Below, piece by piece: positions 1-64,000 of a DNA stretch of 64,000 nucleotides (within the stretch, counting starts at the first letter, position 1; each line of letters starts with the position of its first letter). Both the position numbers and the translations under genes were made by a program. The notes below the pieces were generated by a model. That model saw only the letters and a program-made list of their open reading frames with translations. It was not told the DNA's origin and did no database searches. This DNA is from Coriobacteriaceae bacterium (GTDB taxonomy: Bacteria; Actinomycetota; Coriobacteriia; Coriobacteriales; Coriobacteriaceae): positions 1 to 64,000 of the forward strand of contig JAUNDT010000004.1 of assembly GCA_030525945.1 (NCBI GenBank), written 5' to 3'.

Positions 1-2
1 AC

Positions 3-572
3 ATCCTGACCGTCCAGGAGAACTTCAACTACGACATCAAGGGCAAGACCCTCGTGTTCATGGGCGACGCCAAGAACAACGTGGCCCGCTCCCTCATGGT
101 CGTGTGCGCCAAGCTCGGCATGAACTTCGTGGCCTGCGGCCCGAAGGAGTGCATGCCCACTAACGACGTCATCGACGCCTGCACCCCCATCGCCGAAGCC
201 AACGGCTGCACCATCAAGCTGACCGAGGATCCCAAGGAGGCCTGCACCGGCGCTCACGTCATCTACACCGACGTGTGGGTTTCCATGGGCGAGCCCGACG
301 AGGTCTGGACCGAGCGCATCAACCAGCTCGAGCCTTACCGCGTGACCACCGAGCTCATGGCCATGGCTGATCCCTCCGCCATCTTCCTGCACTGCCTGCC
401 TGCCTTCCACGACACCAACACCACCACCGGCAAGGACATCGCCGAGAAGTTCGGCGTTACCGAGATGGAGGTCGAGGACGCCGTCTTCGAGGGCCCGCAG
501 TCCAAGGTCTTCGACGAGGCCGAGAACCGCATGCACACCATCAAGGCGATCATGTACGCCACGCTCAAGTAG
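3..572 (+). CDS. arcB: Ornithine carbamoyltransferase, C-terminal part (cut by window start)
   Basis: This enzyme interconverts ornithine plus carbamoyl phosphate with citrulline plus phosphate in the cytoplasm. Only the C-terminal domain of about 189 residues is present; the reading frame is open from base 3 and the start lies outside the window. The ornithine-domain signature HCLPAFHD is intact, and the run GMNFVACGPKECMP is typical of the family. The next gene is a YfcC-type carrier, so I infer the catabolic form of the arginine deiminase pathway (arcB) rather than biosynthetic argF. That choice rests on context only. A strong hairpin terminator follows the TAG stop. Confidence 0.9.
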   Translation: MLTVQENFNYDIKGKTLVFMGDAKNNVARSLMVVCAKLGMNFVACGPKECMPTNDVIDACTPIAEANGCTIKLTEDPKEACTGAHVIYTDVWVSMGEPDEVWTERINQLEPYRVTTELMAMADPSAIFLHCLPAFHDTNTTTGKDIAEKFGVTEMEVEDAVFEGPQSKVFDEAENRMHTIKAIMYATLK

Positions 573-583
573 CAACCTGTGTT

Positions 584-622
584 CGCCGCGGGCGCATCGC
601 TGCGCGCCCGCGGCGTCTTTTC
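584..622 (+). terminator. Intrinsic terminator after arcB
   Basis: A perfect 12-bp inverted repeat (CGCCGCGGGCGC at 584-595 and its complement at 604-615) with an 8-nt loop is followed by TCTTTTC. It lies 12 nt after the arcB stop and should separate arcB from the carrier gene. Confidence 0.85.
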
Positions 623-722
623 TCTATGCATAAACTCGCCGACCCTCACGGCATGCACGGCACGGATGGCCAGCAGGGGAGGCGGGGTGTAAGACAATAA
701 TTAAGAAGGGGGGATGAGAACC

Positions 723-2309
723 ATGACTGAAACCGCGAAGAAAAAGCGTGGTATGCCCTCATCGTTCACTATTCTTCTTGCGCTGCTGCTCATCGTGGCC
801 GTTATCACCGCTGTAGTCTCCGGTATTTCCGGTGGCGCTGTAACGGCTGCCAAGCCGAGCGATTTCTTCACCGCTCCTGTTAAGGGCTTTGCCGACGCTC
901 TGCCCGTTTGCCTCTTCGTTATGATCCTCGGCGGCTTCCTCGGTATGATGACCGAGACCGGCGCCCTGGATAACGGCATCGCCGTGCTCGTGAAGAAGCT
1001 CAAGGGCCGCGAGATCATGATTATCCCGGTCCTCATGGCAATCTTTGCCCTGGGCGGCACCTCCTACGGCATGTGCGAGGAGACCGTTCCGTTCTACGCC
1101 CTGCTCGCCGCCACGATGATGGCCGCCGGCTTCGACCCGCTGGTCGGCGCCGCGACCGTTCTTCTGGGCGCTGGCTGCGGCTGCCTGGGCTCCACCGTCA
1201 ACCCGTTCGCCGTCGGCGCCGCCGTTGACGCCCTGAGCGCCAAGGGCATCGAGGTCAACCAGACGATCATCATCGGTCTTGGCCTCCTGCTCACCGTCGT
1301 GACCACCGCCATCTCCGCCGTGTTCGTTATGAACTACGCGAAGAAGGTCAAGGCCGACAAGGGTTCCACCTTCCTGTCCCTGCAGGAGCAGAAGGACGCC
1401 GAGGAGGCTCACGGCGCAGCTGCCGCCGAGGCCGCTAAGGACGTCAAGCTCACCGGCCGCCAGAAGGCCGTCCTGGGCATCTTCGCCTTCACCTTCGTCG
1501 TCATGATCGTCGGCTTCATCCCGCTGGGCGACCTGAACGAGGGCGTTGCCGGGTTCTTCGACAACTCCGTCCATGAGACCGTCGAGACCGAGGTAACCGG
1601 TGGCGATCTCGCGGGCTTCTACGATGAGGAGAACGGCTCCACTACCGAGCTTAACGGCGATCTTGCCGACGAGGTCGTGGGCGTGTCTTCCTCTGATGTT
1701 GAGACCTCTCAGGCTTGGTCCGGCGTTGTGACTGGCCTGCCCATTGGCCAGTGGTACTTCGACGAGGCTTCCACCTGGTTCTTCATCATGGCCATCGTCA
1801 TCGGTGTCGTGGGCGGCCTGTCCGAGAAGCAGATCGTGAACACCTTCATCTCCGGCGCCGCCGACATGATGTCCGTTGTCTTGATCATCGCCCTCGCCCG
1901 TGGTATCTCCGTGCTCATGGCTGCGACCGGCCTCGACACCTACGTTCTCGATGCCGCCGCCAATATGCTCGCCGGCGTTCCGGGCTTCATCTTCGCGCCC
2001 GTCGCGTTCCTGGTGTACTTCGGCCTGTCCTTCCTGATCCCGTCCACCTCCGGTATGGCTACCGTGTCCATGCCCATCATGGGCCCGCTGGCTGTCGAGC
2101 TCGGCTTCTCGCCCGAGGTCATGGTCATGATCTTCTCCGCCGCCATCGGTGTTGTGAACCTGTTCACCCCGACGTCCGGCGCCATCATGGGCGGCCTGGC
2201 ACTCGCCAAGATCGAGTGGACGACCTGGCTGAAGTTCGCCATGAAGATCATCGTGGTTCTCACGGTCGTCTGCATGATCATCACGACTGTTGCCTGCATG
2301 GTCATCTAA
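723..2309 (+). CDS. YfcC/DcuC-family carrier, probable arginine/ornithine-type transporter
   Basis: A polytopic membrane protein of 528 residues. It begins with a Lys-rich cytoplasmic N-terminus and a hydrophobic helix (about residues 12-35), continues with many further membrane segments, and contains the family-typical stretches GGTSYGMCEETVPFY and STSGMATVSMPIMGPLA. About residues 265-350 form a long acidic, Gly/Ser-rich insertion between two membrane blocks. The start at 723 is preferred over the in-frame ATG at 714, because the Shine-Dalgarno AAGGGGGG (706-713) abuts 714 but sits 9 nt before 723. The family transports dicarboxylates, peptides or basic amino acids. Adjacency to arcB suggests arginine or ornithine exchange, but the substrate is not shown by the sequence. 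Confidence 0.8.
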   Translation: MTETAKKKRGMPSSFTILLALLLIVAVITAVVSGISGGAVTAAKPSDFFTAPVKGFADALPVCLFVMILGGFLGMMTETGALDNGIAVLVKKLKGREIMIIPVLMAIFALGGTSYGMCEETVPFYALLAATMMAAGFDPLVGAATVLLGAGCGCLGSTVNPFAVGAAVDALSAKGIEVNQTIIIGLGLLLTVVTTAISAVFVMNYAKKVKADKGSTFLSLQEQKDAEEAHGAAAAEAAKDVKLTGRQKAVLGIFAFTFVVMIVGFIPLGDLNEGVAGFFDNSVHETVETEVTGGDLAGFYDEENGSTTELNGDLADEVVGVSSSDVETSQAWSGVVTGLPIGQWYFDEASTWFFIMAIVIGVVGGLSEKQIVNTFISGAADMMSVVLIIALARGISVLMAATGLDTYVLDAAANMLAGVPGFIFAPVAFLVYFGLSFLIPSTSGMATVSMPIMGPLAVELGFSPEVMVMIFSAAIGVVNLFTPTSGAIMGGLALAKIEWTTWLKFAMKIIVVLTVVCMIITTVACMVI

Positions 2310-2410
2310 CACGCGATCTCGCGTCCGTCATGTTCTGCATTGCATGACGGCGAGGCGTTGTCCTTCCGGATGAGCGCCGAGCGCCCATCCGGTTGCGACC
2401 TACCTTTCTG

Positions 2411-2452
2411 CCCCCTCCCGTTTCCGTGCGCGGGAGGGGGCGCTTTTGTTTT
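2411..2452 (+). terminator. Intrinsic terminator after the YfcC-type carrier
   Basis: CCCCCTCCCG (2411-2420) and CGGGAGGGGG (2431-2440) form a perfect 10-bp stem followed by a T-rich run (CGCTTTTGTTTT). It terminates the carrier transcript 100 nt after its stop. Confidence 0.85.
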
Positions 2453-2467
2453 GCGCCCGTCGGCCGG

Positions 2468-2585
2468 GCCTGGGCTGGGGCTGTGCGAGTCATTTGCTCG
2501 GTCAGTCCTGCTCACGACGAAGGCGCCACTGGCGCCTTCTGTTCGTGCGGAATCTACAAATGGCTCGCACAGCCCCAGCCCAGGC
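2468..2585 (+). repeat. Hairpin element A (type I)
   Basis: Two 29-nt arms (2468-2496 and 2557-2585) are complementary except for one G/T pair. They enclose a conserved core containing CAGTCCTGCTC, an apical stem GAAGGCGCC-ACT-GGCGCCTTC, and TTCGTGCGGAA. The core recurs in elements B, C and J while the arms do not. Together with the terminator and element D it fills most of the 480-nt gap before the aminotransferase gene; I see no coding potential there. Confidence 0.8.
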
Positions 2586-2592
2586 GTGGCAG

Positions 2593-2670
2593 AGGGTCGT
2601 GGGGTGTTTGGCTCTGAGCGATTCCGCAGCGAAGCGAGGACCAGCGAAGAGTCAAACACCCCACGACCCT
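2593..2670. repeat. Hairpin element D (type II)
   Basis: Arms of 23 nt (2593-2615 and 2648-2670) pair with a single G/T wobble. The 32-nt interior carries ATTCCGCAGC, then GAAG, then CGAGGACC, the core shared with elements E and F. It includes GCGAAGC (2629-2635). Confidence 0.75.
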
Positions 2671-2791
2671 CGATCTGGTCTGCACTTAACGGGCAGCGCC
2701 CTGGCGTAGAATTTGGGTTGATGCTCTTGCTTTGACTGGGTGGGTGCCTTGGTCGTTTCGGTGCTGGCCCGTGGTTGGAAGGGGAGACCTG

Positions 2792-3913
2792 ATGGATATT
2801 CCGGTTATCGGTGTCGAGGATTGGCTGAACGTCCACGAGATGGACGCGATGTGGGACATCGCGCAGTCGACCATCGCATCGCTCACCATGGGCGAGCTGC
2901 GTGCGCTCGACGGCGCGGACGGCGCCTCGTTTTACGACGAGCTTGACCGCCATAAGATGAATTACGGCTGGATTGAGGGTTCGCCAGAGTTCAAATCTGA
3001 GGTTGCCAAGCTCTATGAGCGTGAGGTCGACCCCAAAAACATCCTGCAGACGAACGGCTGCACGGGCGCGAACCTGAATGCCCTTATGGCGGTCGTTCGC
3101 CCCGGCGACCATGTGATTGCCGAATGGCCCACCTACGCGCCGCTCTACGAGATTCCGCGCACGCTGGGCGCCGAGGTCGAATACTGGCAGATCCACGAGG
3201 AGCTCGGCTGGATGCCCAGTATCGAGGAGCTTGAGCGCATGGTGCGTCCCAACACGCGCTTGATCTGCATCAACAATGCCTCAAATCCCGTGGGAGCGGT
3301 GCTCGACGCCGACATGCTCGCGCAAATCGCCGAGATCGCGGCGAGTGTGGGGGCCTATGTGCTGAGCGACGAGGTCTATCTGCCGCTTGAGAACACCGAG
3401 AGTTTCAAGTCCATGGTCGATGTGTACGACCGCGCCATCGTGACCAATTCGGTGTCAAAGACGTATTCGGTACCCGCCGCACGCTGCGGATGGGTCGTCG
3501 CAAACGACGAGGTTTCCGATGCGATTCGAACGTACCGCGATTACACGATGATCTGCGGCGGCGTATTCAACGATGCGCTGGCGACGTACGTGCTATGCCA
3601 TCGCGACAAGATTCTCGAGCGCAATCGCAAGATCGTGTTCGGCAACCGCGCCATCGCGCAGGAATGGATCGACGCACAGCCGCGCGTGAGTTGGGTGCCG
3701 CCCAAGGGCGTTTCCACCTCGTTTATTCGCCTCGACATCCCTGAGGGCGACGAGGTGTTCTGCCTGCGTCTTTTGGAGGAGCGCGGTGTCCTGCTCGTCC
3801 CAGGAAGCCGCTTTGAACTGCCCTGCGGCGCCCGCCTGGGCTATTGCGCCCCGCCCGACACCCTCAAGAAGGGTCTCGATCTGCTGGGCGAAGCCCTTGC
3901 CGAGTTCGACTAG
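2792..3913 (+). CDS. Class I/II pyridoxal-phosphate aminotransferase
   Basis: A cytoplasmic fold-type I aminotransferase of 373 residues. The PLP-binding lysine lies in SVSKTYSVPAARCGW. Other family marks are the cofactor-site NNASNPVG and the SDEVYLPLE segment, in which the aspartate contacts the pyridine nitrogen. The ATG at 2792 follows GGAAGGGGAGACCTG and is preferred to the upstream in-frame start at 2732, which has no ribosome site. A -10-like TAGAAT lies at 2707-2712. The amino-acid substrate is unknown. Position next to arginine-catabolism genes makes an arginine- or ornithine-derived substrate possible, but hairpin elements separate the transcripts. Confidence 0.85.
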   Translation: MDIPVIGVEDWLNVHEMDAMWDIAQSTIASLTMGELRALDGADGASFYDELDRHKMNYGWIEGSPEFKSEVAKLYEREVDPKNILQTNGCTGANLNALMAVVRPGDHVIAEWPTYAPLYEIPRTLGAEVEYWQIHEELGWMPSIEELERMVRPNTRLICINNASNPVGAVLDADMLAQIAEIAASVGAYVLSDEVYLPLENTESFKSMVDVYDRAIVTNSVSKTYSVPAARCGWVVANDEVSDAIRTYRDYTMICGGVFNDALATYVLCHRDKILERNRKIVFGNRAIAQEWIDAQPRVSWVPPKGVSTSFIRLDIPEGDEVFCLRLLEERGVLLVPGSRFELPCGARLGYCAPPDTLKKGLDLLGEALAEFD

Positions 3914-3934
3914 CAAGCATGCCTGACCGCCCAG

Positions 3935-4043
3935 CCCCTCCGGGGCATATCATCCCGTGCTCAAACAGTCCTGCTCGCACGGACCGTCCACTGGACGGTC
4001 CGGCTCGTGCGGAACTGCGCCGGGACGATATGCCCCGGAGGGG
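3935..4043 (+). repeat. Hairpin element B (type I)
   Basis: Arms of 22 nt (3935-3956 and 4022-4043) have one mismatch, enclosing GTGCTCAAACAGTCCTGCTC, GCACGGACCGTCC-ACT-GGACGGTCC and GGCTCGTGCGGAACTGCGC. The core matches elements A, C and J; the arms are unrelated to theirs. It fills the first quarter of the 465-nt gap before the DUF1846 gene. Confidence 0.8.
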
Positions 4044-4123
4044 TTGGGCTGCGGTTGTTCGCCGCCGGGGAGTGGCCCGATGCAGGGGGCAGCTACGTGG
4101 CACTGGCTACTGACGTATACGCA

Positions 4124-4241
4124 GCTCCCGCGTACGCCCATATCGTCCGCCGCGAGTTTCCGCACGAGCCGAAAGCCCCAGTGGGGCCTTCGTGCGAGCA
4201 GGACTGTCTGAGCGCCGGATGATATGGGCGTGCGCGGGAGC
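4124..4241 (-). repeat. Hairpin element C (type I, reverse orientation)
   Basis: Arms of 26 nt (4124-4149 and 4216-4241) pair with two differences, one of them a G/T wobble. Read on the minus strand the core is CAGACAGTCCTGCTCGCACG, then AAGGCCCC-ACT-GGGGCTTTC, then GGCTCGTGCGGAAACTCGC. It is the same core as element B in the opposite orientation, only 80 bp away. The rest of this gap up to 4378 holds nothing else I can identify. Confidence 0.8.
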
Positions 4242-4378
4242 GGTCGAGTACGAAGTCTCTACGCGGCGGACGCGCTCCTGCGGCTGTTTGCGTGAAGAGC
4301 TTGTTACAGAAGTCCCGCGGCCTGTCTTCTCGGCTAGACTGTCTCAGTACCGCCGTGAATAGCGAGAGGGAGCCGCAT

Positions 4379-5860
4379 ATGCGCCAGGGTTTCGATAACG
4401 AGAAGTACATCGCCAGCCAGGCCGAGCACATCAAGGAGCGCATCGCCCAGTTCGGCGGCAAGCTCTATCTCGAGTTCGGCGGCAAGCTCTTCGACGATTA
4501 CCATGCGAGCCGCGTGCTTCCCGGCTTCGAGCCCGACAGCAAGTTCCGCATGCTCAAGAGCCTGGCGGAGGATGTCGAGGTCCTCATCTCCATCAACGCG
4601 AACCACATCGAGAAGAACAAGGCGCGTGGTGATTTGGGCATCACCTACGACGAGGATGTCCTGCGCCTGGCGGACATCTTCCGCTCTAACGGCTTTTTGG
4701 TGGGCGCCGTGGTGCTCACGCAGTACTCCGGGCAGCCCGCTGCCGATCAGTTCCGCCGCCGTCTGTCCATGCTCGGCATCACCTGCAAGCTGCATTATCC
4801 CATTGAGGGCTATCCGCACGACATCGATCTCATCGTGAGTGAGGACGGGTACGGCAAGAACGAGTTCGTCGAGACGACGCGTCCGCTCGTCGTGGTGACG
4901 GCTCCCGGCCCTGGTTCGGGCAAGCTCGCGACCTGTCTGTCGCAGCTCTACCATGAGCATAAGCGCGGCGTCGCGGCCGGGTATGCCAAGTTCGAGACCT
5001 TCCCCGTGTGGAATCTGCCGCTCAACCATCCCGTGAACATCGCCTACGAGGCCGCTACGGTCGACCTCGACGATGCCAACATCATCGACCCGTTCCACCT
5101 GGAGGCGCACGGCGTCACCACGGTGAACTACAACCGCGACGTTGAGGCCTTCCCGGTGGTCAAGGCCCTTATGGAAAAGATCTTGGGCGAGAGCCCCTAC
5201 ATGAGCCCCACCGACATGGGCGTCAACATGGTGGGCAACGCCATCTCCGACGACGCCGCGTGCCGCGAGGCCGCGAACATGGAGATCGTCCGCCGCTACT
5301 TCACCGCCGCCGTGAACGTCAAGCGCACCGGCTGCGGCTCCGAGCAGGTGGACAAGCTCAAGGCCATCATGCAAAAGGTCGGCGTGAACAAGGACCTGTC
5401 GCCCGCCCGCTCCGCCGCACTGCTCAAAGAGGAGACCACCGGGTCTCCCGCCGGCGCCATGGTGCTGCCCGACGGCACGGTCGTGACCGGCAAGACCTCA
5501 ACGCGCCTGGGCGCCGCGAGCTCCCTGGTCATGAACGCGCTCAAGGCGGTCACCGGCGTGGACATGGAGCTCGAGGTCATCTCCAATGACGCCATCGAGC
5601 CCATCAGCCGCCTCAAGACCAGCCAGCTCGGCAGTGTGAACCCGCGTCTGCATCCGGACGAGACGCTCATCGCGCTCTCCATCACCTCCGCCACGAGCGA
5701 GGTTGCCGCGCGCGTGCTGGCCGGCCTGCCCAAGCTGCGCGGCTGCGACGCGTTCTTCTCGGTGATCATCTCCAGTTCCGATGAGGCGCTGTTCAAGAAG
5801 CTCGGCATCAACGTGTGCTGCGAGCCCAAGTTCGAGCGCAGCGGGTACTACCACCGCTAA
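4379..5860 (+). CDS. DUF1846 family protein
   Basis: A cytoplasmic protein of 493 residues, the usual full length of the DUF1846 family, whose function is not established. It begins MRQGFDNEKYIASQAEHI and contains the conserved VVTAPGPGSGKLATCLSQLY (a P-loop-like stretch) and LNHPVNIAYEAATVDLDD. The ATG at 4379 has a good Shine-Dalgarno (GAGAGGGAG); the in-frame ATG at 4292 does not. The gene ends 3 nt before the Xer recombinase gene, so the two are probably cotranscribed. Type I hairpin elements lie upstream. Confidence 0.9.
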   Translation: MRQGFDNEKYIASQAEHIKERIAQFGGKLYLEFGGKLFDDYHASRVLPGFEPDSKFRMLKSLAEDVEVLISINANHIEKNKARGDLGITYDEDVLRLADIFRSNGFLVGAVVLTQYSGQPAADQFRRRLSMLGITCKLHYPIEGYPHDIDLIVSEDGYGKNEFVETTRPLVVVTAPGPGSGKLATCLSQLYHEHKRGVAAGYAKFETFPVWNLPLNHPVNIAYEAATVDLDDANIIDPFHLEAHGVTTVNYNRDVEAFPVVKALMEKILGESPYMSPTDMGVNMVGNAISDDAACREAANMEIVRRYFTAAVNVKRTGCGSEQVDKLKAIMQKVGVNKDLSPARSAALLKEETTGSPAGAMVLPDGTVVTGKTSTRLGAASSLVMNALKAVTGVDMELEVISNDAIEPISRLKTSQLGSVNPRLHPDETLIALSITSATSEVAARVLAGLPKLRGCDAFFSVIISSSDEALFKKLGINVCCEPKFERSGYYHR

Positions 5861-5863
5861 GCC

Positions 5864-6778
5864 ATGTCGAATCTGGAGCGATGCTGCGGCGAATACCTTA
5901 ACTACCTGGTCGTCGAGCGCAATCTCGCCTCCAATACCGTAGCGGCGTACCGTCGCGACCTGCGCGCATATTGCGCGTTCCTGAATGATCGCGGCATCGA
6001 GGACGCCGATGACATCACGCGCCGTGATGTCGAGGATTTCATCGCCGCGCGCCGCGAGGCAGGGTCGGCGGATGCGTCGGTCAACCGGGCGCTATCCGCC
6101 GTCAAAGGGCTCCACAAGTTTCTCGTGCGCGAGCAGCTAACCTCCGCTCACCCCACGCTGACCATCCGCGTTCCCAAGCAGGCCGATCGGCTGCCCGAGG
6201 TGCTTTCCATCGAGCGCGTTTCGCGCCTGCTCGACCAGCCGTTCGCCCAAACGCCAGCAGGCGAGCGCGACCATGCCGCCCTGGAGGTCCTCTATGGGTG
6301 CGGATTGCGGGTGAGCGAGCTGACGGGGCTCGATATGCGTGACCTCTTTTTAGATGAGGGCTTCGTGCGCGTGATGGGGAAGGGCTCCAAGGAGCGGATA
6401 GCCCCCATCACTGGGACGGCGCGCGATGCCTTGAGCAGGTACCTTCACAATAGAGCGCGCGATTCGCTGCTTTCCCACTGCCGATCGCTCAACGTGTCGC
6501 CCGCCGTTTTTCTCAACGCGCGCGGCACGCGGCTATCGCGGCAGAGCGTCCACGCGATCTGCGAGAAGTACGGCCGCGCGGTCGGCATTGAGGGCCTGCA
6601 TCCCCATACGTTGCGCCACTCGTTCGCCACGCATATGCTCGCAGGCGGCGCTGACCTGCGCGTTTTGCAGGAAATCCTCGGTCACGCCGATATCTCCACC
6701 ACTCAGATCTACACGCATGTGGACCGCACGCACCTGCGGGAGGTGTACCTGTCCTCCCATCCGCGCGCTCGCGGGTAA
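5864..6778 (+). CDS. Tyrosine recombinase XerC/XerD type
   Basis: A site-specific recombinase of 304 residues, the size of XerC and XerD, which resolve chromosome dimers at dif. The N-terminal SAM-like core-binding domain (about 1-90) is followed by the catalytic domain with all six active-site residues visible: Arg149 (GLRVSEL), Lys173 (GKGSKER), His248 and Arg251 (HTLRHSF), His274 (LGHAD) and the nucleophile Tyr283 (IYTHV). There is no adjacent integrase-like cargo, attachment site or excisionase, so a housekeeping role is likelier than a mobile element. I cannot tell XerC from XerD. The start codon has only a weak ribosome site and probably depends on translation of the preceding gene. Confidence 0.88.
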   Translation: MSNLERCCGEYLNYLVVERNLASNTVAAYRRDLRAYCAFLNDRGIEDADDITRRDVEDFIAARREAGSADASVNRALSAVKGLHKFLVREQLTSAHPTLTIRVPKQADRLPEVLSIERVSRLLDQPFAQTPAGERDHAALEVLYGCGLRVSELTGLDMRDLFLDEGFVRVMGKGSKERIAPITGTARDALSRYLHNRARDSLLSHCRSLNVSPAVFLNARGTRLSRQSVHAICEKYGRAVGIEGLHPHTLRHSFATHMLAGGADLRVLQEILGHADISTTQIYTHVDRTHLREVYLSSHPRARG

Positions 6779-6859
6779 CCCGCGCACATCAGGCGCGCTC
6801 GAGATCTCCCGCCCAAAGCACCTCACAACCCGCCCACAAACAACGGGCTCGTAAAAATC

Positions 6860-6889
6860 GGTTCAACCTCAACTAGAAGGTTTAACCTT
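6860..6889. promoter_or_regulatory. Palindromes upstream of the mra promoter
   Basis: GGTTCAACC (6860-6868) and AAGGTTTAACCTT (6877-6889) are perfect odd-length palindromes with centres 19 bp apart. They lie in the 333-nt noncoding region before mraZ, about 100 bp upstream of the MraZ boxes, and look like binding sites for a dimeric regulator. An 8-bp hairpin (GGTGGTGT / ACACCACC) follows at about 6906-6927. No known regulator is assigned. Confidence 0.35.
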
Positions 6890-6984
6890 GCCGAACACGC
6901 TCGACCGGTGGTGTGTTATGACACCACCAACACAACATGTAGTGTTGGGGTTGAAGGGCCTCCGTGTTTCGTTTTGTTCAAGGG

Positions 6985-7009
6985 TGGGGCTGTGTGGGTC
7001 CTGGTGGGG
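6985..7009 (+). promoter_or_regulatory. Three MraZ-binding boxes
   Basis: TGGGG (6985-6989), TGGGT (6995-6999) and TGGGG (7005-7009) repeat at exactly 10-bp intervals with 5-nt spacers. This matches the TGGGN repeats bound by MraZ upstream of its own operon in Escherichia coli. The boxes end 7 bp before the -35 hexamer, which fits autoregulation of the dcw operon. Confidence 0.8.
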
Positions 7010-7016
7010 AAAAATG

Positions 7017-7045
7017 TTGCGAAAAGTATTTTGCGCCCATAGAAT
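7017..7045 (+). promoter_or_regulatory. dcw operon promoter (Pmra)
   Basis: TTGCGA (7017-7022), a 17-nt spacer and TAGAAT (7040-7045) form a good housekeeping-sigma promoter. Transcription would start near 7052, about 60 nt before the mraZ start codon. Confidence 0.75.
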
Positions 7046-7111
7046 GGAAGGCGTCGACAGCGGGGTGGCTCCCGCAAACGCCCACGAGTAAGCCTAAGGG
7101 GGTGCGAGCCA

Positions 7112-7549
7112 GTGCATTTCACCGGAACCTACGATCGAAATCTCGATGCGAAGGGCCGCTTGGCACTGCCTCCTGCCTTCAAGAAGCAGCTCGAAGGGGT
7201 GTCGTTGCGAGTGCTGCCTGCTCCTGAAAAGGAGGTCGATGCCCTGTACGTGTTCACCGAGGACACGTTCACGGCTTGGCTTGACTCTGTGTTTGAGGAC
7301 AAAGGCGGGTTCCAGCCCACCAATCCTGCTCATCGCAAGGTCAAAGAGGCGCTGAACGGTGCGGCAACCACACTTGAAACAGACTCCGCCGCCCGCATCA
7401 GCCTGCCCGAGGAGCATCGTGCGAAGGCGCACCTGGACCGCGAGGTCACGATCGTCGGCAACGGCGACCGTCTTGTGGTTTGGGACCGTGCGACGCATGA
7501 GGCGCGCCAGGCCGAGATCGAGGACGTCCTTGCGGATTTCTTCGGCTAA
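7112..7549 (+). CDS. mraZ: Transcriptional regulator MraZ
   Basis: A DNA-binding protein of 145 residues with two AbrB-like SpoVT/MraZ repeats, including YDRNLDAKGRLALPPAFKK near the N-terminus and DSAARISLPEEHRAKAHL in the second repeat. MraZ forms rings and regulates the dcw operon by binding repeats upstream of its own promoter; such repeats are present at 6985-7009. Translation starts at GTG 7112, about 9 nt after AAGGGGG. It is the first gene of the cluster and lies 15 nt before rsmH. Confidence 0.97.
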   Translation: MHFTGTYDRNLDAKGRLALPPAFKKQLEGVSLRVLPAPEKEVDALYVFTEDTFTAWLDSVFEDKGGFQPTNPAHRKVKEALNGAATTLETDSAARISLPEEHRAKAHLDREVTIVGNGDRLVVWDRATHEARQAEIEDVLADFFG

Positions 7550-7564
7550 GCGAAGGAGACCGGT

Positions 7565-8542
7565 ATGGATACGAACAAGGCTGCAGGTACGTTGACACCT
7601 GAATATCGGCATGAGCCCGTCATGCTCCAAGAAGTGCTCGAGCAGCTCCAGCTCGCTCCCAGCTCCGTCGTGTGCGATTGCACGCTCGGAGGTGCCGGCC
7701 ATTCGGTTCGGATGGCCGCCCAGGTTGGGTCCGAGGGCCTGCTGCTCGGCGTCGATCAGGACGATATGGCGCTCGAAGCGGCGGGGAAGCGACTTGACGT
7801 CGAGGCCCCGGGTACGCCGCACAAGCTCCTCAAAGGCAACTTTGGGGATTTGGATGAGCTGCTGTGCTCGGCGCAGGTGCCGGGCGTCGATGGGTTCCTC
7901 TTCGATTTGGGCGTCTCGAGTCCGCAACTCGATATCCCCGGCAGGGGCTTCTCCTACAACGAGGACGCCCCGCTTGACATGCGTATGGATCCGGGAACAA
8001 ATCCCTTAAACGCAGCAGAGGTCTTGAACACATACACCGAAGCCGACCTCGCCCGGATTCTTCGCGTTTATGGGGAGGAGAAGTTCGCCCGCCAAATCGC
8101 GCGCGAGATCGTGCGCAGGCGGCAGACGAACCCGCTTCTCACCACGGGAGACTTCGTCGACGTCATCAAGGCCGGTATCCCGGCGGCGGCGCGTCGACAT
8201 GGCGGTCATCCCGCCAAACGGAGCTTCCAGGCCATTCGCATCGAGGTCAACCATGAGCTCGATGTGCTTGAGCGTGGCCTTGAGGCCGCAGTTCGCTGGC
8301 TGAATCCGGGAGGACGCGTATGCGTCATTTCCTACCATTCGCTGGAGGACCGCATCACCAAGCGCCTGTTCCAGGAGCTTTCGCAGGGGTGCACGTGCCC
8401 GCCGGATATCCCGGTGTGCGTGTGCGGAAACGTGCCGATAGTCAAGGTCACCACCCGTAAGCCCCTCGTTGCCACGGCCGAAGAGGTCGCGCGCAACCCC
8501 CGAGCGAGATCTGCCAAGATTCGCTGCGCCGAGCGCCTGTAG
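7565..8542 (+). CDS. rsmH: 16S rRNA (cytosine(1402)-N(4))-methyltransferase RsmH
   Basis: An S-adenosylmethionine-dependent enzyme (formerly MraW) that methylates N4 of C1402 in the decoding centre of 16S rRNA. The length of 325 residues is normal. Visible marks are the N-terminal HEPVMLQEVLEQL, the SAM-binding CTLGGAGHSVRM, DLGVSSPQLDIPGRGFSY, and the C-terminal ISYHSLEDRITKRLF. It follows mraZ closely, as in most bacteria. Confidence 0.97.
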   Translation: MDTNKAAGTLTPEYRHEPVMLQEVLEQLQLAPSSVVCDCTLGGAGHSVRMAAQVGSEGLLLGVDQDDMALEAAGKRLDVEAPGTPHKLLKGNFGDLDELLCSAQVPGVDGFLFDLGVSSPQLDIPGRGFSYNEDAPLDMRMDPGTNPLNAAEVLNTYTEADLARILRVYGEEKFARQIAREIVRRRQTNPLLTTGDFVDVIKAGIPAAARRHGGHPAKRSFQAIRIEVNHELDVLERGLEAAVRWLNPGGRVCVISYHSLEDRITKRLFQELSQGCTCPPDIPVCVCGNVPIVKVTTRKPLVATAEEVARNPRARSAKIRCAERL

Positions 8543-8617
8543 CTCGGCCGTGCTTCTTGAACGTCCCGCTCACCGTACGTTACACACACCACTTCCGGGA
8601 CGAAAGGGAGGCACATC

Positions 8618-9133
8618 GTGGCTTATTACACTTCAAACGCAGCTTACGCCTACGATGCGCTTCCCGAGTCCTACCCCGGTTACGCGCCGGCTCAAAACGC
8701 CCCGGCGCCCGAGCCGCATAAGCCCCGCAAGCTCGGCGTTGTCACCGGCGCCGGTCGCGAGGCGAGCCAGGACGTCAGCCCGCAGTTCACGCATTGCCTC
8801 AGGGTCGTCGCGGCTCTCGTTGCCGTCCTGTTCGTCCTCGGCGTCTTCCGCGTCACGCTTGCGAGCATGACCGCTGGGGCGCTCAATGAGGCGGCGACGC
8901 TTTCCAATCAGCTCACCGAGGCCCAGCTGCAAAGTGCCGACCTCGAGGTCATGCGTTCGGTCTACGGATCGTCCACGCGCATTCGCGACCTTGCCGAAGG
9001 CTACGGCATGGTTGCTGCGCAAGAGGGCGTGACGCTTGACTTCACCGAGTACGTCGACTCGAGCGCCGAGGGCGGCGAGGGCCTTCTGGACGCCGTTTCG
9101 GGGGCCGTGAGCGGTACCGGCGCAGCCCAGTAG
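8618..9133 (+). CDS. ftsL: FtsL-like cell division protein
   Basis: A bitopic membrane protein of 171 residues. A cytoplasmic Pro/Ala-rich N-terminus (1-68) precedes one membrane helix (about 69-90), then a coiled-coil-like stretch (NEAATLSNQLTEAQLQSADLEVM) and a Gly/Ser-rich tail. This architecture and the position between rsmH and ftsI identify FtsL, although the sequence itself is poorly conserved in the family. With FtsB/DivIC and FtsQ it should recruit the FtsWI synthase at the septum. Translation starts at GTG 8618 after AAAGGGAGG. Confidence 0.8.
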   Translation: MAYYTSNAAYAYDALPESYPGYAPAQNAPAPEPHKPRKLGVVTGAGREASQDVSPQFTHCLRVVAALVAVLFVLGVFRVTLASMTAGALNEAATLSNQLTEAQLQSADLEVMRSVYGSSTRIRDLAEGYGMVAAQEGVTLDFTEYVDSSAEGGEGLLDAVSGAVSGTGAAQ

Positions 9134-9150
9134 AAAAGGCGGCAGCGTTT

Positions 9151-11019
9151 ATGCCTTCCAATCGAAATAATTCCCGCGCATCAGGTCGTTCTTCACGGCC
9201 TGTTTCGCGTGAGCAGAACAACCGTCGTCGCACCCAGGCGGCCCGCACGAGCGCCGCGGGGACACGTGCCGATCGACGCGCGTCCAACGGGTCCGCCCCT
9301 CGCAAAGACGACGGGCGCGTGTGCAAGGAGCTCCATGCCGTGGAGTGCAACGAGGCGTCGCTCAGCCGCCGGAAGTTCATCTACGGCGGCGTGGCGCTTG
9401 CGGCGGGAGCCGTGGGTCTGCGTCTCGGGGATTATCAGATTTTAAATGGTGAAGAGTACCGTGCGCGCGCGGACTCGCGTCGCCGTACGTCCGAGACGCT
9501 CTACGCCAAGCGCGGTACGATCTACGATCGCAACGGCAATGTCCTGACGTCGAGCGTTGAATGCAAGAACGTCTATGTGAATCCGCCGTATATCAAGAAA
9601 AAGGACCGCCGCCGCGCTATCGACGCGCTCTCCGAGGTGCTCGGCATGCCGCGCGATGTGGTGCGCGACCTCGTGGATTCTGAACAGAACTTTCAATATA
9701 TCAAGCGCCGCGTGGACGAAGAGGATGCTGAGACCCTGAGCAAGCTGGGGATTGAGGGCATGGGCTTTGAGCCGGCGGTTAAGCGCGTGTACCCCAACGG
9801 CAATCTCGCATCGCAGCTGCTCGGCACGGTGAATGTGGACAACATAGGAGCCAGTGGGATCGAGCAGCACTACAACGACGTGCTGACGGGCAAGAACGGC
9901 GAGCTCAGCCGCGAGAAGGCGCTTCGCGGGGGCTTCATCGCGGGTGGCGAGTATGAGAAGACCCCCGCCGAGGACGGCATGGATCTCGTGCTGAGTATCG
10001 ACGTGAATATCCAGCGCGCCGCAGAGGAAGCCATCGCCGAGGTGGTGGAACGCGTGGACGCCAAAAACGGCTCGGTTATGGTGGTCGACCCCACAAACGG
10101 CGAGATTCTCTGCGCATGCTCGTATCCGACCTTCGACCCGACCGATACCGACTCCGCGGATATCGCGGACTTCAACCTCCGCATGGTGACCGACGTATAC
10201 GAGCCCGGCTCGGTATTCAAGTCGTTCGTAACCGCTGCGGCGATCGAGCATGAGGGCATGACGCCCGACACCTCCTTCAACGTTCCCGCCATGGTGCGCG
10301 TGGGCGACGACGAGGTGCGCGACGCCGACAAGCGCGACTACAGCATGACGATGACACTGCGCGAGATGATGCGCCGCTCCTCGAACACGGGGCTCGTGCT
10401 CGTGGGGGAGAAGATCGGCGCCGATGATTTTGACAAGCACGTGATCGGCGACTTCGGCTTTGGCACCTCCACCGGCATCGACTTTCCGGGCGAGTCGCTC
10501 GGCATCATCAAAAAGCGCAGCGAGTACGATGGCGCCACGTTGGGCTCCATGTCGTTTGGCCAGGCGCTGGCCGTTGAGCCCGTGCAGATGGTGCGCGCCA
10601 TGAGCGCGATCGCCAACAAGGGCGTCATGACCACGCCGCATTTCGTGAAGGCGCGTGCGGGTGAGGAGCTCGATTGGACCAGTGGCGAGAAGCGCGCAAT
10701 CTCGGCTGAAACCGCTGCGGCGGTGGCGAGTATGATGCTCACGGTCGTCGATGAGGGCACCGGAGAGCTCGCCCAGGTGCCCGGTTACGAGGTCTCGGGC
10801 AAAACGGGCACGGCCGAACGCGCCGCGGAGGGTCAGAAGGGCTATTTGGAGGATAACTACATGTCCTCGTTCATGGGCTTCGTGTCCACGAGCGACCCGC
10901 GCGTTTTGTGCTACGTGACGCTCGACGGCACGGCGGCGGGCTCGGACGCCGCGACGCCGGTGTTCCGAAAAATCATGGACACCGCGCTGCCCACGCTCGG
11001 GATCAAGCCCACACGGTAG
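9151..11019 (+). CDS. ftsI: Septal peptidoglycan transpeptidase FtsI (penicillin-binding protein)
   Basis: A class B penicillin-binding protein of 622 residues that cross-links septal peptidoglycan outside the membrane. A basic, disordered N-terminus (about 1-70) precedes a single membrane anchor (FIYGGVALAAGAVGL), the pedestal domain, and the transpeptidase domain. The domain carries SVFK with nucleophile Ser354, SSN at 410-412 and KTG at 551-553. No PASTA domains follow. The basic N-terminal tail is longer than in Escherichia coli FtsI, as in several actinobacteria. The gene begins 17 nt after ftsL. Confidence 0.95.
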   Translation: MPSNRNNSRASGRSSRPVSREQNNRRRTQAARTSAAGTRADRRASNGSAPRKDDGRVCKELHAVECNEASLSRRKFIYGGVALAAGAVGLRLGDYQILNGEEYRARADSRRRTSETLYAKRGTIYDRNGNVLTSSVECKNVYVNPPYIKKKDRRRAIDALSEVLGMPRDVVRDLVDSEQNFQYIKRRVDEEDAETLSKLGIEGMGFEPAVKRVYPNGNLASQLLGTVNVDNIGASGIEQHYNDVLTGKNGELSREKALRGGFIAGGEYEKTPAEDGMDLVLSIDVNIQRAAEEAIAEVVERVDAKNGSVMVVDPTNGEILCACSYPTFDPTDTDSADIADFNLRMVTDVYEPGSVFKSFVTAAAIEHEGMTPDTSFNVPAMVRVGDDEVRDADKRDYSMTMTLREMMRRSSNTGLVLVGEKIGADDFDKHVIGDFGFGTSTGIDFPGESLGIIKKRSEYDGATLGSMSFGQALAVEPVQMVRAMSAIANKGVMTTPHFVKARAGEELDWTSGEKRAISAETAAAVASMMLTVVDEGTGELAQVPGYEVSGKTGTAERAAEGQKGYLEDNYMSSFMGFVSTSDPRVLCYVTLDGTAAGSDAATPVFRKIMDTALPTLGIKPTR

Positions 11020-11109
11020 GGGCGGTTCACACGCCCTGCACCACGGACGAGGGCAGACGTTGTACCATCAATTAGTTGCATGGTGTCGCACTAGAAAGGT
11101 AGCCGCTCT

Positions 11110-12558
11110 ATGGTGGAGATTGCAGTCAAGTACCTTGAGAGCACGACGGGCGCCCGTTGTGTGCAGGGTGACCCCGACCGCGTATGCCGCGGCGTGGCGA
11201 TTGATTCGCGAGCGGTTGAGCCGGATGCGATTTTCGTCGCCTTTCCCGGCGAGCGGGTCGATGGCGCCGCTTTTGCCCCGCAGGCGATCGAGGCGGGCGC
11301 CGGCGCCGTGGTGCTGGCTTGCGAGCCTTCAGACGAGCTGCTTGAGAGCGCGCGCGAGCGCGGCTGCGCTGTTCTGACGTGCGATGACCCCACGGAGTTC
11401 CTGCTTCGCTTGGCGCAGGGGTATCGCGCCCGCATGCAGTGCACCGTCATCGGTGTGACGGGCTCCATTGGCAAGACCACGACCAAGGACGTCTTGGCAT
11501 CCCTGCTCGCCAAGCGCTACCGCGTGCACGCGACCGCCGGCAATTACAACAATCTCATCGGGTTGCCCCTCACCATCCTGTCGGCCCCGGCCGATACGCA
11601 GATGCTCGTCCTCGAGATGGGCATGAACTCCTTTGGCGAGATTTCGCGCTTGACCGCGTGCGCCCAGCCCACGTTCTCCATCATCACGAAGGTGGGAACG
11701 TCGCACATCGGCATGCTGGGCAGCCGTGAGAACATCGCGCGCGCCAAGGCCGAGATCATCGAGGGCATGCCCCCGAGCGCCCAGAATTTCGAGGGGCATC
11801 ACTCCGCGTTGATCCTGCACGGCGAGGACGATTTCACGCCGTTCATCATCCAGAACTTCGCGCGACCCGCCGGTGTGGACGTGGTACTCGCCGGCACGTC
11901 GCTCGACGACGACGTCTCGGCTGCGAACATCGAGCTGGACGAGGAGGGCTGCGCGACCTTCGACATCACGTTCGAGGACGGCTCCAGCTTTAAAACGCGC
12001 CTTTCGGTGCCGGGGGCGCAGGCGGTGCCCAATGCGCTGTTCGCCGCTGCCGTTGCCCATCGTCTGGGCATTCCGGGTTTTGAGATCAACGAGGCGTTCG
12101 GCGCGCTTCAGATGACGGGCCGTCGCGTGGAGGTCCGCCGTGCGCGCTGCGGCGCCCGCGTTATCGACGATTCGTACAACGCGAGCCCCGAGTCCATGGC
12201 GGCGGGGTTGAACCTGCTGTGCAGCCTTCCGTGCGAGGGTTCCCGTATCGCGATTTTGGGCGAGATCGGCGAGCTGGGTGACGAGGCGGGCCGTATGCAC
12301 GACCTGATCGGCGCCTATGCCGCCGCAAAGCCCTTGAGCCTGCTCGTGTGCGTGGGCGGGGCCTCTGCCGAGCGCATGGCGTCGGCCGCGCGCCTCATGG
12401 GCATGGACGAGGGCGACGTGGTGGTTGTCCCCACCTGCGACGAGTTGATTGACCGATTCGCCGCGACGCTCGGCGAACGTGATTTGGTGTTGGTAAAGGG
12501 TTCTCGCTTTGTGGGGCTCGATCGTTTTGCAGAAGAGGTGTGCGCCGATGCTCGGTAA
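11110..12558 (+). CDS. murF: UDP-N-acetylmuramoyl-tripeptide--D-alanyl-D-alanine ligase MurF
   Basis: Cytoplasmic Mur ligase of 482 residues that adds D-Ala-D-Ala to the UDP-MurNAc-tripeptide using ATP. The N-terminal substrate domain (GVAIDSRAVEPDAIFVAFPG) precedes the ATP-binding P-loop GVTGSIGKTTTKDVL and the C-terminal domain with DDSYNASPESMAAGL. It takes the slot that murE-murF usually share, with no murE in this cluster. The 90-nt gap after ftsI contains only a small GC hairpin. The last 11 bases overlap the start of mraY, so the two are translationally coupled. Confidence 0.95.
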   Translation: MVEIAVKYLESTTGARCVQGDPDRVCRGVAIDSRAVEPDAIFVAFPGERVDGAAFAPQAIEAGAGAVVLACEPSDELLESARERGCAVLTCDDPTEFLLRLAQGYRARMQCTVIGVTGSIGKTTTKDVLASLLAKRYRVHATAGNYNNLIGLPLTILSAPADTQMLVLEMGMNSFGEISRLTACAQPTFSIITKVGTSHIGMLGSRENIARAKAEIIEGMPPSAQNFEGHHSALILHGEDDFTPFIIQNFARPAGVDVVLAGTSLDDDVSAANIELDEEGCATFDITFEDGSSFKTRLSVPGAQAVPNALFAAAVAHRLGIPGFEINEAFGALQMTGRRVEVRRARCGARVIDDSYNASPESMAAGLNLLCSLPCEGSRIAILGEIGELGDEAGRMHDLIGAYAAAKPLSLLVCVGGASAERMASAARLMGMDEGDVVVVPTCDELIDRFAATLGERDLVLVKGSRFVGLDRFAEEVCADAR

Positions 12559-13579
12559 CCCCGCATATCCCACATTCCAGATTTTCCTCGCGCTGTTCAT
12601 CTCGGCACTGATCGCCGGGCTCATCATGCCGCTGTGGATCAAGTTCCTCAAAAAAGACGGCATCGGCCAGCAGATTCGCGCCGACGGCCCTCAGAGCCAC
12701 TTGGTCAAGGCGGGAACTCCCACCATGGGCGGCGTGATCATCCTCCTTTCTGTGGTCATCACCTCCCTTGTGATGGCCAAGCCCACGATGGAGCTCTTCC
12801 TGGCCTTGGGCGCCATGCTCGCAACGGGCGCGCTCGGCCTGTTCGACGACGTGACCAAGGTGGTGCAGAAGCGCTCGCTGGGCTTGACGCCCTCCGGCAA
12901 GATGATCGGCCTCACGCTCATCGTGGTCGTGTTCTTCCTCTTCGCGGTCAACGCCTGCGGTGTTGAGCCGGTGATCCGATTCCCCGGCGGATTTGCGATC
13001 GATCTGGGCATCCTCACCACCGCCCTTGAGCTGGGCGGCATGACGGTCGAAATCCCCTGGCTCTATCTTGTGTTCGTTTTCCTTTTGCTTGCCGGCATGT
13101 CGAACGCCGTCAACCTGACCGATGGCCTCGACGGCCTTGCGGGCGGCACGGTCATGATGTCCATGCTCGTCATGGCGGCCATCTGCTTCATTTGCCACGA
13201 CGCCAACCTCGCCATCTTCTGCGCCGCGTGCGCGGGCGGCTGCATCGGCTTTTTGTGGTTCAACGCCTATCCCGCTCAGATCTTCATGGGCGACACGGGT
13301 TCGCTCGCGCTGGGCGGCGCGCTTGCCGCGGTCGCGGTGCTCACCAACACCGAGGTGATTTCGCTCGTGGTGGGCGCCCTGTTCATTGCCGAGACGCTTT
13401 CGGTGATGATTCAGGTCGTGAGCTTTAAGGCAACGGGTAAGCGCGTGTTCCTCATGGCGCCCATTCACCATCATTTTGAGAAAAAGGGCTGGGCAGAGAC
13501 GAAGGTCGTCATTCGTTTTTGGATCATCGCCGCTGCCTGCGGTGCCCTGGGTCTTGCATTGTTCTTCCAGCTCGGTTAG
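12548..13579 (+). CDS. mraY: Phospho-N-acetylmuramoyl-pentapeptide-transferase MraY
   Basis: Integral membrane enzyme of 343 residues that transfers phospho-MurNAc-pentapeptide to undecaprenyl phosphate, forming lipid I. About ten hydrophobic segments are visible, with family motifs SHLVKAGTPTMGGVII, GLFDDVTKV, NAVNLTDGLDGLAGG (catalytic Asp region) and APIHHHFEKKGWAETKVV. The ATG at 12548 lies inside the murF end. An in-frame ATG at 12509 would extend the protein into murF without a ribosome site and is rejected. Confidence 0.96.
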   Translation: MLGNPAYPTFQIFLALFISALIAGLIMPLWIKFLKKDGIGQQIRADGPQSHLVKAGTPTMGGVIILLSVVITSLVMAKPTMELFLALGAMLATGALGLFDDVTKVVQKRSLGLTPSGKMIGLTLIVVVFFLFAVNACGVEPVIRFPGGFAIDLGILTTALELGGMTVEIPWLYLVFVFLLLAGMSNAVNLTDGLDGLAGGTVMMSMLVMAAICFICHDANLAIFCAACAGGCIGFLWFNAYPAQIFMGDTGSLALGGALAAVAVLTNTEVISLVVGALFIAETLSVMIQVVSFKATGKRVFLMAPIHHHFEKKGWAETKVVIRFWIIAAACGALGLALFFQLG

Positions 13580-13587
13580 GAAACTCC

Positions 13588-14985
13588 ATGCCATTGCCGC
13601 AACATTTCAGCCTGCTCGTCCTCGGTCAGGGCACCTCGGGTCTCGAGGTCGTCTCGTGGGCGCTCGACCACATGGGCGAGCGCGTCGACTCGGTCACCGT
13701 CTACGGCGGTGCCAAGAGCGCGGCATCTGAGCGCACGCGCGAGCTTGAGGCTGCGGGAGTGCGCTTTGTATACGGCACCGAGGACATCGAGGGCAGCTAT
13801 GACGTGTGCGTGGCAAGCCCCGGTGTTTCGGAGTTCTCGGAGTTCTTCCGCAATGCGGCGGGCGCGAGCGCGCAGATCATGGGCGAGCCTGAGTTCGCCT
13901 GGCGTCTGAGCCCCGAGCGCTGGTGCGCCATCACGGGAACCAACGGCAAGACGACGGTGACCTCGCTCACCAATGAGCTGCTGCGAGCATCGGGCCTTGA
14001 GAGCGTCGCGGTGGGCAATATCGGCAACGCCACGATCCACGAGGTGGACCGCCGCGCGCCGGGCGAGTGGTTCGTCGCCGAGCTCTCGAGCTATCAAATC
14101 GCCACGACCTCCGAGCTCACCCCGCGTGTCGCCGTTCTGCTGAACATCACGCCCGATCACCTGAGCTGGCATAAGACGCACGAAAACTATGCCATGGCCA
14201 AGATCTCCCTGTTCCAGAATATGGGCGAGGACGATCTTGCCATCGTGAATGTTGAGGACGAGGGCATTGCCGCCTTCGCCCAGAGCGTTTACGTGCCTGG
14301 TCGACGCGTTCTCAAGCTCGGCTTGAAGGATGCGGGCGGCGATGACGCTGCCTTCGTGCGCGATGGTTACCTGACGGTTCGCCTGGCGGGCGAGGAGTGC
14401 GCGCTCGTGCGCGTCGAGGAGCTCAAAATCGCCGGGGCCCACAACGTGCTCAATGCTCTCGCCGCCTCCGCCGCCGCCCTCGCGTGCGGTGCGACGCCTG
14501 AGGGTGTCCGAGCGGGCTTGACCGCGTTCTCCCCGTTGCCGCATCGCGTTGAGCCGGTGGGCGAGGTCGCAGGCGTGCGCTACATCAACGATTCCAAGGC
14601 GACCAATACCGACGCGGTTGAGAAGGCCCTGACGGCCTTCCCGAGCGACCGGGTCATCCTGCTGCTCGGGGGTGCCGATAAGGGCACCGAGCTCGACTCG
14701 TTTATGGAGACGGTCGCCCGCGACGCGGACGCCGTGGTTTGCTTCGGCGCTGCGCGTGAGCGATTCTGCGAGGCGCTCTCCCAGGCGCCCGGCGCGTCCG
14801 ACATCGACATCGCCGAGGCTGATGACCTGAGGGACGCCGTGCTCGTCGCCTCCTCGCTTGCCCAGCGTGGAGACGTGGTTCTGCTTTCCCCCGCCTGCGC
14901 ATCGTTTGACGAGTTTTCCGGCTATGAGGAGCGCGGGGACGTGTTCCGCGCCCTCGTGAACGAGCTCGCCGAGCGTGAGGGGTAG
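13588..14985 (+). CDS. murD: UDP-N-acetylmuramoylalanine--D-glutamate ligase MurD
   Basis: Cytoplasmic Mur ligase of 465 residues that adds D-glutamate to UDP-MurNAc-L-Ala. A Rossmann-like N-terminal domain (SLLVLGQGTSGLEV) is followed by the P-loop TGTNGKTTVTSLTNELL, the central-domain LNITPDHLSWHKTHENY and the C-terminal YINDSKATNTDAVEKAL. The ATG at 13588 begins 8 nt after mraY. Only 5 nt separate its stop from ftsW. Confidence 0.95.
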   Translation: MPLPQHFSLLVLGQGTSGLEVVSWALDHMGERVDSVTVYGGAKSAASERTRELEAAGVRFVYGTEDIEGSYDVCVASPGVSEFSEFFRNAAGASAQIMGEPEFAWRLSPERWCAITGTNGKTTVTSLTNELLRASGLESVAVGNIGNATIHEVDRRAPGEWFVAELSSYQIATTSELTPRVAVLLNITPDHLSWHKTHENYAMAKISLFQNMGEDDLAIVNVEDEGIAAFAQSVYVPGRRVLKLGLKDAGGDDAAFVRDGYLTVRLAGEECALVRVEELKIAGAHNVLNALAASAAALACGATPEGVRAGLTAFSPLPHRVEPVGEVAGVRYINDSKATNTDAVEKALTAFPSDRVILLLGGADKGTELDSFMETVARDADAVVCFGAARERFCEALSQAPGASDIDIAEADDLRDAVLVASSLAQRGDVVLLSPACASFDEFSGYEERGDVFRALVNELAEREG

Positions 14986-14990
14986 GCCGC

Positions 14991-16655
14991 GTGAAGGATA
15001 GGAAAACCGAGCAGGAGCGCGCGGGCCGGCCGCGTCGCCGTCGCGCGACGGCGACCAGCCATTCCGATATGGGCGAAAAGTACATCGCAGGCGTGCCCGC
15101 GCGCATTATGCGCCCGCGCCTGGTGTTTATCGTGCTGCTGTGCGCGCTGTGCGCTTTCGGCCTTTTGATGGTGTACTCGGCATCTTCCGCCGAGGCCCTG
15201 GAGCTGTTCGGCGATTCGACGTATTACCTTAAGCGCCAGGCCATCTTCATGGCGGCTGGATTCGCATTGCTGATGCTTATTGCCTCTCCGAAGATCATTC
15301 CTTGGGGCGCGGTAAGGACATTACTGCCTAAAGCGCTCTGGTTTATCACTCTTGCCTTGCTCGTTTACGTTCTGGGTTTTGGTTCAGGCGGGGACGACTG
15401 GGGTGCTTCCAGATGGATTGGCGTGGGATTCTTTTCTCTGCAACCTGCGGAGTTCGCCAAGCCCGTCGTTATCGTGTTGATTGCAAAAATCTTCGCGGAT
15501 TACTACGAGGAGCGCTCCATTGACACGAGGAAGTTTGTGATCAATCTTCTGGTTTGCGTTGGGCTCACCTGCTTTCTTATCTACAAAGAGCCGGACATGG
15601 GCACCGCACTCATCATCGCCGCCACCGTTTTTCTCATGCTGTACCTCAGTGGTCTTTCGAACCGAGCGGCGCTGCTCATCATTGTGCTCGGAGTGGTCGC
15701 ACTTATTGTCGGCACGGTTGCCAAAGATTATCGTTTCGAGCGATTCTTGATTCAGCAAGATCCCTGGAAGGACCCCTTTGACAAGGGCTATCAGACCACG
15801 ATGGCGATTATGGCATTTGCGTCCGGCGGCTTGTTCGGTCGCGGCATCGGCAACGCGACCTTGAAGTACCAGTATATTCCCGAGGCGCACAACGACTTTA
15901 TTTTCGCCGTGATCGGCGAGGAGATCGGGTGGATCGGCTCCATGATTTTCGTCGTCGTCTTCATCGCGCTGTTCCTCGCCGCCATGCGTATCGCCCGTCA
16001 GGCGCCGACGTATCACGCCAGAATCATGGCGAGCGGATGCAGCCTTATCTTGATCGTGCAGTTCTTCGTCAACATCTTCGGCATCACGAATCTCTTCATG
16101 ATGACGGGCAAGCCGATTCCGTTTGTGAGCTACGGCGGCTCTTCGATCATCACTTCGCTTATTCTCGCGGGCATCATCCTGCGCGTTTCGAGGGAAAGCA
16201 ACGTGGAGACCGTGGCTGATCGTCGTCGAGCCGACATGGCCGTTTTGGGCGGCGTTCGGGATCGCGCGGGCCGGGCATCCATGACGAATGCAGACGAGCG
16301 ATCCACACATGTGGGCCGAAGCACTGCTGGGGAGCCTCGCCGCCGTTCTGCTGAGGGCGCGCCGACCTTGAGCGTATACGATGGCGGGCTCAGCTCGCCG
16401 AGCGGACGCGTGGATAGCGCGCGGGCTGTACGTTCGGGCGATACACGAGGGTCGCGTGCGCGAACGGTCTCCTTGAGTGGCAGCTCCGCATCGTCGGGAT
16501 ACGAGCGGGTGAATTTGGGTCGCGGTGCCCAGGAGCGTCTGCGCTCCCAGGATTCGAGCCCGCGTGTCAATGATCAGAGGGGCGCCCATCCTCGGACATC
16601 TGAGGGGCCGCGCCGTGGCAGAACGTCGAGAGGGGAGCGCCATGGACGCTCGTAA
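14991..16655 (+). CDS. ftsW: SEDS peptidoglycan glycosyltransferase FtsW with long C-terminal tail
   Basis: Polytopic membrane protein of 554 residues that polymerises lipid II at the septum together with FtsI. Ten or so membrane segments fill about residues 38-400. SEDS motifs include KEPDMGTAL, FIFAVIGEEIGWIGS and GKPIPFVSYGGSS. A basic N-terminus (KDRKTEQERAGRPRRRRATA) precedes the first helix. The C-terminal 145 residues are Arg/Ser/Gly-rich and look disordered, much longer than in Escherichia coli FtsW. Start is GTG 14991. The 3' end overlaps murG by 14 nt. Confidence 0.93.
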   Translation: MKDRKTEQERAGRPRRRRATATSHSDMGEKYIAGVPARIMRPRLVFIVLLCALCAFGLLMVYSASSAEALELFGDSTYYLKRQAIFMAAGFALLMLIASPKIIPWGAVRTLLPKALWFITLALLVYVLGFGSGGDDWGASRWIGVGFFSLQPAEFAKPVVIVLIAKIFADYYEERSIDTRKFVINLLVCVGLTCFLIYKEPDMGTALIIAATVFLMLYLSGLSNRAALLIIVLGVVALIVGTVAKDYRFERFLIQQDPWKDPFDKGYQTTMAIMAFASGGLFGRGIGNATLKYQYIPEAHNDFIFAVIGEEIGWIGSMIFVVVFIALFLAAMRIARQAPTYHARIMASGCSLILIVQFFVNIFGITNLFMMTGKPIPFVSYGGSSIITSLILAGIILRVSRESNVETVADRRRADMAVLGGVRDRAGRASMTNADERSTHVGRSTAGEPRRRSAEGAPTLSVYDGGLSSPSGRVDSARAVRSGDTRGSRARTVSLSGSSASSGYERVNLGRGAQERLRSQDSSPRVNDQRGAHPRTSEGPRRGRTSRGERHGRS

Positions 16656-17781
16656 CAACAAGGAACACCTCGTAGTGGCAATTGCGGCGGGCGGCACCGC
16701 GGGGCACGTGAACCCCGCGCTCGCTCTTGCCGACGAGCTGCGCGACCGCGGGCACGAGGTTCACTTCTTCGGTGAGACGCGCCGCTTGGAGGGCACGCTG
16801 GTCCCGCAGGCGGGGTTCGCGTTTCATCCCATCCATGTGACGGGATTTGACCGCCAGCGCCCATGGACGCTGGTAACGGCGCTCGTCCACCTCGCCCGCG
16901 AGGAGCGCAGGCTCATCAAGGAGTTCCGTGACGGCGGCATTCCGCGCCCGGATGTCGCGATCGGCTTTGGCGCGTATCTCGAGCTGCCGCTCGTGCGCGC
17001 CGCGTCCAAGCTCGGCATCCCCGTTGCCCTGCATGAGCAGAATTCCGTCTCGGGTCTTGCGAACAAGCAGTCGGCAAAGCTCGCGAGTCTTATTGCTTTG
17101 GGTCAGCCGGGGGCAAAGGCCGCTCTGCAAGGGCATGCGGGTGCCTCGACGCGCATTGAGTTCACGGGCAATCCCGTTCGCCGAAGCGTTCTTGAGGGCG
17201 ATCGCGTACGCGGCCGCGCTGCGCTGGGCATTCCGGAGAACGCCACCGTGCTCGTGGTGTTCGGCGGCTCGCTAGGCGCCAAGCACATCAACGAGCGCCT
17301 TGCCTCGCTTAAGGCCGAACTGCTCGACATCGATGACCTGTATATCGTGCAGTCGACGGGCAAGGGCGGTTATGACGAGGCGTGCGAGCTGCTCAAGCTG
17401 AGCGAGAGTGAGGCGAAGCGTTGGCAGATACGGGCCTACATCGACAACATGGGCGATGTTTTGGCGGCGTCTGATGCGGTCCTTTCCCGTGCCGGCGCGT
17501 CCTCGGTTGCCGAGATCGCCGCTTTGGCGGTGCCCTCGATCCTCGTTCCGTACCCGTTTGCCACGGCGGACCATCAAACGGTGAACGCGCATCTGCTGAC
17601 CGATGCCGGCGCGGCGACGGTCTGCGCCGATGCCGATATCGATGGCGATGCCTTCGCGCGCGACTTGCTCGACTTGCTTTCCAACCCCGCTCGTCGCGAG
17701 CGCATGCACGCGGCCGCCAAGGGCCTCGCCCAAGATCATGCCGCCCAGCACCTCGCCGACCTCCTCGAGTCTCTGGTGTAG
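16642..17781 (+). CDS. murG: UDP-N-acetylglucosamine--undecaprenyl-PP-MurNAc-pentapeptide transferase MurG
   Basis: Peripheral membrane glycosyltransferase (GT28, GT-B fold, 379 residues) that converts lipid I to lipid II on the inner face of the membrane. The Gly-rich loop AAGGTAGHVNPALALADEL, the second Gly loop FGGSLGAKHIN, and the donor-site SRAGASSVAEIAAL with HQTVNA are all present. The ATG at 16642 has the ribosome site GAGAGGGGAG within the ftsW end, giving a 14-nt overlap. The stop codon abuts a 41-bp palindromic repeat, which probably weakens read-through into murC. Confidence 0.95.
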   Translation: MDARNNKEHLVVAIAAGGTAGHVNPALALADELRDRGHEVHFFGETRRLEGTLVPQAGFAFHPIHVTGFDRQRPWTLVTALVHLAREERRLIKEFRDGGIPRPDVAIGFGAYLELPLVRAASKLGIPVALHEQNSVSGLANKQSAKLASLIALGQPGAKAALQGHAGASTRIEFTGNPVRRSVLEGDRVRGRAALGIPENATVLVVFGGSLGAKHINERLASLKAELLDIDDLYIVQSTGKGGYDEACELLKLSESEAKRWQIRAYIDNMGDVLAASDAVLSRAGASSVAEIAALAVPSILVPYPFATADHQTVNAHLLTDAGAATVCADADIDGDAFARDLLDLLSNPARRERMHAAAKGLAQDHAAQHLADLLESLV

Positions 17782-17822
17782 AAAATGCGTCATTTAGGGT
17801 CAGACCCTAAATGACGCATTTT
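17782..17822. repeat. 41-bp palindrome R1
   Basis: AAAATGCGTCATTTAGGGTC (17782-17801), one central A, then its exact reverse complement (17803-17822). It begins immediately after the murG TAG. The same palindrome recurs at 29162 and, half-decayed, at 17972. With elements J and R2 it fills the 321-nt gap before murC. A T-run (ATTTT) at the end would let it act as a terminator. Confidence 0.85.
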
Positions 17823-17842
17823 GCGAATCGCCGTAGCCTAGG

Positions 17843-17950
17843 AGGCTGGAGCGCATCGTCCCGCGCGCAGTTCCGCACGAGCCGAAGACCACTTAATGTG
17901 GACTTCGTGCGAGCAGGACTGTTTGAGCACGGGATGATGCGCGCAAGCCT
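17843..17950 (-). repeat. Hairpin element J (type I, reverse orientation)
   Basis: Arms of 21 nt (17843-17863 and 17930-17950) pair with one G/T wobble and two mismatches. Read on the minus strand the core is GTGCTCAAACAGTCCTGCTC, GCACGAAGTCCAC, loop ATTAA, GTGGTCTTC, then GGCTCGTGCGGAACTGCGC, nearly identical to element B. Its arms are the least well paired of the four type I copies. It lies inside the dcw cluster between murG and murC. Confidence 0.8.
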
Positions 17951-17971
17951 CCGCAACCGCGACTACTTGCT

Positions 17972-18012
17972 CGAATGCCATGTTTAGGGTCTGACCCTAA
18001 ATGACGCATTTT
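17972..18012. repeat. Half-decayed palindrome R2
   Basis: The right arm GACCCTAAATGACGCATTTT (17993-18012) is identical to that of R1. The left arm keeps only TTTAGGGTC next to the centre and a short AATGC, with the middle diverged. It brackets element J together with R1. Confidence 0.75.
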
Positions 18013-18102
18013 CGGATGGTGGAGCGCGGTGCTGTTTACGTGCGGGGCGAAAGGATGGCGTATACTCGTATGGTTACGCATACGATTTCGCGAGGAGACG
18101 CC

Positions 18103-19533
18103 ATGTCCACCATTGCAGTCCCTGAGGCAACAACCGCCCCGACCTTCAAACGCGCGCACTTCATCGGCGTCGGCGGCGCCGGGATGAGCGGCATCGCGCT
18201 GGTGCTGCACGAGCGCGGCTTTACCGTCACGGGCTCCGACCTCAAGACCTCGCGCTACGTTCGCCAGCTTACGCGCGCCGGCGTCGCGGTTCACGTTGGC
18301 CATGAGGCGTCCACCATCGACGAGGTCTCGCCCGATGTCGTGGTCGTTTCCACAGCGATCCCCGAGACGAACCCTGAGCTCATGCGCGCACGCGAGCTGG
18401 GCATTCCGGTGTGGCACCGCGCTAAGATGCTCTCGGCGCTCGGCTATGGCCGCACCACGGTCGCTGCCGCCGGCACGCACGGCAAGACCACCACGTCCTC
18501 CATGGTCGCTACTATGCTCGACCGCATGGGGCTCGACCCGAGCTTCCTTATCGGCGGCATTGTGGAGGGCTACGGCACCAACGGAAAGAACGGCGATGGC
18601 GAGCATTTCGTCGTCGAGGCCGACGAGTCCGACAGCTCCTTTTTGTATCTGAGCCCGCACGTGGTCATCGTGACCAACGTCGAGGCCGACCACATGGATC
18701 ACTACAGCTCGCTTGAGGAGATCGAGGACACGTTCTGCGCGTTCATGGGTCTTGTGGGCGAGGACGGCACGGTGATCGTGTGCGGCGAGGACCCGCGCCT
18801 GGTCGAGCTTGCGCGTTCCACCGGTCGCACGGTCCTCACCTATGGAGAGGGCGAGGGCTTTGATATCACGTGCACGCCGGTTGCCTCCTCGCGTGCCCAC
18901 GTCTTCGGAACCGACTTCACCGTGGCGCTGCCCAATGGCTGCGAGATCCCCGTTTCCATCAAGAACAACCCCGGTCGGCACAACATGCTCAACGCCACCG
19001 CGGCACTGGGCGCGGCGTTTGCGCTGGGTCTGGATACCGCCCGCGCTGGCGAGGCGCTCTCGACCTTCGAGGGCGCGCGTCGCCGCTTCACCCAGGTGGG
19101 CGAGGTGCGCGGCGTCTCCATCGTTGACGACTACGGCCATCACCCGACCGAGGTCAAGGCCACGCTCGCGGCTGCCAAGCAACTCGATTTCGAGCGCGTC
19201 GCCGTGGTGTTCCAGCCGCATCGCTACACCCGTCTTCAGGCGCTGTGCGACGATTTCGTCGAGGCGTTCGCCGACGCGGACACCGTTGTGTTGATCGACG
19301 TGTTCCCGGCCGGCGAGATGCCGATCCCCGGCGTGACGTCCAAGATGCTCGCCGACAAGATTGCGGCCGCCCATCCCGAGAAGGTCGTGCGCTACGTTGC
19401 CGACCACCCCGCTCTCATGGCATGCCTGGACGAGGTCGTGGCCTCAGGAGACCTGCTCATCACGATGGGCGCGGGCGACGTCACGACGGTCGGCCCCGAG
19501 TACCTTGAGCACGCCGCCTCCGAGGATAGGTAG
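18103..19533 (+). CDS. murC: UDP-N-acetylmuramate--L-alanine ligase MurC
   Basis: Cytoplasmic Mur ligase of 476 residues that adds the first stem-peptide residue, L-alanine, to UDP-MurNAc. Motifs are the N-terminal HFIGVGGAGMSGIA, the P-loop AAGTHGKTTTSSMV, VEADESDSSFLYLSP, and the C-terminal VDDYGHHPTEVKAT. The start is ATG 18103 after GAGGAG; the open frame extends upstream to 18001 through repeat R2 but has no ribosome site there. A -10-like TATACT at 18061-18066 suggests that murC-murB-ftsQ have their own promoter, needed because repeats separate them from murG. Confidence 0.95.
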   Translation: MSTIAVPEATTAPTFKRAHFIGVGGAGMSGIALVLHERGFTVTGSDLKTSRYVRQLTRAGVAVHVGHEASTIDEVSPDVVVVSTAIPETNPELMRARELGIPVWHRAKMLSALGYGRTTVAAAGTHGKTTTSSMVATMLDRMGLDPSFLIGGIVEGYGTNGKNGDGEHFVVEADESDSSFLYLSPHVVIVTNVEADHMDHYSSLEEIEDTFCAFMGLVGEDGTVIVCGEDPRLVELARSTGRTVLTYGEGEGFDITCTPVASSRAHVFGTDFTVALPNGCEIPVSIKNNPGRHNMLNATAALGAAFALGLDTARAGEALSTFEGARRRFTQVGEVRGVSIVDDYGHHPTEVKATLAAAKQLDFERVAVVFQPHRYTRLQALCDDFVEAFADADTVVLIDVFPAGEMPIPGVTSKMLADKIAAAHPEKVVRYVADHPALMACLDEVVASGDLLITMGAGDVTTVGPEYLEHAASEDR

Positions 19534-19536
19534 TCG

Positions 19537-20448
19537 ATGAGCGTATTCAACGCCGTCATGGCGCTCTCGGGCATGATCGATACGGATGTTATCGAAAACG
19601 AGAAGCTCGCACGCCATACGAGTTACCGCATCGGCGGCAAGGCCGACCTGTTCATCGCTTGCCATAGCTACCACTCCCTGCGACGGACCATCGAGGTCCT
19701 GTCGCGGGAGCGCGTGCCGTGGGTCATCATCGGCAAGGGCTCGAACCTGCTCGTTGCCGATGAGGGTTACCGCGGCGCCGTCATTACCTTGGGCAGCGAG
19801 TTCTCCCGCTTTGTGTTGGGCGAGGACGGCAGTACGATCACGGTCGGCGCAGGCGCCATTTTGGCGCGCGTAGTGAACGAGGCCTTGTCCAAGGAGCTCT
19901 CGGGGCTCGAGTTCGCCGTGGGCATTCCGGGTACGGTCGGCGGAGCGATCTCGATGAACGCCGGCTCACGCACGGAGTGGATCGGCTCGCTTGTTGAGGA
20001 CGTCGTGACCTACAAGCCCGGCTCCGGCATTCGCCACTATGCCTGCGACGACGTTGCGTGGGGGTATCGCGAGTGCGGGCTGCCGCGCGACGAGATCGTT
20101 CTCGAGGTGACACTGAGGCTCAATCCGGCGCCTAAGGACGAGATTCGCACGCGTATGGAGCGCGCCTTGTCGCGCAGGCGCAGGACCCAGCCCTTGGGCG
20201 TCCCGTCCTGCGGTTCGGTGTTCCGCAATCCGCCCGATCGCGCCGTCGGTGCGCTTATTGAGGAATGCGGTTTGAAGGGTTTTTCGCAAGGAGGCGCCGA
20301 AGTCTCTTCCGTTCACGCTAACTTTATCGTGAACAAGGGCGCGGCGACTGCAGACGATGTGGCGTCTGTTATTCGCCACGTTCACGGAAAGGTAAAGGAG
20401 ATTCATGGCGTCGAGCTTCAGCCGGAAGTCAAATTCCTCGGCTTCTAA
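19537..20448 (+). CDS. murB: UDP-N-acetylenolpyruvoylglucosamine reductase MurB
   Basis: FAD-dependent reductase of 303 residues that converts UDP-GlcNAc-enolpyruvate to UDP-MurNAc with NADPH. Family marks are HTSYRIGGKADLF, the FAD-binding IGKGSNLLVADEGYRG, GIPGTVGGAISMNAG, and the C-terminal CGSVFRNP followed by QPEVKFLG. It follows murC with a 3-nt gap. The last 44 bases overlap ftsQ in a different frame. Confidence 0.95.
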   Translation: MSVFNAVMALSGMIDTDVIENEKLARHTSYRIGGKADLFIACHSYHSLRRTIEVLSRERVPWVIIGKGSNLLVADEGYRGAVITLGSEFSRFVLGEDGSTITVGAGAILARVVNEALSKELSGLEFAVGIPGTVGGAISMNAGSRTEWIGSLVEDVVTYKPGSGIRHYACDDVAWGYRECGLPRDEIVLEVTLRLNPAPKDEIRTRMERALSRRRRTQPLGVPSCGSVFRNPPDRAVGALIEECGLKGFSQGGAEVSSVHANFIVNKGAATADDVASVIRHVHGKVKEIHGVELQPEVKFLGF

Positions 20449-21871
20449 CGCGCCTAAGCCCACGTACCGCCGAGCTTCCTCGGCGTCGCGTGGCGCTGCG
20501 CCCCGTACAGGGGGCGCCTCCCGTACCCCCGCGCCCGCGCGTCAGCGCCCCGCTGCGCGTCCTGCGAAGTCTTCCGCGAGCGTAAGGCCGCCCGCGCCCG
20601 CCCGCGCCACCGCCCCGTCCCGCAAAAACCCTGCAAAGCCGGCTGCCCCGGCGCCGCGTCGCCCCCTGCCCAAGCGTCAAAAGCCAACCCGCACGGTGAA
20701 TACCTCTGCGGGCAAAGTCGTGCTTCCGCATGCGGTTGCGGCTCGTCCCGCCGCGCAAAAGCCTGCCGTGCGTCCCGCGGCGCCGATTGCGAAAAAGGTG
20801 CTTGGGAAAAAGTCCGGCCCCGCCGTGCAAAAACCCTTGGGGTCCGCATCGCCCAAAGCGGCAAAGCCGATGCCCGCGCTTAAGCAGGGTGCGGCTCCGA
20901 TGCCGGGTGCCAAGATTCTGACCATGCCCAAGCCTGCAAACGCCAAGCGTTCGGGCATCCAGGTTCCCGCACTGCTCAAGCCCGTGGCCGTATTCTTCGC
21001 CATGATCGGGCATGCGCTCAGCGGCCTGTTCTCCCATCTGCATATTCCCAAACCCAGCCGGGGTGCGGTCCTAATCGCCGTAGGCTCCCTTGCCGCCGTT
21101 GCGCTTGCCGCAGTCGTTGTTGTCAATTCGGGTCTGTTCGCGGTCACGGATATCCAGGTCAAGGGCACGGAGCACGTTGAGCAGGCGACCGCCGAGGCAC
21201 TGGTCGAAATCCCCGAGGGCGCATCGCTGCTGAATGTCGACACGCAGCCCATTCTCGATGCCCTGTCATCGAGTCCGTGGGTGAAGGACGTCACGATTGA
21301 GCGCGTATGGCCGCATGGGCTGGTCGTCACACCGGTCGAGCGCAAGGTTCGCGCCATCGCGTATGTTTCTGCCGACGAGGTCGCCTGGGCCGTTGGCGAT
21401 GACGGCGCGTGGATCGCGCCTGTCTCGCTGAGCGTGGCGGTTGATGCGAACGGCAACGAGGTCGAGCTCGGCGAGGACGGTTCCGTGCCCGAGGGGGCAA
21501 CGCAACTCTCCGCCTATGACGCCGCGCTGCGCGTTGCCAAGGACGCGGGCTGCATGCTGCTCACCGATGTGCCGAGCGACGCGTCACCCAAGAGCGGCGA
21601 GCCGGTGTCTTCCAAGGTGGTGCTCGCGGGCTTGGACTACGTGAACGGGTTCAGCGCCTCGTTCGCTGGTCAGATCAAGAGCCTCTCCGTCGCATCCGTC
21701 GAGGCCATTTCGGCGAATTTGACGTCGGGTATCGAGGTATCGCTCGGCGCTCCTGAGCATATTGCCGAGAAGGAGCGCGTGGTGACCAAGCTGCTGGAGC
21801 AGGAGGCCGGCGTAACGTATGTTAATGTCCGTGAGCCGGGCGCCTATACCTTCCGCAGCGCGCCGCAGTAG
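20405..21871 (+). CDS. ftsQ: Cell division protein FtsQ with long basic N-terminal tail
   Basis: Bitopic division protein of 488 residues. Residues 1-215 are cytoplasmic, rich in Lys, Arg, Ala and Pro, and probably disordered. A membrane helix (VLIAVGSLAAVALAAVVVV, about 219-238) is followed by a POTRA domain (FAVTDIQVKGTEHVEQATAEALVE) and the FtsQ domain (SPWVKDVTIERVWPHGLVV). FtsQ normally has a cytoplasmic tail of 20-100 residues, so this one is unusually long. Its start at 20405 is supported by AAAGGAG five bases upstream, although it lies 44 nt inside murB. Confidence 0.88.
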   Translation: MASSFSRKSNSSASNAPKPTYRRASSASRGAAPRTGGASRTPAPARQRPAARPAKSSASVRPPAPARATAPSRKNPAKPAAPAPRRPLPKRQKPTRTVNTSAGKVVLPHAVAARPAAQKPAVRPAAPIAKKVLGKKSGPAVQKPLGSASPKAAKPMPALKQGAAPMPGAKILTMPKPANAKRSGIQVPALLKPVAVFFAMIGHALSGLFSHLHIPKPSRGAVLIAVGSLAAVALAAVVVVNSGLFAVTDIQVKGTEHVEQATAEALVEIPEGASLLNVDTQPILDALSSSPWVKDVTIERVWPHGLVVTPVERKVRAIAYVSADEVAWAVGDDGAWIAPVSLSVAVDANGNEVELGEDGSVPEGATQLSAYDAALRVAKDAGCMLLTDVPSDASPKSGEPVSSKVVLAGLDYVNGFSASFAGQIKSLSVASVEAISANLTSGIEVSLGAPEHIAEKERVVTKLLEQEAGVTYVNVREPGAYTFRSAPQ

Positions 21872-21921
21872 CACGTCTGGCGCCTTTCTGGCGCATCTCG
21901 TGCCGGCACCCCTGAACGGTT

Positions 21922-21952
21922 TTGCGCATTACCTGCGGAAATGGCGTATACT
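21922..21952 (+). promoter_or_regulatory. Probable ftsZ promoter
   Basis: TTGCGC (21922-21927) and TATACT (21947-21952) are separated by 19 nt, slightly long. The 160-nt AT-rich leader that follows, before ftsZ at 22115, is unusual for this GC-rich region and contains GTTTACCTCGAC and GGGTTTACATCGAGG. I see no open frame or clear riboswitch in it. Confidence 0.5.
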
Positions 21953-22114
21953 TCACATTATGCGCGGGTTTGTTTGACTAATCCTCGCATTTTTGCAAAC
22001 ATAGATACGTTTACCTCGACTTTTATTCTTTACTTGAGGGTTTACATCGAGGTCTGACAACGTGACGATCGCCGCTTGCCGGCTAGCAATTGAAGGTGTT
22101 CGAAAGGACCGCAC

Positions 22115-23245
22115 ATGCACGAGAACGAGATCAACAACTACCTTGCTGTCATCAAGGTCGTCGGCGTGGGCGGCGGCGGTACGAACGCCGTGAACCGCAT
22201 GATTGAGGAGGGTATCCGCGGCGTCGAGTTCGTCGCCATCAACACGGACGCCCAGGCTCTTGCTATTTCCGATGCCGACATCAAGGTGCACATCGGTACC
22301 GACATCACGCGCGGCTTGGGCGCTGGCGCCAATCCCGAGGTCGGCCGCAAGGCCGCCGAGGAGAGCCGTGACGACATCGCCGAGGCGCTCGCCGGCGCCG
22401 ATATGGTGTTCATCACCTGCGGTGAGGGCGGTGGCACCGGTACGGGCGCCGCTCCGATCGTTGCCGATATCGCCATGAACGACGTGGGCGCGCTGACCGT
22501 TGCCGTTGTGACCAAACCCTTCACCTTCGAGGGCCGCAAGCGTAAGAACTCCGCCGAGGAGGGCATCAAGACCCTCGCCGAGTCCGTCGACACCATGATC
22601 GTCATCCCGAACGACCGCCTGCTCGACATCGCCGAGAAGAAGACCACCATGCTCGAGGCCTTCACCACGGCCGACGGCGTGCTGTCCCAGGGTACCCAGG
22701 GCATCACCGACCTCATCACCGTCCCCGGTGTCATCAACCTCGACTTCGCCGACGTTAAGACCATCATGAAGCAGGCCGGTACCGCCATGATGGGCATTGG
22801 CGTTGCCGCTGGCGATACCCGCGCCGTCGACGCCGCTCAGCAGGCCATTTCCAGCCCGCTGCTCGAGAGCTCCGTGGATGGCGCCACGCGCGTCCTGCTC
22901 TCCATCGCCGGCTCCAAGGACCTCGGCATCCAGGAGATCAACGACGCCGCCGACCTCGTCGCCAACGCGGTCGACCCCGACGCCAACATCATCTTCGGTA
23001 CCGTTGTGGATGAGTCCCTAGGCGATCAGGTGCGCATCACCGTCATCGCTACCGGCTTCTCCGATTCCAACGTGAACCGTCAGGACGAGCTGTTCGCCGC
23101 CTCCAAGGCCCCCCGCTCCGAGCGCGCTTCCGAGCCGGTTTCCGCTCCTTCCGCGCCCACGCGCAACGTGGGCGGCACTGAGCTGCCGAACTTCGGCAAC
23201 GACCAGTTCGAGCTTCCCGACTTCCTCAAGCGCGGCAACTTCTAG
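22115..23245 (+). CDS. ftsZ: Cell division GTPase FtsZ
   Basis: Tubulin homologue of 376 residues that forms the Z ring. It has the GTP-binding tubulin signature [13 protein letters not shown], the N-terminal [15 protein letters not shown], and the T7-loop [11 protein letters not shown] that activates GTP hydrolysis in the neighbouring subunit. A disordered linker (about 325-355) leads to a C-terminal peptide ending [11 protein letters not shown], which has the actinobacterial pattern for binding SepF and FtsW. No ftsA lies beside it, so SepF (30870-31598) is the likely membrane anchor. Ribosome site GAAAGGA. Confidence 0.98.
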
Positions 23246-23265
23246 CGCTTATACGTCGACCTAAC

Positions 23266-23363
23266 GGGTGGCCCGGGTGTTCCCATGCAAACGGTCCTCG
23301 CTCGCCGAGCCAAGCTCGGCGGCTGCGGAATGTTTGCATTAGGAACACCCGGGCCACCCTTTT
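23266..23363 (+). repeat. Hairpin element E (type II) acting as ftsZ terminator
   Basis: Outer arms of 18 nt (23266-23283 and 23342-23359) pair perfectly; an inner pair ATGCAAAC / GTTTGCAT (23285-23292 and 23332-23339) continues the stem. The apical core GGTCCTCGCT, GCCGAGC-CAA-GCTCGGC, GGCTGCGGAAT is shared with elements D and F. TTTTGTT follows the stem, so this copy can work as an intrinsic terminator 20 nt after the ftsZ stop. Confidence 0.85.
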
Positions 23364-23467
23364 GTTAACGTGGTTGGCACTAGAAGTTGCCTGAGGCTTG
23401 TGGCTTCGAAGCTCTCACAACGAATGGGGGCTGAGGGGCTAGTCTTGGTGTTTGGGCTATTGAACGA

Positions 23468-24262
23468 ATGGGGTTGACTGTGGAGCGCAAGGACGTCGAT
23501 GGGGTAGCGCTTGTTGCTGGGTGCGATGGGCATATGCGGTTTGGGTTTACGGAGCGTACGGGTGGTGTTTCGTTGCCGCCTTATGCCTCGCTGAACCTCG
23601 GGTCCCATGTGGGGGACGACCCTGCTGCCGTTACGGAGAATCGCCGGCGGGTGCTGGCGGCGCTTGGTTGCGAAGGCGACATTGACCGCCTGCTCGTGCC
23701 CAATCAGGTGCATGGCGATCATGTTGCCGTGGTGAGGTCTGCCGTTGATGCCGAGCTGGGCCGCGTGCGCGAGGAGATCGCCCAGGGCGCCGACGCCATC
23801 GTATGCACCGTTTCGCGCGTTCCCGTGCTCTTGTGCTTTGCCGACTGCGTTCCCGTTATCCTGACCGCGCCGGCAGGTTTTGCGGTCGTCCATTCCGGAT
23901 GGAAGGGCACGTATGCGCGCATCGCCGCCAAGGCCGCGCGCGCTCTCATGGAGGAGGCGGGCTGCTCCGCTCAGGAGCTGAAGGCTTATATCGGCCCGCA
24001 TATCCAAGGGGATGAATACGAGGTCTCCGAAGATCTCATCGAGAAGTTCGACGCCGAGTTCGGCTGGGAAAACGCGCGTTGCACCCGTCTGCTTAATCTC
24101 TCACAGGCCATCCAGCAGGCTCTCGCAGAAATTGGCGTCCCCGACCAAAACATCGAGGACCTCAAGCTCTCAACCGTCCGCGAGAACGACCGGTTCTTCT
24201 CCTACCGAGCCGAGCAGGCCCTAACCGGCCGTCACGCCGCCGTAGCCGTCCTGACCGAGTAA
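23468..24262 (+). CDS. pgeF: PgeF/YfiH family multicopper-oxidase-like protein (purine nucleoside phosphorylase type)
   Basis: Cytoplasmic protein of 264 residues in the DUF152/LACC1 family, whose members act on purine nucleosides or edit peptidoglycan precursors (PgeF in Escherichia coli). The metal-site motifs CFADCVPVIL and VVHSGWKGT are present, as is NQVHGDHVAVV. It corresponds to ylmD of Bacillus, normally followed directly by ylmE (yggS). Here yggS is 5.8 kb downstream, beyond the phosphate genes. The start ATG at 23468 has a weak ribosome site; the internal GTG at 23483 is an alternative. Confidence 0.88.
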   Translation: MGLTVERKDVDGVALVAGCDGHMRFGFTERTGGVSLPPYASLNLGSHVGDDPAAVTENRRRVLAALGCEGDIDRLLVPNQVHGDHVAVVRSAVDAELGRVREEIAQGADAIVCTVSRVPVLLCFADCVPVILTAPAGFAVVHSGWKGTYARIAAKAARALMEEAGCSAQELKAYIGPHIQGDEYEVSEDLIEKFDAEFGWENARCTRLLNLSQAIQQALAEIGVPDQNIEDLKLSTVRENDRFFSYRAEQALTGRHAAVAVLTE

Positions 24263-24360
24263 CCGTCATCCCTTCCACAGTTTCCCATACGGACAAGTGG
24301 TCGCTTCCGCCACACCCACCCCGCAGCAATCCCCACCCGCCGCAGTCCCCGAGTACCGTA

Positions 24361-24453
24361 GGCAGGGTTGGGAGGTACCCTCCAAAATATTCCGCAGCGC
24401 CGAGCAAAGCTCGGCAGCGAGGACCTTTTTGGAGGGGACCTCCCAACCCTGCC
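24361..24453 (+). repeat. Hairpin element F (type II)
   Basis: Arms of 27 nt (24361-24387 and 24427-24453) have a single mismatch. The interior is ATTCCGCAGC, GCCGAGC-AAA-GCTCGGC, AGCGAGGACC, the same core as in E but in the opposite orientation. No T-run follows. It fills the middle of the 295-nt gap between pgeF and phoU. Confidence 0.8.
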
Positions 24454-24557
24454 GACCCGTACCGCACCCATGACAAAGCCCTGACACGCCCTTTACGCAC
24501 GTGCACCGCTGCTCGCACTACACTGGCACGGACCAGCTATTCGAGCGAAGGAGCGCT

Positions 24558-25397
24558 ATGCGTAAACTCTTCTCCAGCCAGCTCATTGAGGCGCGCCACG
24601 AGATGCTCTCCATCTTCGAGGCGATCGATCTCACGCTCCACGATGCCGTGAGCGCGTTTTCCTCCAATGACCGCAACCTTGCCAAAAAGGCGCAAAACGC
24701 CTGTGCGAGCATCGACGCGCGCAGCGCAAACCTCGAGGCGGTGTGCTATAACCTCATCGCCACGCAGTCGCCCGTCGCTTCCGACTTCCGCCTGCTGCAG
24801 ACCATCATCTACGTGAACTTCAACCTGCAGCGTATGAGCGACAAGGTGCGCCGCATCGCTCGCGCTGCCCGTCACAAGGTCAAGTTCGACATCGAGCTGC
24901 CCGAAGAGCTCGTCGACCTCATCGACCGCGAGGCCGAGTGCGTGTATCAGGTCCTCGGCGCCTCGGCGTCCGCGCTGGTGAGCAGCGACCTGGGGCAGAT
25001 CATGGGCCTGTCCGATCAAGACGAGGCCGTTCGCAGCATCTACGCCAAGTTCTTCCGCGAGTACAATCGCATGAACGCCGAGGATATGGCCGACGACTCC
25101 GCCTTGGACGATCTGCGCCGCGTCATCATGGTCTCCCGCTACCTCGACCGTATCGCCGCGATTTCCACCGACGCCGCCTTCCGCGTGACCTTCCTGCTCA
25201 CCGGGCAGCGCCTAAGCGCAACCGATCTCATGGACACCGACGAGGATGAGCTCGAGGGCATGCGCGTGCCCGCGGGAGAGGGCGTTACACTCAATCCCGA
25301 GCGCGACGCGCGCTATGTTGCCGCGCTGGCGCCCGACGAAGTGGGCGAGACGCTCGCGGCGCTCATGGCCGATGCTGAGGCGGACACCACCGAATAG
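24558..25397 (+). CDS. phoU: PhoU-like phosphate regulator, copy 1
   Basis: All-alpha PhoU protein of 279 residues with two three-helix bundles. It begins MRKLFSSQLIEARHEMLS and contains the metal-binding-type runs LIATQSPVASDFRLLQTI and MVSRYLDRIAAIS. PhoU links the Pst transporter to phosphate signalling and restrains uptake. It is about 50 residues longer than usual, because of an acidic C-terminal extension (DTDEDELEGMRVPAGEGVTL onward). A close paralogue lies at 29239-30075, after pstB. The ATG at 24558 has GAAGGAG upstream; a -10-like TACACT lies at 24519-24524. Confidence 0.9.
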   Translation: MRKLFSSQLIEARHEMLSIFEAIDLTLHDAVSAFSSNDRNLAKKAQNACASIDARSANLEAVCYNLIATQSPVASDFRLLQTIIYVNFNLQRMSDKVRRIARAARHKVKFDIELPEELVDLIDREAECVYQVLGASASALVSSDLGQIMGLSDQDEAVRSIYAKFFREYNRMNAEDMADDSALDDLRRVIMVSRYLDRIAAISTDAAFRVTFLLTGQRLSATDLMDTDEDELEGMRVPAGEGVTLNPERDARYVAALAPDEVGETLAALMADAEADTTE

Positions 25398-25522
25398 GTG
25401 CGGAATTCCCATCTTTTTGCAGACGCGCGCGTAACAATTTGATAAGATTTTCCCGCATGTCGCGCGGACGCTCTATGCGCCCGCGCTTTTCGTCTACCGC
25501 TCGAAGAGATGGGAGTCTTTCC

Positions 25523-26461
25523 GTGCGTCGCAAACGACCTGCTTCCTATGAGGAGGCGAGGGGTCACATCGCCCCTTGTGCATCGATTGGAGGCAGACCG
25601 GGCATCGCTCTGAGCCGCCGAGCCACCCGGTTGTCCCTTACCGCGGCACTGTCCCTAGTAACAACGCTATCTTTGACTGCCTGCAGCACGTCCGGATCGA
25701 CGTCCTCGATCACGGTTGCCGGTTCCACCACCTGCCTGCCCATCGCCGAGCAGGCCGCCGAACTCTTCAAGGAAGAGACGGGCACCGGCGTGCTCGTGAG
25801 CGGCCTGGGCTCCTCCGCGGGCATCGAGGCCGTCTCGAACGGCACCGCTGAGATCGCCACGTCCTCGCGTGGGCTCAACGAGCAGGAGCAGTCTCTCGGC
25901 CTCACGACCATTCCCGTCGCCCATGACGGCATCGCCGTGATCGTGAACACCGCCAACCCCGTGAAGAACCTGACGGTCGAGCAGCTCCGCGACATCTACG
26001 CGGGCAAGATCACCAATTGGAGCGAGGTGGGCGGCGAGGACATCGCCATCCAGCTCGTGAACCGCGACGAGGCTTCGGGCACGCGCGAGGCATTCAAGTC
26101 CATCGTCATGGACGGCGCGCCTTTCGACCGCCGGGCCGCCGTGCTTTCGGGTACGGGCCAGGTGCGCGACGTGGTGAGCCGCTCGCGCGGTGCGATCGGC
26201 TACATCTCCATGGGCTTCGTCGAGTCCAAATACGCCACGACCTCTGTTGCCGCGCTGTCCGTCAACGACGTCGCGCCTTCCGAGGAGACGATCGCCACGG
26301 GCGAGTATCCCATCTCGCGCGATCTGTACTTCTTCACCAAGGGCGAGCCCACCGGCGCGGCCGACGAGTACATCGATTACGTGCTCTCCGATGAGATGGC
26401 TCCGCAGATCCGCGAGGCCGGCTTTATCCCGGCCGGCTCCAACGAGAAGGGAGGGGAGTAG
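25523..26461 (+). CDS. pstS: Phosphate-binding lipoprotein PstS
   Basis: Extracytoplasmic phosphate receptor of the PstSCAB ABC transporter, 312 residues from GTG 25523. A long basic N-region precedes the hydrophobic stretch and lipobox LTAC, so the mature protein should be a membrane-anchored lipoprotein. Phosphate-contact motifs include GSTTCLPIAEQ and NRDEASGTREAF, plus SSAGIEAV. The frame is open to TTG 25439, but GGGAG at 25511-25515 favours GTG 25523. A possible promoter (TTGCAG 25417-25422, TAAGAT 25443-25448) has a long 20-nt spacer. Confidence 0.93.
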   Translation: MRRKRPASYEEARGHIAPCASIGGRPGIALSRRATRLSLTAALSLVTTLSLTACSTSGSTSSITVAGSTTCLPIAEQAAELFKEETGTGVLVSGLGSSAGIEAVSNGTAEIATSSRGLNEQEQSLGLTTIPVAHDGIAVIVNTANPVKNLTVEQLRDIYAGKITNWSEVGGEDIAIQLVNRDEASGTREAFKSIVMDGAPFDRRAAVLSGTGQVRDVVSRSRGAIGYISMGFVESKYATTSVAALSVNDVAPSEETIATGEYPISRDLYFFTKGEPTGAADEYIDYVLSDEMAPQIREAGFIPAGSNEKGGE

Positions 26462-26464
26462 TCC

Positions 26465-27421
26465 ATGGCTTCCGAGAATCTCAATGCCGCTGAGCAGGCC
26501 GAGGTCGAACAGCCCGCCGCTGCTGAGTCCGCCGCGCCGCGCAAGCGCGATCTTGCGCTCGTCTCGCGCAGCACCTATATGAAGGAGAAGGCGCTCCAGT
26601 ACCTGTTCTTCGCCTGTGCCTTCCTGGCCGTGGTCACGGTCGTGCTCATCTTCGCCTTCACGATGATGCAGGCGGCCCCGGTGTTCACCGACATCGGTCT
26701 GGCCAACTTCTTCAGTCTCACGTGGGCGCCGACTGAGGGCCATTACGGTATTCTCTCCCTCGCCGCGGGCACGGCGCTCGTCACGGTGGGCGCACTCGTG
26801 CTCGGTGTGCCGCTCGGCGTGGGCACCGCGGTCTACCTCACCGAGATCGCCTCCGCCCGCGTGCGCGCGCTCATTAGCCCCGCCGTCGACCTGCTGGCCG
26901 GCATCCCCTCGATCATCTACGGCTTCTTCGGCATGGTGATCATCCGCCCGTTCGTGGCCGAGATCACGGGCGGCCTGGGCTTCGGCGCCCTCACTGCGTG
27001 GTTCGTGCTCGCCATCATGATCGTGCCCACCATCACCACGCTCACCATCGACGCGCTGAACTCCATCCCCATGGGTATTCGCGAGGCGAGCTTTGCCATG
27101 GGCGCCACCAAGTGGCAGACCATCTACAAGGTCGTTTTGCCCGCCGCCAAGTTCGGCATCGTCGACGCGGTCGTGCTCGGCATGGGCCGCGCCATCGGCG
27201 AGACCATGGCCGTCCTCATGGTCGTGGGTAACGCGCCTGTCATCCCCGAGTCCATCTCCAGCCCGGTGTCCACGCTCACGAGCCAGATCGCGCTCGACAT
27301 GAGCTACTCCTCCGGCCTGCACCGCACCGCCCTATTCGGCATGGGCGTCGTGCTCTTCATCGTGTCCGCCTCGCTCGTGGGCGTTGTGCGCCTGCTTTCC
27401 AAGATGAGGAAGAAGGGGTAA
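26465..27421 (+). CDS. pstC: Phosphate ABC transporter permease PstC
   Basis: Integral membrane permease of 318 residues with about six membrane segments. The cytoplasmic EAA loop that contacts PstB reads IREASFAMGATKWQTIYKVV, followed by GMGRAIGETMAVLMVVGN. An acidic/Ala-rich cytoplasmic N-terminus of about 30 residues precedes the first helix. It starts 3 nt after pstS and is the PstC member of the pair, judged by order and by the VLPAAKFGIVDA stretch. Confidence 0.94.
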   Translation: MASENLNAAEQAEVEQPAAAESAAPRKRDLALVSRSTYMKEKALQYLFFACAFLAVVTVVLIFAFTMMQAAPVFTDIGLANFFSLTWAPTEGHYGILSLAAGTALVTVGALVLGVPLGVGTAVYLTEIASARVRALISPAVDLLAGIPSIIYGFFGMVIIRPFVAEITGGLGFGALTAWFVLAIMIVPTITTLTIDALNSIPMGIREASFAMGATKWQTIYKVVLPAAKFGIVDAVVLGMGRAIGETMAVLMVVGNAPVIPESISSPVSTLTSQIALDMSYSSGLHRTALFGMGVVLFIVSASLVGVVRLLSKMRKKG

Positions 27422-27425
27422 GCGC

Positions 27426-28334
27426 ATGACCGAGAACACGCACAACTCCTCCGCCGAGAACATCATCTCGGCCCAGCGCATCAAGCGCGCGCTCGCGAAC
27501 GGCAAGTCCGAGCGCATTTCCAAGAACACGAGCAACGCCATCATGCTCGGGGTGTTCCGCGTGGCCGCGGCCATTACCACGCTCGTGCTCATCGCCATCA
27601 TCGCCTACGTGGTGATCAACGGCCTGCCGCATATCTCGCTCGACTTCATCTTCGGCTGGCCCGAGGGCGTGAATGCCGAGGGCGGCATCTGGCCCACCAT
27701 CGTGTCGACCGTTTACGTCACGGCGCTCGCCATGCTCATCTGCACGCCAATCGCGGTGCTCGCCGCTGTGTATCTGGCGGAGTACGCCAAGCAGGGCCGT
27801 TTGGTGAACATCATCCGTTATGCTGCCGACACGCTCGCCAGCGTGCCCTCCATCGTCATGGGCCTGTTCGGCTACGCGCTGTTCGTCGAGGCCATGGGCC
27901 TGGGACTCTCCATGTTCTCCGCGGCGATGGCGCTCGCGCTGCTCATGCTGCCCATTATCATGCGCACGACCGAGGAGGCCATTCGCGCCGTCCCGCGTTA
28001 CATTCGCTGGGGCGCCTACGGTCTGGGTGCCACCAAGTGGCAGGTCGTGAGCCGCATCGTTTTGCCCTCCGCCTTCGGGCGCATCGCGACGGGCATTGTG
28101 CTCGGTATCGGCCGCGCCATCGGCGAGACGGCCGTGGTGCTCTACACCATGGGCCAGGCCATCAACATGCCTATCAGCCCGCTCGACTCCGGCCGCCCCA
28201 TGACGGTTCACCTGTACCTGCTGGCAAACGACGGCATCAACATGAACGCCGCCTACGGCACCGCCTTGCTGCTCATGGCGATCATCCTCGCCTTCAACCT
28301 GTTCGCCCGCTGGCTCTCCCGCAAGAGCAAGTAA
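27426..28334 (+). CDS. pstA: Phosphate ABC transporter permease PstA
   Basis: Second membrane permease of the phosphate importer, 302 residues with about six membrane segments. The EAA loop IRWGAYGLGATKWQVVSRIV and the following GIGRAIGETAVVLYTMG are characteristic. A charged N-terminal cytoplasmic segment of about 38 residues comes first. It starts 4 nt after pstC. Confidence 0.94.
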   Translation: MTENTHNSSAENIISAQRIKRALANGKSERISKNTSNAIMLGVFRVAAAITTLVLIAIIAYVVINGLPHISLDFIFGWPEGVNAEGGIWPTIVSTVYVTALAMLICTPIAVLAAVYLAEYAKQGRLVNIIRYAADTLASVPSIVMGLFGYALFVEAMGLGLSMFSAAMALALLMLPIIMRTTEEAIRAVPRYIRWGAYGLGATKWQVVSRIVLPSAFGRIATGIVLGIGRAIGETAVVLYTMGQAINMPISPLDSGRPMTVHLYLLANDGINMNAAYGTALLLMAIILAFNLFARWLSRKSK

Positions 28335-28349
28335 AAGGAGCTCATTACC

Positions 28350-29153
28350 GTGACTGTTTACCGTAACGCGCCCGAGCCGGCGCAAAGCGCGATCACCGTT
28401 TCCGACTTCAACTTCTGGTACGGCGACTTCCATGCGCTCACCGATGTGAACCTGAACATCGCCAAGAACAAGATCACCGCGTTCATCGGCCCCTCCGGCT
28501 GCGGTAAGTCCACCTTCCTGCGCTGCATGAACCGCATGAACGACCTGATCGAGGGCACCCGCAACGAGGGCACGATGGAGCTCGACGGCGCCAACATCTA
28601 CGCTGAGGGCGTTGACCCCGTCGATTTGCGCCGTCGCGTGGGCATGATCTTCCAGCAGCCCAATCCGTTTCCTAAGTCCATCTACGAGAACGTGGCCTTT
28701 GGTCCGCGCCTGCAGGGCGTGACCAGCAAGAGCGACCTGGACGACATCGTCGAGGAGTCGCTCAAGCGCGCGAACCTGTGGAAGGAAGTCTCCGGTCAGC
28801 TGGGCAAGGACGGCCTGGCTCTTTCCGGTGGCCAGCAGCAGCGCCTGTGCATCGCCCGCGTGCTCGCGGTGCAGCCCGACGTCCTGCTCATGGACGAGCC
28901 CTGCTCCGCCATCGACCCGACCTCCGTGCAGAAGGTCGAGGACCTCATGGCCGAGCTCGCGCCCGAGATGACGATCATCATCGTTACGCACAACATGCAG
29001 CAGGCCGCGCGTATCTCCGACCACACCGCGTTCTTCCTGCAGGAGGTGGCCGGCGAGCCCGCCACGCTCATCGAGTACGGCGAGACCGACGCGATCTTCA
29101 CCAGCCCCATGGACAAGCGCACCGAGGACTACATCACCGGTCGCTTCGGCTAA
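28350..29153 (+). CDS. pstB: Phosphate ABC transporter ATPase PstB
   Basis: ATP-binding subunit of 267 residues that powers PstCA. Walker A is GPSGCGKST, the Q-loop lies in IFQQPNPFP, the ABC signature is [16 protein letters not shown], and Walker B is [13 protein letters not shown], followed by the switch His in [12 protein letters not shown]. The signature and the [12 protein letters not shown] stretch are specific for PstB. Start is GTG 28350 after AAAGGAG. Confidence 0.96.
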
Positions 29154-29161
29154 TCCGCACC

Positions 29162-29201
29162 AAAATGCGTCATTTAGGGTCAGACCCTAAATGACGCATT
29201 T
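29162..29201. repeat. Palindrome R3
   Basis: The same palindrome as R1: AAAATGCGTCATTTAGGGTC (29162-29181), a central A, then 19 nt of the complementary arm; only the last T is changed to C. It begins 8 nt after the pstB stop and separates pstB from the second phoU copy. Confidence 0.85.
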
Positions 29202-29238
29202 CTTCCGTACGCACGCCGTTTATCAGTTAGGAGCCATC

Positions 29239-30075
29239 ATGCGCAAGCTTTTTTCCAGCCAGCTTATCGAGGCGCGCCACGAGATGCTTTCCATTTTTGA
29301 GGCGATCGACCTGACGCTGCACGATGCGGTCACCGCGTTCGTGACGGACGACCAGGACCTCGCTCGCCGCGCGCAGAAGAAGACCCTCAAAATCGATGCG
29401 CGCTGCGCCAACCTCGAGGCCGTGTGCTACAACCTCATCGCCACGCAGTCGCCCGTCGCCTCCGACTTCCGCCTGCTGCAGACCATCATCTACATCGATT
29501 TCAACATGCAGCGCATGAGCGACAAGGTGCGCCGCATCGCCCGCGCCGCCAAGCGCAAGGTCAAAAACGAGATCGAGTTCCCCGCCGAGCTCGTTGAGCT
29601 CATCGGCCGCGAGGCCGACAGCGTCTACCGCGTGCTGGGCGCCACCGCCGGCGCCCTGGTGAACAACGATCTCGCCGCCGTGCTCTCGCTTTCGGATGAG
29701 GACGACGAGGTTCACGGCGTGTACCAGGAGTTCTTCCGCACCTTCAACCGCACGGAGACCATGGAGGTCGCCGACGATAAGCAGATGGACGACTTCCGCC
29801 GCGTCATCATGGTGTCGCGCTACCTCGACCGCATCGCGAGCATCTCGACCGAGTGCGCCTACCGCCTCGTCTTTTTGCTGACCGGCCAGCGCTGGGGCGC
29901 CGACGACGTCGCGGAGGCGGATGAGGAGGAGCTCGAGAGCATGCGCATTCCCTCGGGTGAGGGCATCACGCTTGACCCCGAAAGCGACGCGCGGTATGTT
30001 TCCCATCTCGCCCTGGACGAGGTGGGCGAGGCCTTGGCCGCCCTCATTTCGCAGGTGGACGAGGACGCCGAGTAG
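29239..30075 (+). CDS. phoU: PhoU-like phosphate regulator, copy 2
   Basis: Paralogue of the PhoU at 24558-25397, 278 residues and alignable end to end with the same C-terminal extension. The N-terminal 32 residues and the LIATQSPVASDFRLLQTIIY block are nearly identical to copy 1; the second helical bundle differs more. The ATG at 29239 has TAGGAG upstream; the frame is open to 29191 through repeat R3 and that extension is rejected. Both copies at the DNA level share long runs, so recent duplication or gene conversion is likely. It precedes yggS by 18 nt. Confidence 0.9.
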   Translation: MRKLFSSQLIEARHEMLSIFEAIDLTLHDAVTAFVTDDQDLARRAQKKTLKIDARCANLEAVCYNLIATQSPVASDFRLLQTIIYIDFNMQRMSDKVRRIARAAKRKVKNEIEFPAELVELIGREADSVYRVLGATAGALVNNDLAAVLSLSDEDDEVHGVYQEFFRTFNRTETMEVADDKQMDDFRRVIMVSRYLDRIASISTECAYRLVFLLTGQRWGADDVAEADEEELESMRIPSGEGITLDPESDARYVSHLALDEVGEALAALISQVDEDAE

Positions 30076-30093
30076 CAAAACCGGGAGGCTTCT

Positions 30094-30831
30094 GTGGACG
30101 AGCGTTACGCGCAGCGTATAGCCGAGCGCCGTTGCGAGATCGTGGACCGTATGACCGAGGCGCTTGCCGCAAGCGGGCGCACACTCGATCAGGCGCGCCT
30201 GGTGGCCGTGTCCAAAACAGTGGGCGTGCCCGAGGTTCTCACGGCACTCGACGCCGGGTACCGCACGTTCGGTGAGAACCGCCCTCAGGAGCTGGGCCGC
30301 AAGCTCGGTGCGCTCTCGTTCATCGAGGGGTTGCCGGATGCCCGTTTTGAGATGATCGGCAACCTTCAAACGAACAAGATCAACGCCGTACTGGGTCGCG
30401 TGGACCTCATTCACTCCATCGGCTCCCGTCATTTGGCGGAGGCGGTGAGCTCGCGCGCCGCGCGTCGCATTGATGCCGGCGAGCTCGCCGCTCCGCAGCC
30501 CGTCCTCATCGAGGTGAACGTGAGCGGGGAGGAGACCAAGGGCGGCTTTTCGCCTGAAGAGATCCGAAGGGCTCTTCCTGAGCTGCAGGATCTTTGTGGA
30601 ATTCGCATCGAGGGGCTTATGACCATGGCGCCTCGGGGGAATAAGGACGCTGCGCGTGCTTGTTTTGCGGGCCTGCGCGAGTTGCGCGATGAGCTCGCGA
30701 AGGCATCGGGCCTGCCGCTTGCCGAGCTTTCCTGCGGCATGAGCGAGGATTTCGAGGTTGCGCTCATGGAGGGCTCCACGTGCGTTCGCCTGGGGCGTGT
30801 GGTCTTTGACCCCGCGTTTGCAGTACTATAA
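30094..30831 (+). CDS. yggS: YggS-family pyridoxal phosphate homeostasis protein
   Basis: Cytoplasmic PLP-binding protein of 245 residues, fold-type III alanine-racemase-like barrel, without known enzyme activity (YlmE in Bacillus). The cofactor lysine lies in LVAVSKTVGVPEV. Other marks are FGENRPQEL, IGNLQTNK, VNVSGEETKGGF and LSCGMSEDFEVALMEGSTCVRLG. Start is GTG 30094 after GGGAGG. It begins the yggS-sepF-yggT-divIVA set typical of Gram-positive division regions. Confidence 0.93.
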   Translation: MDERYAQRIAERRCEIVDRMTEALAASGRTLDQARLVAVSKTVGVPEVLTALDAGYRTFGENRPQELGRKLGALSFIEGLPDARFEMIGNLQTNKINAVLGRVDLIHSIGSRHLAEAVSSRAARRIDAGELAAPQPVLIEVNVSGEETKGGFSPEEIRRALPELQDLCGIRIEGLMTMAPRGNKDAARACFAGLRELRDELAKASGLPLAELSCGMSEDFEVALMEGSTCVRLGRVVFDPAFAVL

Positions 30832-30869
30832 GCACGTACGCCCGCATACGGCGCTAAGAGAGGTGCGAC

Positions 30870-31598
30870 GTGAGTTTTCTCGATAACATCAAGGACCGCT
30901 TTGGCATGGGTCAGTCCAACCACGCGGATGCATACGGCGATGAGGCCTACGACGACTATTACGGCGAGGGTGATGACGCCTCGTACGACGACTACCAGGC
31001 GGGCTACGGCCAACCTGCTCAGGACTCTTATCGCGGGTACGAGCCTTCCGATTCCGGCAACGGCATGTTGGGGCAGACTCGTCGCGGTGAAGCCGAGTCC
31101 GTAGCCGTCTACACCCGTTCCGGCCAGCCGGTGGGGGAGGCCGAGCGTCATGCCACGACGTACACCCCCTCGCATGCGGCCGCCGATACGACGCATCGAC
31201 CGGGCGCCTACGACACGCCGTCCAGCTACGCCCAGTCTCAGTCCCAGCGCGCGAGCATGGCCTCCGTGCCTTCGACGACCTCTGCCACCGAGGCCCGCGT
31301 GAGCGCTGTGCTCGACGGCACCCCGCAGCTTCCCGCGTACATCCTGCGCCCCGAGAGCTATGACGACGTCGAGACGGTCGTGCGCCGCGTGCGCACCCGT
31401 CAGCCCGTCGCCCTCGTGTTCGCCGGCGTGCGCACGGAGGTTGCCAAGCGCGTGCTCGACTTCAGCTACGGCTTCGCCTGCGGTCTGGGCTGCTCCGTCC
31501 GCGAGGTCGGCGACCGCGTGTTCATGGTGCTGCCCCAGGGCTGCGAAGTGAAGGACAGCGACCTTGCCGCGCTTCGCAAAGAAGGCTTCCTCAAATAA
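30870..31598 (+). CDS. sepF: Cell division protein SepF
   Basis: Membrane anchor and bundling protein for FtsZ, 242 residues. It has a short N-terminal amphipathic segment (SFLDNIKDRFGMG), a long Asp/Tyr/Ser-rich linker (about 20-145), and a C-terminal SepF domain with ILRPESYDDVETVVRRVRTR, then LVFAGVRTEVAKRVLDFSYG and VFMVLPQG. With ftsA absent nearby, SepF is the likely tether of the Z ring. Start is GTG 30870 with GAGAGG upstream. Confidence 0.93.
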   Translation: MSFLDNIKDRFGMGQSNHADAYGDEAYDDYYGEGDDASYDDYQAGYGQPAQDSYRGYEPSDSGNGMLGQTRRGEAESVAVYTRSGQPVGEAERHATTYTPSHAAADTTHRPGAYDTPSSYAQSQSQRASMASVPSTTSATEARVSAVLDGTPQLPAYILRPESYDDVETVVRRVRTRQPVALVFAGVRTEVAKRVLDFSYGFACGLGCSVREVGDRVFMVLPQGCEVKDSDLAALRKEGFLK

Positions 31599-31616
31599 CA
31601 TAAGGAATATCAGAAC

Positions 31617-31895
31617 GTGTTGCTTACCGCCTCATACACCCTTGTGCGTCTCGTGCGCACCCTGTTCAACTTCTACAGCTTCCTGATTCTAGCGTACTGC
31701 CTGCTCACGTGGTTCCCCATTCGACCGGGTGGGCTGCTTGAGGATATCGGCTACGTGCTCCAGCGCATCGTGGGCCCGTATCTCAACTTCTTCAGGAGAT
31801 TTCTTCCGCCCATGGGCGGCATCGACTGGTCGCCCGTTCTTGCGATAGTTGTGTTAAATCTGCTCGAAAACGTGTTGATAAGGCTATTATTGTAG
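31617..31895 (+). CDS. yggT: YggT family membrane protein
   Basis: Small membrane protein of 92 residues with two hydrophobic segments (LVRTLFNFYSFLILAYCLLT and VLAIVVLNLLENVLIRLL) around a loop containing the family marks WFPIRPGG and RRFLPPMGGIDWSPV. It matches YlmG/YggT, found next to sepF in many Gram-positives. Its role in division or envelope organisation is not defined. Start is GTG 31617. The ylmH gene usual after it is absent. Confidence 0.9.
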   Translation: MLLTASYTLVRLVRTLFNFYSFLILAYCLLTWFPIRPGGLLEDIGYVLQRIVGPYLNFFRRFLPPMGGIDWSPVLAIVVLNLLENVLIRLLL

Positions 31896-31960
31896 GGATT
31901 GACGTCGAGTTTTCATGCGCTCCCAAACGAGCGCCTCTCGCGTACGAAAGGATATGAATC

Positions 31961-32608
31961 ATGGCCATTACTCCCGCTGACATCCAGGCGCAGACCTTCT
32001 CTGAGGCCAAGCGCGGATATGATCCCGCCGAGGTTGACGTTTTCCTCGAGCAGCTCGCCTCCGAGGTTGACGCCATGCTCAACAAGATCGTCGACCTGAA
32101 GACCCGCCTGACCGCCACCGAGCAGGAGCTCGCCTCCGCTCAGGCTCAGGCTGCCCAAGCCCAGGCCGCTCCCGCACCGGCTCCGGCCCCCGCGCCCGTT
32201 GCCTCGCCTGAGTTCACCGCCACCGCTCAGCAGATCTCCGCGGCGCTCATCACCGCTCAGCAGTCTGCCGACAACATCATCGCCGAGGCCCGCGAGAACG
32301 CCGACCGCATCCGCAACGAGGCCGATGCCAAGGCTCGCGAGGTCATTCGCCAGGCGCTCGCCGAGAAGCAGAACGAGATCAACGAGATCGATCGCCTCAA
32401 GGCCTCCCGCGAGGAGTTCAAGGCCGAGTACCTCAAGCTCATCCAGCACTTCATGGACGAGGCTCAAAACGAGTTCCCCGCCGAGCTTCTCATGAGCACC
32501 CCCACCGGCTCCGAGACGATCATCGCCCCGGCTCCCGTGGTCGAGCCCACGCCCGTTGCCGACCCGTTTGCCCCGCTGCCGAACTTTGGCGCCGACGACC
32601 TCGACTAG
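31961..32608 (+). CDS. divIVA: DivIVA domain protein
   Basis: Coiled-coil polar/septal scaffold of 215 residues. The N-terminal membrane-curvature domain reads MAITPADIQAQTFSEAKRGY followed by DPAEVDVFLEQLASEVD. An Ala/Pro/Gln linker (about 62-85) separates it from a second coiled coil (about 100-165) and a Pro-rich tail ending LPNFGADDLD. In actinobacteria such proteins (Wag31) direct polar growth or division placement. A strong terminator follows, closing the division gene block. Confidence 0.92.
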   Translation: MAITPADIQAQTFSEAKRGYDPAEVDVFLEQLASEVDAMLNKIVDLKTRLTATEQELASAQAQAAQAQAAPAPAPAPAPVASPEFTATAQQISAALITAQQSADNIIAEARENADRIRNEADAKAREVIRQALAEKQNEINEIDRLKASREEFKAEYLKLIQHFMDEAQNEFPAELLMSTPTGSETIIAPAPVVEPTPVADPFAPLPNFGADDLD

Positions 32609-32647
32609 GTGTCGCGTGAGCACTCGCGCATGTACATAACGCGTTTG

Positions 32648-32680
32648 AATGGCCTGGGCATCCTGCTCGGGCCATTTTTA
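32648..32680 (+). terminator. Intrinsic terminator after divIVA
   Basis: A 13-bp stem (AATGGCCTGGGCA, loop TCC, TGCTCGGGCCATT; two G/T pairs) is followed by a T-run, at 32648-32680. Confidence 0.85.
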
Positions 32681-32719
32681 TGAAATGACGTTCCGCTCAA
32701 TCTTTACGAAAGGCACTTC

Positions 32720-33556
32720 ATGGCTATCAAGGCAATCGCGCTCGACATCGACGGCACGCTCACCAATGATGAGAAAAAGGTCACGCCGCGCACCAAGGAG
32801 GCCCTGCTTCGCGCCCAAGAGCAGGGCGTCAAGCTCATCTTGTCTTCGGGGCGACCTGCGCACGGCTTACAAGCGCTGTCCTCCGAGCTGTTGCTGCCTG
32901 AGTATGATGGTCTTTTGGTGGCGTTCAATGGCGCGCATGTGGTTGATGCGCAAACCGATGAGGTCCTGTTCGACCAGCCGGTTGAGCCGTCGGTCATGCG
33001 CGAGCTTCTCGTGCACATGGCAGGCTTCGATGTCATTCCCATGATCACCGAGGGTGACACGCTATTCGTTCCGCGCGGCGTTCGCCATGTGATTCGCCAC
33101 AAGGACGCGGACTTCGATATCGTCGAGTACGAGCGCGGCATGTGCGACCTCGTGCTGTTCGAGGTTGAGAGCTTACTCGATATATGCGATCGCCCGTTCG
33201 ACAAGCTCTTGTGCGCCAGCGAGCCTAGCTATCTTCAGGAGCACTGGCGCTCCATGTACGCGCCGTTTACCGACAAGCTTGCCGGCATGTTCACCGCCGA
33301 TTTCTACTACGAGTTCATGGCTCCCGGAATCAGCAAGGGCCGTGCGCTTGCCGGAGCTTTGCCCAAGCTCGGCATCGAAGCGAGCGAGGTCGTGGCGTTC
33401 GGCGATGGTGAGAACGACATCTCGATGATCGAATGGGCGGGAACCGGCGTCGCCATGGGTAATGCCATTGATGCCACCAAGGAGGCTGCCGATATGGTCA
33501 CGGCGAGCAATAACGAGGACGGTATCGCCCTTGCTCTGGAAAAGCTGCTGGTTTAA
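32720..33556 (+). CDS. Cof-type HAD-IIB phosphatase
   Basis: Haloacid-dehalogenase superfamily hydrolase of 278 residues. Motif I is LDIDGTLTND (nucleophile first Asp), motif II LILSSGRP, motif III the Lys of SKGRAL, and motif IV FGDGENDISMIEWAG. The C2B cap lies between motifs II and III. Such enzymes dephosphorylate sugar phosphates, phosphorylated cofactors or nucleotides; the substrate cannot be read from the sequence. The next two genes (epimerase, HAD-IA phosphatase) also suggest sugar-phosphate turnover. Confidence 0.88.
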   Translation: MAIKAIALDIDGTLTNDEKKVTPRTKEALLRAQEQGVKLILSSGRPAHGLQALSSELLLPEYDGLLVAFNGAHVVDAQTDEVLFDQPVEPSVMRELLVHMAGFDVIPMITEGDTLFVPRGVRHVIRHKDADFDIVEYERGMCDLVLFEVESLLDICDRPFDKLLCASEPSYLQEHWRSMYAPFTDKLAGMFTADFYYEFMAPGISKGRALAGALPKLGIEASEVVAFGDGENDISMIEWAGTGVAMGNAIDATKEAADMVTASNNEDGIALALEKLLV

Positions 33557-33613
33557 CAGCCGCCCCGCCCGGCACGCATCGCATGGTCAACGGTTGCAAT
33601 GAAAGGCATGTCA

Positions 33614-34465
33614 ATGGTCGATCGTATTCCGCAGCTCGCGGCGATGAATTGCCATCACCGTTTTTACTCGCTTGAGTCGTTTTTCAAAAGCTCCCGTAGC
33701 AACGGGTATGACTGCGTTGAGCTTTGGACGGGTCCTCAGCACTTTTTCATGGACTACGCTTCGAACGACTCAGTGGAACGCCTCGCTGCGCTGGCGCGCT
33801 TGTGCGGCGTGCGCATCATAGGGATTTGCCCCGAGCAGACGAATCCCAAGCCCAATAACATGGCCGCTTGTTCCGCCGAGGCGCAGCGGCGCACGTTCTC
33901 GTATTTCTCGCGCGCGATTGATGTCGCATGCGCGGTGGGAGTCCAGCAGGTTGTCCTCACGGGCGGGTGGGCATTCTTAGACGAAGACGCGTCTGCCGCT
34001 TACGAGCGCAGCGTGTCCATGCTCAGGCGCCTTGCTGATTATGCCGAGGCTCGCGATATGCTGCTTGCGGTTGAGGCCTTGCAGCCAGGGGAGTCGGTGC
34101 TTTTGAACTCGGCGGCTGACCTCAAGCGGCTGCTGAACGATGTCGATCGTCCTGTGCTCAAGGCCTGTCTTGATACGGGCGCCATGGCTCGAGCGGGCGA
34201 TACCATCGAGAGGTATTTCGAGACCCTCGGGACCGATATTGTGCATGCCCATTTTGTCGATGTGGATATGGATGTCATGGACACCCATCTTGCTTGGGGT
34301 GACGGCACGAGGGATATGGCCTCGGATGTGAGAGCGTTTGTTCAGGCGGGTTACCAGGGCGTTCTTTCGGTTGAGACCGTGTCGTCGCGGTACCACGCGC
34401 ATCCCGATGAGGCGGATCGCCAGTCTATGGAATGCTATCGTGCGGTGGTCTCGAGTCTGGGATAA
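33614..34465 (+). CDS. Sugar epimerase/isomerase, FrlC-like TIM barrel
   Basis: Metal-dependent TIM-barrel protein of 283 residues (xylose-isomerase-like/AP endonuclease 2 family). GYDCVELWTGPQHFF, IIGICPEQTNPKPNN, LLAVEALQPGESVLLNSA, HFVDVDMDVMDTHLAWGDG and LSVETVSSRY resemble the fructoselysine 3-epimerase FrlC, with the metal-binding Glu, Asp and His positions recognisable. The start at 33614 is chosen because GAAAGG lies 7 nt before it; ATGs at 33599 and 33608 are too close to that site. No fructoselysine kinase or deglycase is adjacent, so the exact substrate is open. Confidence 0.75.
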   Translation: MVDRIPQLAAMNCHHRFYSLESFFKSSRSNGYDCVELWTGPQHFFMDYASNDSVERLAALARLCGVRIIGICPEQTNPKPNNMAACSAEAQRRTFSYFSRAIDVACAVGVQQVVLTGGWAFLDEDASAAYERSVSMLRRLADYAEARDMLLAVEALQPGESVLLNSAADLKRLLNDVDRPVLKACLDTGAMARAGDTIERYFETLGTDIVHAHFVDVDMDVMDTHLAWGDGTRDMASDVRAFVQAGYQGVLSVETVSSRYHAHPDEADRQSMECYRAVVSSLG

Positions 34466-34576
34466 TCGTGTGTGCTAGGTGTTGGCAGGTTATGTGCCGT
34501 GGCGCTCCGCCCAATGCCGCTTGTTCGTATTGTTCGTATTCTTGCTGTGAACTGCTCGTATGAAGGAAGGTTCTGT

Positions 34577-35254
34577 ATGGCTGCGTGTGAGTTTCCCTTT
34601 GATGCCGTTATTTTCGACATGGACGGCGTGCTTGTGGACACCGAGATCAAGTACATGCGCGACGAGGTGGACTTCTTTGCCGACCACGGCATCCATATGC
34701 AGGTAGAGGACCTGTTCTGGACCGCCGGCACATCGCATCAGGACTTCTGCCGACTCGTGCAAGACCAGCTCGCAACGGTGGGTATCGAGCTCGATGCCCA
34801 GCAGGCGTGGGATACGTACAAGTCATGGGAAGCCACTCGCCCGTGGGATTACACCGAGGTCCTCAACCCCGGTGTGCGCGAGACCCTGGCCGAGCTTCGA
34901 CGTCGAGGCGTTCGCGTGGCGCTGGCATCCTCGTCTCCGCAGGAGTCCATCGAGCGCGCGCTTTCGCAGTGCGGAATCGGCGAGTTCTTTGAGTTCTACG
35001 TCTCAGGTAAGGATTTCAAGGAGAGCAAGCCCAATCCCGAGATTTACCTGCATGCGGTCGAGCGCTTGGGGCTGCCTGTTGAGATGTGCTGCTGCGTTGA
35101 GGACTCCGTTCCGGGCATTACGGCGGGCAAGGCTGCGGGCCTAACGGTTTTCGCCAAGCGAGAGGACCGCTTTGGTTTTTCACAGGATGCCGCCGATGCG
35201 ATTATCGACCAGATTCCCGATTTGATCGACGCCGCGCTCGAGTTTCGTTCTTAA
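34577..35254 (+). CDS. HAD-IA phosphatase, beta-phosphoglucomutase-like
   Basis: Haloacid-dehalogenase hydrolase of 225 residues with a helical C1 cap. Motif I is IFDMDGVLVDTE, motif II VALASSSPQESI, motif III the Lys of GKDFKESKPNPEIY, and motif IV CVEDSVPGITAGKAAG. DMDGVLVDTE and KPNPEIY place it with beta-phosphoglucomutase and related sugar phosphatases. The start at 34577 has GAAGGAAGG upstream; the frame upstream to 34472 lacks a ribosome site. Confidence 0.87.
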   Translation: MAACEFPFDAVIFDMDGVLVDTEIKYMRDEVDFFADHGIHMQVEDLFWTAGTSHQDFCRLVQDQLATVGIELDAQQAWDTYKSWEATRPWDYTEVLNPGVRETLAELRRRGVRVALASSSPQESIERALSQCGIGEFFEFYVSGKDFKESKPNPEIYLHAVERLGLPVEMCCCVEDSVPGITAGKAAGLTVFAKREDRFGFSQDAADAIIDQIPDLIDAALEFRS

Positions 35255-35318
35255 GGGAGCTCTTGGGGGACCTTCATGCGCGCGGGGGCAGTTTGAGGTG
35301 CCCTCGCGGCAAACCATG

Positions 35319-35530
35319 CCTGCATTGGGGTTGGTTTAGGGTGTCCCGTGAGAAACCTCGCCTACATTGGGGGTGGTTTGTCGCCGATAAGCGCGCCGCT
35401 GTCGTTTTAACGCTTGTGCCAACTGGTGTTTTGCTGGCCGTGCTCACGTATTACGGGTTCCGAGGCCTTAAACCGCCCCCAATGTAGAGGAGGTTTGCCG
35501 GCGGGATGCCTAAACCAACCCCAATGCAGG
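35319..35530. repeat. Nested inverted repeat G with 90-nt interior
   Basis: The outer arms (35319-35340 and 35509-35530) are a perfect 22-bp inverted repeat. Inner arms of 27 nt (35353-35379 and 35470-35496) pair with three differences. The two arm sets resemble each other (CCTGCATTGGGGTTGGTTTA versus CCTACATTGGGGGTGGTTT), so they look like a duplicated arm. The 90-nt interior (35380-35469) has no obvious product. The element occupies most of the 350-nt gap between convergent genes. Confidence 0.8.
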
Positions 35531-35604
35531 GTGGGTTTCCGACACAAGGTGTTTGGGTCACCTATCTTCCAGCTTAAGGGCCAGTTTGTGACTTGCCTTT
35601 GCGA

Positions 35605-36453
35605 TTAAGATATTCCGAGTAACTCCGAGCTCGTCATCGCTATGCGCGAGGCGAGCTCGTTTTCGTCAATCCTTCGGATTACGGCGAGCGCGCGGAGCGT
35701 TCTCGCAAGGGATGCTTCGAGTTCAAGGGTAGAGCTCGGCGTGTCGAGTACGACGGGGGCGTCGGTCTCGAGAAGTACGCGATCGACGGGCATTTGTTGG
35801 GCGTACGAGCGCCCGCGCTTGGTGGCGAGCATTCTTTCGTTGATGGAAAGGTAGCAATTGAGGCTGCGCAGGCGAACTAAATCGTCTGATGATCCTGAGA
35901 ACCAGTGAAAGATGCAGGTAGCGTCACCTGCCATACGGTGGCGTTCAAGGATATCGAGCGCCTCGGCCGCTGCACGCACGGCATGAATGGAAAGGACGCG
36001 GGCCTGTCGCGGATGCTCAGCACAGGCGGCAACAATCTGCTCGAACGCATCGAGTTGCATCGCGCGTGTGGTTGCATGGGCGGGGGAGAAGTCGAGCCCA
36101 ATCTCGCCAACGTAGCCGGATGAGGCGGCGAGTTGCGCGGCCTGCTCTATCGATTCTGACATCAGTGGGCCTTCGTTGACCCACCACGGATGCAGCCCTA
36201 TACCTACGCGAACGTTGGGATATGCCGCCAAGAGGCTTTGGGCATCGAGCGCTTCGTAAGGTGTCACCGTTGTGCAGAATGCGGCAATGCCCATGCGCTC
36301 AAGTTCGGATGCCACCTCAGCTCCATTGGTCATGCGATCCAGATGGCAATGCATGTCCACCATATGCCAAGGTCGATCGGGCATATTCAATCCTTGCACG
36401 CAGCGGGTGGGAGCGTCGAGCAATGCTCCGTTTCGGAGCTCGGCGTTCGGCAT
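35605..36453 (-). CDS. TatD family metal-dependent hydrolase
   Basis: TIM-barrel metallohydrolase of 282 residues. Metal ligands are visible in MVDMHCHLDR (HxH), YVGEIGLDFSP (Glu), SIHAVRAA (His), FHWFSGS (His) and LLETDAPV (Asp). TatD proteins act as Mg-dependent 3'-5' DNA exonucleases or related hydrolases; the insertion-poor barrel and MHCHLDR rather than THCHLD make this a divergent member. The start at 36453 is supported by GAAAGGA on the minus strand; a 26-residue upstream extension is not. It follows tcdA by 74 nt on the same strand. Confidence 0.82.
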   Translation of the reverse strand: MPNAELRNGALLDAPTRCVQGLNMPDRPWHMVDMHCHLDRMTNGAEVASELERMGIAAFCTTVTPYEALDAQSLLAAYPNVRVGIGLHPWWVNEGPLMSESIEQAAQLAASSGYVGEIGLDFSPAHATTRAMQLDAFEQIVAACAEHPRQARVLSIHAVRAAAEALDILERHRMAGDATCIFHWFSGSSDDLVRLRSLNCYLSINERMLATKRGRSYAQQMPVDRVLLETDAPVVLDTPSSTLELEASLARTLRALAVIRRIDENELASRIAMTSSELLGIS

Positions 36454-36527
36454 GTGCGTCCTTTCGGGAGCAACGGTGCTTTTTGTTGTGCTCGCGTCCG
36501 ACCTCATGTGGGAACGCACCCTTTCGC

Positions 36528-37346
36528 TCACGCCCTTCCGCCGCGTTTTCCGGCGAGCGTGCCCTTTTGCGCGGCGTCATGCATGGCAAGTGCGGCTGAT
36601 ACGTCGTCGCCCACACCGAGACCGGAGATGTGCCGCAGAACCTCACCGGCAATCATCTGCCCCATGATCGGCGGCATGAAGCTCGCGGTTCCCAAGTCGG
36701 TGCGCTCGGAGCGCGCGGCGCCCGGGGCGGCGGCGATGCGCACCGGTTCCTCGCAGGAATACAGCACGCGCAGATGACGAATGCCGCGCTTACGGCACTC
36801 CTTGCGCATAATGCGGGCGAGCGAGCAGTTCACGGTTTTGTGCACGTCGGCGATACGCAGACATTCGGGGTGGATTTTCTTGGCGCCGCCCATGGAGCTG
36901 ATGAGTTCGAAGCCGCGTTCCTGCGCGAGTGCGGCGAGTGCCAGCTTGGTGGAGACGGTGTCGATGGCGTCCACTACGTAATCGATGCGCCCGCCGGCCT
37001 CCTCAAGACAGGTGCTATAGAGCTCCTCGAGGTTCTCGGCGAGTACGAATGCGTCGTGCGCAAACACGCGGCAGTCCGGGTTGATGTCGGCGACCATGGC
37101 GGCCATGACGTCGACCTTGCGCTTGCCCACGGTGCTCTCGAAGGCGATGGCCTGGCGGTTGATGTTGGAGGGGGCGATCACGTCCTTGTCCACGATGACC
37201 AGCGTGCCCACGCCGCCGCGGGCGAGCGCTTCGATGCAGCTGGAGCCCACGCCGCCGCAGCCGAGCACGAGCACGCGCGCGTCCTCCAGGCGGGCGAGCC
37301 GCTCGTCGCCCAGCATGACGCGCAGCCGGTCTTTCATCGTCTCCAT
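36528..37346 (-). CDS. tcdA: tRNA threonylcarbamoyladenosine dehydratase TcdA
   Basis: E1-like adenylating enzyme (ThiF superfamily, 272 residues) that cyclises t6A37 of tRNA to ct6A. The nucleotide-binding loop is VLGCGGVGSSCIEALARGG, followed by DKDVIAPSNINRQ and VVDAIDTVSTKLAL. The C-terminal MPPIMGQMIAGEVLRHISG is typical of TcdA/YgdL. The ATG at 37346 has TGAGGAG upstream, and a -10-like TACAAT lies on the minus strand at 37385-37380. It is divergent from ettA. Confidence 0.9.
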   Translation of the reverse strand: METMKDRLRVMLGDERLARLEDARVLVLGCGGVGSSCIEALARGGVGTLVIVDKDVIAPSNINRQAIAFESTVGKRKVDVMAAMVADINPDCRVFAHDAFVLAENLEELYSTCLEEAGGRIDYVVDAIDTVSTKLALAALAQERGFELISSMGGAKKIHPECLRIADVHKTVNCSLARIMRKECRKRGIRHLRVLYSCEEPVRIAAAPGAARSERTDLGTASFMPPIMGQMIAGEVLRHISGLGVGDDVSAALAMHDAAQKGTLAGKRGGRA

Positions 37347-37534
37347 AGGGGCTCCTCAGGGTGCGGATTTACTCTGCCCATTGTAGCAGCGCGGTGATTT
37401 GGTGCATGCACGCATGCGCTCTGTCGCATGCTGACGTCCGCCTGCGCGCAGCACAAATCGTTGAGAATTCCTGCAGGCAGTTGATTCATGCGACAATACA
37501 AAAGCAAGACTACTGTTTTAGAAACGGAGCCGCA

Positions 37535-39214
37535 ATGGCAGAATTCATCTACCAGATGTACCAGGCGCGCAAGGCGCATGGCGACAAGGTCATCCTCGAC
37601 GACGTGACCCTGTCCTTCTACCCCGGCGCCAAGATCGGCGTCGTGGGCCCCAACGGCATGGGCAAGTCCACGCTGCTCAAAATCATGGCCGGCATCGAGG
37701 AGGTCTCCAACGGCGACGCCAAGCTCACCCCGGGCTACTCCGTGGGCATCCTGCAGCAGGAGCCGCCGCTCGAGGAGGACAAGACCGTCATCGAGAACGT
37801 CCGCCTTGCGTTTGCCGACATGGTCGCCAAGGTCGAGCGCTTCAACCAGATCTCGGTCGAGATGTGCGACCCCGACTGTGACATGGACGCCCTCATGGCC
37901 GAGATGGGCCGCCTGCAGGACGAGATCGACGCCGCCGACGGCTGGGACATCGACTCCAAGCTCGGCCAGGCCATGGACGCGCTCCAGCTGCCCGACTCCG
38001 ACATGCCGGTAAACGTGCTTTCCGGTGGCGAGCGCCGTCGCGTGGCCCTGTGCAAGCTGCTGCTCGAGGCCCCCGACCTGCTGCTGCTTGACGAGCCCAC
38101 CAACCACCTCGATGCCGAGTCCATCCTGTGGCTCGAGCACTTCCTCAAGAATTACCCCGGCGCCGTGCTCGCCGTCACGCACGACCGCTACTTCCTCGAC
38201 CACGTGGCCGAGTGGATCTGCGAGGTCGACCGCGGCCACCTCTATCCCTACAAGGGCAACTACTCCACCTACCTCGAGACCAAGGCCGCCCGCGCCGCCG
38301 CGCAGGGGCAGCGCGAGGAGCGCCTGGCCAAGCGCATCGCTGCCGAGCTCGACTGGGTGCGTTCCTCCCCGAAGGCCCGCCAGGCCAAGAACAAGGCCCG
38401 TCTGGCTCGTTACGAGGAGATGGAGGCCGAGGCCCGCGCCAGCCAGAAGGTCGACTACACCGACATCCGCATTCCCGTGGGCCCGCGTCTGGGCTCCAAG
38501 GTCCTGGTGGCCGAGCACCTGCACAAGGAGTTCGACGGCCGCGTGCTCATCGACGACCTGTCCTTCACCCTGCCGCGCAACGGCATCGTGGGTGTGATCG
38601 GCCCCAACGGCGTGGGTAAGACCACCCTGTTCAAGACCATCGTGGGCCTGGAGCCGCTGACTTCCGGCTCGCTGGAGATCGGTGAGACAGTCAAGATTTC
38701 TTACGTCGATCAGATGCGCGGCGGCATCGACCCCGACAAGAGCCTGTGGGAGGTCGTGAGTGACGGCCTGGATATCATGCAGGTTGCCGAGAACGAGGTT
38801 CCGAGCCGTGCCTACGTGGCGAGCTTCGGCTTTAAGGGGCAGGACCAGCAGAAGCGTGCCGGCGTGCTTTCCGGCGGCGAGCGCAACCGCCTGAACCTCG
38901 CGCTCACGCTCAAGCAGGGCGGCAACCTGCTGCTGCTCGACGAGCCTACGAACGACCTCGACGTCGAGACGCTCTCCGCGCTCGAGTCGGCGCTGTTGGA
39001 GTTCCCCGGCTGCTCCGTGGTTATCTCCCACGACCGTATGTTCCTCGACCGCGTTGCCACGCACATCCTCGCGTGGGAGGGCACGGACGAGAACCCCGGC
39101 AACTGGTATTGGTTCGAGGGCAACTTCGAGCAGTACCAGGAGAACCGCGTCGTCCGCCTGGGCGAGGACGCCGCCAAGCCTCACCGCGTGCACCGCAAGT
39201 TGACGCGCGACTAG
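37535..39214 (+). CDS. ettA: ABC-F translation factor EttA
   Basis: Ribosome-associated ABC-F ATPase of 559 residues, close to the 555 of Escherichia coli EttA, which gates translation initiation according to the ATP/ADP ratio. First cassette: GPNGMGKST, LSGGERRRVALCKLLL and LLLDEPTNHLDAESILWLE. Second cassette: GPNGVGKTT, LSGGERNRLNLALTLKQGG and LLLDEPTNDLDVETL. The arm and linker regions between them are present. The N-terminal MAEFIYQMYQARKAHGDK and the length favour EttA over Uup or resistance-type members. An upstream extension to 37361 is rejected for lack of a ribosome site. Confidence 0.92.
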   Translation: MAEFIYQMYQARKAHGDKVILDDVTLSFYPGAKIGVVGPNGMGKSTLLKIMAGIEEVSNGDAKLTPGYSVGILQQEPPLEEDKTVIENVRLAFADMVAKVERFNQISVEMCDPDCDMDALMAEMGRLQDEIDAADGWDIDSKLGQAMDALQLPDSDMPVNVLSGGERRRVALCKLLLEAPDLLLLDEPTNHLDAESILWLEHFLKNYPGAVLAVTHDRYFLDHVAEWICEVDRGHLYPYKGNYSTYLETKAARAAAQGQREERLAKRIAAELDWVRSSPKARQAKNKARLARYEEMEAEARASQKVDYTDIRIPVGPRLGSKVLVAEHLHKEFDGRVLIDDLSFTLPRNGIVGVIGPNGVGKTTLFKTIVGLEPLTSGSLEIGETVKISYVDQMRGGIDPDKSLWEVVSDGLDIMQVAENEVPSRAYVASFGFKGQDQQKRAGVLSGGERNRLNLALTLKQGGNLLLLDEPTNDLDVETLSALESALLEFPGCSVVISHDRMFLDRVATHILAWEGTDENPGNWYWFEGNFEQYQENRVVRLGEDAAKPHRVHRKLTRD

Positions 39215-39238
39215 GTTCGGGTTACATCGTTTGCTACG

Positions 39239-39285
39239 CCAAGGGGGCCGCGCGCGGGTTGCGTGCGGCCCCCTTGGTCATTTTG
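39239..39285 (+). terminator. Intrinsic terminator after ettA
   Basis: A 13-bp stem, CCAAGGGGGCCGC (39239-39251) with GCGGCCCCCTTGG (39265-39277), is followed by TCATTTT. It lies 25 nt after the ettA stop. Confidence 0.85.
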
Positions 39286-39348
39286 CCTTGCGATTGGGCC
39301 TTTGGAGCCCTGGTTTTGGTGCTCGCCAGGCGTGTATTTCGGGTGGAG

Positions 39349-39438
39349 TGGTCAAATCCGCTCGCGAGTGGGCGACTTTGTGCTGCTCGGCGGTGGATTC
39401 CGCGAGCAAAAAGGCCCAGTCGCGGGGTGTAATGACCA
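39349..39438. repeat. Imperfect hairpin beside the insertion sequence
   Basis: TGGTCA (39349-39354) pairs with TGACCA (39433-39438), and GGCGACTTT-GTGCT-GCTCG pairs imperfectly with CGCGAGCA-AAAAG-AGTCGC inside it. The sequence TGGTCAAATCCG also has a near-complement, CCGATTTGACCA, at 40777-40788 on the far side of the IS. This looks like a decayed hairpin element into which the IS inserted, but pairing is weak. Confidence 0.35.
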
Positions 39439-39484
39439 TAGCCATCGCTTTTCGCGATGATTTTTCTGAGCTGCCGGCTTTTTT

Positions 39485-40747
39485 GGGACTGCGGACATTT
39501 TCTTGTACCTACAACGCATACCCTAGCGCAAGGCGGTGCTCGTCGGGGGTGAGCCATCCGAGCGCCTGCGAGATCCTCCCCGAGCGGAACCATCGCATCC
39601 AGGCGTCGAGCTCCGACATGAACTCGGCGATCCCCACGCCCGACCAGTCCCTCGGGTAGAAGAACTCCTGCTTGAGCAGGCCGAAGAACCCCTCCGCCCG
39701 CGCGTTGTCGCCGCTCCTGCCCTTGCGCGACATGCTCCGCGCCAGCCCGTTGGCCTCGCATATCTCGACCCACCGGGGCCAGCGGTAGTGCCCGCCGCGG
39801 TCGCTGTGGACGGCCGGGGCCTCGCCCGGGGAGAGCGTCCCGCACGCCGACTCCAGGCTCGAATCCGCGAGCTCGGCCGTGGGGCGCGGCCCGATGGACC
39901 ATCCGACGGGCCTGCCGTCGAAGCAGTCGATCACGGGGGAGAGGTAGCACTTCTCCCCGGGGGGGATCCTGAACTCGGTGATGTCCGTGACCCACAGCTC
40001 GTTCGGCCTCGCGGCGCCGAAGTCATGGGTGCCGTCCGCGCGCAGGGGCAGGTTCGGCGGGGCGGGCGAGGCCTCGCCGGCGTAGCTGCTCCACCTGCGA
40101 CGGCGGCGCCTGGCGGCGGTGAGCCCCTGCTCGCGCATGAGCCTGCGCACCACCTTCTCGGACGCGCGCACCCCGCCGCGCCGCAGCTGCGCCCAGACGG
40201 CCCGGTACCCGCGGCGCCCGCACGCCTCGAAGGCCTCCGCGACGAGCGGGCGCAGGGCGGCGTCCCTATCGGCCCCCAGCCTCGCGCGGTGGTACTCGTA
40301 GGAGCTCTTGGAGATCCCAAGGAACGCGAGTATGCGGGTCAGGGGCAGGCCTGTCGCCGCGCGCAATCTCTCGCCGAGCGCGACGCATCTCCGCCTCGAC
40401 GTCGTAGCCGGGGCGGAGCCTTCCGCTTTTAGGTCGTCCAACACCGCCTTGAGCAGGGCGTTCTCCTCCATCGCCGCGTCATACGCGGCCCTTTCCTCGG
40501 CGTTCACGGCGGGCACCTCCACGGTCTTGGTCCTCACGCGGATTCTACCCGATGCGCGCTCGTGCGGAAGCCTGCCGGCGGCCCAGTTTCCCACCGCCGT
40601 GCGCGACGCGCCGACGAGCCGTGCGGCCGCCCCCAGCGTCATCCCGTCCTCCAGCGCGTAGAGAGCCAGCTCGACGGTGTCCCTGTCGTACATGCGGACC
40701 TCCAGTCCGGACCAAGCGACTTGGTCCAACTTTTCGTCCGCAGCCCC
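39485..40747 (-). mobile_element. IS3-family (IS150-like) insertion sequence, 1263 bp
   Basis: The ends are GGGACTGCGGAC (39485-39496) and GTCCGCAGCCCC (40736-40747), an 11/12 inverted match; inside them TTGTACC and TTGGACC continue the similarity. TTT flanks both ends (39482-39484 and 40748-40750), a possible 3-bp target duplication, though T-runs make this weak. One intact transposase gene fills it. The right end is 48 bp from the stop of the next gene, so the IS sits between two converging genes and appears to disrupt neither. Confidence 0.75.
39509..40693 (-). CDS. IS3-family transposase, single-frame fusion
   Basis: DDE transposase of 394 residues in one open frame. An N-terminal helix-turn-helix (MTLGAAARLVGASRTAVGNW, about 18-37) is followed by a short coiled coil (AAMEENALLKAVLDDL), the OrfB-type HTH (LPLTRILAFLGISKSSYEYH) and the integrase core with catalytic residues in LWVTDITEF, AVHSDRGGHY and ARAEGFFGLLKQEFF. 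IS3 relatives usually split this into OrfA and OrfB joined by frameshifting; here no frameshift is needed. The start at 40693 has GGAGG 5 nt upstream. The gene looks intact and possibly active. Confidence 0.9.
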   Translation of the reverse strand: MYDRDTVELALYALEDGMTLGAAARLVGASRTAVGNWAAGRLPHERASGRIRVRTKTVEVPAVNAEERAAYDAAMEENALLKAVLDDLKAEGSAPATTSRRRCVALGERLRAATGLPLTRILAFLGISKSSYEYHRARLGADRDAALRPLVAEAFEACGRRGYRAVWAQLRRGGVRASEKVVRRLMREQGLTAARRRRRRWSSYAGEASPAPPNLPLRADGTHDFGAARPNELWVTDITEFRIPPGEKCYLSPVIDCFDGRPVGWSIGPRPTAELADSSLESACGTLSPGEAPAVHSDRGGHYRWPRWVEICEANGLARSMSRKGRSGDNARAEGFFGLLKQEFFYPRDWSGVGIAEFMSELDAWMRWFRSGRISQALGWLTPDEHRLALGYAL

Positions 40748-40795
40748 TTTCGATGGTCGATGCACCCAGTCATGCACCGATTTGACCAACGGCTG

Positions 40796-42304
40796 TTATT
40801 GAACCGCGGATAGCTCCCATGCGAGTCCAGCGCCCGCGCGTTTTTTGAGCGTAATGGCGATGGGCTCGACGCTGTCGATGTGCTGGATACGCAGCGGGAA
40901 AGTCAGGCGTGCCCGCGTTCCGTTGACCAGCTCGAGCTTGAGCGCGCGTTGGTAGTCTTCCGCCAGAAGCCCAAATACATCGGTTCCATAGGGGAGAAGC
41001 TCGCAGAGCTTTGCGATGACCTCGCTCGAGGGGTAGACCTCTTCGGCGAAGTCGGCGGGGTAGGTGGCAAGCACTTCTGGTGCAACCGTACGAGGGGCAA
41101 TGGGCTGCGCGGGCGCGTCTGCGGAAGTCGGAAGCCCAACCTGCTGGGCCACCGTGTCCTCGACAGTCTGAGATGCCGGGGCGGCAGGCTGCGCCTCGGG
41201 CGTGTGCGCGCAGGATGGCAAACTGGCAGGCGCGGGCTGGTTGGCTGTGGTCGAGTTTACGGAGGCCATCGGCGTGTTCTGAGCGGGCTTCACTTCGACC
41301 CGGTCCTTCGCAAAGCCATTTGCTGAAGGGGCAGAGGTGCGGCTGGTGGGTTTGGCGGAGACGGTGGAAGCGACGCGCTCAGTCGTACTGTTGGCAACGG
41401 AGGCCTTGGGAACGGCGGGTTTGGCGGCGGTGGAGGCGGCGCTCTCAGTCGCGCTGTTGGCAGCGGGGGCCTTGGGAGCGGCAGGCTTCGCGATGACCGG
41501 GTGCGATTGAATCGTCGTTTCGCGGTCAACGCCATTGTATGGATCGTAGACCACCGTGAGTGAGATGGCGGGCTTGGGCAGCGCGCTTGCCTCGGGTTCG
41601 ATGCCGGCGGGGGTCGTCTGACCACTCAAGTTCAGTGCCAGATCAGCTGCTGCAACATCGAGTTTTGACCGTTGAGATTCGTCTGCATGAGAACCCTCAG
41701 TAGGCGAGATGCCCGCAGCGGGGCCCTGCGATTCCTGGTTGGAACCCCCCTCATCTGCTGGTGCGCTCGGAGTCTCCTGAGATTCCTTTGCGGGTTCAGC
41801 CTCAGGGCTCGCTGCGTCAGCTTGCTTGAGCGTGCGGCCCGTAAGGACGTCGTCGGACTGAGGCACGGCTTCGGCTTTGGGAGCCCCTGCAGCCTCCTCC
41901 ACCTCGGGTTCCGGCCGCTTGACGCGTTTGGGGCGAACGGGCTTGAGCGCTTTGTCGGCCTTCTTGCGCTTCCAGGGTTTTCCGTTTTTCGCCGGATCTT
42001 TTTTGGAGCCCGCTTCGAGCGCTGCGAGCGCCGTATCCCATTCGGGCTGGGCGATAACGGTGGCGTAAATGCGCCCGCCCTTAAAGACGGTGAGCTTGAT
42101 GAACTCCTCGAGTGCCTCGAGCAGGGCCCTCGTGTTCTCAAAGCCCAGGTCGTCGGCGGTCATGCGGTCTGCGGCGAGAGCTTCCTCGACGGCGGGCAGG
42201 AAGGTTTGCTTGCCGCATCCGAGCTCGGTGGCGAGCAAACGATACAGGTAGATGCGATTATTCGACGTAAGCGCGGGTTGGGGCGCGGTTGCGGTGCGTG
42301 CCAT
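40796..42304 (-). CDS. Hypothetical protein with low-complexity centre
   Basis: A 502-residue protein I do not recognise. Residues 1-95 form a compact helical domain (NNRIYLYRLLATELGCGKQT, then LGFENTRALLEALEEFIKLT and FKGGRIYATVIAQPEW) reminiscent of a small winged-helix fold. Residues about 100-135 are Lys-rich. Residues about 140-410 are Ala/Pro/Ser/Glu-rich and degenerate, with repeated units such as TAAKPAVPKASVANSTTE. The last 85 residues form a second conserved-looking domain (LCELLPYGTDVFGLLAEDYQ onward). No signal peptide or membrane segment is seen. Two globular ends joined by a disordered linker suggest a nucleic-acid- or partner-binding role; that is speculation. Start supported by AGAGAGG. 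Confidence 0.75.
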   Translation of the reverse strand: MARTATAPQPALTSNNRIYLYRLLATELGCGKQTFLPAVEEALAADRMTADDLGFENTRALLEALEEFIKLTVFKGGRIYATVIAQPEWDTALAALEAGSKKDPAKNGKPWKRKKADKALKPVRPKRVKRPEPEVEEAAGAPKAEAVPQSDDVLTGRTLKQADAASPEAEPAKESQETPSAPADEGGSNQESQGPAAGISPTEGSHADESQRSKLDVAAADLALNLSGQTTPAGIEPEASALPKPAISLTVVYDPYNGVDRETTIQSHPVIAKPAAPKAPAANSATESAASTAAKPAVPKASVANSTTERVASTVSAKPTSRTSAPSANGFAKDRVEVKPAQNTPMASVNSTTANQPAPASLPSCAHTPEAQPAAPASQTVEDTVAQQVGLPTSADAPAQPIAPRTVAPEVLATYPADFAEEVYPSSEVIAKLCELLPYGTDVFGLLAEDYQRALKLELVNGTRARLTFPLRIQHIDSVEPIAITLKKRAGAGLAWELSAVQ

Positions 42305-42483
42305 AGGGCCTCTCTTCGTTCGTGTGCAGGGAACCATGGTAGCATCGAGAGCCCTTCCGCGCGCTTGCGAGGTGGCAATGGACCGCACGGCGGGGCCAGG
42401 GGGGCTCGGCGCTCACGGGGTCCCGCAGGTCCGTTCAGTGCATACGAGCCAATCGACGCGGCCTCCAAAGGGCCATTGCCGAG

Positions 42484-43080
42484 TTACGCCATTCCCTCGC
42501 CCGAGGCTGCCGGCGCGGTTTGGGCGAGCTGTTCGAGCAGGCCCGGTGTCTTTGCTCCGAGCCCCGCTCCGCCCGTTCCCAACAAAATGACCGCCGCGCA
42601 TACGATAACGGCAACGGCGGCGATTAAAACCGATGCAAGGGCGATCTTCCTCTTAGTGGCACTGCGCTCCGCGGCCGCGCGCGCACGGAGCTTCGTGGGC
42701 GCAATACGGGCCGTATAAGCTCCATTTGCATAGGTCGGGACACTCCAGTTGGGGTCTGCCCCGCCACCCTGAGCGTACGATCCCGCCTCGGGACGCACTC
42801 CGTTGCCGGCATGGGCCTGCTTGGCCTTGAGCTTCTCGGCACTGGCGTCCAAGGCATTGCGGTACAGCTGGGAGCACACGACGGTGACCATCGAGCTGAC
42901 CGCGGCGCCGATGACGGATCCTGCGATGCCGATGCGCGAGGCAAGGAGCATGGAGGTCGCCGCGGCAGCTGCGGCCGCAAGAACCTGCGCGATCGAAATG
43001 CCGTCAAAAAGTCGCTTCCGTATGGCAATGGGCTGGGTGGCGCCCATATGGGTTCGCTGCTGTTCAGTCGTTTCGTTCAT
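42484..43080 (-). CDS. Hypothetical membrane protein with two helices
   Basis: A 198-residue protein with an N-terminal charged segment, a hydrophobic region (about 28-72: SIAQVLAAAAAAATSMLLAS, then IGIAGSVIGAAVSSMVTVVC), a polar middle part (80-150), and a second membrane segment (IALASVLIAAVAVIVCAAVI) near residue 160, ending in an Ala/Gly-rich tail. No family is recognised. GAGAGGG precedes ATG 43080. It lies 179 nt upstream of the preceding hypothetical gene on the same strand, so they may be cotranscribed. Confidence 0.7.
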   Translation of the reverse strand: MNETTEQQRTHMGATQPIAIRKRLFDGISIAQVLAAAAAAATSMLLASRIGIAGSVIGAAVSSMVTVVCSQLYRNALDASAEKLKAKQAHAGNGVRPEAGSYAQGGGADPNWSVPTYANGAYTARIAPTKLRARAAAERSATKRKIALASVLIAAVAVIVCAAVILLGTGGAGLGAKTPGLLEQLAQTAPAASGEGMA

Positions 43081-43191
43081 GGATACCCTCTCGTGATGGT
43101 TCACGAGATTCTCCTACCCAGCACCACCTCGGCGCCAGAGCACGCGGGCAAGTAACGCAAAGTTCTGACATACAAGGAGTCTCTGTGAAAT

Positions 43192-43218
43192 CGCCCGCAG
43201 GCGCATAACCTGCGGGCG
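43192..43218 (-). terminator. Hairpin after the glycosyltransferase pair
   Basis: CGCCCGCAGG (43192-43201) and CCTGCGGGCG (43209-43218) form a perfect 10-bp stem with a 7-nt loop, 19 nt after the glycosyltransferase stop on the minus strand. The following ATTTC is a poor T-run, so termination may be partial. Confidence 0.6.
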
Positions 43219-43236
43219 AACACGTTGCTTTTGAGT

Positions 43237-44388
43237 TTATCGATGCGCTTTGAGCTTGGCAAAGAGCGTAGGCGCGGCTCCGCGAACCCACTCGATGAAC
43301 ATACCGGAGGCAAGGCAGAGCGTCGCACTTCTCATGCGGTACGGTATGAGCATGAGCCGCATCTTAGCGCTGCGCGGGCGAGCTGCCGCCAGCGCGGGGC
43401 GAACGGCGGGGGAGGCGAGCATGTGCGCCACGGCTGCGCGCTTCTGTCCAAAGCTCTTGGGGTTCTTGGGCGAGCACTCGTTGGCCACACAACCCACGAG
43501 GCGCTCGATGTAGCGGCGGCTCACCATTTCGTCGGCATCGGCGTTGTTTTGCATGCCCCAGTGGGCGTAGAGCTCGCGCATCCAGTCGTTCTCGGTCTCG
43601 CGCTTCTCAAAAACGCCGTCGCGATAACGCGCGGTCTCGGAATCGGCACGGCGGCGGAAAAAGCGGTAGAGTGGCTCGCTCACCATACTCACGCTCTGAA
43701 CGTCGCGGATGTAATCAAGGACGAACGGGAAGTCGTCCCAGAATACGTCGCGATAGCGGATATTCAGCTCGTTGAGGCGGCTGGAGAGGAACATCTTGTT
43801 CCAAGGCGGGTAGAACATATTGTTGTCGAACAGCTCGGGCGAGGCGCGATGGAATTCCTCGGCCGTACGATACGTGGCGCTGGGGACACTCTTGACCTCG
43901 ACGAACGTGTTATCGCCCGAGTCCTCGCCGTTGCCGTAGCCGGTGGTGGTGACGATCTCAAAGCCGCACACCGCCAGCTCGCAGTGGTCGCGCTCCATGA
44001 TACCCGCGAGGGTTTCGAGCATGGTGGGAACGCACTCGTCGTCAGCGTCGACGAAGACCATGTAGCGCCCACGTGCGCGCTCGATGGCGAGGTTGCGCGC
44101 CGCCGGAGCGCCGCCGTTCTCGACGTGCAACGCGGTTAGACGGGAGTCGCGCTCTGCCATGCGGTCCAAGATCTCGCCGGTGGCGTCGCGCGAGCCGTCG
44201 TCAACCACGATGACCTCGATATCGCGGAGGGTCTGGTCGAGCACGGACTGCACGGCCGCCTCGACGTAGGCCTCGACGTTGTACGCGGGGATGATCACGC
44301 TCACCAAAGGCGCCGGACTGGGCGCCAGGGTTTCGCTGTGCATGTGCTTGCCGTGCGGGGCGACGTTGGTGCTGGTGTCGAGGCTCAC
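43237..44388 (-). CDS. GT2 family glycosyltransferase
   Basis: Glycosyltransferase of 383 residues with an N-terminal GT-A domain: VSVIIPAYNVEAYVEAAVQS, then VDDGSRDATGEIL and the metal-binding VDADDE. The acceptor-side half contains FYPPWNKMFLSSRLNEL, typical of glycosyltransferases of capsule, teichoic acid or exopolysaccharide pathways. No membrane segment is evident. GTG 44388 with AAAGGAG is the chosen start; the frame is open for 320 further codons upstream, but that part is a shadow of the next gene. It follows the second glycosyltransferase by 10 nt. Confidence 0.85.
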   Translation of the reverse strand: MSLDTSTNVAPHGKHMHSETLAPSPAPLVSVIIPAYNVEAYVEAAVQSVLDQTLRDIEVIVVDDGSRDATGEILDRMAERDSRLTALHVENGGAPAARNLAIERARGRYMVFVDADDECVPTMLETLAGIMERDHCELAVCGFEIVTTTGYGNGEDSGDNTFVEVKSVPSATYRTAEEFHRASPELFDNNMFYPPWNKMFLSSRLNELNIRYRDVFWDDFPFVLDYIRDVQSVSMVSEPLYRFFRRRADSETARYRDGVFEKRETENDWMRELYAHWGMQNNADADEMVSRRYIERLVGCVANECSPKNPKSFGQKRAAVAHMLASPAVRPALAAARPRSAKMRLMLIPYRMRSATLCLASGMFIEWVRGAAPTLFAKLKAHR

Positions 44389-44398
44389 ATGAGCTCCT

Positions 44399-45553
44399 TT
44401 ATGATGGTTGACGGGATGTATCGGGATGGCGGTGCAGGCCGGCACGCTCGCAGGCGAAGTACCAGCCATTCTCGCGCCATGAGTAGATGAGCTCGCGCAA
44501 GAGGGCAAGTCGGTAGGAAAGGTTGCTGCCAACATCGCCCGTCTGGCCGGTGATGGTGAGGTAGCGCTGTTTGGCGGCGGGGGAGACGTCGTCGAGCCCG
44601 AGCGCGATATGCAGCGGGATAGCGGCGAAGACCTCCTGGATGAGCGACGCGATGCGCGCGTCATGCTCCGCGGGGGTGCCCCAAAGATGGGACACGTGCC
44701 GAAAGCCGATGCTCGCCAGCGACGTGAGCACACCCTCGTCGTTTGCCCAACGGCTTTGGCGAACCTCGTCTGCCATCTGCAGCCAGCGGACCAAGGAGAG
44801 CTCGGGCACCTTGGTGACGGAACTCGACCCCGGACGGTCCTCGCGATAGCAGTACCAGGCATCATCGGTGAACGCGATACGCTGCGCCTGGCACATGGTG
44901 CGCATGACAAAGGGGTTGTCGACCCAGCCGGCGCCCGGGGCCTCGACCATGCGCGTGTTTGTGGACACGAGGAAATCGCGGCGGTAGATGGCGGACCAAA
45001 TCGAGGGGTGCCAGCGTACAAGCTGCGGGGACTCACCGAGCGTGGTGCATCCGCTGTCCCAGGTGCGCACGCCGCGGTGACGCAGCAGGGAGCCCCAAAT
45101 GCGCTGCTCGGGGGTGTCGGCCATCCAAACGCGCTTGTACGTGGACTTGACGATGTCAGGGCGATCGCATGCCTCGGCGATGGCGTAAAGCTCGCCGAAA
45201 AGATCCCCGTCGAGGTAGTCGTCAGGTTCGACGATGCCGAGGTACTCGCCGTCGGCAACGTCGAATCCGGCGTTGACCGCGGCGCCGTAGCCGCCGTTCG
45301 CCTTATCGATGATGAGGACGTCCGGGTAGCCCTGATCGTTGCGGGCGCGGTCGGCATATGCCTGAGCGATCTTGAGGCTGCCGTCGGTGGAGCCGTCGTT
45401 TACGATGATGAGCTGCAGGCCGCGCCCCAGCTTTGAGCGGATGGACGAGAGACATTGATCGAGATAACGTTCGACGTTGTAGGTAGGTACGACAACGGAC
45501 ACCCGGTGCGGGGCATGCGTGGGTGTGCTGGTAGATGGACTCGTCACGAGCAC
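44399..45553 (-). CDS. GT2 family glycosyltransferase
   Basis: Glycosyltransferase of 384 residues with the GT-A start VSVVVPTYNVERYLDQCLSS, VNDGSTDGSLKIA and the metal site VEPDDYLDGD. The long C-terminal half with WHPSIWSAIYRRDFL is shared with wall or capsule polysaccharide glycosyltransferases. The start is uncertain: GTG 45553 lies 6 nt after AGGAAGG and is preferred, but GTG 45547 and ATG 45580 are possible. It is the first gene of a two-gene operon. Confidence 0.8.
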   Translation of the reverse strand: MLVTSPSTSTPTHAPHRVSVVVPTYNVERYLDQCLSSIRSKLGRGLQLIIVNDGSTDGSLKIAQAYADRARNDQGYPDVLIIDKANGGYGAAVNAGFDVADGEYLGIVEPDDYLDGDLFGELYAIAEACDRPDIVKSTYKRVWMADTPEQRIWGSLLRHRGVRTWDSGCTTLGESPQLVRWHPSIWSAIYRRDFLVSTNTRMVEAPGAGWVDNPFVMRTMCQAQRIAFTDDAWYCYREDRPGSSSVTKVPELSLVRWLQMADEVRQSRWANDEGVLTSLASIGFRHVSHLWGTPAEHDARIASLIQEVFAAIPLHIALGLDDVSPAAKQRYLTITGQTGDVGSNLSYRLALLRELIYSWRENGWYFACERAGLHRHPDTSRQPS

Positions 45554-45764
45554 CGCCGTCCTTCCTGGAAGTCGAAGCATAACTGCTTCTATCCTAGCGC
45601 ATGGGACGGGCATTCACCAAAAGTGCCCGTGCGCTTGAGGGGGCCGTTTGCCGGTGAGAGCCGGCGGGCAACGGGCCGCGTGCACGTGGTCGGACGCGCG
45701 GACGGGGTCCCGCTGCCTTGGGGTGGTACCATGCTTGCAGGCTATATTCTTGAGAGGACCGCTC

Positions 45765-46700
45765 GTGGGCAAAATCCTGTTCGTTGGCGTGACGTGCGCC
45801 GATGTGGTTATCAATGTCGATAGGCTTCCGCGTACGGCGGAGGATGTCGTGGTATACGGCCAGCATATGGCGCTCGGCGGCTGCGCGTTCAACGCGTTTT
45901 TCATCGCCCATGCGCTCGGGGAGCCCGCGGTGCTGTTCAGCCCTGTGGGAACGGGGGCTTTTGGCGACTTTGTGCGCAAGGGGCTGACAGCCGAGGGTAT
46001 TCCCGTGGCGGTGGAGAATCCTTCGATGGAAAACGGCTGCTGCTACTGCTTTGTCGAGCCCGGTGGCGAGCGCACGTTCGTTGCCTATCACGGTGCCGAC
46101 TACCACTATGAGCCCGCGTGGTTCGATGCGCTGAATATGGACGAGATCGACGCCGTGTATGTCTGCGGCCTTGAAATCGAGGATCCGACCGGCTCGGTCG
46201 TGGTCGCTTTTCTCGAACGTCAATGCGCTGGCAAGCAGATCTTCTTTACGCCGGGCCCGCGTCCCGACGCCGTCCCGATCGACTTGCTCAACCGTATCTA
46301 CGACTTGCACCCCATACTGCATCTGAACAACGATGAGGCCGTGGTGAGCGCGCGGCGCTTGGGGGTTGCGGTTCCGGACGGATCCGGGCCCGAGGCGGTC
46401 GCGTGCGCCTGCGCGGCCCTGCGCGAGCGCGTTGGGAACGCGGTCTTCGCCACGCTGGGCAAAGATGGGTGCTACGTTGATGACGGCAGCCGTGCCTTCG
46501 CGGTACCAGGTGTTTCGGCAACCGTGGTGGATACGATCGGCGCCGGGGACTCCCATATCGGCGCCCTGATGGCGTGTCTGCATCGCGGTGATGCCCTCGA
46601 GGATGCCATGGCGTGCGCAAACCGCGTGGCGGCGGCGGTGGTTTCGACCGCCGGAGCGCATCTTTCGCCTGAGCGCGTGCGCGAGGCGGCCCGCGTATAG
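45765..46700 (+). CDS. PfkB-family carbohydrate kinase
   Basis: Ribokinase-like ATP-dependent kinase of 311 residues. The N-terminal ILFVGVTCADVVINVDRLP, the GG-containing LGGCAFNAFFIAHALGEPAV, and the catalytic motif VDTIGAGDSHIGALMA (base Asp in GAGD) are clear. Family members phosphorylate ribose, fructose, nucleosides or 2-keto-3-deoxygluconate; the substrate here is unknown. Start is GTG 45765 with AGAGG upstream; a -10-like TATATT lies at 45743-45748. It is divergent from the glycosyltransferase operon. Confidence 0.85.
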   Translation: MGKILFVGVTCADVVINVDRLPRTAEDVVVYGQHMALGGCAFNAFFIAHALGEPAVLFSPVGTGAFGDFVRKGLTAEGIPVAVENPSMENGCCYCFVEPGGERTFVAYHGADYHYEPAWFDALNMDEIDAVYVCGLEIEDPTGSVVVAFLERQCAGKQIFFTPGPRPDAVPIDLLNRIYDLHPILHLNNDEAVVSARRLGVAVPDGSGPEAVACACAALRERVGNAVFATLGKDGCYVDDGSRAFAVPGVSATVVDTIGAGDSHIGALMACLHRGDALEDAMACANRVAAAVVSTAGAHLSPERVREAARV

Positions 46701-46756
46701 GCGCTGCGGACGCGCGCCGGCGCGGGCGGCTTCGGCTTCGTCTCCGCAACCGTACG

Positions 46757-46802
46757 AAAAAGCCCCTTTGGCTCGCATCTATCTGCGTGCCAAAGGGGCT
46801 TT
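46757..46802. terminator. Bidirectional terminator between pfkB-like and aminopeptidase genes
   Basis: AAAGCCCCTTTGGC (46759-46772) and its exact complement (46789-46802) enclose a 16-nt loop. On the minus strand five T residues follow, so it mainly terminates the aminopeptidase transcript; the plus-strand T-run is short. Confidence 0.8.
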
Positions 46803-46830
46803 GTGGTGGCTATGGGCCTCCCGATGCGGA

Positions 46831-48222
46831 CTAGGCGCGAGAGATGAACGCCTTGTAGCCCTTGTAGGCCTCGTAGATGTCGGCCTTGTTGGTGGCCTCC
46901 CACAGGGCGTGCATGGAGAGCACCGCCACGCCGGAGTCGATCACGTCCATGCCGTACTCGGCGAGGATATAGGCGATGGTGCCGCCACCGCCCGCGCCGA
47001 TGCGGCCGAGCTCGCAGGTCTGGTAGTCGACGCCCGCCTCGTCCATGATGTCGCGGATGAGGGCGAAGTACTCGGCGTCGGCGTCGTTGGAGCCGCCCTT
47101 GCCACGGGAACCCGTGTACTTGTTGAAGCACAGGCCGTGACCCATGATGGCGGCGTTCTTCTTCTCAAAACGGTCGGCGTAGAGATGGTCGAAGCCGGCT
47201 GACACGTCGGAGCTCAGCATGCGCGAGTTGGCCAGGCAGCGGCCCAGGGCGAGCGGGGAGTCCTCGCCGGCGAGCGCCATGATCTCGGCGATGGAGTTCT
47301 CAAAGAAGCGGCTGGTCATGCCGGAGGCGCCCACGGAGCCGATCTCCTCCTTGTCGACGAGCAGCGTGACGCTCGTGGTCTCCACCTCGGGCACGTCGAG
47401 CTGGGCGGCAAGCGAGGTGTAGGCGCACACGCGGTCGTCCTGGCCGTGGCCCAAGATCATGGAGCGGTCAAAGCCCAGCTCGCGCGCGGGGCCGGCGGGC
47501 ACTACCTCGATCTCGGCGGAGAGGAAGTCCTCCTCCTCGATGTCGTACTTCTCCTTGATGATGTTGAGGAACATCTGCTTGACGGGCTCCTTGGCATCGT
47601 CCTCGCCCTCGATGACAACGGGGCGGCCACCCACGATCACGTCGAGGTTCTCGTGGTCGACGGCCTTGCCGGCGGGCTTCTCCATCTGCTCGCTCGCCAG
47701 GTGGATGAGCAGGTCGGAAATGCAGAACACCGGATCGTCCGCATCCTCGCCCACGGCGATCTCAACGGTCATGCCGTCCTTCTTGCAGATCACGCCATGC
47801 AGCGCGAGCGGGGTGGCTACCCAGTGGTAGGCCTTCACACCGCCGTAGTAGTGCGTGTCGAGGTAGGCCATGTCGCCGGCCTCGTAGAGCGGGTTCTGCT
47901 TAAGGTCGAGGCGCGGGGAGTCGATGTGCGCGCCGAGGATGTTCATGCCCTGCTCCATGGGGCGGCTGCCCAGGTTCACGAGCATGAGGGTCTTGTTGTG
48001 GCTTGCGGCGTAGACCTTGTCGCCGGCCTTGAGCGCGCGGCCCTCGGCGATGCAGGCGGCCAGGTCGACGTAGCCGGCGGCCTCGGCGAGCTGGATCGAG
48101 GTGGTCACGCACTCGCGCTCGGTCTTGTTCTCGGAGATGAAGGCGCGATAGTCGCCGCAGATCTTCTCGAGCTCGGCAAGAGCCGCCTCATCGTATTTCT
48201 TCCAAGCGTTCGGACGCTCCAT
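46831..48222 (-). CDS. M18 family aminopeptidase (aspartyl aminopeptidase type)
   Basis: Cytosolic zinc metallopeptidase of 463 residues that removes N-terminal acidic residues. Metal and catalytic residues are visible in GAHIDSPRLD (His99, Asp101), the Glu pair of LVDKEEIGSVGASGM, and the C-terminal MHALWEATNKADIYE. The start at 48222 has AAAGGGG upstream; an extension to 48336 would run through a terminator hairpin and is rejected. Length fits the family. The gene appears monocistronic, with a terminator on each side. Confidence 0.93.
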   Translation of the reverse strand: MERPNAWKKYDEAALAELEKICGDYRAFISENKTERECVTTSIQLAEAAGYVDLAACIAEGRALKAGDKVYAASHNKTLMLVNLGSRPMEQGMNILGAHIDSPRLDLKQNPLYEAGDMAYLDTHYYGGVKAYHWVATPLALHGVICKKDGMTVEIAVGEDADDPVFCISDLLIHLASEQMEKPAGKAVDHENLDVIVGGRPVVIEGEDDAKEPVKQMFLNIIKEKYDIEEEDFLSAEIEVVPAGPARELGFDRSMILGHGQDDRVCAYTSLAAQLDVPEVETTSVTLLVDKEEIGSVGASGMTSRFFENSIAEIMALAGEDSPLALGRCLANSRMLSSDVSAGFDHLYADRFEKKNAAIMGHGLCFNKYTGSRGKGGSNDADAEYFALIRDIMDEAGVDYQTCELGRIGAGGGGTIAYILAEYGMDVIDSGVAVLSMHALWEATNKADIYEAYKGYKAFISRA

Positions 48223-48294
48223 GAAGAGCCCCTTTCTGTTGAATCGTCGGTACGGGTGCAATGGTAGCATGCCGATGTGACGAAACGCGGGTGC

Positions 48295-48317
48295 AAAAAG
48301 GGCTCCCGAAGGAGCCC
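48295..48317 (-). terminator. Intrinsic terminator after the murein hydrolase gene
   Basis: GGGCTCC and GGAGCCC (48300-48306 and 48311-48317) with a 4-nt loop are followed on the minus strand by TTTTT. Confidence 0.85.
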
Positions 48318-48347
48318 TGCAAGCGCATTGTGGCACGCCGAGGTTCG

Positions 48348-49418
48348 CTAAATCTTGTTCATCTCGGACAGCGTGTTGTTATACCAGTTGAACCAGTTGG
48401 GCGGGCAGTACTTCTTGGCGCCCGCGACGCTGATCGTGTAGCCGTAGCCGCGCGCGAGGCCCGCGACGTGGTCGTCAATGGCCTCCTCCCAGCTATCCCA
48501 GCTGCTCGAGCCCCAGCCCCAGGCGTTGTGCGGCAAGAAGCAGTGGCGGCCCTTGGAGCTCTCGGTATTGGAGATGGCGGGGGAGAAGCGCGGATCGACG
48601 CCGTACTTCCAGGCGGCGGTGGCGAACGTCACGCCCTGGCCCTCGAGCGGGGAACCCGCGAGATAGGCGTCGATGCGGCTGGTCCACTCGGCGATGAAGG
48701 CGGCCTCGTCTGTGCTCCAGTTCACCTCGCCGTTGTCGGGCGTTGCAACGGGGCCGGTCGGCTCTCCGCCCTGAGCGGCCTGCTTTGCGGCCTCCTGAAG
48801 CGCAGCGAGTTCGGCGGCAGCCTCCGCGTCAGCCTTGGCCTGCGCGCTCTCGCGAAGCTTCTGCGCGTCGGCGAGCGCATCGGATGCGGCCTTGTGCTCG
48901 CTCTCGGCCTTGACCTTCGCTGCGTTCAGCTTGGTCTTCTCGGCCTCGAGCTCGGTTTGCACGGCATTGAGATCCTCGAGCGCCTCGATGTTGGCGTCCT
49001 TGATCTGATCGACGTACTTCATGCTCGAGATAAGGCTGTCGAGGCTCTCGGTGCCCATCACGAAGCTCATGAGGAAATTAGAGTCCTTGCGCTTCTTGTA
49101 AATGTCGCGCATGGCACGGCTTGCGCGGTCCTGGGCCTCGGGCAGCTTGGATTCGAGCTCGGCGATGCGGGCCTCGTTTTTGGCAACCTGCTCCTGAAGG
49201 TCCTCGAGCGCCTTGTTCGCCTTGTCGAAGGCGGCAGCGGTCTGCTCGACTTTTTTCTGGGTCTCGGTGAGCGTGGCTTCGGTTTCAGTGGTGATCGCTC
49301 GTGCCGGGACGGGGAATAGCACGCTTGCGAACAGCGCGGCCGTGACGCCGGCCCCTGCGATGAGGGTGCGAGTGCGGTTGGCGCGCCATGCTGCGTGCAG
49401 GCTCGGAGTTGCGTCCAT
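48348..49418 (-). CDS. Secreted coiled-coil protein with lysozyme-like domain
   Basis: Exported protein of 356 residues. A signal peptide (basic start, TLIAGAGVTAALFASVLFPV, cleavage near ARA) precedes a long coiled coil (about 48-225: QKKVEQTAAAFDKANKALED and similar), like the N-terminal domain of PcsB/CwlO hydrolases that is controlled by FtsEX. A Pro/Gly linker leads to a C-terminal lysozyme-like/transglycosylase-like domain (YGVDPRFSPAISNTESSKG, with a candidate catalytic Glu, then HNAWGWGSSSWDSWEEAIDD). I infer a peptidoglycan hydrolase for daughter-cell separation. Palindromic operator-like sites lie in its upstream region. Confidence 0.82.
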   Translation of the reverse strand: MDATPSLHAAWRANRTRTLIAGAGVTAALFASVLFPVPARAITTETEATLTETQKKVEQTAAAFDKANKALEDLQEQVAKNEARIAELESKLPEAQDRASRAMRDIYKKRKDSNFLMSFVMGTESLDSLISSMKYVDQIKDANIEALEDLNAVQTELEAEKTKLNAAKVKAESEHKAASDALADAQKLRESAQAKADAEAAAELAALQEAAKQAAQGGEPTGPVATPDNGEVNWSTDEAAFIAEWTSRIDAYLAGSPLEGQGVTFATAAWKYGVDPRFSPAISNTESSKGRHCFLPHNAWGWGSSSWDSWEEAIDDHVAGLARGYGYTISVAGAKKYCPPNWFNWYNNTLSEMNKI

Positions 49419-49476
49419 GTGCTTCCTCGTCTGTCTACCTACTGTCGGATACTATGCATAATAGCACTGCCTTCGA

Positions 49477-49518
49477 GTTCAACTTGAACGTTAGACATTC
49501 TTTAAGGTTCAAGTTGAA
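49477..49518 (-). promoter_or_regulatory. Two operator-like palindromes upstream of the murein hydrolase gene
   Basis: GTTCAACTTGAAC (49477-49489) and TTCAAGTTGAA (49508-49518) are perfect palindromes sharing the TTCAA-N-TTGAA core, with centres 30 bp apart (about three helical turns). They are 60-100 bp upstream of ATG 49418, next to AT-rich -10-like TATTAT. Likely a dimeric regulator site; the regulator is unknown. Confidence 0.5.
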
Positions 49519-49570
49519 GGTTGAGACTTTGGTTACCTGCGGGAACGCCGAAATATGAAACAGTTTTGAA

Positions 49571-49595
49571 GTTTAAACCTCACCTTTAAGGTGAG
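49571..49595. promoter_or_regulatory. Further palindromes in the same intergenic region
   Basis: GTTTAAAC (49571-49578) is followed at once by CTCACCTTTAAGGTGAG (49579-49595), a perfect 17-bp palindrome around a central T. No T-run follows, so it is more like an operator than a terminator. Confidence 0.4.
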
Positions 49596-49615
49596 AGTTT
49601 TGGCGGCGGACCACG

Positions 49616-49650
49616 AAAAAGCCCCCGTCCCGTATGCGCGGGGCGAGGGC
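49616..49650 (-). terminator. Intrinsic terminator after gtrA-like gene
   Basis: On the minus strand AGCCCTCGCCCCG, loop CGCATAC, GGGACGGGGGCT and then TTTTTC. It lies 23 nt after the GtrA stop. Confidence 0.85.
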
Positions 49651-49672
49651 TCATGCCTGGTATGTGACGCGC

Positions 49673-50116
49673 TTAGCGCTTGGTGCCGTCAAGGAACTTG
49701 CGACGGCTGAAGTAGTTGTACCAGGTGACGAAGAAGGTCGAGATGAGCTTCATCGCCATAGTGCCGACGTTGAGCAGGCTCACGCCGATGAACATGTAGA
49801 GGTCGTTCAGGCCCAGGCCGATCGCGGAGAGGATGGCGAAGATGGTGAACTCGCGGCGACGGCTCAGGTCGTCCTTGTGCTCGAAGACGTACTTCATCGA
49901 GAGGAAGTAGTTCACCACGATGGAAACGGTGAAGGAGATGGTGGTTGCCATGAGGTAGTCCATGTGCAGCGCGTGCAGGAAGTACGTGAGGAATGCGTAT
50001 TCGACCGCGAGGGAGACAAGGCCCACGACGGCGAACTTCATAAACTGCTGCGTGTTTTGGTGTGCAAGTGCGGCGCGCACAACATCACTTCCATGAAACC
50101 GTTGAACAACGTGCAT
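49673..50116 (-). CDS. GtrA family membrane protein
   Basis: Polytopic membrane protein of 147 residues with four membrane segments, beginning with FMKFAVVGLVSLAVEYAFLT, the usual GtrA N-terminus, and containing VVNYFLSMKYVF and TWYNYFSRRKFLF-like NYFSRRKFL. GtrA proteins are thought to help translocate lipid-linked sugars for polysaccharide or teichoic acid glycosylation. The ATG at 50116 lies only about 16 nt after the predicted transcript start and lacks a clear ribosome site, so translation may start from a near-leaderless mRNA. Confidence 0.87.
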   Translation of the reverse strand: MHVVQRFHGSDVVRAALAHQNTQQFMKFAVVGLVSLAVEYAFLTYFLHALHMDYLMATTISFTVSIVVNYFLSMKYVFEHKDDLSRRREFTIFAILSAIGLGLNDLYMFIGVSLLNVGTMAMKLISTFFVTWYNYFSRRKFLDGTKR

Positions 50117-50138
50117 CGTTGATGCTCGAACTCGACAA

Positions 50139-50167
50139 ACTATACGCTGCTCGTTAGGGAAATGTAA
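50139..50167 (-). promoter_or_regulatory. Promoter of the gtrA-like gene
   Basis: On the minus strand TTACAT (50167-50162), a 17-nt spacer and TATAGT (50144-50139), close to the housekeeping consensus. Confidence 0.7.
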
Positions 50168-50194
50168 GCTCACGCACAATAAGCATACGAATGC

Positions 50195-50227
50195 GCCCCC
50201 TTCGCTATCCGAACAAGCGAAGGGGGC
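50195..50227 (-). terminator. Hairpin after the YhcH-family gene
   Basis: GCCCCCTTCGC (50195-50205) and GCGAAGGGGGC (50217-50227) form a perfect 11-bp stem 45 nt after the YhcH-type stop on the minus strand. The T-run is weak. Confidence 0.6.
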
Positions 50228-50272
50228 ACGTGTGCTGCCGGGGCGTGCGTTCCCGATCTGTATGAAGGCTCC

Positions 50273-50728
50273 CTACGCGCGGACCTTCACCACGATCTTG
50301 CGAACGTGGACGGGCTCGCTCAGGGTGCAGCCGGGCTTATGGGCGTCCTCGGGGGCGAAGACGGCGAGCTCGCCTGCGTGCAGGGCGACCGACGTGACGG
50401 GCACAGGCGTCTTGAGCAAGCAGTAATCGTCCGCCTCGTCATACTCCTGCACTGTCTCGAGGCCGTCTGCGGGAGCGTACTGCAGCAACTCCTCGCCACG
50501 TGCCACGAACTGTACGTCGTAGTAGTCGCGGTGCGCCTCCAGCTCCTTGTCGGACGCGGGCACGGTGTCGTACTCGAGCACGTTGGCGTAGACGTCGTCC
50601 CCGTCGATCTCGTTGCGGCCGAGCGGCAGGGCGAGAAGGTCGGTGTTGGCGAGGAAGTCGTAGGCGGTGCGGAATCGCTCGGACAGATAGTCGTTTGCGG
50701 TGGCGGTGGAAAGTGCGGTGGCGAGCAT
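50273..50728 (-). CDS. YhcH/YjgK/YiaL family protein
   Basis: Cupin-like protein of 151 residues (DUF386 family; Escherichia coli YhcH/NanQ is a sialic-acid anomerase and EbgC a galactosidase subunit). Metal-site marks are EAHRDYYDVQFVARGEE and FAPEDAHKPGC. No sialic-acid genes are nearby, so the sugar acted on is unclear. GAAAGGAA precedes ATG 50728. It lies downstream of a strong hairpin-flanked promoter. Confidence 0.85.
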   Translation of the reverse strand: MLATALSTATANDYLSERFRTAYDFLANTDLLALPLGRNEIDGDDVYANVLEYDTVPASDKELEAHRDYYDVQFVARGEELLQYAPADGLETVQEYDEADDYCLLKTPVPVTSVALHAGELAVFAPEDAHKPGCTLSEPVHVRKIVVKVRA

Positions 50729-50770
50729 GGCGTTCCTTTCGATTGGGGATGAAGGGGTGCCTTGATGCGG

Positions 50771-50824
50771 AGTATAGCACCGCCCCCATTCGCCTTGTGC
50801 GGGTCCGGCGAATGGGGGCGGTGC
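50771..50824 (-). promoter_or_regulatory. -10 box abutting an 18-bp perfect hairpin
   Basis: A perfect 18-bp inverted repeat (50777-50794 and 50807-50824, arms GCACCGCCCCCATTCGCC) ends exactly where the minus-strand TATACT (50776-50771) begins. The stem follows the stop of the upstream gene by about 10 nt and has no T-run. It could end the upstream transcript while the -10 box starts yhcH transcription. Confidence 0.5.
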
Positions 50825-50834
50825 GGCGGTTCGT

Positions 50835-51935
50835 CTATCGACGTTTTCCCTTGAAGAACAGCGGCGGGAAGGGACGGGGGCGCTTGCGCCCGCCCGTAGT
50901 CGCCTTGGCGATGAGCTCGTCGGGGATCGGGACGTCGGCGCGCGCGCTTTCCAGCGGGTTGACGTCGGCCGCGGCCACGGGGTCCATGATGGGCGCCTCG
51001 GGTTTGACCTCTGCCTCGCGGTAGCGGCGCATCATGTCGGCCTGGAGCTGCTGGGCCGAGGGCGGCGTCCAAATGACGGCGTTGGCGCCCGCCTGCACGG
51101 TCTCGCGTACGGAGAGCGAAGAGCGGCCGCCAGAGGCGATGAGCGGCAGGTTGGGGTAGGCCTCGCGCAGCTGGCGAAGCACCGCGGGTGTGTCCTTGCC
51201 GGCGGCGACATTGAGAATTTTGGCGCCGGCCTTGACCTTGGCATGCGCGACGGCATCGCAGCGCACGACGGTGGCGATCACGGGGATGTCAATCATGGAA
51301 CAGATCTGCTCGATCATCTCGGGCGGGGCGGGAGAGTTGACCACCACGCCGGCCGCGCCCTGCATCTCGGAGACGGCGGCGAGCTGAACGGCGCGCTTGC
51401 CCGTGGTCGTGCCGCCGCCCACGCCCACGAATACGGGCGCTTCGGAGGCGGTGAGCAGCGCCTGGGTGATGGCGGGTTGCGCGGTGAAGGGATAGACCGC
51501 AAAGACCGCGTCGGCGTTCGAATTGCGAATGACCGCCACGTCGGTGGTGTAGAGCAGCGATTTGATGCGTCGACCGAAGAGGGTGAATCCGCCGCACTCG
51601 TCCAGCTCATCGGGCACGCGCAGCGGCGCTTTGCGCAGGCGGCCCTCGATGGGGGAGGGCTCCATGGGCAAAAGGCCGCCGGGAGTGACGGCGAGCTCCG
51701 GTTCGGCGAACTCGTCGGCGAGCTCGACCTCGGAGAAGTCGATGTTCGCCTCGATGGTTTCGGGGACCTCGGCGCTGACCGCGATGGGCTCGTCGATGGA
51801 ATCGCCGGGCTCGACCTGAGTAGCTGCCTCGTCCCGCTCGATGGCGGGGACGGCTGCGTTGGCATACGGGTCAACGCAGCCGGGCCGGGGGTCGGGGACG
51901 GAAGCGCGCGTGGCGCGGATGGTGTGCTCTGTCAT
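50835..51935 (-). CDS. TIM-barrel-like protein of unknown function
   Basis: A 366-residue protein I cannot assign firmly. The N-terminal 100 residues are acidic and probably disordered. Residues about 115-310 look like a beta/alpha barrel with phosphate-binding-type loops: VFVGVGGGTTTGKRA, IPVIATVVRCDAVAHAKVKA, GAKILNVAAGKDTPAVL, LIASGGRSSLSVRETVQAGA and NAVIWTPPSA. These resemble flavin- or phosphate-binding barrels. The C-terminus is Arg/Lys/Pro-rich. The start at 51935 has AAGGGAG. The in-frame region upstream to 52016 is not supported. Confidence 0.65.
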   Translation of the reverse strand: MTEHTIRATRASVPDPRPGCVDPYANAAVPAIERDEAATQVEPGDSIDEPIAVSAEVPETIEANIDFSEVELADEFAEPELAVTPGGLLPMEPSPIEGRLRKAPLRVPDELDECGGFTLFGRRIKSLLYTTDVAVIRNSNADAVFAVYPFTAQPAITQALLTASEAPVFVGVGGGTTTGKRAVQLAAVSEMQGAAGVVVNSPAPPEMIEQICSMIDIPVIATVVRCDAVAHAKVKAGAKILNVAAGKDTPAVLRQLREAYPNLPLIASGGRSSLSVRETVQAGANAVIWTPPSAQQLQADMMRRYREAEVKPEAPIMDPVAAADVNPLESARADVPIPDELIAKATTGGRKRPRPFPPLFFKGKRR

Positions 51936-52110
51936 GATGCTCCCTTTGATCCAAGGGTTGTTTCGCCGACTCATTGTACCCGCGCGTGCGGATGCATAAC
52001 ATTCTTGCGGTTGCACACGCAGTTTTCACGCGGGGCTCTCGCGCCGCTGCCGGGCGGTGTCATGCCCATCTGGTATGCTAGCCGGGTACCTCACGCTCGA
52101 AAGGAACGGT

Positions 52111-52284
52111 GTGCCAGCCATGAGCATGTTCGATATTCTCGCCCCCGTGCTCGTCGTCGTTGCGGCTATCGCCGTCGTTGCCGTGGCGTACCTGGGCTTT
52201 TCCACGCTCAAGGATCGAAACGAGCGCAAGCGCGAGGAAGAGCTCGCTTCAGGCTGCTCCTCGCGGCCCGCCCGGCGCCGTTAG
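52111..52284 (+). CDS. Small single-pass membrane protein
   Basis: A 57-residue protein with one membrane helix (ILAPVLVVVAAIAVVAVAYL) and a charged Lys/Glu/Arg tail. GTG 52111 lies 7 nt after AAAGGAA; ATG 52120 is the alternative start. Its stop codon overlaps the converging stop codon of the methyltransferase gene by two bases. No family recognised. Confidence 0.55.
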   Translation: MPAMSMFDILAPVLVVVAAIAVVAVAYLGFSTLKDRNERKREEELASGCSSRPARRR

Positions 52285-53276
52285 CGCTTGCCGCGTTTTG
52301 CGCCCTGGGCGCTCTTTTGGATAGCGGCGACGTAGAATCCCTCAAAGACGCGGCTGGGTGCCAAGGTGAGCGTGCCGGGCACGTCGGTTTCGCGTTCGAG
52401 AACCGGGAGGGCAAAGGGGCCCGTTGCCGCGTTCTCCAGCGTGATGGGACGTGCGGCGTTCGCCTCTTCAGCCCCTTCGATGATATCTGCGCCCGGCTCG
52501 GCGACCGCAATGGGAACAATGGAGCAATCGCGATGGCGCTTGAGGGCCGCCCTCACTTGATCGCCGTTTTCTTCCTGCAGGATTGAACAGGTGGAATAGA
52601 TGAGCGTGCCGCCCGGCTTGAGCACGGTAAGGGCGCGGTCGAGCAGGGCGCGCTGCGACTTTACGACCTTGGCGAGCAACTGCTCGGTTATGCGACGCTC
52701 GGCCTTTTCATCTCCCGCTCGGACGGTTCCTGTTCCCGTGCAGGGCGCGTCGAGCAGGATCTGATCAAAGCGGAAGAACTCATCAAGCTTGCGGGCGTCG
52801 GTCCGCATGATGTTGACATTGGCGGCCCCGAGCTTCTTGAGATTGAAGTCGAGCTTCTCAGCGCGCGGCGCGCTCATTTCGCATGCGGTGATATGCGCGT
52901 TGTTCCCCACCAGCGCGGCGATTTGGGAGGTCTTGCCTCCCGGTGCGGCGCACATGTCGAGGATGTCGGCACCCGGGTGCGGGCCGAGCAGCAGCGGCGG
53001 CAGCATTGAGGAGAGGCTCTGCAGGTAGATGTGTCCCTCGCGGTAGATGTCGAGGTCCCATACCGCTCGCACATCCGCCTGCGGGAGCACGAATGCATCC
53101 TTGTACCAGGCGACGCGCTCGTAGGAGATGCCAGCGGCGTCGAGCTCGGATGCGATCTGCTCGGCTGACGCCTTAAGCGTGTTGGCGCGCAAGGTCACGG
53201 GGCGCTCGCGCGCCTGCTCATAGCCCGCAAGCGCGAGCTCGCGCGTCGTCTCGTCCAATTTATCGCTCAAATACAT
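52281..53276 (-). CDS. RsmB/NOP family RNA (cytosine-5)-methyltransferase
   Basis: SAM-dependent RNA m5C methyltransferase of 331 residues. The SAM site reads DILDMCAAPGGKTSQIAAL, followed by the two catalytic-cysteine motifs LLDAPCTGTGT (motif IV) and YSTCSILQEENGDQV (motif VI). The N-terminal RNA-binding part (about 1-95) is short and there is no NusB-like domain, so it is not full-length RsmB; the rRNA or tRNA target is uncertain. The start at 53276 has AGAGGA; an upstream extension through repeat H is rejected. Confidence 0.88.
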   Translation of the reverse strand: MYLSDKLDETTRELALAGYEQARERPVTLRANTLKASAEQIASELDAAGISYERVAWYKDAFVLPQADVRAVWDLDIYREGHIYLQSLSSMLPPLLLGPHPGADILDMCAAPGGKTSQIAALVGNNAHITACEMSAPRAEKLDFNLKKLGAANVNIMRTDARKLDEFFRFDQILLDAPCTGTGTVRAGDEKAERRITEQLLAKVVKSQRALLDRALTVLKPGGTLIYSTCSILQEENGDQVRAALKRHRDCSIVPIAVAEPGADIIEGAEEANAARPITLENAATGPFALPVLERETDVPGTLTLAPSRVFEGFYVAAIQKSAQGAKRGKR

Positions 53277-53360
53277 CTCGTGTCCTCTTTTCGGGTCGTT
53301 CGCAGGTATCTTAGCAGGACCGCTTGGCCAGACGCCGCGCGCGGCGGGGCGATACCGAGG

Positions 53361-53503
53361 TGCAAATACGCAAATGCGCGGATAATTTTCGCTGCGTCGG
53401 ATATAGCCGTTCGGGCGCAACGCGTCTACCTGCGGTTTCCTTGAGACCTTGAGCGGCCAATACCATCACACGGCCGCATTATCCGCGCATTTGCGTATTT
53501 GCA
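53361..53503. repeat. Inverted repeat H with 91-nt interior
   Basis: A perfect 26-bp inverted repeat (53361-53386 and 53478-53503; TGCAAATACGCAAATGCGCG plus GATAAT) encloses 91 nt that lack the cores of types I-III. The arms are AT-richer than the surroundings. It fills much of the 305-nt gap between ecfT and the methyltransferase gene; the remainder has a small GCCCTCAAGGGC hairpin and a CGATCTGCC direct repeat but no gene. Confidence 0.8.
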
Positions 53504-53581
53504 GAGATGCGGGGCCTGAATACCCGGGAGTCGCCGGCTTGTTGGCGGCAGATCGGGCCCTTGAGGGCAGATCGACCTGTT

Positions 53582-54328
53582 TTACAGGGCGAGTCCGAGT
53601 GCGACGAGCGCGGCCGAGCAGGCGAGCGCAGCTATGTCCGCGGCGCGCAAGGGGTAGCGTTTGCGAGAGCTCTCACGCGTGCGCAGGTAAAAGCCGCGCT
53701 GCTCCGCTGCCAGGGCCGACCCTTCTGCTTTTGCGACCGATTGCGTGATCAGGGGCACGAAAAGCGGCAGCATGAGCTTGAGCTTTTTGATGGGGTTCGC
53801 GCTGTCAAAGGTGACGCCGCGGGCGGTTTGGGCCTCCATGATCGCATCCATCTCGTTCATGAGCATCGGAACGAATCGCAGGGCGGTGGTGAAGGAGAAC
53901 GCGTAACGGTAGGGGATGCGGAGCACCTCCACGCAGGCGTTTGCGAGGTCGGTCGTGCGTGTGACCATGAGCATGAGCGCCAGCGGCAGCGCAACGAGCG
54001 CGAGCCTCATGGAGGCTTTCACACAGGTGATGATCGTCTCGGGTGCGAGCGCTTGTCCCGCCGGCACGCCGATCTGCTCAAAGAAAAGCTGCAGGACAAG
54101 CGTGGCGGCGGCCACCGGTATCACGATATTGAGCAGGCTCACCAGGCGCGGGGCCGCTTGCGCACTGAGTGCGAGCGCATACACGAGAGCCAGTAGCCCT
54201 AAGAGGGCGAACAGGGAATCAGTGACAATCGTCGCGATGATAAACGACGTCGCGAGCGCGAGTTTTGCGACGGGGTTGAGCCGGTGCAGCGGAGTCGCTC
54301 CCGACAGGTAGTCCAGGACATTACGCAT
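53582..54328 (-). CDS. ecfT: ECF transporter transmembrane component EcfT
   Basis: Membrane scaffold of an energy-coupling-factor importer, 248 residues. It begins DYLSGATPLHRLNPVAKLAL, the standard EcfT start, has about five membrane segments, and carries two coupling-helix Arg motifs: AQTARGVTF and EQRGFYLRT. These arginines contact the ATPases. The gene overlaps ecfA by 8 nt and is last in the operon trp leader-ecfS-ecfA-ecfT. Confidence 0.93.
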   Translation of the reverse strand: MRNVLDYLSGATPLHRLNPVAKLALATSFIIATIVTDSLFALLGLLALVYALALSAQAAPRLVSLLNIVIPVAAATLVLQLFFEQIGVPAGQALAPETIITCVKASMRLALVALPLALMLMVTRTTDLANACVEVLRIPYRYAFSFTTALRFVPMLMNEMDAIMEAQTARGVTFDSANPIKKLKLMLPLFVPLITQSVAKAEGSALAAEQRGFYLRTRESSRKRYPLRAADIAALACSAALVALGLAL

Positions 54329-56204
54329 GGCGTATCAGCTCCTCGGTGATCTTGATGAGCTCCGCTACGCTGCGGGCGCTTGCGAATGCGGGGTGCACAT
54401 GTTCGGATAGGCGGCCGGACAGCTCCATGATCTGGGGCGGGGAGATGCGCCCGAGCTCCACGAGCTGGGGGCCGGAGAACACTTCCTGCGGGGTGCCCTC
54501 ACCGACGATGCGCCCCTGGGCCATGACGGCGATGGTAGTTGCGAACTCATGCGCGAGATCCATGTCGTGGCAGATCATGACCACCGTGGCTCCCGCCTCG
54601 GCCTGCGAGCGCACAAGTTCCATGACCGTGCGCCGCTCGCGGTAATCGAGACCGCTCGTGGGCTCGTCCAAGATGATGACCTGAGGATCGAGCGCTAGCA
54701 CGCCGGCGAGCGCGACGAGATGCCGCTGCCCGCTCGACAGCGAAAACGGAGAGGCCTCGGCGGGAAGTCCAAGCGTGTCGATAATCGTTTGGGCGCGCAG
54801 CTTTGCCTCCTGAGGGTCCACTCCGTGAAGGAGGGGCCCGAACATGACTTCCTCCAAGACGGTGTTCTTGCATAGCTGCCGATCGGGGTTTTGGAACAAC
54901 GTGGCAACACGCGCCGCAATTGAACTCACGGGCGTGGTGCCCGTGTCCATGCCCGCCACGGTCACGGTGCCTTCGCTCGGCTTGAGCAGGCCGTTGAGAA
55001 GCTTTACCAGGGTCGTCTTTCCCGCTCCGTTCTCGCCAACGATGCCCATAATTTCGCCTGGGAGCACCTCAAGGGAGAGGTTCTGCAGCACGGGCACGGA
55101 GGAGCCGTATGCATACGAGATGGAGTCGACCGCGATGACGGATGGCGTGTCGTGCGCCGACGGGGCGGCAAAGGGCGCCGGCTCGGCTTGGGCGGGAGGA
55201 CATAGGGGCGCTCTGTGCTGTGCGAAAGGCGCGTCCTGCTTTACGGCCGGCTTCTGCTGGCGGGCGCGGGGAGCGTTGTTTCCTGGTGCAAGAGTGGCGG
55301 TTTGGAGTTCGTCCGCCTCGGGGATGAGGTCGGTGGCTTGCCGCTTGTCCTCCCCAGTGATAAGACTGGCGACAAGGGCCTCCGCCTCTTCCGGGCAAAG
55401 CGCGGTATTCCCGCCGCGAATCAGCCGGCGCTCTGCCAGGCCGTTCGACAGCCGCGCGGATAGTGGCACCTCGACGCCGATGCGCGTCAGCTCTGCCTCA
55501 CGTGCAAAGACTTCCCGGGGTGTCCCTTCGAACTCGATCCTGCCCTCGTTCATGACGGCGATGCGGTCGCAGAGCGTGGCGAGCTTCGAGGACGTCTGCT
55601 CAACCACCGCGATAGTCGTGCCGAGCTCGCGGTTGATGCGCTGCAGTGCCTCGAAAACGGCGCGCGAGCTCACGGGATCGAGCGCGGCGGTGGGCTCGTC
55701 GAGCAGCAGCACGCGCGGCTGCAGGGCGAGCATCGCGGCGATGGCGACCTTTTGCTTCTGCCCGCCTGAGAGCGCGGCGATCTCGCGGGTGCGCAGGTTT
55801 TCGATGCCGACGATGGAGAGCGCGTCGGCTATCCGCTGCTCGATGCGCCCGCACGGCACGCCGAAGTTCTCCAGGCCGAACGCAATCTCGTCCTCGACGA
55901 TTGCCGCGACCATCTGCGCATCGATGTCCTGCTGGACGTAGCCGACGAAGCGCGCGATCTCGGTAAGAGACGAGTCGCAGATGTCGCGCCCGCCCACGGT
56001 GACGGAGCCGTAGAAGCGCCCTGAAAAATGGTGCGGCGCAGCTCCCGACAAAACGCGCAGCAGCGTGGTCTTGCCCGAGCCCGACGGCCCGACAATCCCC
56101 ACGATCTCGCCCTCGCGAACGGCAAGGTCGACATTGCGCAGCGCCAGCTGGTCGCGCGCGCCATAGGAAAAGCTCAGCTTGTCGGCGGTGATAATCATGC
56201 CCAT
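54321..56204 (-). CDS. ecfA: ECF transporter fused double ATPase EcfA1-EcfA2
   Basis: Two ABC ATPase cassettes in one 627-residue chain, replacing separate EcfA1 and EcfA2. First cassette: [42 protein letters not shown] Pro/Ala-rich linker (about 285-360) follows. Second cassette: [29 protein letters not shown] (Ser instead of the first Gly) and [15 protein letters not shown] hydrolysis drives import through EcfT and an S component. It starts 6 nt after ecfS. The fusion is common in actinobacteria. Confidence 0.95.
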
Positions 56205-56210
56205 CCTGAT

Positions 56211-56789
56211 CTACTCCTCAAGGGCCAGCGCCGCCTTGACGGGCGGGTACAGAGCGCAGACGAGCACTGCGTTAAACAGGGACGTGGCGGTTACGACGGG
56301 CAGCATGACGAGGGCGATTTGCGTGGCGAAGCCCATGAGCATCATTTTGATAACGACGAATACGGTTCCCGAGATGAGGGTGGCAACGAAAGTCCCGACG
56401 GCGGGGACGAGCGCGCGGAGGCATCCGGGGGCACCGGCCTGCACGATGGTGGCCATGGCGATTGCCGCCAGGGATTCGGCGATGAAATCGATGCCGGGCG
56501 CGGTGGTGGTGAGTTGGATGACCGCCGCCGAGATGAACCCGATCACGAGGGATTGCGGGATGGTGGGTCGCACGATGAGGATGGTGAGGCAAAACGCCGC
56601 GATGATGAACTCCGGGGCAATGGCGCCGCCCGAAACGGCGGCGATCGCCTTGCCCGCCGTGAAGTTGAGGATGAAGCCGGCGGCGAGCAGGATGGCAAGC
56701 AGGACGAGGTCGCGAATGCCGAGGCCCGGGCGCTCGGGTGCGGCCACGGTTCTCAGCTGCCCTAAGGGTTCGGATTGCATTGGATGCAT
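56211..56789 (-). CDS. ECF transporter S component, probably tryptophan-specific
   Basis: Membrane substrate-binding subunit of 192 residues with about six hydrophobic segments. The first helix has an AxxxA pattern (LVLLAILLAAGFILNF) expected for docking on EcfT. Sequence alone does not give the substrate. The upstream leader peptide with three Trp codons and an attenuator (56859-56988) indicates that the operon responds to charged tRNA-Trp, so I infer tryptophan import, analogous to TrpP-type S components. ATG 56789 has GAAAGG upstream. It is the first gene after the attenuator. Confidence 0.8.
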   Translation of the reverse strand: MHPMQSEPLGQLRTVAAPERPGLGIRDLVLLAILLAAGFILNFTAGKAIAAVSGGAIAPEFIIAAFCLTILIVRPTIPQSLVIGFISAAVIQLTTTAPGIDFIAESLAAIAMATIVQAGAPGCLRALVPAVGTFVATLISGTVFVVIKMMLMGFATQIALVMLPVVTATSLFNAVLVCALYPPVKAALALEE

Positions 56790-56858
56790 GGCGTTGCCTT
56801 TCAGTGTGATGTGCGCAATGGGAGTGTGGAAGGGAAAGTGCATGACGCGAGGGGCAAC

Positions 56859-56884
56859 AAAAAGCCCCCGGTCGCACCGGAGGC
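56859..56884 (-). terminator. Attenuator terminator before ecfS
   Basis: On the minus strand GCCTCCGGT (56884-56876), loop GCG, ACCGGGGGC (56872-56864) and TTTTTG. The stem is 9 bp with one G/T pair. It stands between the Trp-rich leader peptide and ecfS, 70 nt before the ecfS start. Confidence 0.85.
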
Positions 56885-56958
56885 CTTACGAATAGCTAGA
56901 TATGTCTAACAGATAGGGCTCACCGACGACCGGCCGAAGACGCGTCATGCCACCACCA
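56859..56958 (-). promoter_or_regulatory. Tryptophan attenuator (Trp codons, antiterminator, terminator)
   Basis: The Trp codons are at 56958-56950. CCGGTCG (56933-56927), inside the leader's Ala-Gly-Arg codons, is complementary to CGACCGG (56874-56868), which spans the terminator loop and second arm; GG and GAGCC beyond it can extend pairing to GGCCTCC. A ribosome stalled at the Trp codons would cover about four to five codons and leave CCGGTCG free to form the antiterminator. A ribosome reaching the TGA would mask it and allow the terminator. Confidence 0.75.
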
Positions 56959-56988
56959 GTTGTTGAGGGACGTGAAATTCTTCGACAT
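56920..56988 (-). CDS. Tryptophan-rich leader peptide
   Basis: A 22-residue leader peptide: MSKNFTSLNN, then WWWHDASSAGRR. Three consecutive TGG codons occur at codons 11-13. The ATG at 56988 is preceded by AGAGAGGAG, a strong ribosome site, about 9 nt upstream. An extended -10 promoter lies 45 nt further up, and the terminator begins 35 nt after the TGA. Trp is the rarest amino acid, so a run of three in a short ORF before a terminator is the hallmark of ribosome-mediated attenuation. The peptide itself is presumed to have no function beyond sensing. Confidence 0.85.
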   Translation of the reverse strand: MSKNFTSLNNWWWHDASSAGRR

Positions 56989-57032
56989 TGTTCGGTGCTC
57001 CTCTCTACGTACGAGATTGAATCGTTGGTCGC

Positions 57033-57041
57033 ACTATAGCA
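57033..57041 (-). promoter_or_regulatory. Extended -10 promoter of the ECF transporter operon
   Basis: On the minus strand TGC-TATAGT (57041-57033), an extended -10 element, with no good -35. The transcript would begin near 57026 and enter the Trp leader. Confidence 0.6.
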
Positions 57042-57103
57042 CAGCGCAGTATCCGGCTGGCGGGAAATCCCGGCTATATTTCGCGCTCGTTACCCAGGCG
57101 TGC

Positions 57104-58015
57104 CTACAGCTTGGCGAAATCGTCGACGATTAGATCGAGGCATTGCGGCAGCACGCGGGCGCCGAAGACGCCGGTGTTGTTGTGGATGAGCTCGCCGTCG
57201 AACTCCATGCCGAGCGAGGGCTCGCAGGTGATACGCGCCTCCTTGGCCTGGAAGAGCGTGAACTGCGGGCGGCCGAGGCCCTTGCCCGCGGGGTCGAGCA
57301 CGCCGGCGATGAGCGTGGGCAGCAGCTCCACCGTCTTGGCGGGCTGGATGACGGCGATATCGATCATGCCGTCGTCCATGCGGCAGTCGGGGAACAGGTT
57401 GATGTCGTTTTGGATGAAGGAGGTGTTGCCGACCATGCATCCGATGCCGTCGAGTTCATCGACCTTGCCGTCGTGCTCGATGGTGAAGTGGGCCACGGTG
57501 GGCGCGGGCGTGGCCAGCGCGGAGAGGAAGTAGGCGATCTCGCCCATGTCCCCCTTATTGGGCTCCGCCTTGTGCATGATGTCGGCGTCGAAGCCGGTGC
57601 CGGCGATGATGATGAAGCCGTGACGTTGGACGCTGCCGTCCTCCGCCTTCCAAAACAGCTCGCCCATATCGACGCGCTTGGTGCGGCCCTCTCGGCATGC
57701 CTTGGCGAGCGCGGCGGGCTCGGGCGCGTTGCCGATGTTGTTGAAGAAGAGATTGGCGGTACCGGAGGGGAACACGAGGGTGGGGACATGGCTGTCGCGG
57801 ATGCAGTCCAGGACGTTCGACACCGTGCCGTCGCCGCCGGAGACCACCACACGGTCGAACTCGCGAACGTCAGCCGCGGCGTATTCGGGCTCCATGCCAT
57901 CGCCGATAAAGCGCATGGCAACCTCGTCGCCTGCCTGAGAGAGCGCGCGGGCGAAGTCGAAGATCTCGTCCGAGCGCGGGCCGCTGGCCGGATTGTGGAT
58001 GATGAGACAACGCAT
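57104..58015 (-). CDS. Diacylglycerol-kinase-family lipid kinase
   Basis: ATP-dependent lipid kinase of 303 residues (DAGK catalytic domain, DgkB/YegS type). The N-terminal IHNPASGPRSDEIFDFA, the nucleotide-binding VVSGGDGTVSNVLDCI, FPSGTANLFFNNIG and the C-terminal MEFDGELIHNNTG are diagnostic. It phosphorylates diacylglycerol or a related lipid at the membrane. ATG 58015 is the first codon matching the domain; a weak ribosome site (CAGGGA) precedes it. It is divergent from rnd, with TATACT/TATAGT -10-like boxes around 58043-58050. Confidence 0.88.
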   Translation of the reverse strand: MRCLIIHNPASGPRSDEIFDFARALSQAGDEVAMRFIGDGMEPEYAAADVREFDRVVVSGGDGTVSNVLDCIRDSHVPTLVFPSGTANLFFNNIGNAPEPAALAKACREGRTKRVDMGELFWKAEDGSVQRHGFIIIAGTGFDADIMHKAEPNKGDMGEIAYFLSALATPAPTVAHFTIEHDGKVDELDGIGCMVGNTSFIQNDINLFPDCRMDDGMIDIAVIQPAKTVELLPTLIAGVLDPAGKGLGRPQFTLFQAKEARITCEPSLGMEFDGELIHNNTGVFGARVLPQCLDLIVDDFAKL

Positions 58016-58111
58016 GGTGAGTTCCCTGTTCCAACGAAGCCGAGTATAGTTATATGAATGACGTAATCCTACCCGTGCAGCGCGCGGGTTCGCCCCTATC
58101 TTGGGAGACAA

Positions 58112-59245
58112 ATGTACATCTCCACAAACGAAGACCTTGTCGCCTTTTGCAAGCGCGCCCGTGCGTTTTTCGCCATCGCGATCGATACCGAGTTTTTGCG
58201 CGAGAAGACGTATCACGCCAAGCTCTGCCTGGTTCAGATCGCCACGCCCGATGAATGCGCGGTCATTGATCCGCTTATGATCGACGACCTGAAGCCGCTG
58301 GCGGACCTCATGGCGGATGTGGACACACTCAAGGTCTTCCATGCCTGCTCACAGGACATGGAGGTGCTGGTCCATGCGCTCGGCGTGTGCCCGGCGCCGA
58401 TCTTTGACACGCAGATCGCCGCCGCCTTTTTGGGCGAGCGGGCGCAGTGCTCCTACCACAATCTGGTGCATGCCTTCTGCGGCGTCTCGCTTCCCAAGAC
58501 CGAGTCCCTCACGGATTGGTCGCGCCGCCCGCTGACGCCCAGGCAGGTGGAGTACGCCCTCGACGACGTGCGGTATCTCATCGACGCCTACCACGTGATC
58601 GAGAGCAAGCTGCACTCTTTGGGCCGTATGGCGTGGGTGCGTGACGAGATCCGCGCGATCGCCAACCCGGCCCACTACAAGAGCGACCCGCGCGCGGCAT
58701 ACAAACGGGTGAAGCGCGTGAATGCCTGCACACGTCGCCAACTCGCCGTTGCGCGCGAGCTGGCCGCTTGGCGCGAGCATCGAGCCGAGGCGCGCGACGT
58801 GCCCCGCAAGTGGGTCATGTCCGATGAGGTGCTGCTCGCCTTGTGCCGCCGCGCTCCTCAAACCGCTGAGGACTTCCGCTGCGTGCGCGGCACCGAGCAG
58901 TTGTCGCAGCGCGATGTCGAGGTCGCACTTGGCGCCATCGCGCGCGGCTGCAAGTGCCCGGCCGACAACCTGCCGCCCGCGCCGCGCGCCCACCGCACGC
59001 CGGCTCCCGAGCTCGAGAGCGTGATCGACCTCATGTACGCGCTCATCCGCCTGGTGTCCGAGCGCTCGGGTGTGGCGACGTCGCTCATCGCGTCGCGCGA
59101 TGGCCTGCTCGATTACGTGGAGCATCCCGAGCGGAGCCCGCTGCGTGAGGGCTGGCGCTTTGAGCTGGTGGGCACGCTCATCGACGACTTGCTCAAGGGC
59201 AATATCGGTCTGACCGTCAAGGACGGGGCGCTCGAGATTCTGTAA
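58112..59245 (+). CDS. rnd: Ribonuclease D
   Basis: 3'-5' exoribonuclease of 377 residues that trims tRNA and other small RNAs. The DEDD-y exonuclease domain shows IAIDTEFLREKTY (Exo I: Asp, Glu), VFHACSQDMEVLVHA (Exo II: Asp) and YALDDVRYLIDAY (Exo III: Tyr and Asp). A first HRDC-like helical domain follows (RQLAVARELAAWREHRAEA). The length matches Escherichia coli RNase D. GGGAG precedes ATG 58112. Confidence 0.93.
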   Translation: MYISTNEDLVAFCKRARAFFAIAIDTEFLREKTYHAKLCLVQIATPDECAVIDPLMIDDLKPLADLMADVDTLKVFHACSQDMEVLVHALGVCPAPIFDTQIAAAFLGERAQCSYHNLVHAFCGVSLPKTESLTDWSRRPLTPRQVEYALDDVRYLIDAYHVIESKLHSLGRMAWVRDEIRAIANPAHYKSDPRAAYKRVKRVNACTRRQLAVARELAAWREHRAEARDVPRKWVMSDEVLLALCRRAPQTAEDFRCVRGTEQLSQRDVEVALGAIARGCKCPADNLPPAPRAHRTPAPELESVIDLMYALIRLVSERSGVATSLIASRDGLLDYVEHPERSPLREGWRFELVGTLIDDLLKGNIGLTVKDGALEIL

Positions 59246-59326
59246 GGGGCGGCCGCATCGCCTGCGCGCGGTGCGATTGCGGCGTGGCGCGCGCAGGCGT
59301 TACGCTGATTCGGCAGGAGGAAGACC

Positions 59327-60094
59327 ATGATCAAGGCGGCATTCTTCGACATCGACGGAACGCTCATCGGCTTCAAAACGCATCGCGTTCCCGAGAGCAC
59401 CTGGTGCGCTATTGAGGCCATGCGCAGCCGCGGCATCAAGGTCTGCATCGCGAGCGGGCGCTCCATGGCGGAGATGCAAGACGAGGTCAAAACGGGTTTC
59501 GATGCCTATGTGACCATGAACGGCCAGCTGTGCTTCGATGCCGAGGGCGTTTTTCGAGATGTGCATATCGATCCTGCGGACGTGCGCACGATCGTCGAGC
59601 GGGCGCGCGAGGGCCTGTTCGACCTGTATGTGATGCAGGGCAGCCGTTCGTTTGTGAACCGACGCGGCCCCCGCGTGGTTGAGCTCGGCAAGCAGGTCGG
59701 TCTGGACTACACCGTGGGTGAGTTGGACGGCGCCTACGATTTGCCCGTGTATCAATTCAACGTCTTTTGCGGCCCCGAGCTCGAGGAAACGATGCTTTCG
59801 GGGACGCGCGGGGTCGTTGCCACGCGTTGGAACGACTTGTTCTGCGACGTGATTCCCGCACAGGGCGGTAAGGACCATGGCGTGCTGGCAACGCTAGAGC
59901 GCATGGGCATTCAGCCCGAGGAGGCCGTGGCGTTCGGCGATGGCGAAAACGACCTGGGGATGTTTCGCGCGGTGGGAACGAGCGTCGCGATGGGCAACGC
60001 GTGGGATCCGGTTAAGGAGCAGGCGACGTTTGTCACGACCGACGTGGACGACGACGGCATCTGGAACGCCTGTGTTCAGCTGGGGATCGTATAG
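59327..60094 (+). CDS. HAD-IIB family phosphatase
   Basis: Haloacid-dehalogenase hydrolase of 255 residues. Motif I is FFDIDGTLIGF, motif II VCIASGRSM, motif III the Lys of QGGKDHGVL, and motif IV AFGDGENDLGMFRAVG. It is related in type to the Cof-like protein at 32720-33556 but clearly distinct. The substrate is unknown. AGGAGGAAG precedes the ATG. Confidence 0.87.
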   Translation: MIKAAFFDIDGTLIGFKTHRVPESTWCAIEAMRSRGIKVCIASGRSMAEMQDEVKTGFDAYVTMNGQLCFDAEGVFRDVHIDPADVRTIVERAREGLFDLYVMQGSRSFVNRRGPRVVELGKQVGLDYTVGELDGAYDLPVYQFNVFCGPELEETMLSGTRGVVATRWNDLFCDVIPAQGGKDHGVLATLERMGIQPEEAVAFGDGENDLGMFRAVGTSVAMGNAWDPVKEQATFVTTDVDDDGIWNACVQLGIV

Positions 60095-60130
60095 GGCCGG
60101 CTGGGCTGGTCGAGTTGTTCGTCTACGGAG

Positions 60131-60541
60131 TTAGTTGCACTTTGCGCAAGCGGGGCAGGTTCCCTCGAACACGATCGTGTGTGAGGCGATATTGAAGTCC
60201 GTGGATGCGGCGGCGCGCTCATCGAGGACGGAATCGTAGGGCAGCGGCATGTCGGCGACCGCTCCGCATGTCGTGCAGACCACGTGGCTGTGGCCGTCGC
60301 AACGTCGGTCAAAGCGCGTGACGCCCGGCGTCTTGACCGTGGTGATAACGCCGGTCTCGGCAAGAAGGTTGAGATTGCGGTATACGGTGCCGCGGCTTAT
60401 GCGGTCGTCGACGGCGTGGACGGCGAGGTAGATGTCCTCGGCGGTGGGGTGGTCGCAGCGTCCTTGGACGGCGTCGAGCACGAGCTGGCGCTGACGGGTG
60501 TTGCGCCGGATGGGCTGTGCGGGGGCTTGCGTGACGCTCAT
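60131..60541 (-). CDS. Fur-family transcriptional regulator (PerR-like)
   Basis: Metal-dependent repressor of 136 residues. The winged helix includes PTAEDIYLAVHAVDDRISRG and TVYRNLNLLAETG. The dimerisation domain has HSHVVCTTCG (metal-binding His and the first structural CxxC) and the C-terminal CPACAKC (second CxxC). The paired CxxC and short length fit PerR/Fur members that bind a structural zinc. Metal or peroxide specificity cannot be fixed. AGGAGG precedes ATG 60541. No Fur or PerR box is visible in its upstream region. Confidence 0.88.
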   Translation of the reverse strand: MSVTQAPAQPIRRNTRQRQLVLDAVQGRCDHPTAEDIYLAVHAVDDRISRGTVYRNLNLLAETGVITTVKTPGVTRFDRRCDGHSHVVCTTCGAVADMPLPYDSVLDERAAASTDFNIASHTIVFEGTCPACAKCN

Positions 60542-60670
60542 GTCGCCTCCTGTGCCTACTAATGCTACAAAACTAGATACATTTGAGCAGAAGCAGCGGG
60601 GAATGGCAAGGCGTATGAGGCGGCTCGCGCGGCAATGCGCAAGTTCTCTAAAGGTCGAGCGTGTGGCGTG

Positions 60671-61102
60671 CTAGAGCCGCACGTCGAAGTCTGTTTGATC
60701 GGGAAGCGCCGGGATGCGCTGTCCTTGCTCGAGCCAGATGCGGTTGGAAAATCGCGCGTAGTAGGCGTGGATGCGCTCAAGATGCGCGAGCAGTGCGCGC
60801 GCCGGGCCTTGGATCTCCATGCGAACGGTGCCGTCGGGCAGGTTTTTCACCCAGCCTGTAAGGTGGCGTTCCTGAGCGAGGCTCTGGTTGGTCCAGCGAA
60901 ACCCGACGCCCTGGACATCACCGCTAAAGAGCAGGTCAAGGCGTACGGGGCTGTTTGAGTTGGGGGCGATGTTCTCGAGCTCGGAACGGAGCGCGAGCTC
61001 GCAAGGACTGAGCCTCTGACTTGCATGCCCGTCATTCTCAGGCGTGCCAACGGCCTGCGCGTATTCCCGCGCATGATCCATCATCGTTTCAAACAGCCCC
61101 AT
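60671..61102 (-). CDS. Acylphosphatase with N-terminal extension
   Basis: Hydrolase of acyl phosphates, 143 residues. The acylphosphatase domain occupies about residues 54-143: FSGDVQGVGFRWTNQSL has the phosphate-binding loop and catalytic Arg, and GWVKNLPDGTVRMEIQGP carries the catalytic Asn. The fold normally takes about 90 residues, so the first 50 (LFETMMDHAREYAQAVGTPE onward) are an unexplained polar extension. It begins 6 nt after the DUF2442 gene, so the two are cotranscribed; the ribosome site is weak. Confidence 0.85.
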   Translation of the reverse strand: MGLFETMMDHAREYAQAVGTPENDGHASQRLSPCELALRSELENIAPNSNSPVRLDLLFSGDVQGVGFRWTNQSLAQERHLTGWVKNLPDGTVRMEIQGPARALLAHLERIHAYYARFSNRIWLEQGQRIPALPDQTDFDVRL

Positions 61103-61108
61103 GTTCGG

Positions 61109-61351
61109 CTACCGATTGATGGTTAGTGAGTTTTCGTAAAGAATCTCAGGCGCCATATCGATGTTGCCCGGCCATGTGACCGTTCCGTCGATTGCGGATG
61201 CCATAAGAAAGCGCGGAAGAGGCCGAATAGGAGCCCATGGCCTGCGCTCAAGATACGGCGTCATGTCAAAACGTCCGCGCTTTCCGTCCTCAAAAGTGAG
61301 ATCGAGAGTGTAGTCCTCGCGCGCTACCGCAGACACAACGTTGAACTCCAT
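61109..61351 (-). CDS. DUF2442 domain protein
   Basis: An 80-residue protein of the DUF2442 family (FNVVSAVAREDYTLDLTFED, then GRFDMTPYLE and the Pro/Trp-containing TVTWPGNIDMAPEILYE). Function unknown. DUF2442 proteins are often encoded next to DUF4160 proteins, as here, and the pair has the size and arrangement of a toxin-antitoxin module, although this is not proven. GAGGAGGAG precedes ATG 61351. Confidence 0.85.
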   Translation of the reverse strand: MEFNVVSAVAREDYTLDLTFEDGKRGRFDMTPYLERRPWAPIRPLPRFLMASAIDGTVTWPGNIDMAPEILYENSLTINR

Positions 61352-61378
61352 GGCTCCTCCTCGCGTATTGAGCTCAGT

Positions 61379-61636
61379 CTATCGAAGCGGGTCGATGCGG
61401 TAAAGCTCTCCATCGTTTTGCGCGAGTTCCCAGTTGCCCCACAACTCATCGGTGTGGAGTATGGCCCATGCGGTTACGAGATGTCGCTTTTTAAGGGGCA
61501 ATTCACCCTTGATGAGATTGCCGTCAAAGTCGAATACTGCCCGGTAATTTTGAAATGATGCGTGGAAGTGGGGAGGATTGTGGTCATCCCAATGCATGTA
61601 AATGACGATACCTTGAAACATTGATATGGCAGGCAT
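61379..61636 (-). CDS. DUF4160 domain protein
   Basis: An 85-residue protein of the DUF4160 family: PAISMFQGIVIYMHWDDHNP, PPHFHASFQNYRAVFDFDG and LKKRHLVTAWAILHTDEL. The conserved His pair (PHFHA) suggests a catalytic or metal site. It is the first gene of a three-gene operon DUF4160-DUF2442-acylphosphatase, 27 nt before DUF2442. AAGGAG precedes its ATG. If the pair is a toxin-antitoxin module, which partner is toxic is unknown. Confidence 0.85.
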   Translation of the reverse strand: MPAISMFQGIVIYMHWDDHNPPHFHASFQNYRAVFDFDGNLIKGELPLKKRHLVTAWAILHTDELWGNWELAQNDGELYRIDPLR

Positions 61637-61877
61637 GCGCGGCTCCTTCTAAAGGGAACGTGTGGCGCCAGCCTATACGTGCACATCTTGCAGCCGTCTT
61701 GAAACTCCTGCGCTGCGTCTGTGCGCAAACCGAGGTGAATCTGACAGTCAATATATCCTTGCAGGTAGATTGTTGATGAGCCGTTTGCCACTTCAGAGCA
61801 GTGCCAAAGTGATGCGGTTGCATTCTCGGCAAAACCACATAATCGCTGTCGCGCTATGCCCTAAATGCGTGCCGGAA
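61637..61877 (-). other. Noncoding region upstream of the DUF4160 operon
   Basis: A 241-nt stretch of lower GC content than its neighbours. An open frame on the minus strand (ending at 61474) overlaps the DUF4160 gene and resembles no family. A TTGACT at about 61740 and TATAGG near the operon start are possible promoter pieces, but I cannot pair them. It may hold remnants of an older gene. Confidence 0.3.
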
Positions 61878-62975
61878 TTACCGTGCTATCAAATTGTCGG
61901 CGGGGAAGGACACGCCGGTTTGGTGGCGCGCTTCGTCCATGAGGGCGAGTGAGGAGAGCGTGATGTCGCGGAAGCGCTCGACCGTGCCGAATGGTCCGGC
62001 GGCGGCATCGAGGGGGCTGGAGCCGTCGCGGACCGATTCAATTGCCTGGACGAAGTCAGCGAGCTCGTACGTCATGGTGTTGTCTGAGTGGGGCAGTTCG
62101 ATGGTGCGCGTTGAAGTCTGAGCGCTTGAGTAACCGACTGAGTCGCCGTCCGTGCTCGCAACGCGCAGGTCGAGCTGCGCTGCTGAGGGCGAGGAGATGC
62201 CCTCGACGGTGAGCGTTCCAAGCTCGCCCTCGATTTGGCTGTGCGCGAGGTCGTTCGTAATCTTGGAGTGGTGCAGCGTGGCGATCATGCCGGGGTAGGT
62301 CGCCATGATGACCCCGGCGCCGTCGATGGGGCCGCCAGTGAGCTCGCGCGTCTGCTCGTCGAGCAGCACCGCGGAGGCGCTTACGTGCTGCGGCGTTCCG
62401 AACAGCTCGATGAGCGGTTCGACCGTGTAGATGCCGATGTCCATAAGCGAGCCCGACGACATGGCGCAATCAAAGATATTGGTGCGGCGCCCCGCGAGGA
62501 TCTCGTCGTAGCGGGAGGAGTACTTGCCAAAGCGCAGGGTCGCACGACGAACGGTGCCGATCTCGGCGATCGCGTCTTTGAGCGCATGGAAGGCGGGGTC
62601 GTGCAGGGGACGCATGGCTTCGAGCGCAATGACCCCTGCCGCCTCGGCCGCCGCGAAGACCTCACGTGCCTGACGCTCATTGGCGCAGAAGGGCTTTTCG
62701 ACGAGCACATGCTTGCCGCCCGCGATGCAGGCGAGTGCCTGCGGGCAGTGCAGCGCGTTGGGGCTGCCGATGTAGACCGCGTCGACGTCATCGCTTGAAG
62801 CAAGCTCATCCAGCGAGGTGAAGGGGCACGTGCCGCCGTGCTCGGCCGTGAAGGAGGCCGCCCGCTCGGCGTCACGCGAGAGGGTGCCTACGAATTCGAC
62901 GCCTTCGACCTGATTGAGTGCCTCGAGTAGGCTCTTCGTAATGGCGCTGGTCCCGATGGTGGCAAGGCGAATCAT
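61878..62975 (-). CDS. Gfo/Idh/MocA family NAD(P)-dependent oxidoreductase
   Basis: Oxidoreductase of 365 residues with a Rossmann N-terminal domain (RLATIGTSAITKSLLEALNQ), the family signature HVLVEKPF with the active-site Lys, EAMRPLHDPAFHALKDAI, and the C-terminal alpha/beta domain. Such enzymes act on sugars, inositols or related compounds; the substrate is unknown. AAGGAG precedes ATG 62975. Hairpin elements I1 and I2 lie directly upstream. Confidence 0.88.
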   Translation of the reverse strand: MIRLATIGTSAITKSLLEALNQVEGVEFVGTLSRDAERAASFTAEHGGTCPFTSLDELASSDDVDAVYIGSPNALHCPQALACIAGGKHVLVEKPFCANERQAREVFAAAEAAGVIALEAMRPLHDPAFHALKDAIAEIGTVRRATLRFGKYSSRYDEILAGRRTNIFDCAMSSGSLMDIGIYTVEPLIELFGTPQHVSASAVLLDEQTRELTGGPIDGAGVIMATYPGMIATLHHSKITNDLAHSQIEGELGTLTVEGISSPSAAQLDLRVASTDGDSVGYSSAQTSTRTIELPHSDNTMTYELADFVQAIESVRDGSSPLDAAAGPFGTVERFRDITLSSLALMDEARHQTGVSFPADNLIAR

Positions 62976-63046
62976 GGCAGGCTCCTTCAGTTGTGGGCTT
63001 GGCCCATATTGTAGGGCTCACTTGGGTCTCGGTGCCTCTACGTCCG

Positions 63047-63121
63047 GTCTGGCCTATATACGCTCCGGGGCGTGGTTCCGCTTCGCTCCACAAAAACGCC
63101 CCTACGGTATATAGGCCAGAC
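63047..63121 (+). repeat. Hairpin element I1 (type III)
   Basis: Arms 63047-63073 and 63096-63121 pair except for an internal asymmetric bulge (CGCTCC against CCGTA). They enclose GGTTCCGCTTCGCTCCACAA plus AA (63074-63095). GCGAAGC appears on the minus strand at 63086-63080. It sits 72 nt upstream of the oxidoreductase start. Confidence 0.8.
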
Positions 63122-63156
63122 CTACGCAGGGCGGCGTGCATGTGGGGCAACGCAAG

Positions 63157-63230
63157 GTCGGGAGCATATACCGTAGGATTGTTTTGTGAGGCGAAGCTGA
63201 ACCACAATCCGGAGCGTATATGCTCCCGAC
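63157..63230 (-). repeat. Hairpin element I2 (type III, reverse orientation)
   Basis: Arms 63157-63181 and 63204-63230 enclose TTTTGTGAGGCGAAGCTGAA plus CC (63182-63203). Both the interior and the CGCTCC/CCGTA bulge are those of I1 in the opposite orientation, but the outer arms begin GTCGGGAGC instead of GTCTGGCC. GCGAAGC is at 63191-63197. Confidence 0.8.
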
Positions 63231-63246
63231 CGACGAGTGGGAACTC

Positions 63247-63735
63247 TTACTCCGACTCGCCCTCAATAAATCCCGTATCGACCGCGCGATTCGGGCTGTC
63301 GGCCGCTTTGGTGGCGAGCTCATCGCAGCGTTCGTTGAACTCGTGACCGGCGTGCCCCTTCACCCAATGAAATGTGACACGATGCGGCTCTTTGGCGGCA
63401 AGCAGACGTTTCCATAAATCGACGTTCTTCACCGGTTTCTTTTGCGAGGTCTTCCAGCCGCGGCGGATCCAGCCCTCGACCCAGTGCTGGTTGAAGGCGT
63501 TGCACACGTACTGCGAGTCGGAATGAATCTCGACGTCGCAGGGGCGATTAAGGGCTTCAAGTGCGGAGATAACGCCCAGAAGCTCCATGCGGTTGTTCGT
63601 GGTTCGCTCGTATCCGCGTGAGAGCTCCAGCGTGTGGAGCTTGCCCGAGGGGGCGGTGTAGCGCAAGACCGCGCCGTAGCCTCCCGGCCCGGGATTGCCG
63701 CGCGATGATCCGTCGGTGTATATGGTGACTTTCAA
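63247..63735 (-). CDS. rnhA: Ribonuclease HI
   Basis: Endoribonuclease of 162 residues that cuts RNA in RNA-DNA hybrids. Catalytic carboxylates lie in [20 protein letters not shown] (Asp), [18 protein letters not shown] (Glu), [12 protein letters not shown] (Asp) and the C-terminal [10 protein letters not shown] (Asp), with [13 protein letters not shown] supplying the catalytic-loop His. I choose TTG 63735 (protein starts MKVTIYTD) because GAAAGGA is 6 nt upstream and the predicted -10 box overlaps the in-frame ATG at 63765, which would then not be transcribed. Confidence 0.92.
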
Positions 63736-63763
63736 ACGTCGTCCTTTCACAGGGGTCCGGCTC

Positions 63764-63769
63764 ATTATA
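63764..63769 (-). promoter_or_regulatory. -10 box of rnhA
   Basis: TATAAT on the minus strand (63769-63764), a perfect -10 consensus without a clear -35. Transcription would begin near 63757, downstream of the ATG at 63765. Confidence 0.55.
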
Positions 63770-63781
63770 AATCCCCCGTCG

Positions 63782-63804
63782 CTCTGCACGGTTCCCGTGC
63801 AGAG
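63782..63804. promoter_or_regulatory. Inverted repeat in the rnhA intergenic region
   Basis: CTCTGCACGG, TTC, CCGTGCAGAG: a perfect 10-bp inverted repeat with a 3-nt centre, 13 bp upstream of the rnhA -10 box, between divergent genes. It could be an operator or a cruciform. Confidence 0.4.
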
Positions 63805-63932
63805 CATGTCGGGTGGGCATCGCTGCAATTGCGCTCATGGAGGCCCATGGTTCTGTGCGGATTGCGAAGAACGTGGAAAGAGTGGTCCGATGGGGGACAA
63901 TCGGGTCGTTGGTCGTTACCGAAGGGATTCCC

Positions 63933-64000
63933 ATGAGATTCAATACCCATGCCGCCCGTTCGTTCGTGCTCACCGCAATGGCCGTGCTGGTGCTCGCCGG
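63933..64000 (+). CDS. N-terminus of a secreted protein or lipoprotein (cut by window end)
   Basis: Only 22 codons are in the window: MRFNTHAARS followed by the hydrophobic FVLTAMAVLVLAG, a signal peptide. GAAGGGA precedes ATG 63933. The mature protein and any lipobox lie beyond the window. Confidence 0.7.
   Translation, partial: MRFNTHAARSFVLTAMAVLVLA

Follow-up and report, generated by a model that had tools for sequence, protein, structure and literature searches.

A Predicted Tryptophan-Codon Attenuator in Front of a TrpP-Like ECF Importer Operon in Coriobacteriia

The ECF Operon and Its S Component

The stretch of DNA analyzed here, below called the window, is 64,000 nucleotides long and covers positions 1 to 64,000 of contig JAUNDT010000004.1 from a Coriobacteriaceae bacterium (GCA_030525945.1). 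Three genes on its minus strand make up an ECF transporter operon. The first, ecfS (56211-56789), encodes a TrpP-like ECF S component of 192 amino acids, assigned by Pfam PF17099, its predicted fold and an AxxxA motif. It is followed by a fusion of ecfA1 and ecfA2 (54321-56204), in which two ECF ATPases matching TIGR04520 and TIGR04521 above cut-off are joined in a protein of 627 amino acids, and by ecfT (53582-54328), which encodes a transmembrane component of the CbiQ family (PF02361, E=5e-22). The start of ecfS is most likely at 56789, where an ATG is preceded by AAAGG, rather than at the ORF start at 56843.

The match of the S component to Pfam TrpP (PF17099) has an E-value of 1.8e-5 and a score of 25.0 bits, the cut-off being 27.2. 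Among the orthologues, those at loci L110 (44.4 bits) and L117 (38.7 bits) pass this cut-off, and those at L040 and L116 are unmatched. A profile search of the sequences of solved structures with the S component gave nothing significant. The AlphaFold2 model, which was made with 48 orthologues, has a pLDDT of 90.9, and the 21 best PDB matches in VIA-align comprise S components, BtuM and related subunits of the CbiM type, with Z-scores from 9.9 to 15.8 that lie well above those of unrelated entries. The Foldseek E-values are weak (0.14 and worse) although the probability is near 1. Both alanines of the AxxxA motif in helix 1, A32 and A36, are invariant, and this motif is needed for docking to the ECF module (PMC11109136). 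The fold, the motif in helix 1 and an operon shared with EcfA and EcfT mark the protein as an ECF S component, and an ECF ATPase is encoded downstream of ecfS in 67 of 68 loci. The preliminary description had spoken of an ECF vitamin-type transporter; the ECF part of that name stands, while the vitamin-type part has to be replaced by the narrower designation of a TrpP-like S component. Tryptophan has been named among the ECF substrates, and trpP is among the six S-protein genes of Bacillus subtilis (PMC11487621). At L007, L012, L043, L061, and other loci a second, diverged copy of ecfS (about 45% identity) is found directly 3' of the first, with no leader of its own; it is possibly meant for a second substrate.

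The genome to which the window belongs is 99.99% complete, and no match to TrpA, TrpB, TrpB2, or TrpC was found in it. Tryptophan itself must therefore be imported, and the ECF operon is probably a main source of it. Many gut Coriobacteriia with this importer lack TrpA, and within the genus of the window's genome, Collinsella, only G001 and G027 among the genomes sampled have it. In the stretch read at the trp locus of G001 no leader with a run of Trp codons was found.

The Leader Region

Upstream of ecfS, also on the minus strand, a lipid kinase gene ends around 120 nt ahead of a short leader ORF. An extended -10 promoter element, TGCTATAGT (57033-57041), is followed by the Shine-Dalgarno sequence AGAGGAG (56998-57004) and by the ORF itself (56920-56988), whose 22 codons, MSKNFTSLNNWWWHDASSAGRR, run from the ATG at 56988 to the TGA at 56922-56920. 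Three consecutive Trp codons, TGGTGGTGG (56950-56958), are in frame with the Shine-Dalgarno sequence and the start, and are the candidate regulatory codons. Region 2, CCGGTCG (56927-56933), begins 16 nt past the last of them and would constitute the 5' strand of an antiterminator, while the 3' strand, region 3 (CGACCGG, 56868-56874), takes up the loop and the top of the 3' arm of an intrinsic terminator, GGCCTCCGGT-GCG-ACCGGGGGCT plus a U tract (56859-56885, with the U tract at 56863-56859). The extended -10 element, the 22-codon ORF with three TGG codons and the terminator ahead of ecfS had all been pointed out in the preliminary description, and all were read in the sequence again.

An AAAGGAG-like site is located in the same place in nearly all orthologues, and TG-N-TATAGT is found 36-74 nt before the Shine-Dalgarno sequence of every Collinsella leader listed. 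A promoter scan of the leader region found no full sigma-70 promoter with a -35 element. A simple terminator scan listed nothing at the leader terminator, probably because the scan extended the stem into the U tract. When the window was scanned with Rfam no family reached its gathering score, and the T-box model (RF00230) was unmatched.

The mutually exclusive pairing proposed earlier for CCGGTCG and CGACCGG holds both in the sequence and in computed folds. For the latter a ribosome footprint of 12 nt downstream was used (PMC4833913), and the third Trp codon was taken to be in the A site of the stalled ribosome. When the 5' RNA is removed as it would be by a ribosome stalled at this codon, region 2 pairs with the 3' arm of the terminator, and every late transcript length has this antiterminator as its minimum-energy fold, with -29.5 kcal/mol at full length. 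With the RNA under a ribosome at the stop codon taken away instead, the terminator alone forms (-18.9 kcal/mol); the terminator hairpin as such is computed at -18.7 kcal/mol. In the ribosome-free fold the leader codons pair with the stretch adjoining region 2, and a terminator is seen. Five relatives have the antiterminator as their minimum-energy fold over a range of nascent lengths that precede completion of the terminator. Several relatives have a terminator that at full length exceeds the antiterminator in stability, and the switch must there be kinetic.

Conservation of the Leader in Coriobacteriia

In the class Coriobacteriia, 165 of 298 genomes contain an ecfS orthologue, and 121 orthologous loci were read. 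At 101 of these a leader with a Trp run is present. The leaders belong to three families, and the run is WWW across the 101 loci, with WW in L005 and L102. The other 20 loci comprise 15 with a T-box, one with WAW (L065/L157), one where TrpB2 comes first (L042/L170), two that are leaderless, and one at a contig end (L008). At L042/L170 the leader stands before a TrpB2 gene located upstream in the ecfS operon. L100 and L101 have lost the leader ORF and kept the terminator with GTTGACCGG, and both genomes encode TrpA.

The N-terminal part of the leader peptide is variable in both length and sequence. The Trp run, its distance to region 2, and the terminator show little variation, and the run itself is nearly invariant. 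The offset of 16 nt between Trp run and region 2 is common to most loci, and 97 of 98 leaders use GGT as the Gly codon in this region. A covariance model of the leaders gives E-values of about 1e-10 to 1e-25 in Coriobacteriia, and in other Actinomycetota it gave only weak, apparently chance matches. Two of its candidates, L176 in G449 and L177 in G352, were rejected as true leaders, as neither has a Trp-run leader before a Trp gene; both look like chance matches. The preliminary description had proposed that the upstream region should be aligned across Coriobacteriia. In that alignment the Trp run is kept with few exceptions, and the antiterminator pairing is kept with compensatory changes, as had been anticipated.

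Two loci are unusual. L108, which is counted among the 101, has the Trp-run leader CAWWWRTIS together with an unrelated downstream hairpin and a highly diverged ecfS. L109/L184 is found in G275, a genome placed in the T-box family, and has a Coriobacteriaceae-like ecfS with a Trp-run leader; it represents either a gene transfer or a misbinned contig.

Many of the 101 loci are close relatives. The pairing was evaluated on the 58 diverse sequences left at less than about 90% similarity, of which four come from other loci. In this set 85.8% of the antiterminator cells hold a standard pair, against 15.6-52.7% for slid versions. Nine antiterminator cells are changed on both sides, versus 4.3 in shuffles (1/500). 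Three antiterminator pairs are changed on both sides, which is not above shuffles (180/500), the core pairs being nearly invariant. For the terminator, 26 cells are changed on both sides, versus 10.7 expected. A compensatory change is seen in the close relatives L060 and L061 (GGTCAAT/ATGACC versus GGTCTAT/AGACC), and it also switches a peptide residue from Gln to Leu. Other compensatory versions of the antiterminator include one of 14 bp in L093, GGTCGATG/CATCGGCC in L040, and CGGATTA/TAATCCG in L175. When the codons after the Trp run are recoded synonymously, the real pairing is stronger than the recoded ones at p<0.05 in 26 of 54 loci, with a median p of 0.05 and one locus above 0.5; the combined p of 4e-20 is nominal, since the loci are related. 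The support for the predicted pairing is thus found in the cells, the spacing, the recoding and the changes between groups.

T-Boxes on Orthologous Operons

Fifteen Eggerthellaceae-like loci (L039, L041, and L110-L122) lack the Trp run and were for that reason considered as refutations. They were rejected as such when UGG T-boxes were found instead: all 15 have a T-box-like leader with a UGG specifier, and the T-box sequence is mostly GGTGGCACC. Twelve of these T-boxes were scanned with Rfam. They lie 70-560 nt ahead of the ecfS match on the same strand and score 56-74 bits with E-values of 1e-9 to 1e-14; this is under the Rfam gathering score of 93, and standard annotation would therefore miss them. 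L039 also contains a second strong T-box (109 bits) at 4434-4681 on the opposite strand, whose specifier is ACU (Thr) by the same alignment.

The T-box loci lie in another clade of the ecfS tree, and L040, which has a Trp-run leader, is found inside it (support 100/94). The two sensors thus seem to have been exchanged, while the long branches of the tree make finer statements unsafe. Judged from sequence, one ecfS gene family is placed under two unrelated predicted sensors of tRNA-Trp, and the replacement of one RNA regulator by another thereby becomes a directly testable question. The suggestion of the preliminary description that the S component imports tryptophan gains support from the TrpP match, from the UGG T-boxes of the orthologues, and from the absence of TrpA, TrpB, TrpB2, and TrpC.

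Other Targets of the Leader Design

With the covariance model, leaders are also picked up ahead of a symporter of the SNF family (PF00209) in one Eggerthellaceae-like genus. These leaders (L153, L154, L155, L156, L178, and L179) include loci without an adjacent ecfS, and G121 has two leader copies, one ahead of the symporter and one ahead of ecfS. TnaT of Symbiobacterium is a Trp transporter of the SNF family, and by analogy the sodium symporter may be TnaT-like. Leaders are further found before TrpB2 (NF009057/TIGR01415), the indole-salvage tryptophan synthase beta, in eight genomes (L170-L174 and L181-L183). Some of them use a different core, GGATTA/TAATCC, and in G042 TrpB2 and ecfS are located in one operon behind the leader. 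In most of the symporter and TrpB2 leaders the helix starts at a distance of 15-18 nt from the last Trp codon, also in leaders that end upstream of the helix. L154b, L172, and L182 depart from this, and several helices do not individually exceed shuffles.

It is probable that Coriobacteriia have a tryptophan-starvation regulon governed by ribosome-mediated attenuators, which comprises the TrpP-type ECF importer, the SNF-family symporter and TrpB2, and that the attenuator and the UGG T-box have been swapped on ecfS operons, perhaps more than once. If this is true, the regulon and the swap offer a natural setting in which two sensors of tRNA-Trp can be compared side by side on a single gene.

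Proposed Mechanism and Alternatives

The leader very probably acts as a transcription attenuator of the ribosome-mediated type, with charged tRNA-Trp as its signal and a dedicated ECF importer of tryptophan under its control. We infer that transcription starts just downstream of 57033 and that the 22-codon leader is translated. With ample tryptophan the ribosome would clear the three UGG codons, halt at the UGA and cover region 2 (56933-56927), so that the terminator forms and transcription stops ahead of ecfS. At low levels of charged tRNA-Trp the ribosome would stall on the UGG run, and region 2, 16 nt further along, would remain just clear of it. The free region 2 could then pair with the loop and 3' arm of the terminator, RNA polymerase would continue into ecfS-A1A2-T, and the resulting read-through should raise the uptake of tryptophan.

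A short Trp-containing leader ahead of a transport gene is also what is seen in tnaC, and the peptides share the conserved core NNWWW....G(R/Q). The leader might accordingly be a TnaC-like arrest peptide, where free tryptophan binds to the stalled ribosome and induces the operon at high tryptophan. This is highly improbable, as the residues past the Trp run vary freely, and as RNA pairing accounts for the conserved Gly-Arg/Gln (the Gly codon is GGT in 97 of 98 cases). The leaders of L153, L155, and L156 stop before region 2 and yet keep the spacing between Trp run and region 2. The orthologous operons have UGG T-boxes, a kind of sensor that answers to uncharged tRNA rather than to the free amino acid. 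The arrest residues of TnaC include a proline before the stop, whereas the C-termini of the leaders vary (GRR, GQR, GRS, GRW, GRL, G-stop), with no conserved proline in that position.

It could also be that the attenuator works as described, but that the ECF substrate is a precursor or relative of tryptophan, such as indole, anthranilate or Trp peptides. In G042 the attenuator leads TrpB2 and then ecfS, and TrpB2 makes tryptophan from indole, which would suit such a substrate. The window's genome, however, has no match to TrpB/TrpB2, TrpA, or TrpC, hence neither indole nor anthranilate could supply tRNA-Trp in it. Pfam moreover groups the family with the tryptophan transporter TrpP, and tryptophan is listed as an ECF substrate (PMC11487621), making this variant very unlikely. 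There is next to no likelihood that the arrangement is a product of chance, that is, a short ORF with a TGG run that happens to lie beside a terminator downstream of the lipid kinase gene and has no regulatory role. The position of that gene, ending about 120 nt before the leader ORF, would agree with it, and the bare pattern is weakly specific and not very rare in one genome, a reversed-pattern control also matching once in the window's genome. Still, chance is refuted by conservation, seen in the recurrence at orthologous loci, the conserved promoter and the model E-values to 1e-25.

Comparison With Known Systems

The mechanism proposed here for the ECF operon, attenuation by a stalled ribosome, is a classical one found in textbooks, while its target, the lineage and the exchange between T-box and attenuator appear to be undescribed in the searchable literature. 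The literature searched, in which subscription journals are thinly covered, yielded no report of an ECF transporter or TrpP being controlled by attenuation, and an earlier description may exist. A note by Korolev et al. from 2015, cited in PMC4833913, reportedly deals with Trp attenuation in Actinobacteria. On the present reading, trp attenuation of the classical kind would reach beyond biosynthetic genes to uptake by an ECF system. A probable substrate and a probable signal are thereby given to an ECF importer that is uncharacterised, although widespread among Collinsella and related gut Coriobacteriia.

In Corynebacterium and Streptomyces classical attenuators have been predicted ahead of the trp operons, and they have also been predicted before trpS, in a study where Coriobacteria are unmentioned (PMC1262725). 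The trp attenuators of these two genera, which are of the same phylum, and enterobacterial trpL likewise have two or three UGG codons in the leader peptide and a mutually exclusive antiterminator and G+C-rich terminator. They control biosynthesis, however, while the one in the window would control uptake (ECF S-A1A2-T) in a genome where the trp synthesis genes were not found. Its antiterminator has the core CGGTC/GACCG, which draws on the loop and the 3' arm of the terminator, unlike in those attenuators. TrpP of Corynebacterium glutamicum has the name alone in common with the S component, and is set apart by its description as a potential regulatory protein (PMC11995493).

Trp T-box riboswitches also sense the charging of tRNA-Trp and relieve a terminator, and they occur before orthologous ecfS genes. 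They bind the tRNA directly and need no leader peptide, whereas one is predicted in the window. TrpP (YhaG) of B. subtilis is of the same family as the S component, PF17099, and is likewise connected with tryptophan; trpP is regulated by TRAP, and we know of no leader-peptide attenuator for it. In the Escherichia coli tna operon, tnaC likewise specifies a leader peptide whose action depends on Trp, and a Trp transporter is among the genes that follow it. When it comes to the signal the two differ, as in tnaC free Trp brings about arrest by way of the peptide sequence, and Rho takes part, while the leader in the window combines a codon run with an intrinsic terminator.
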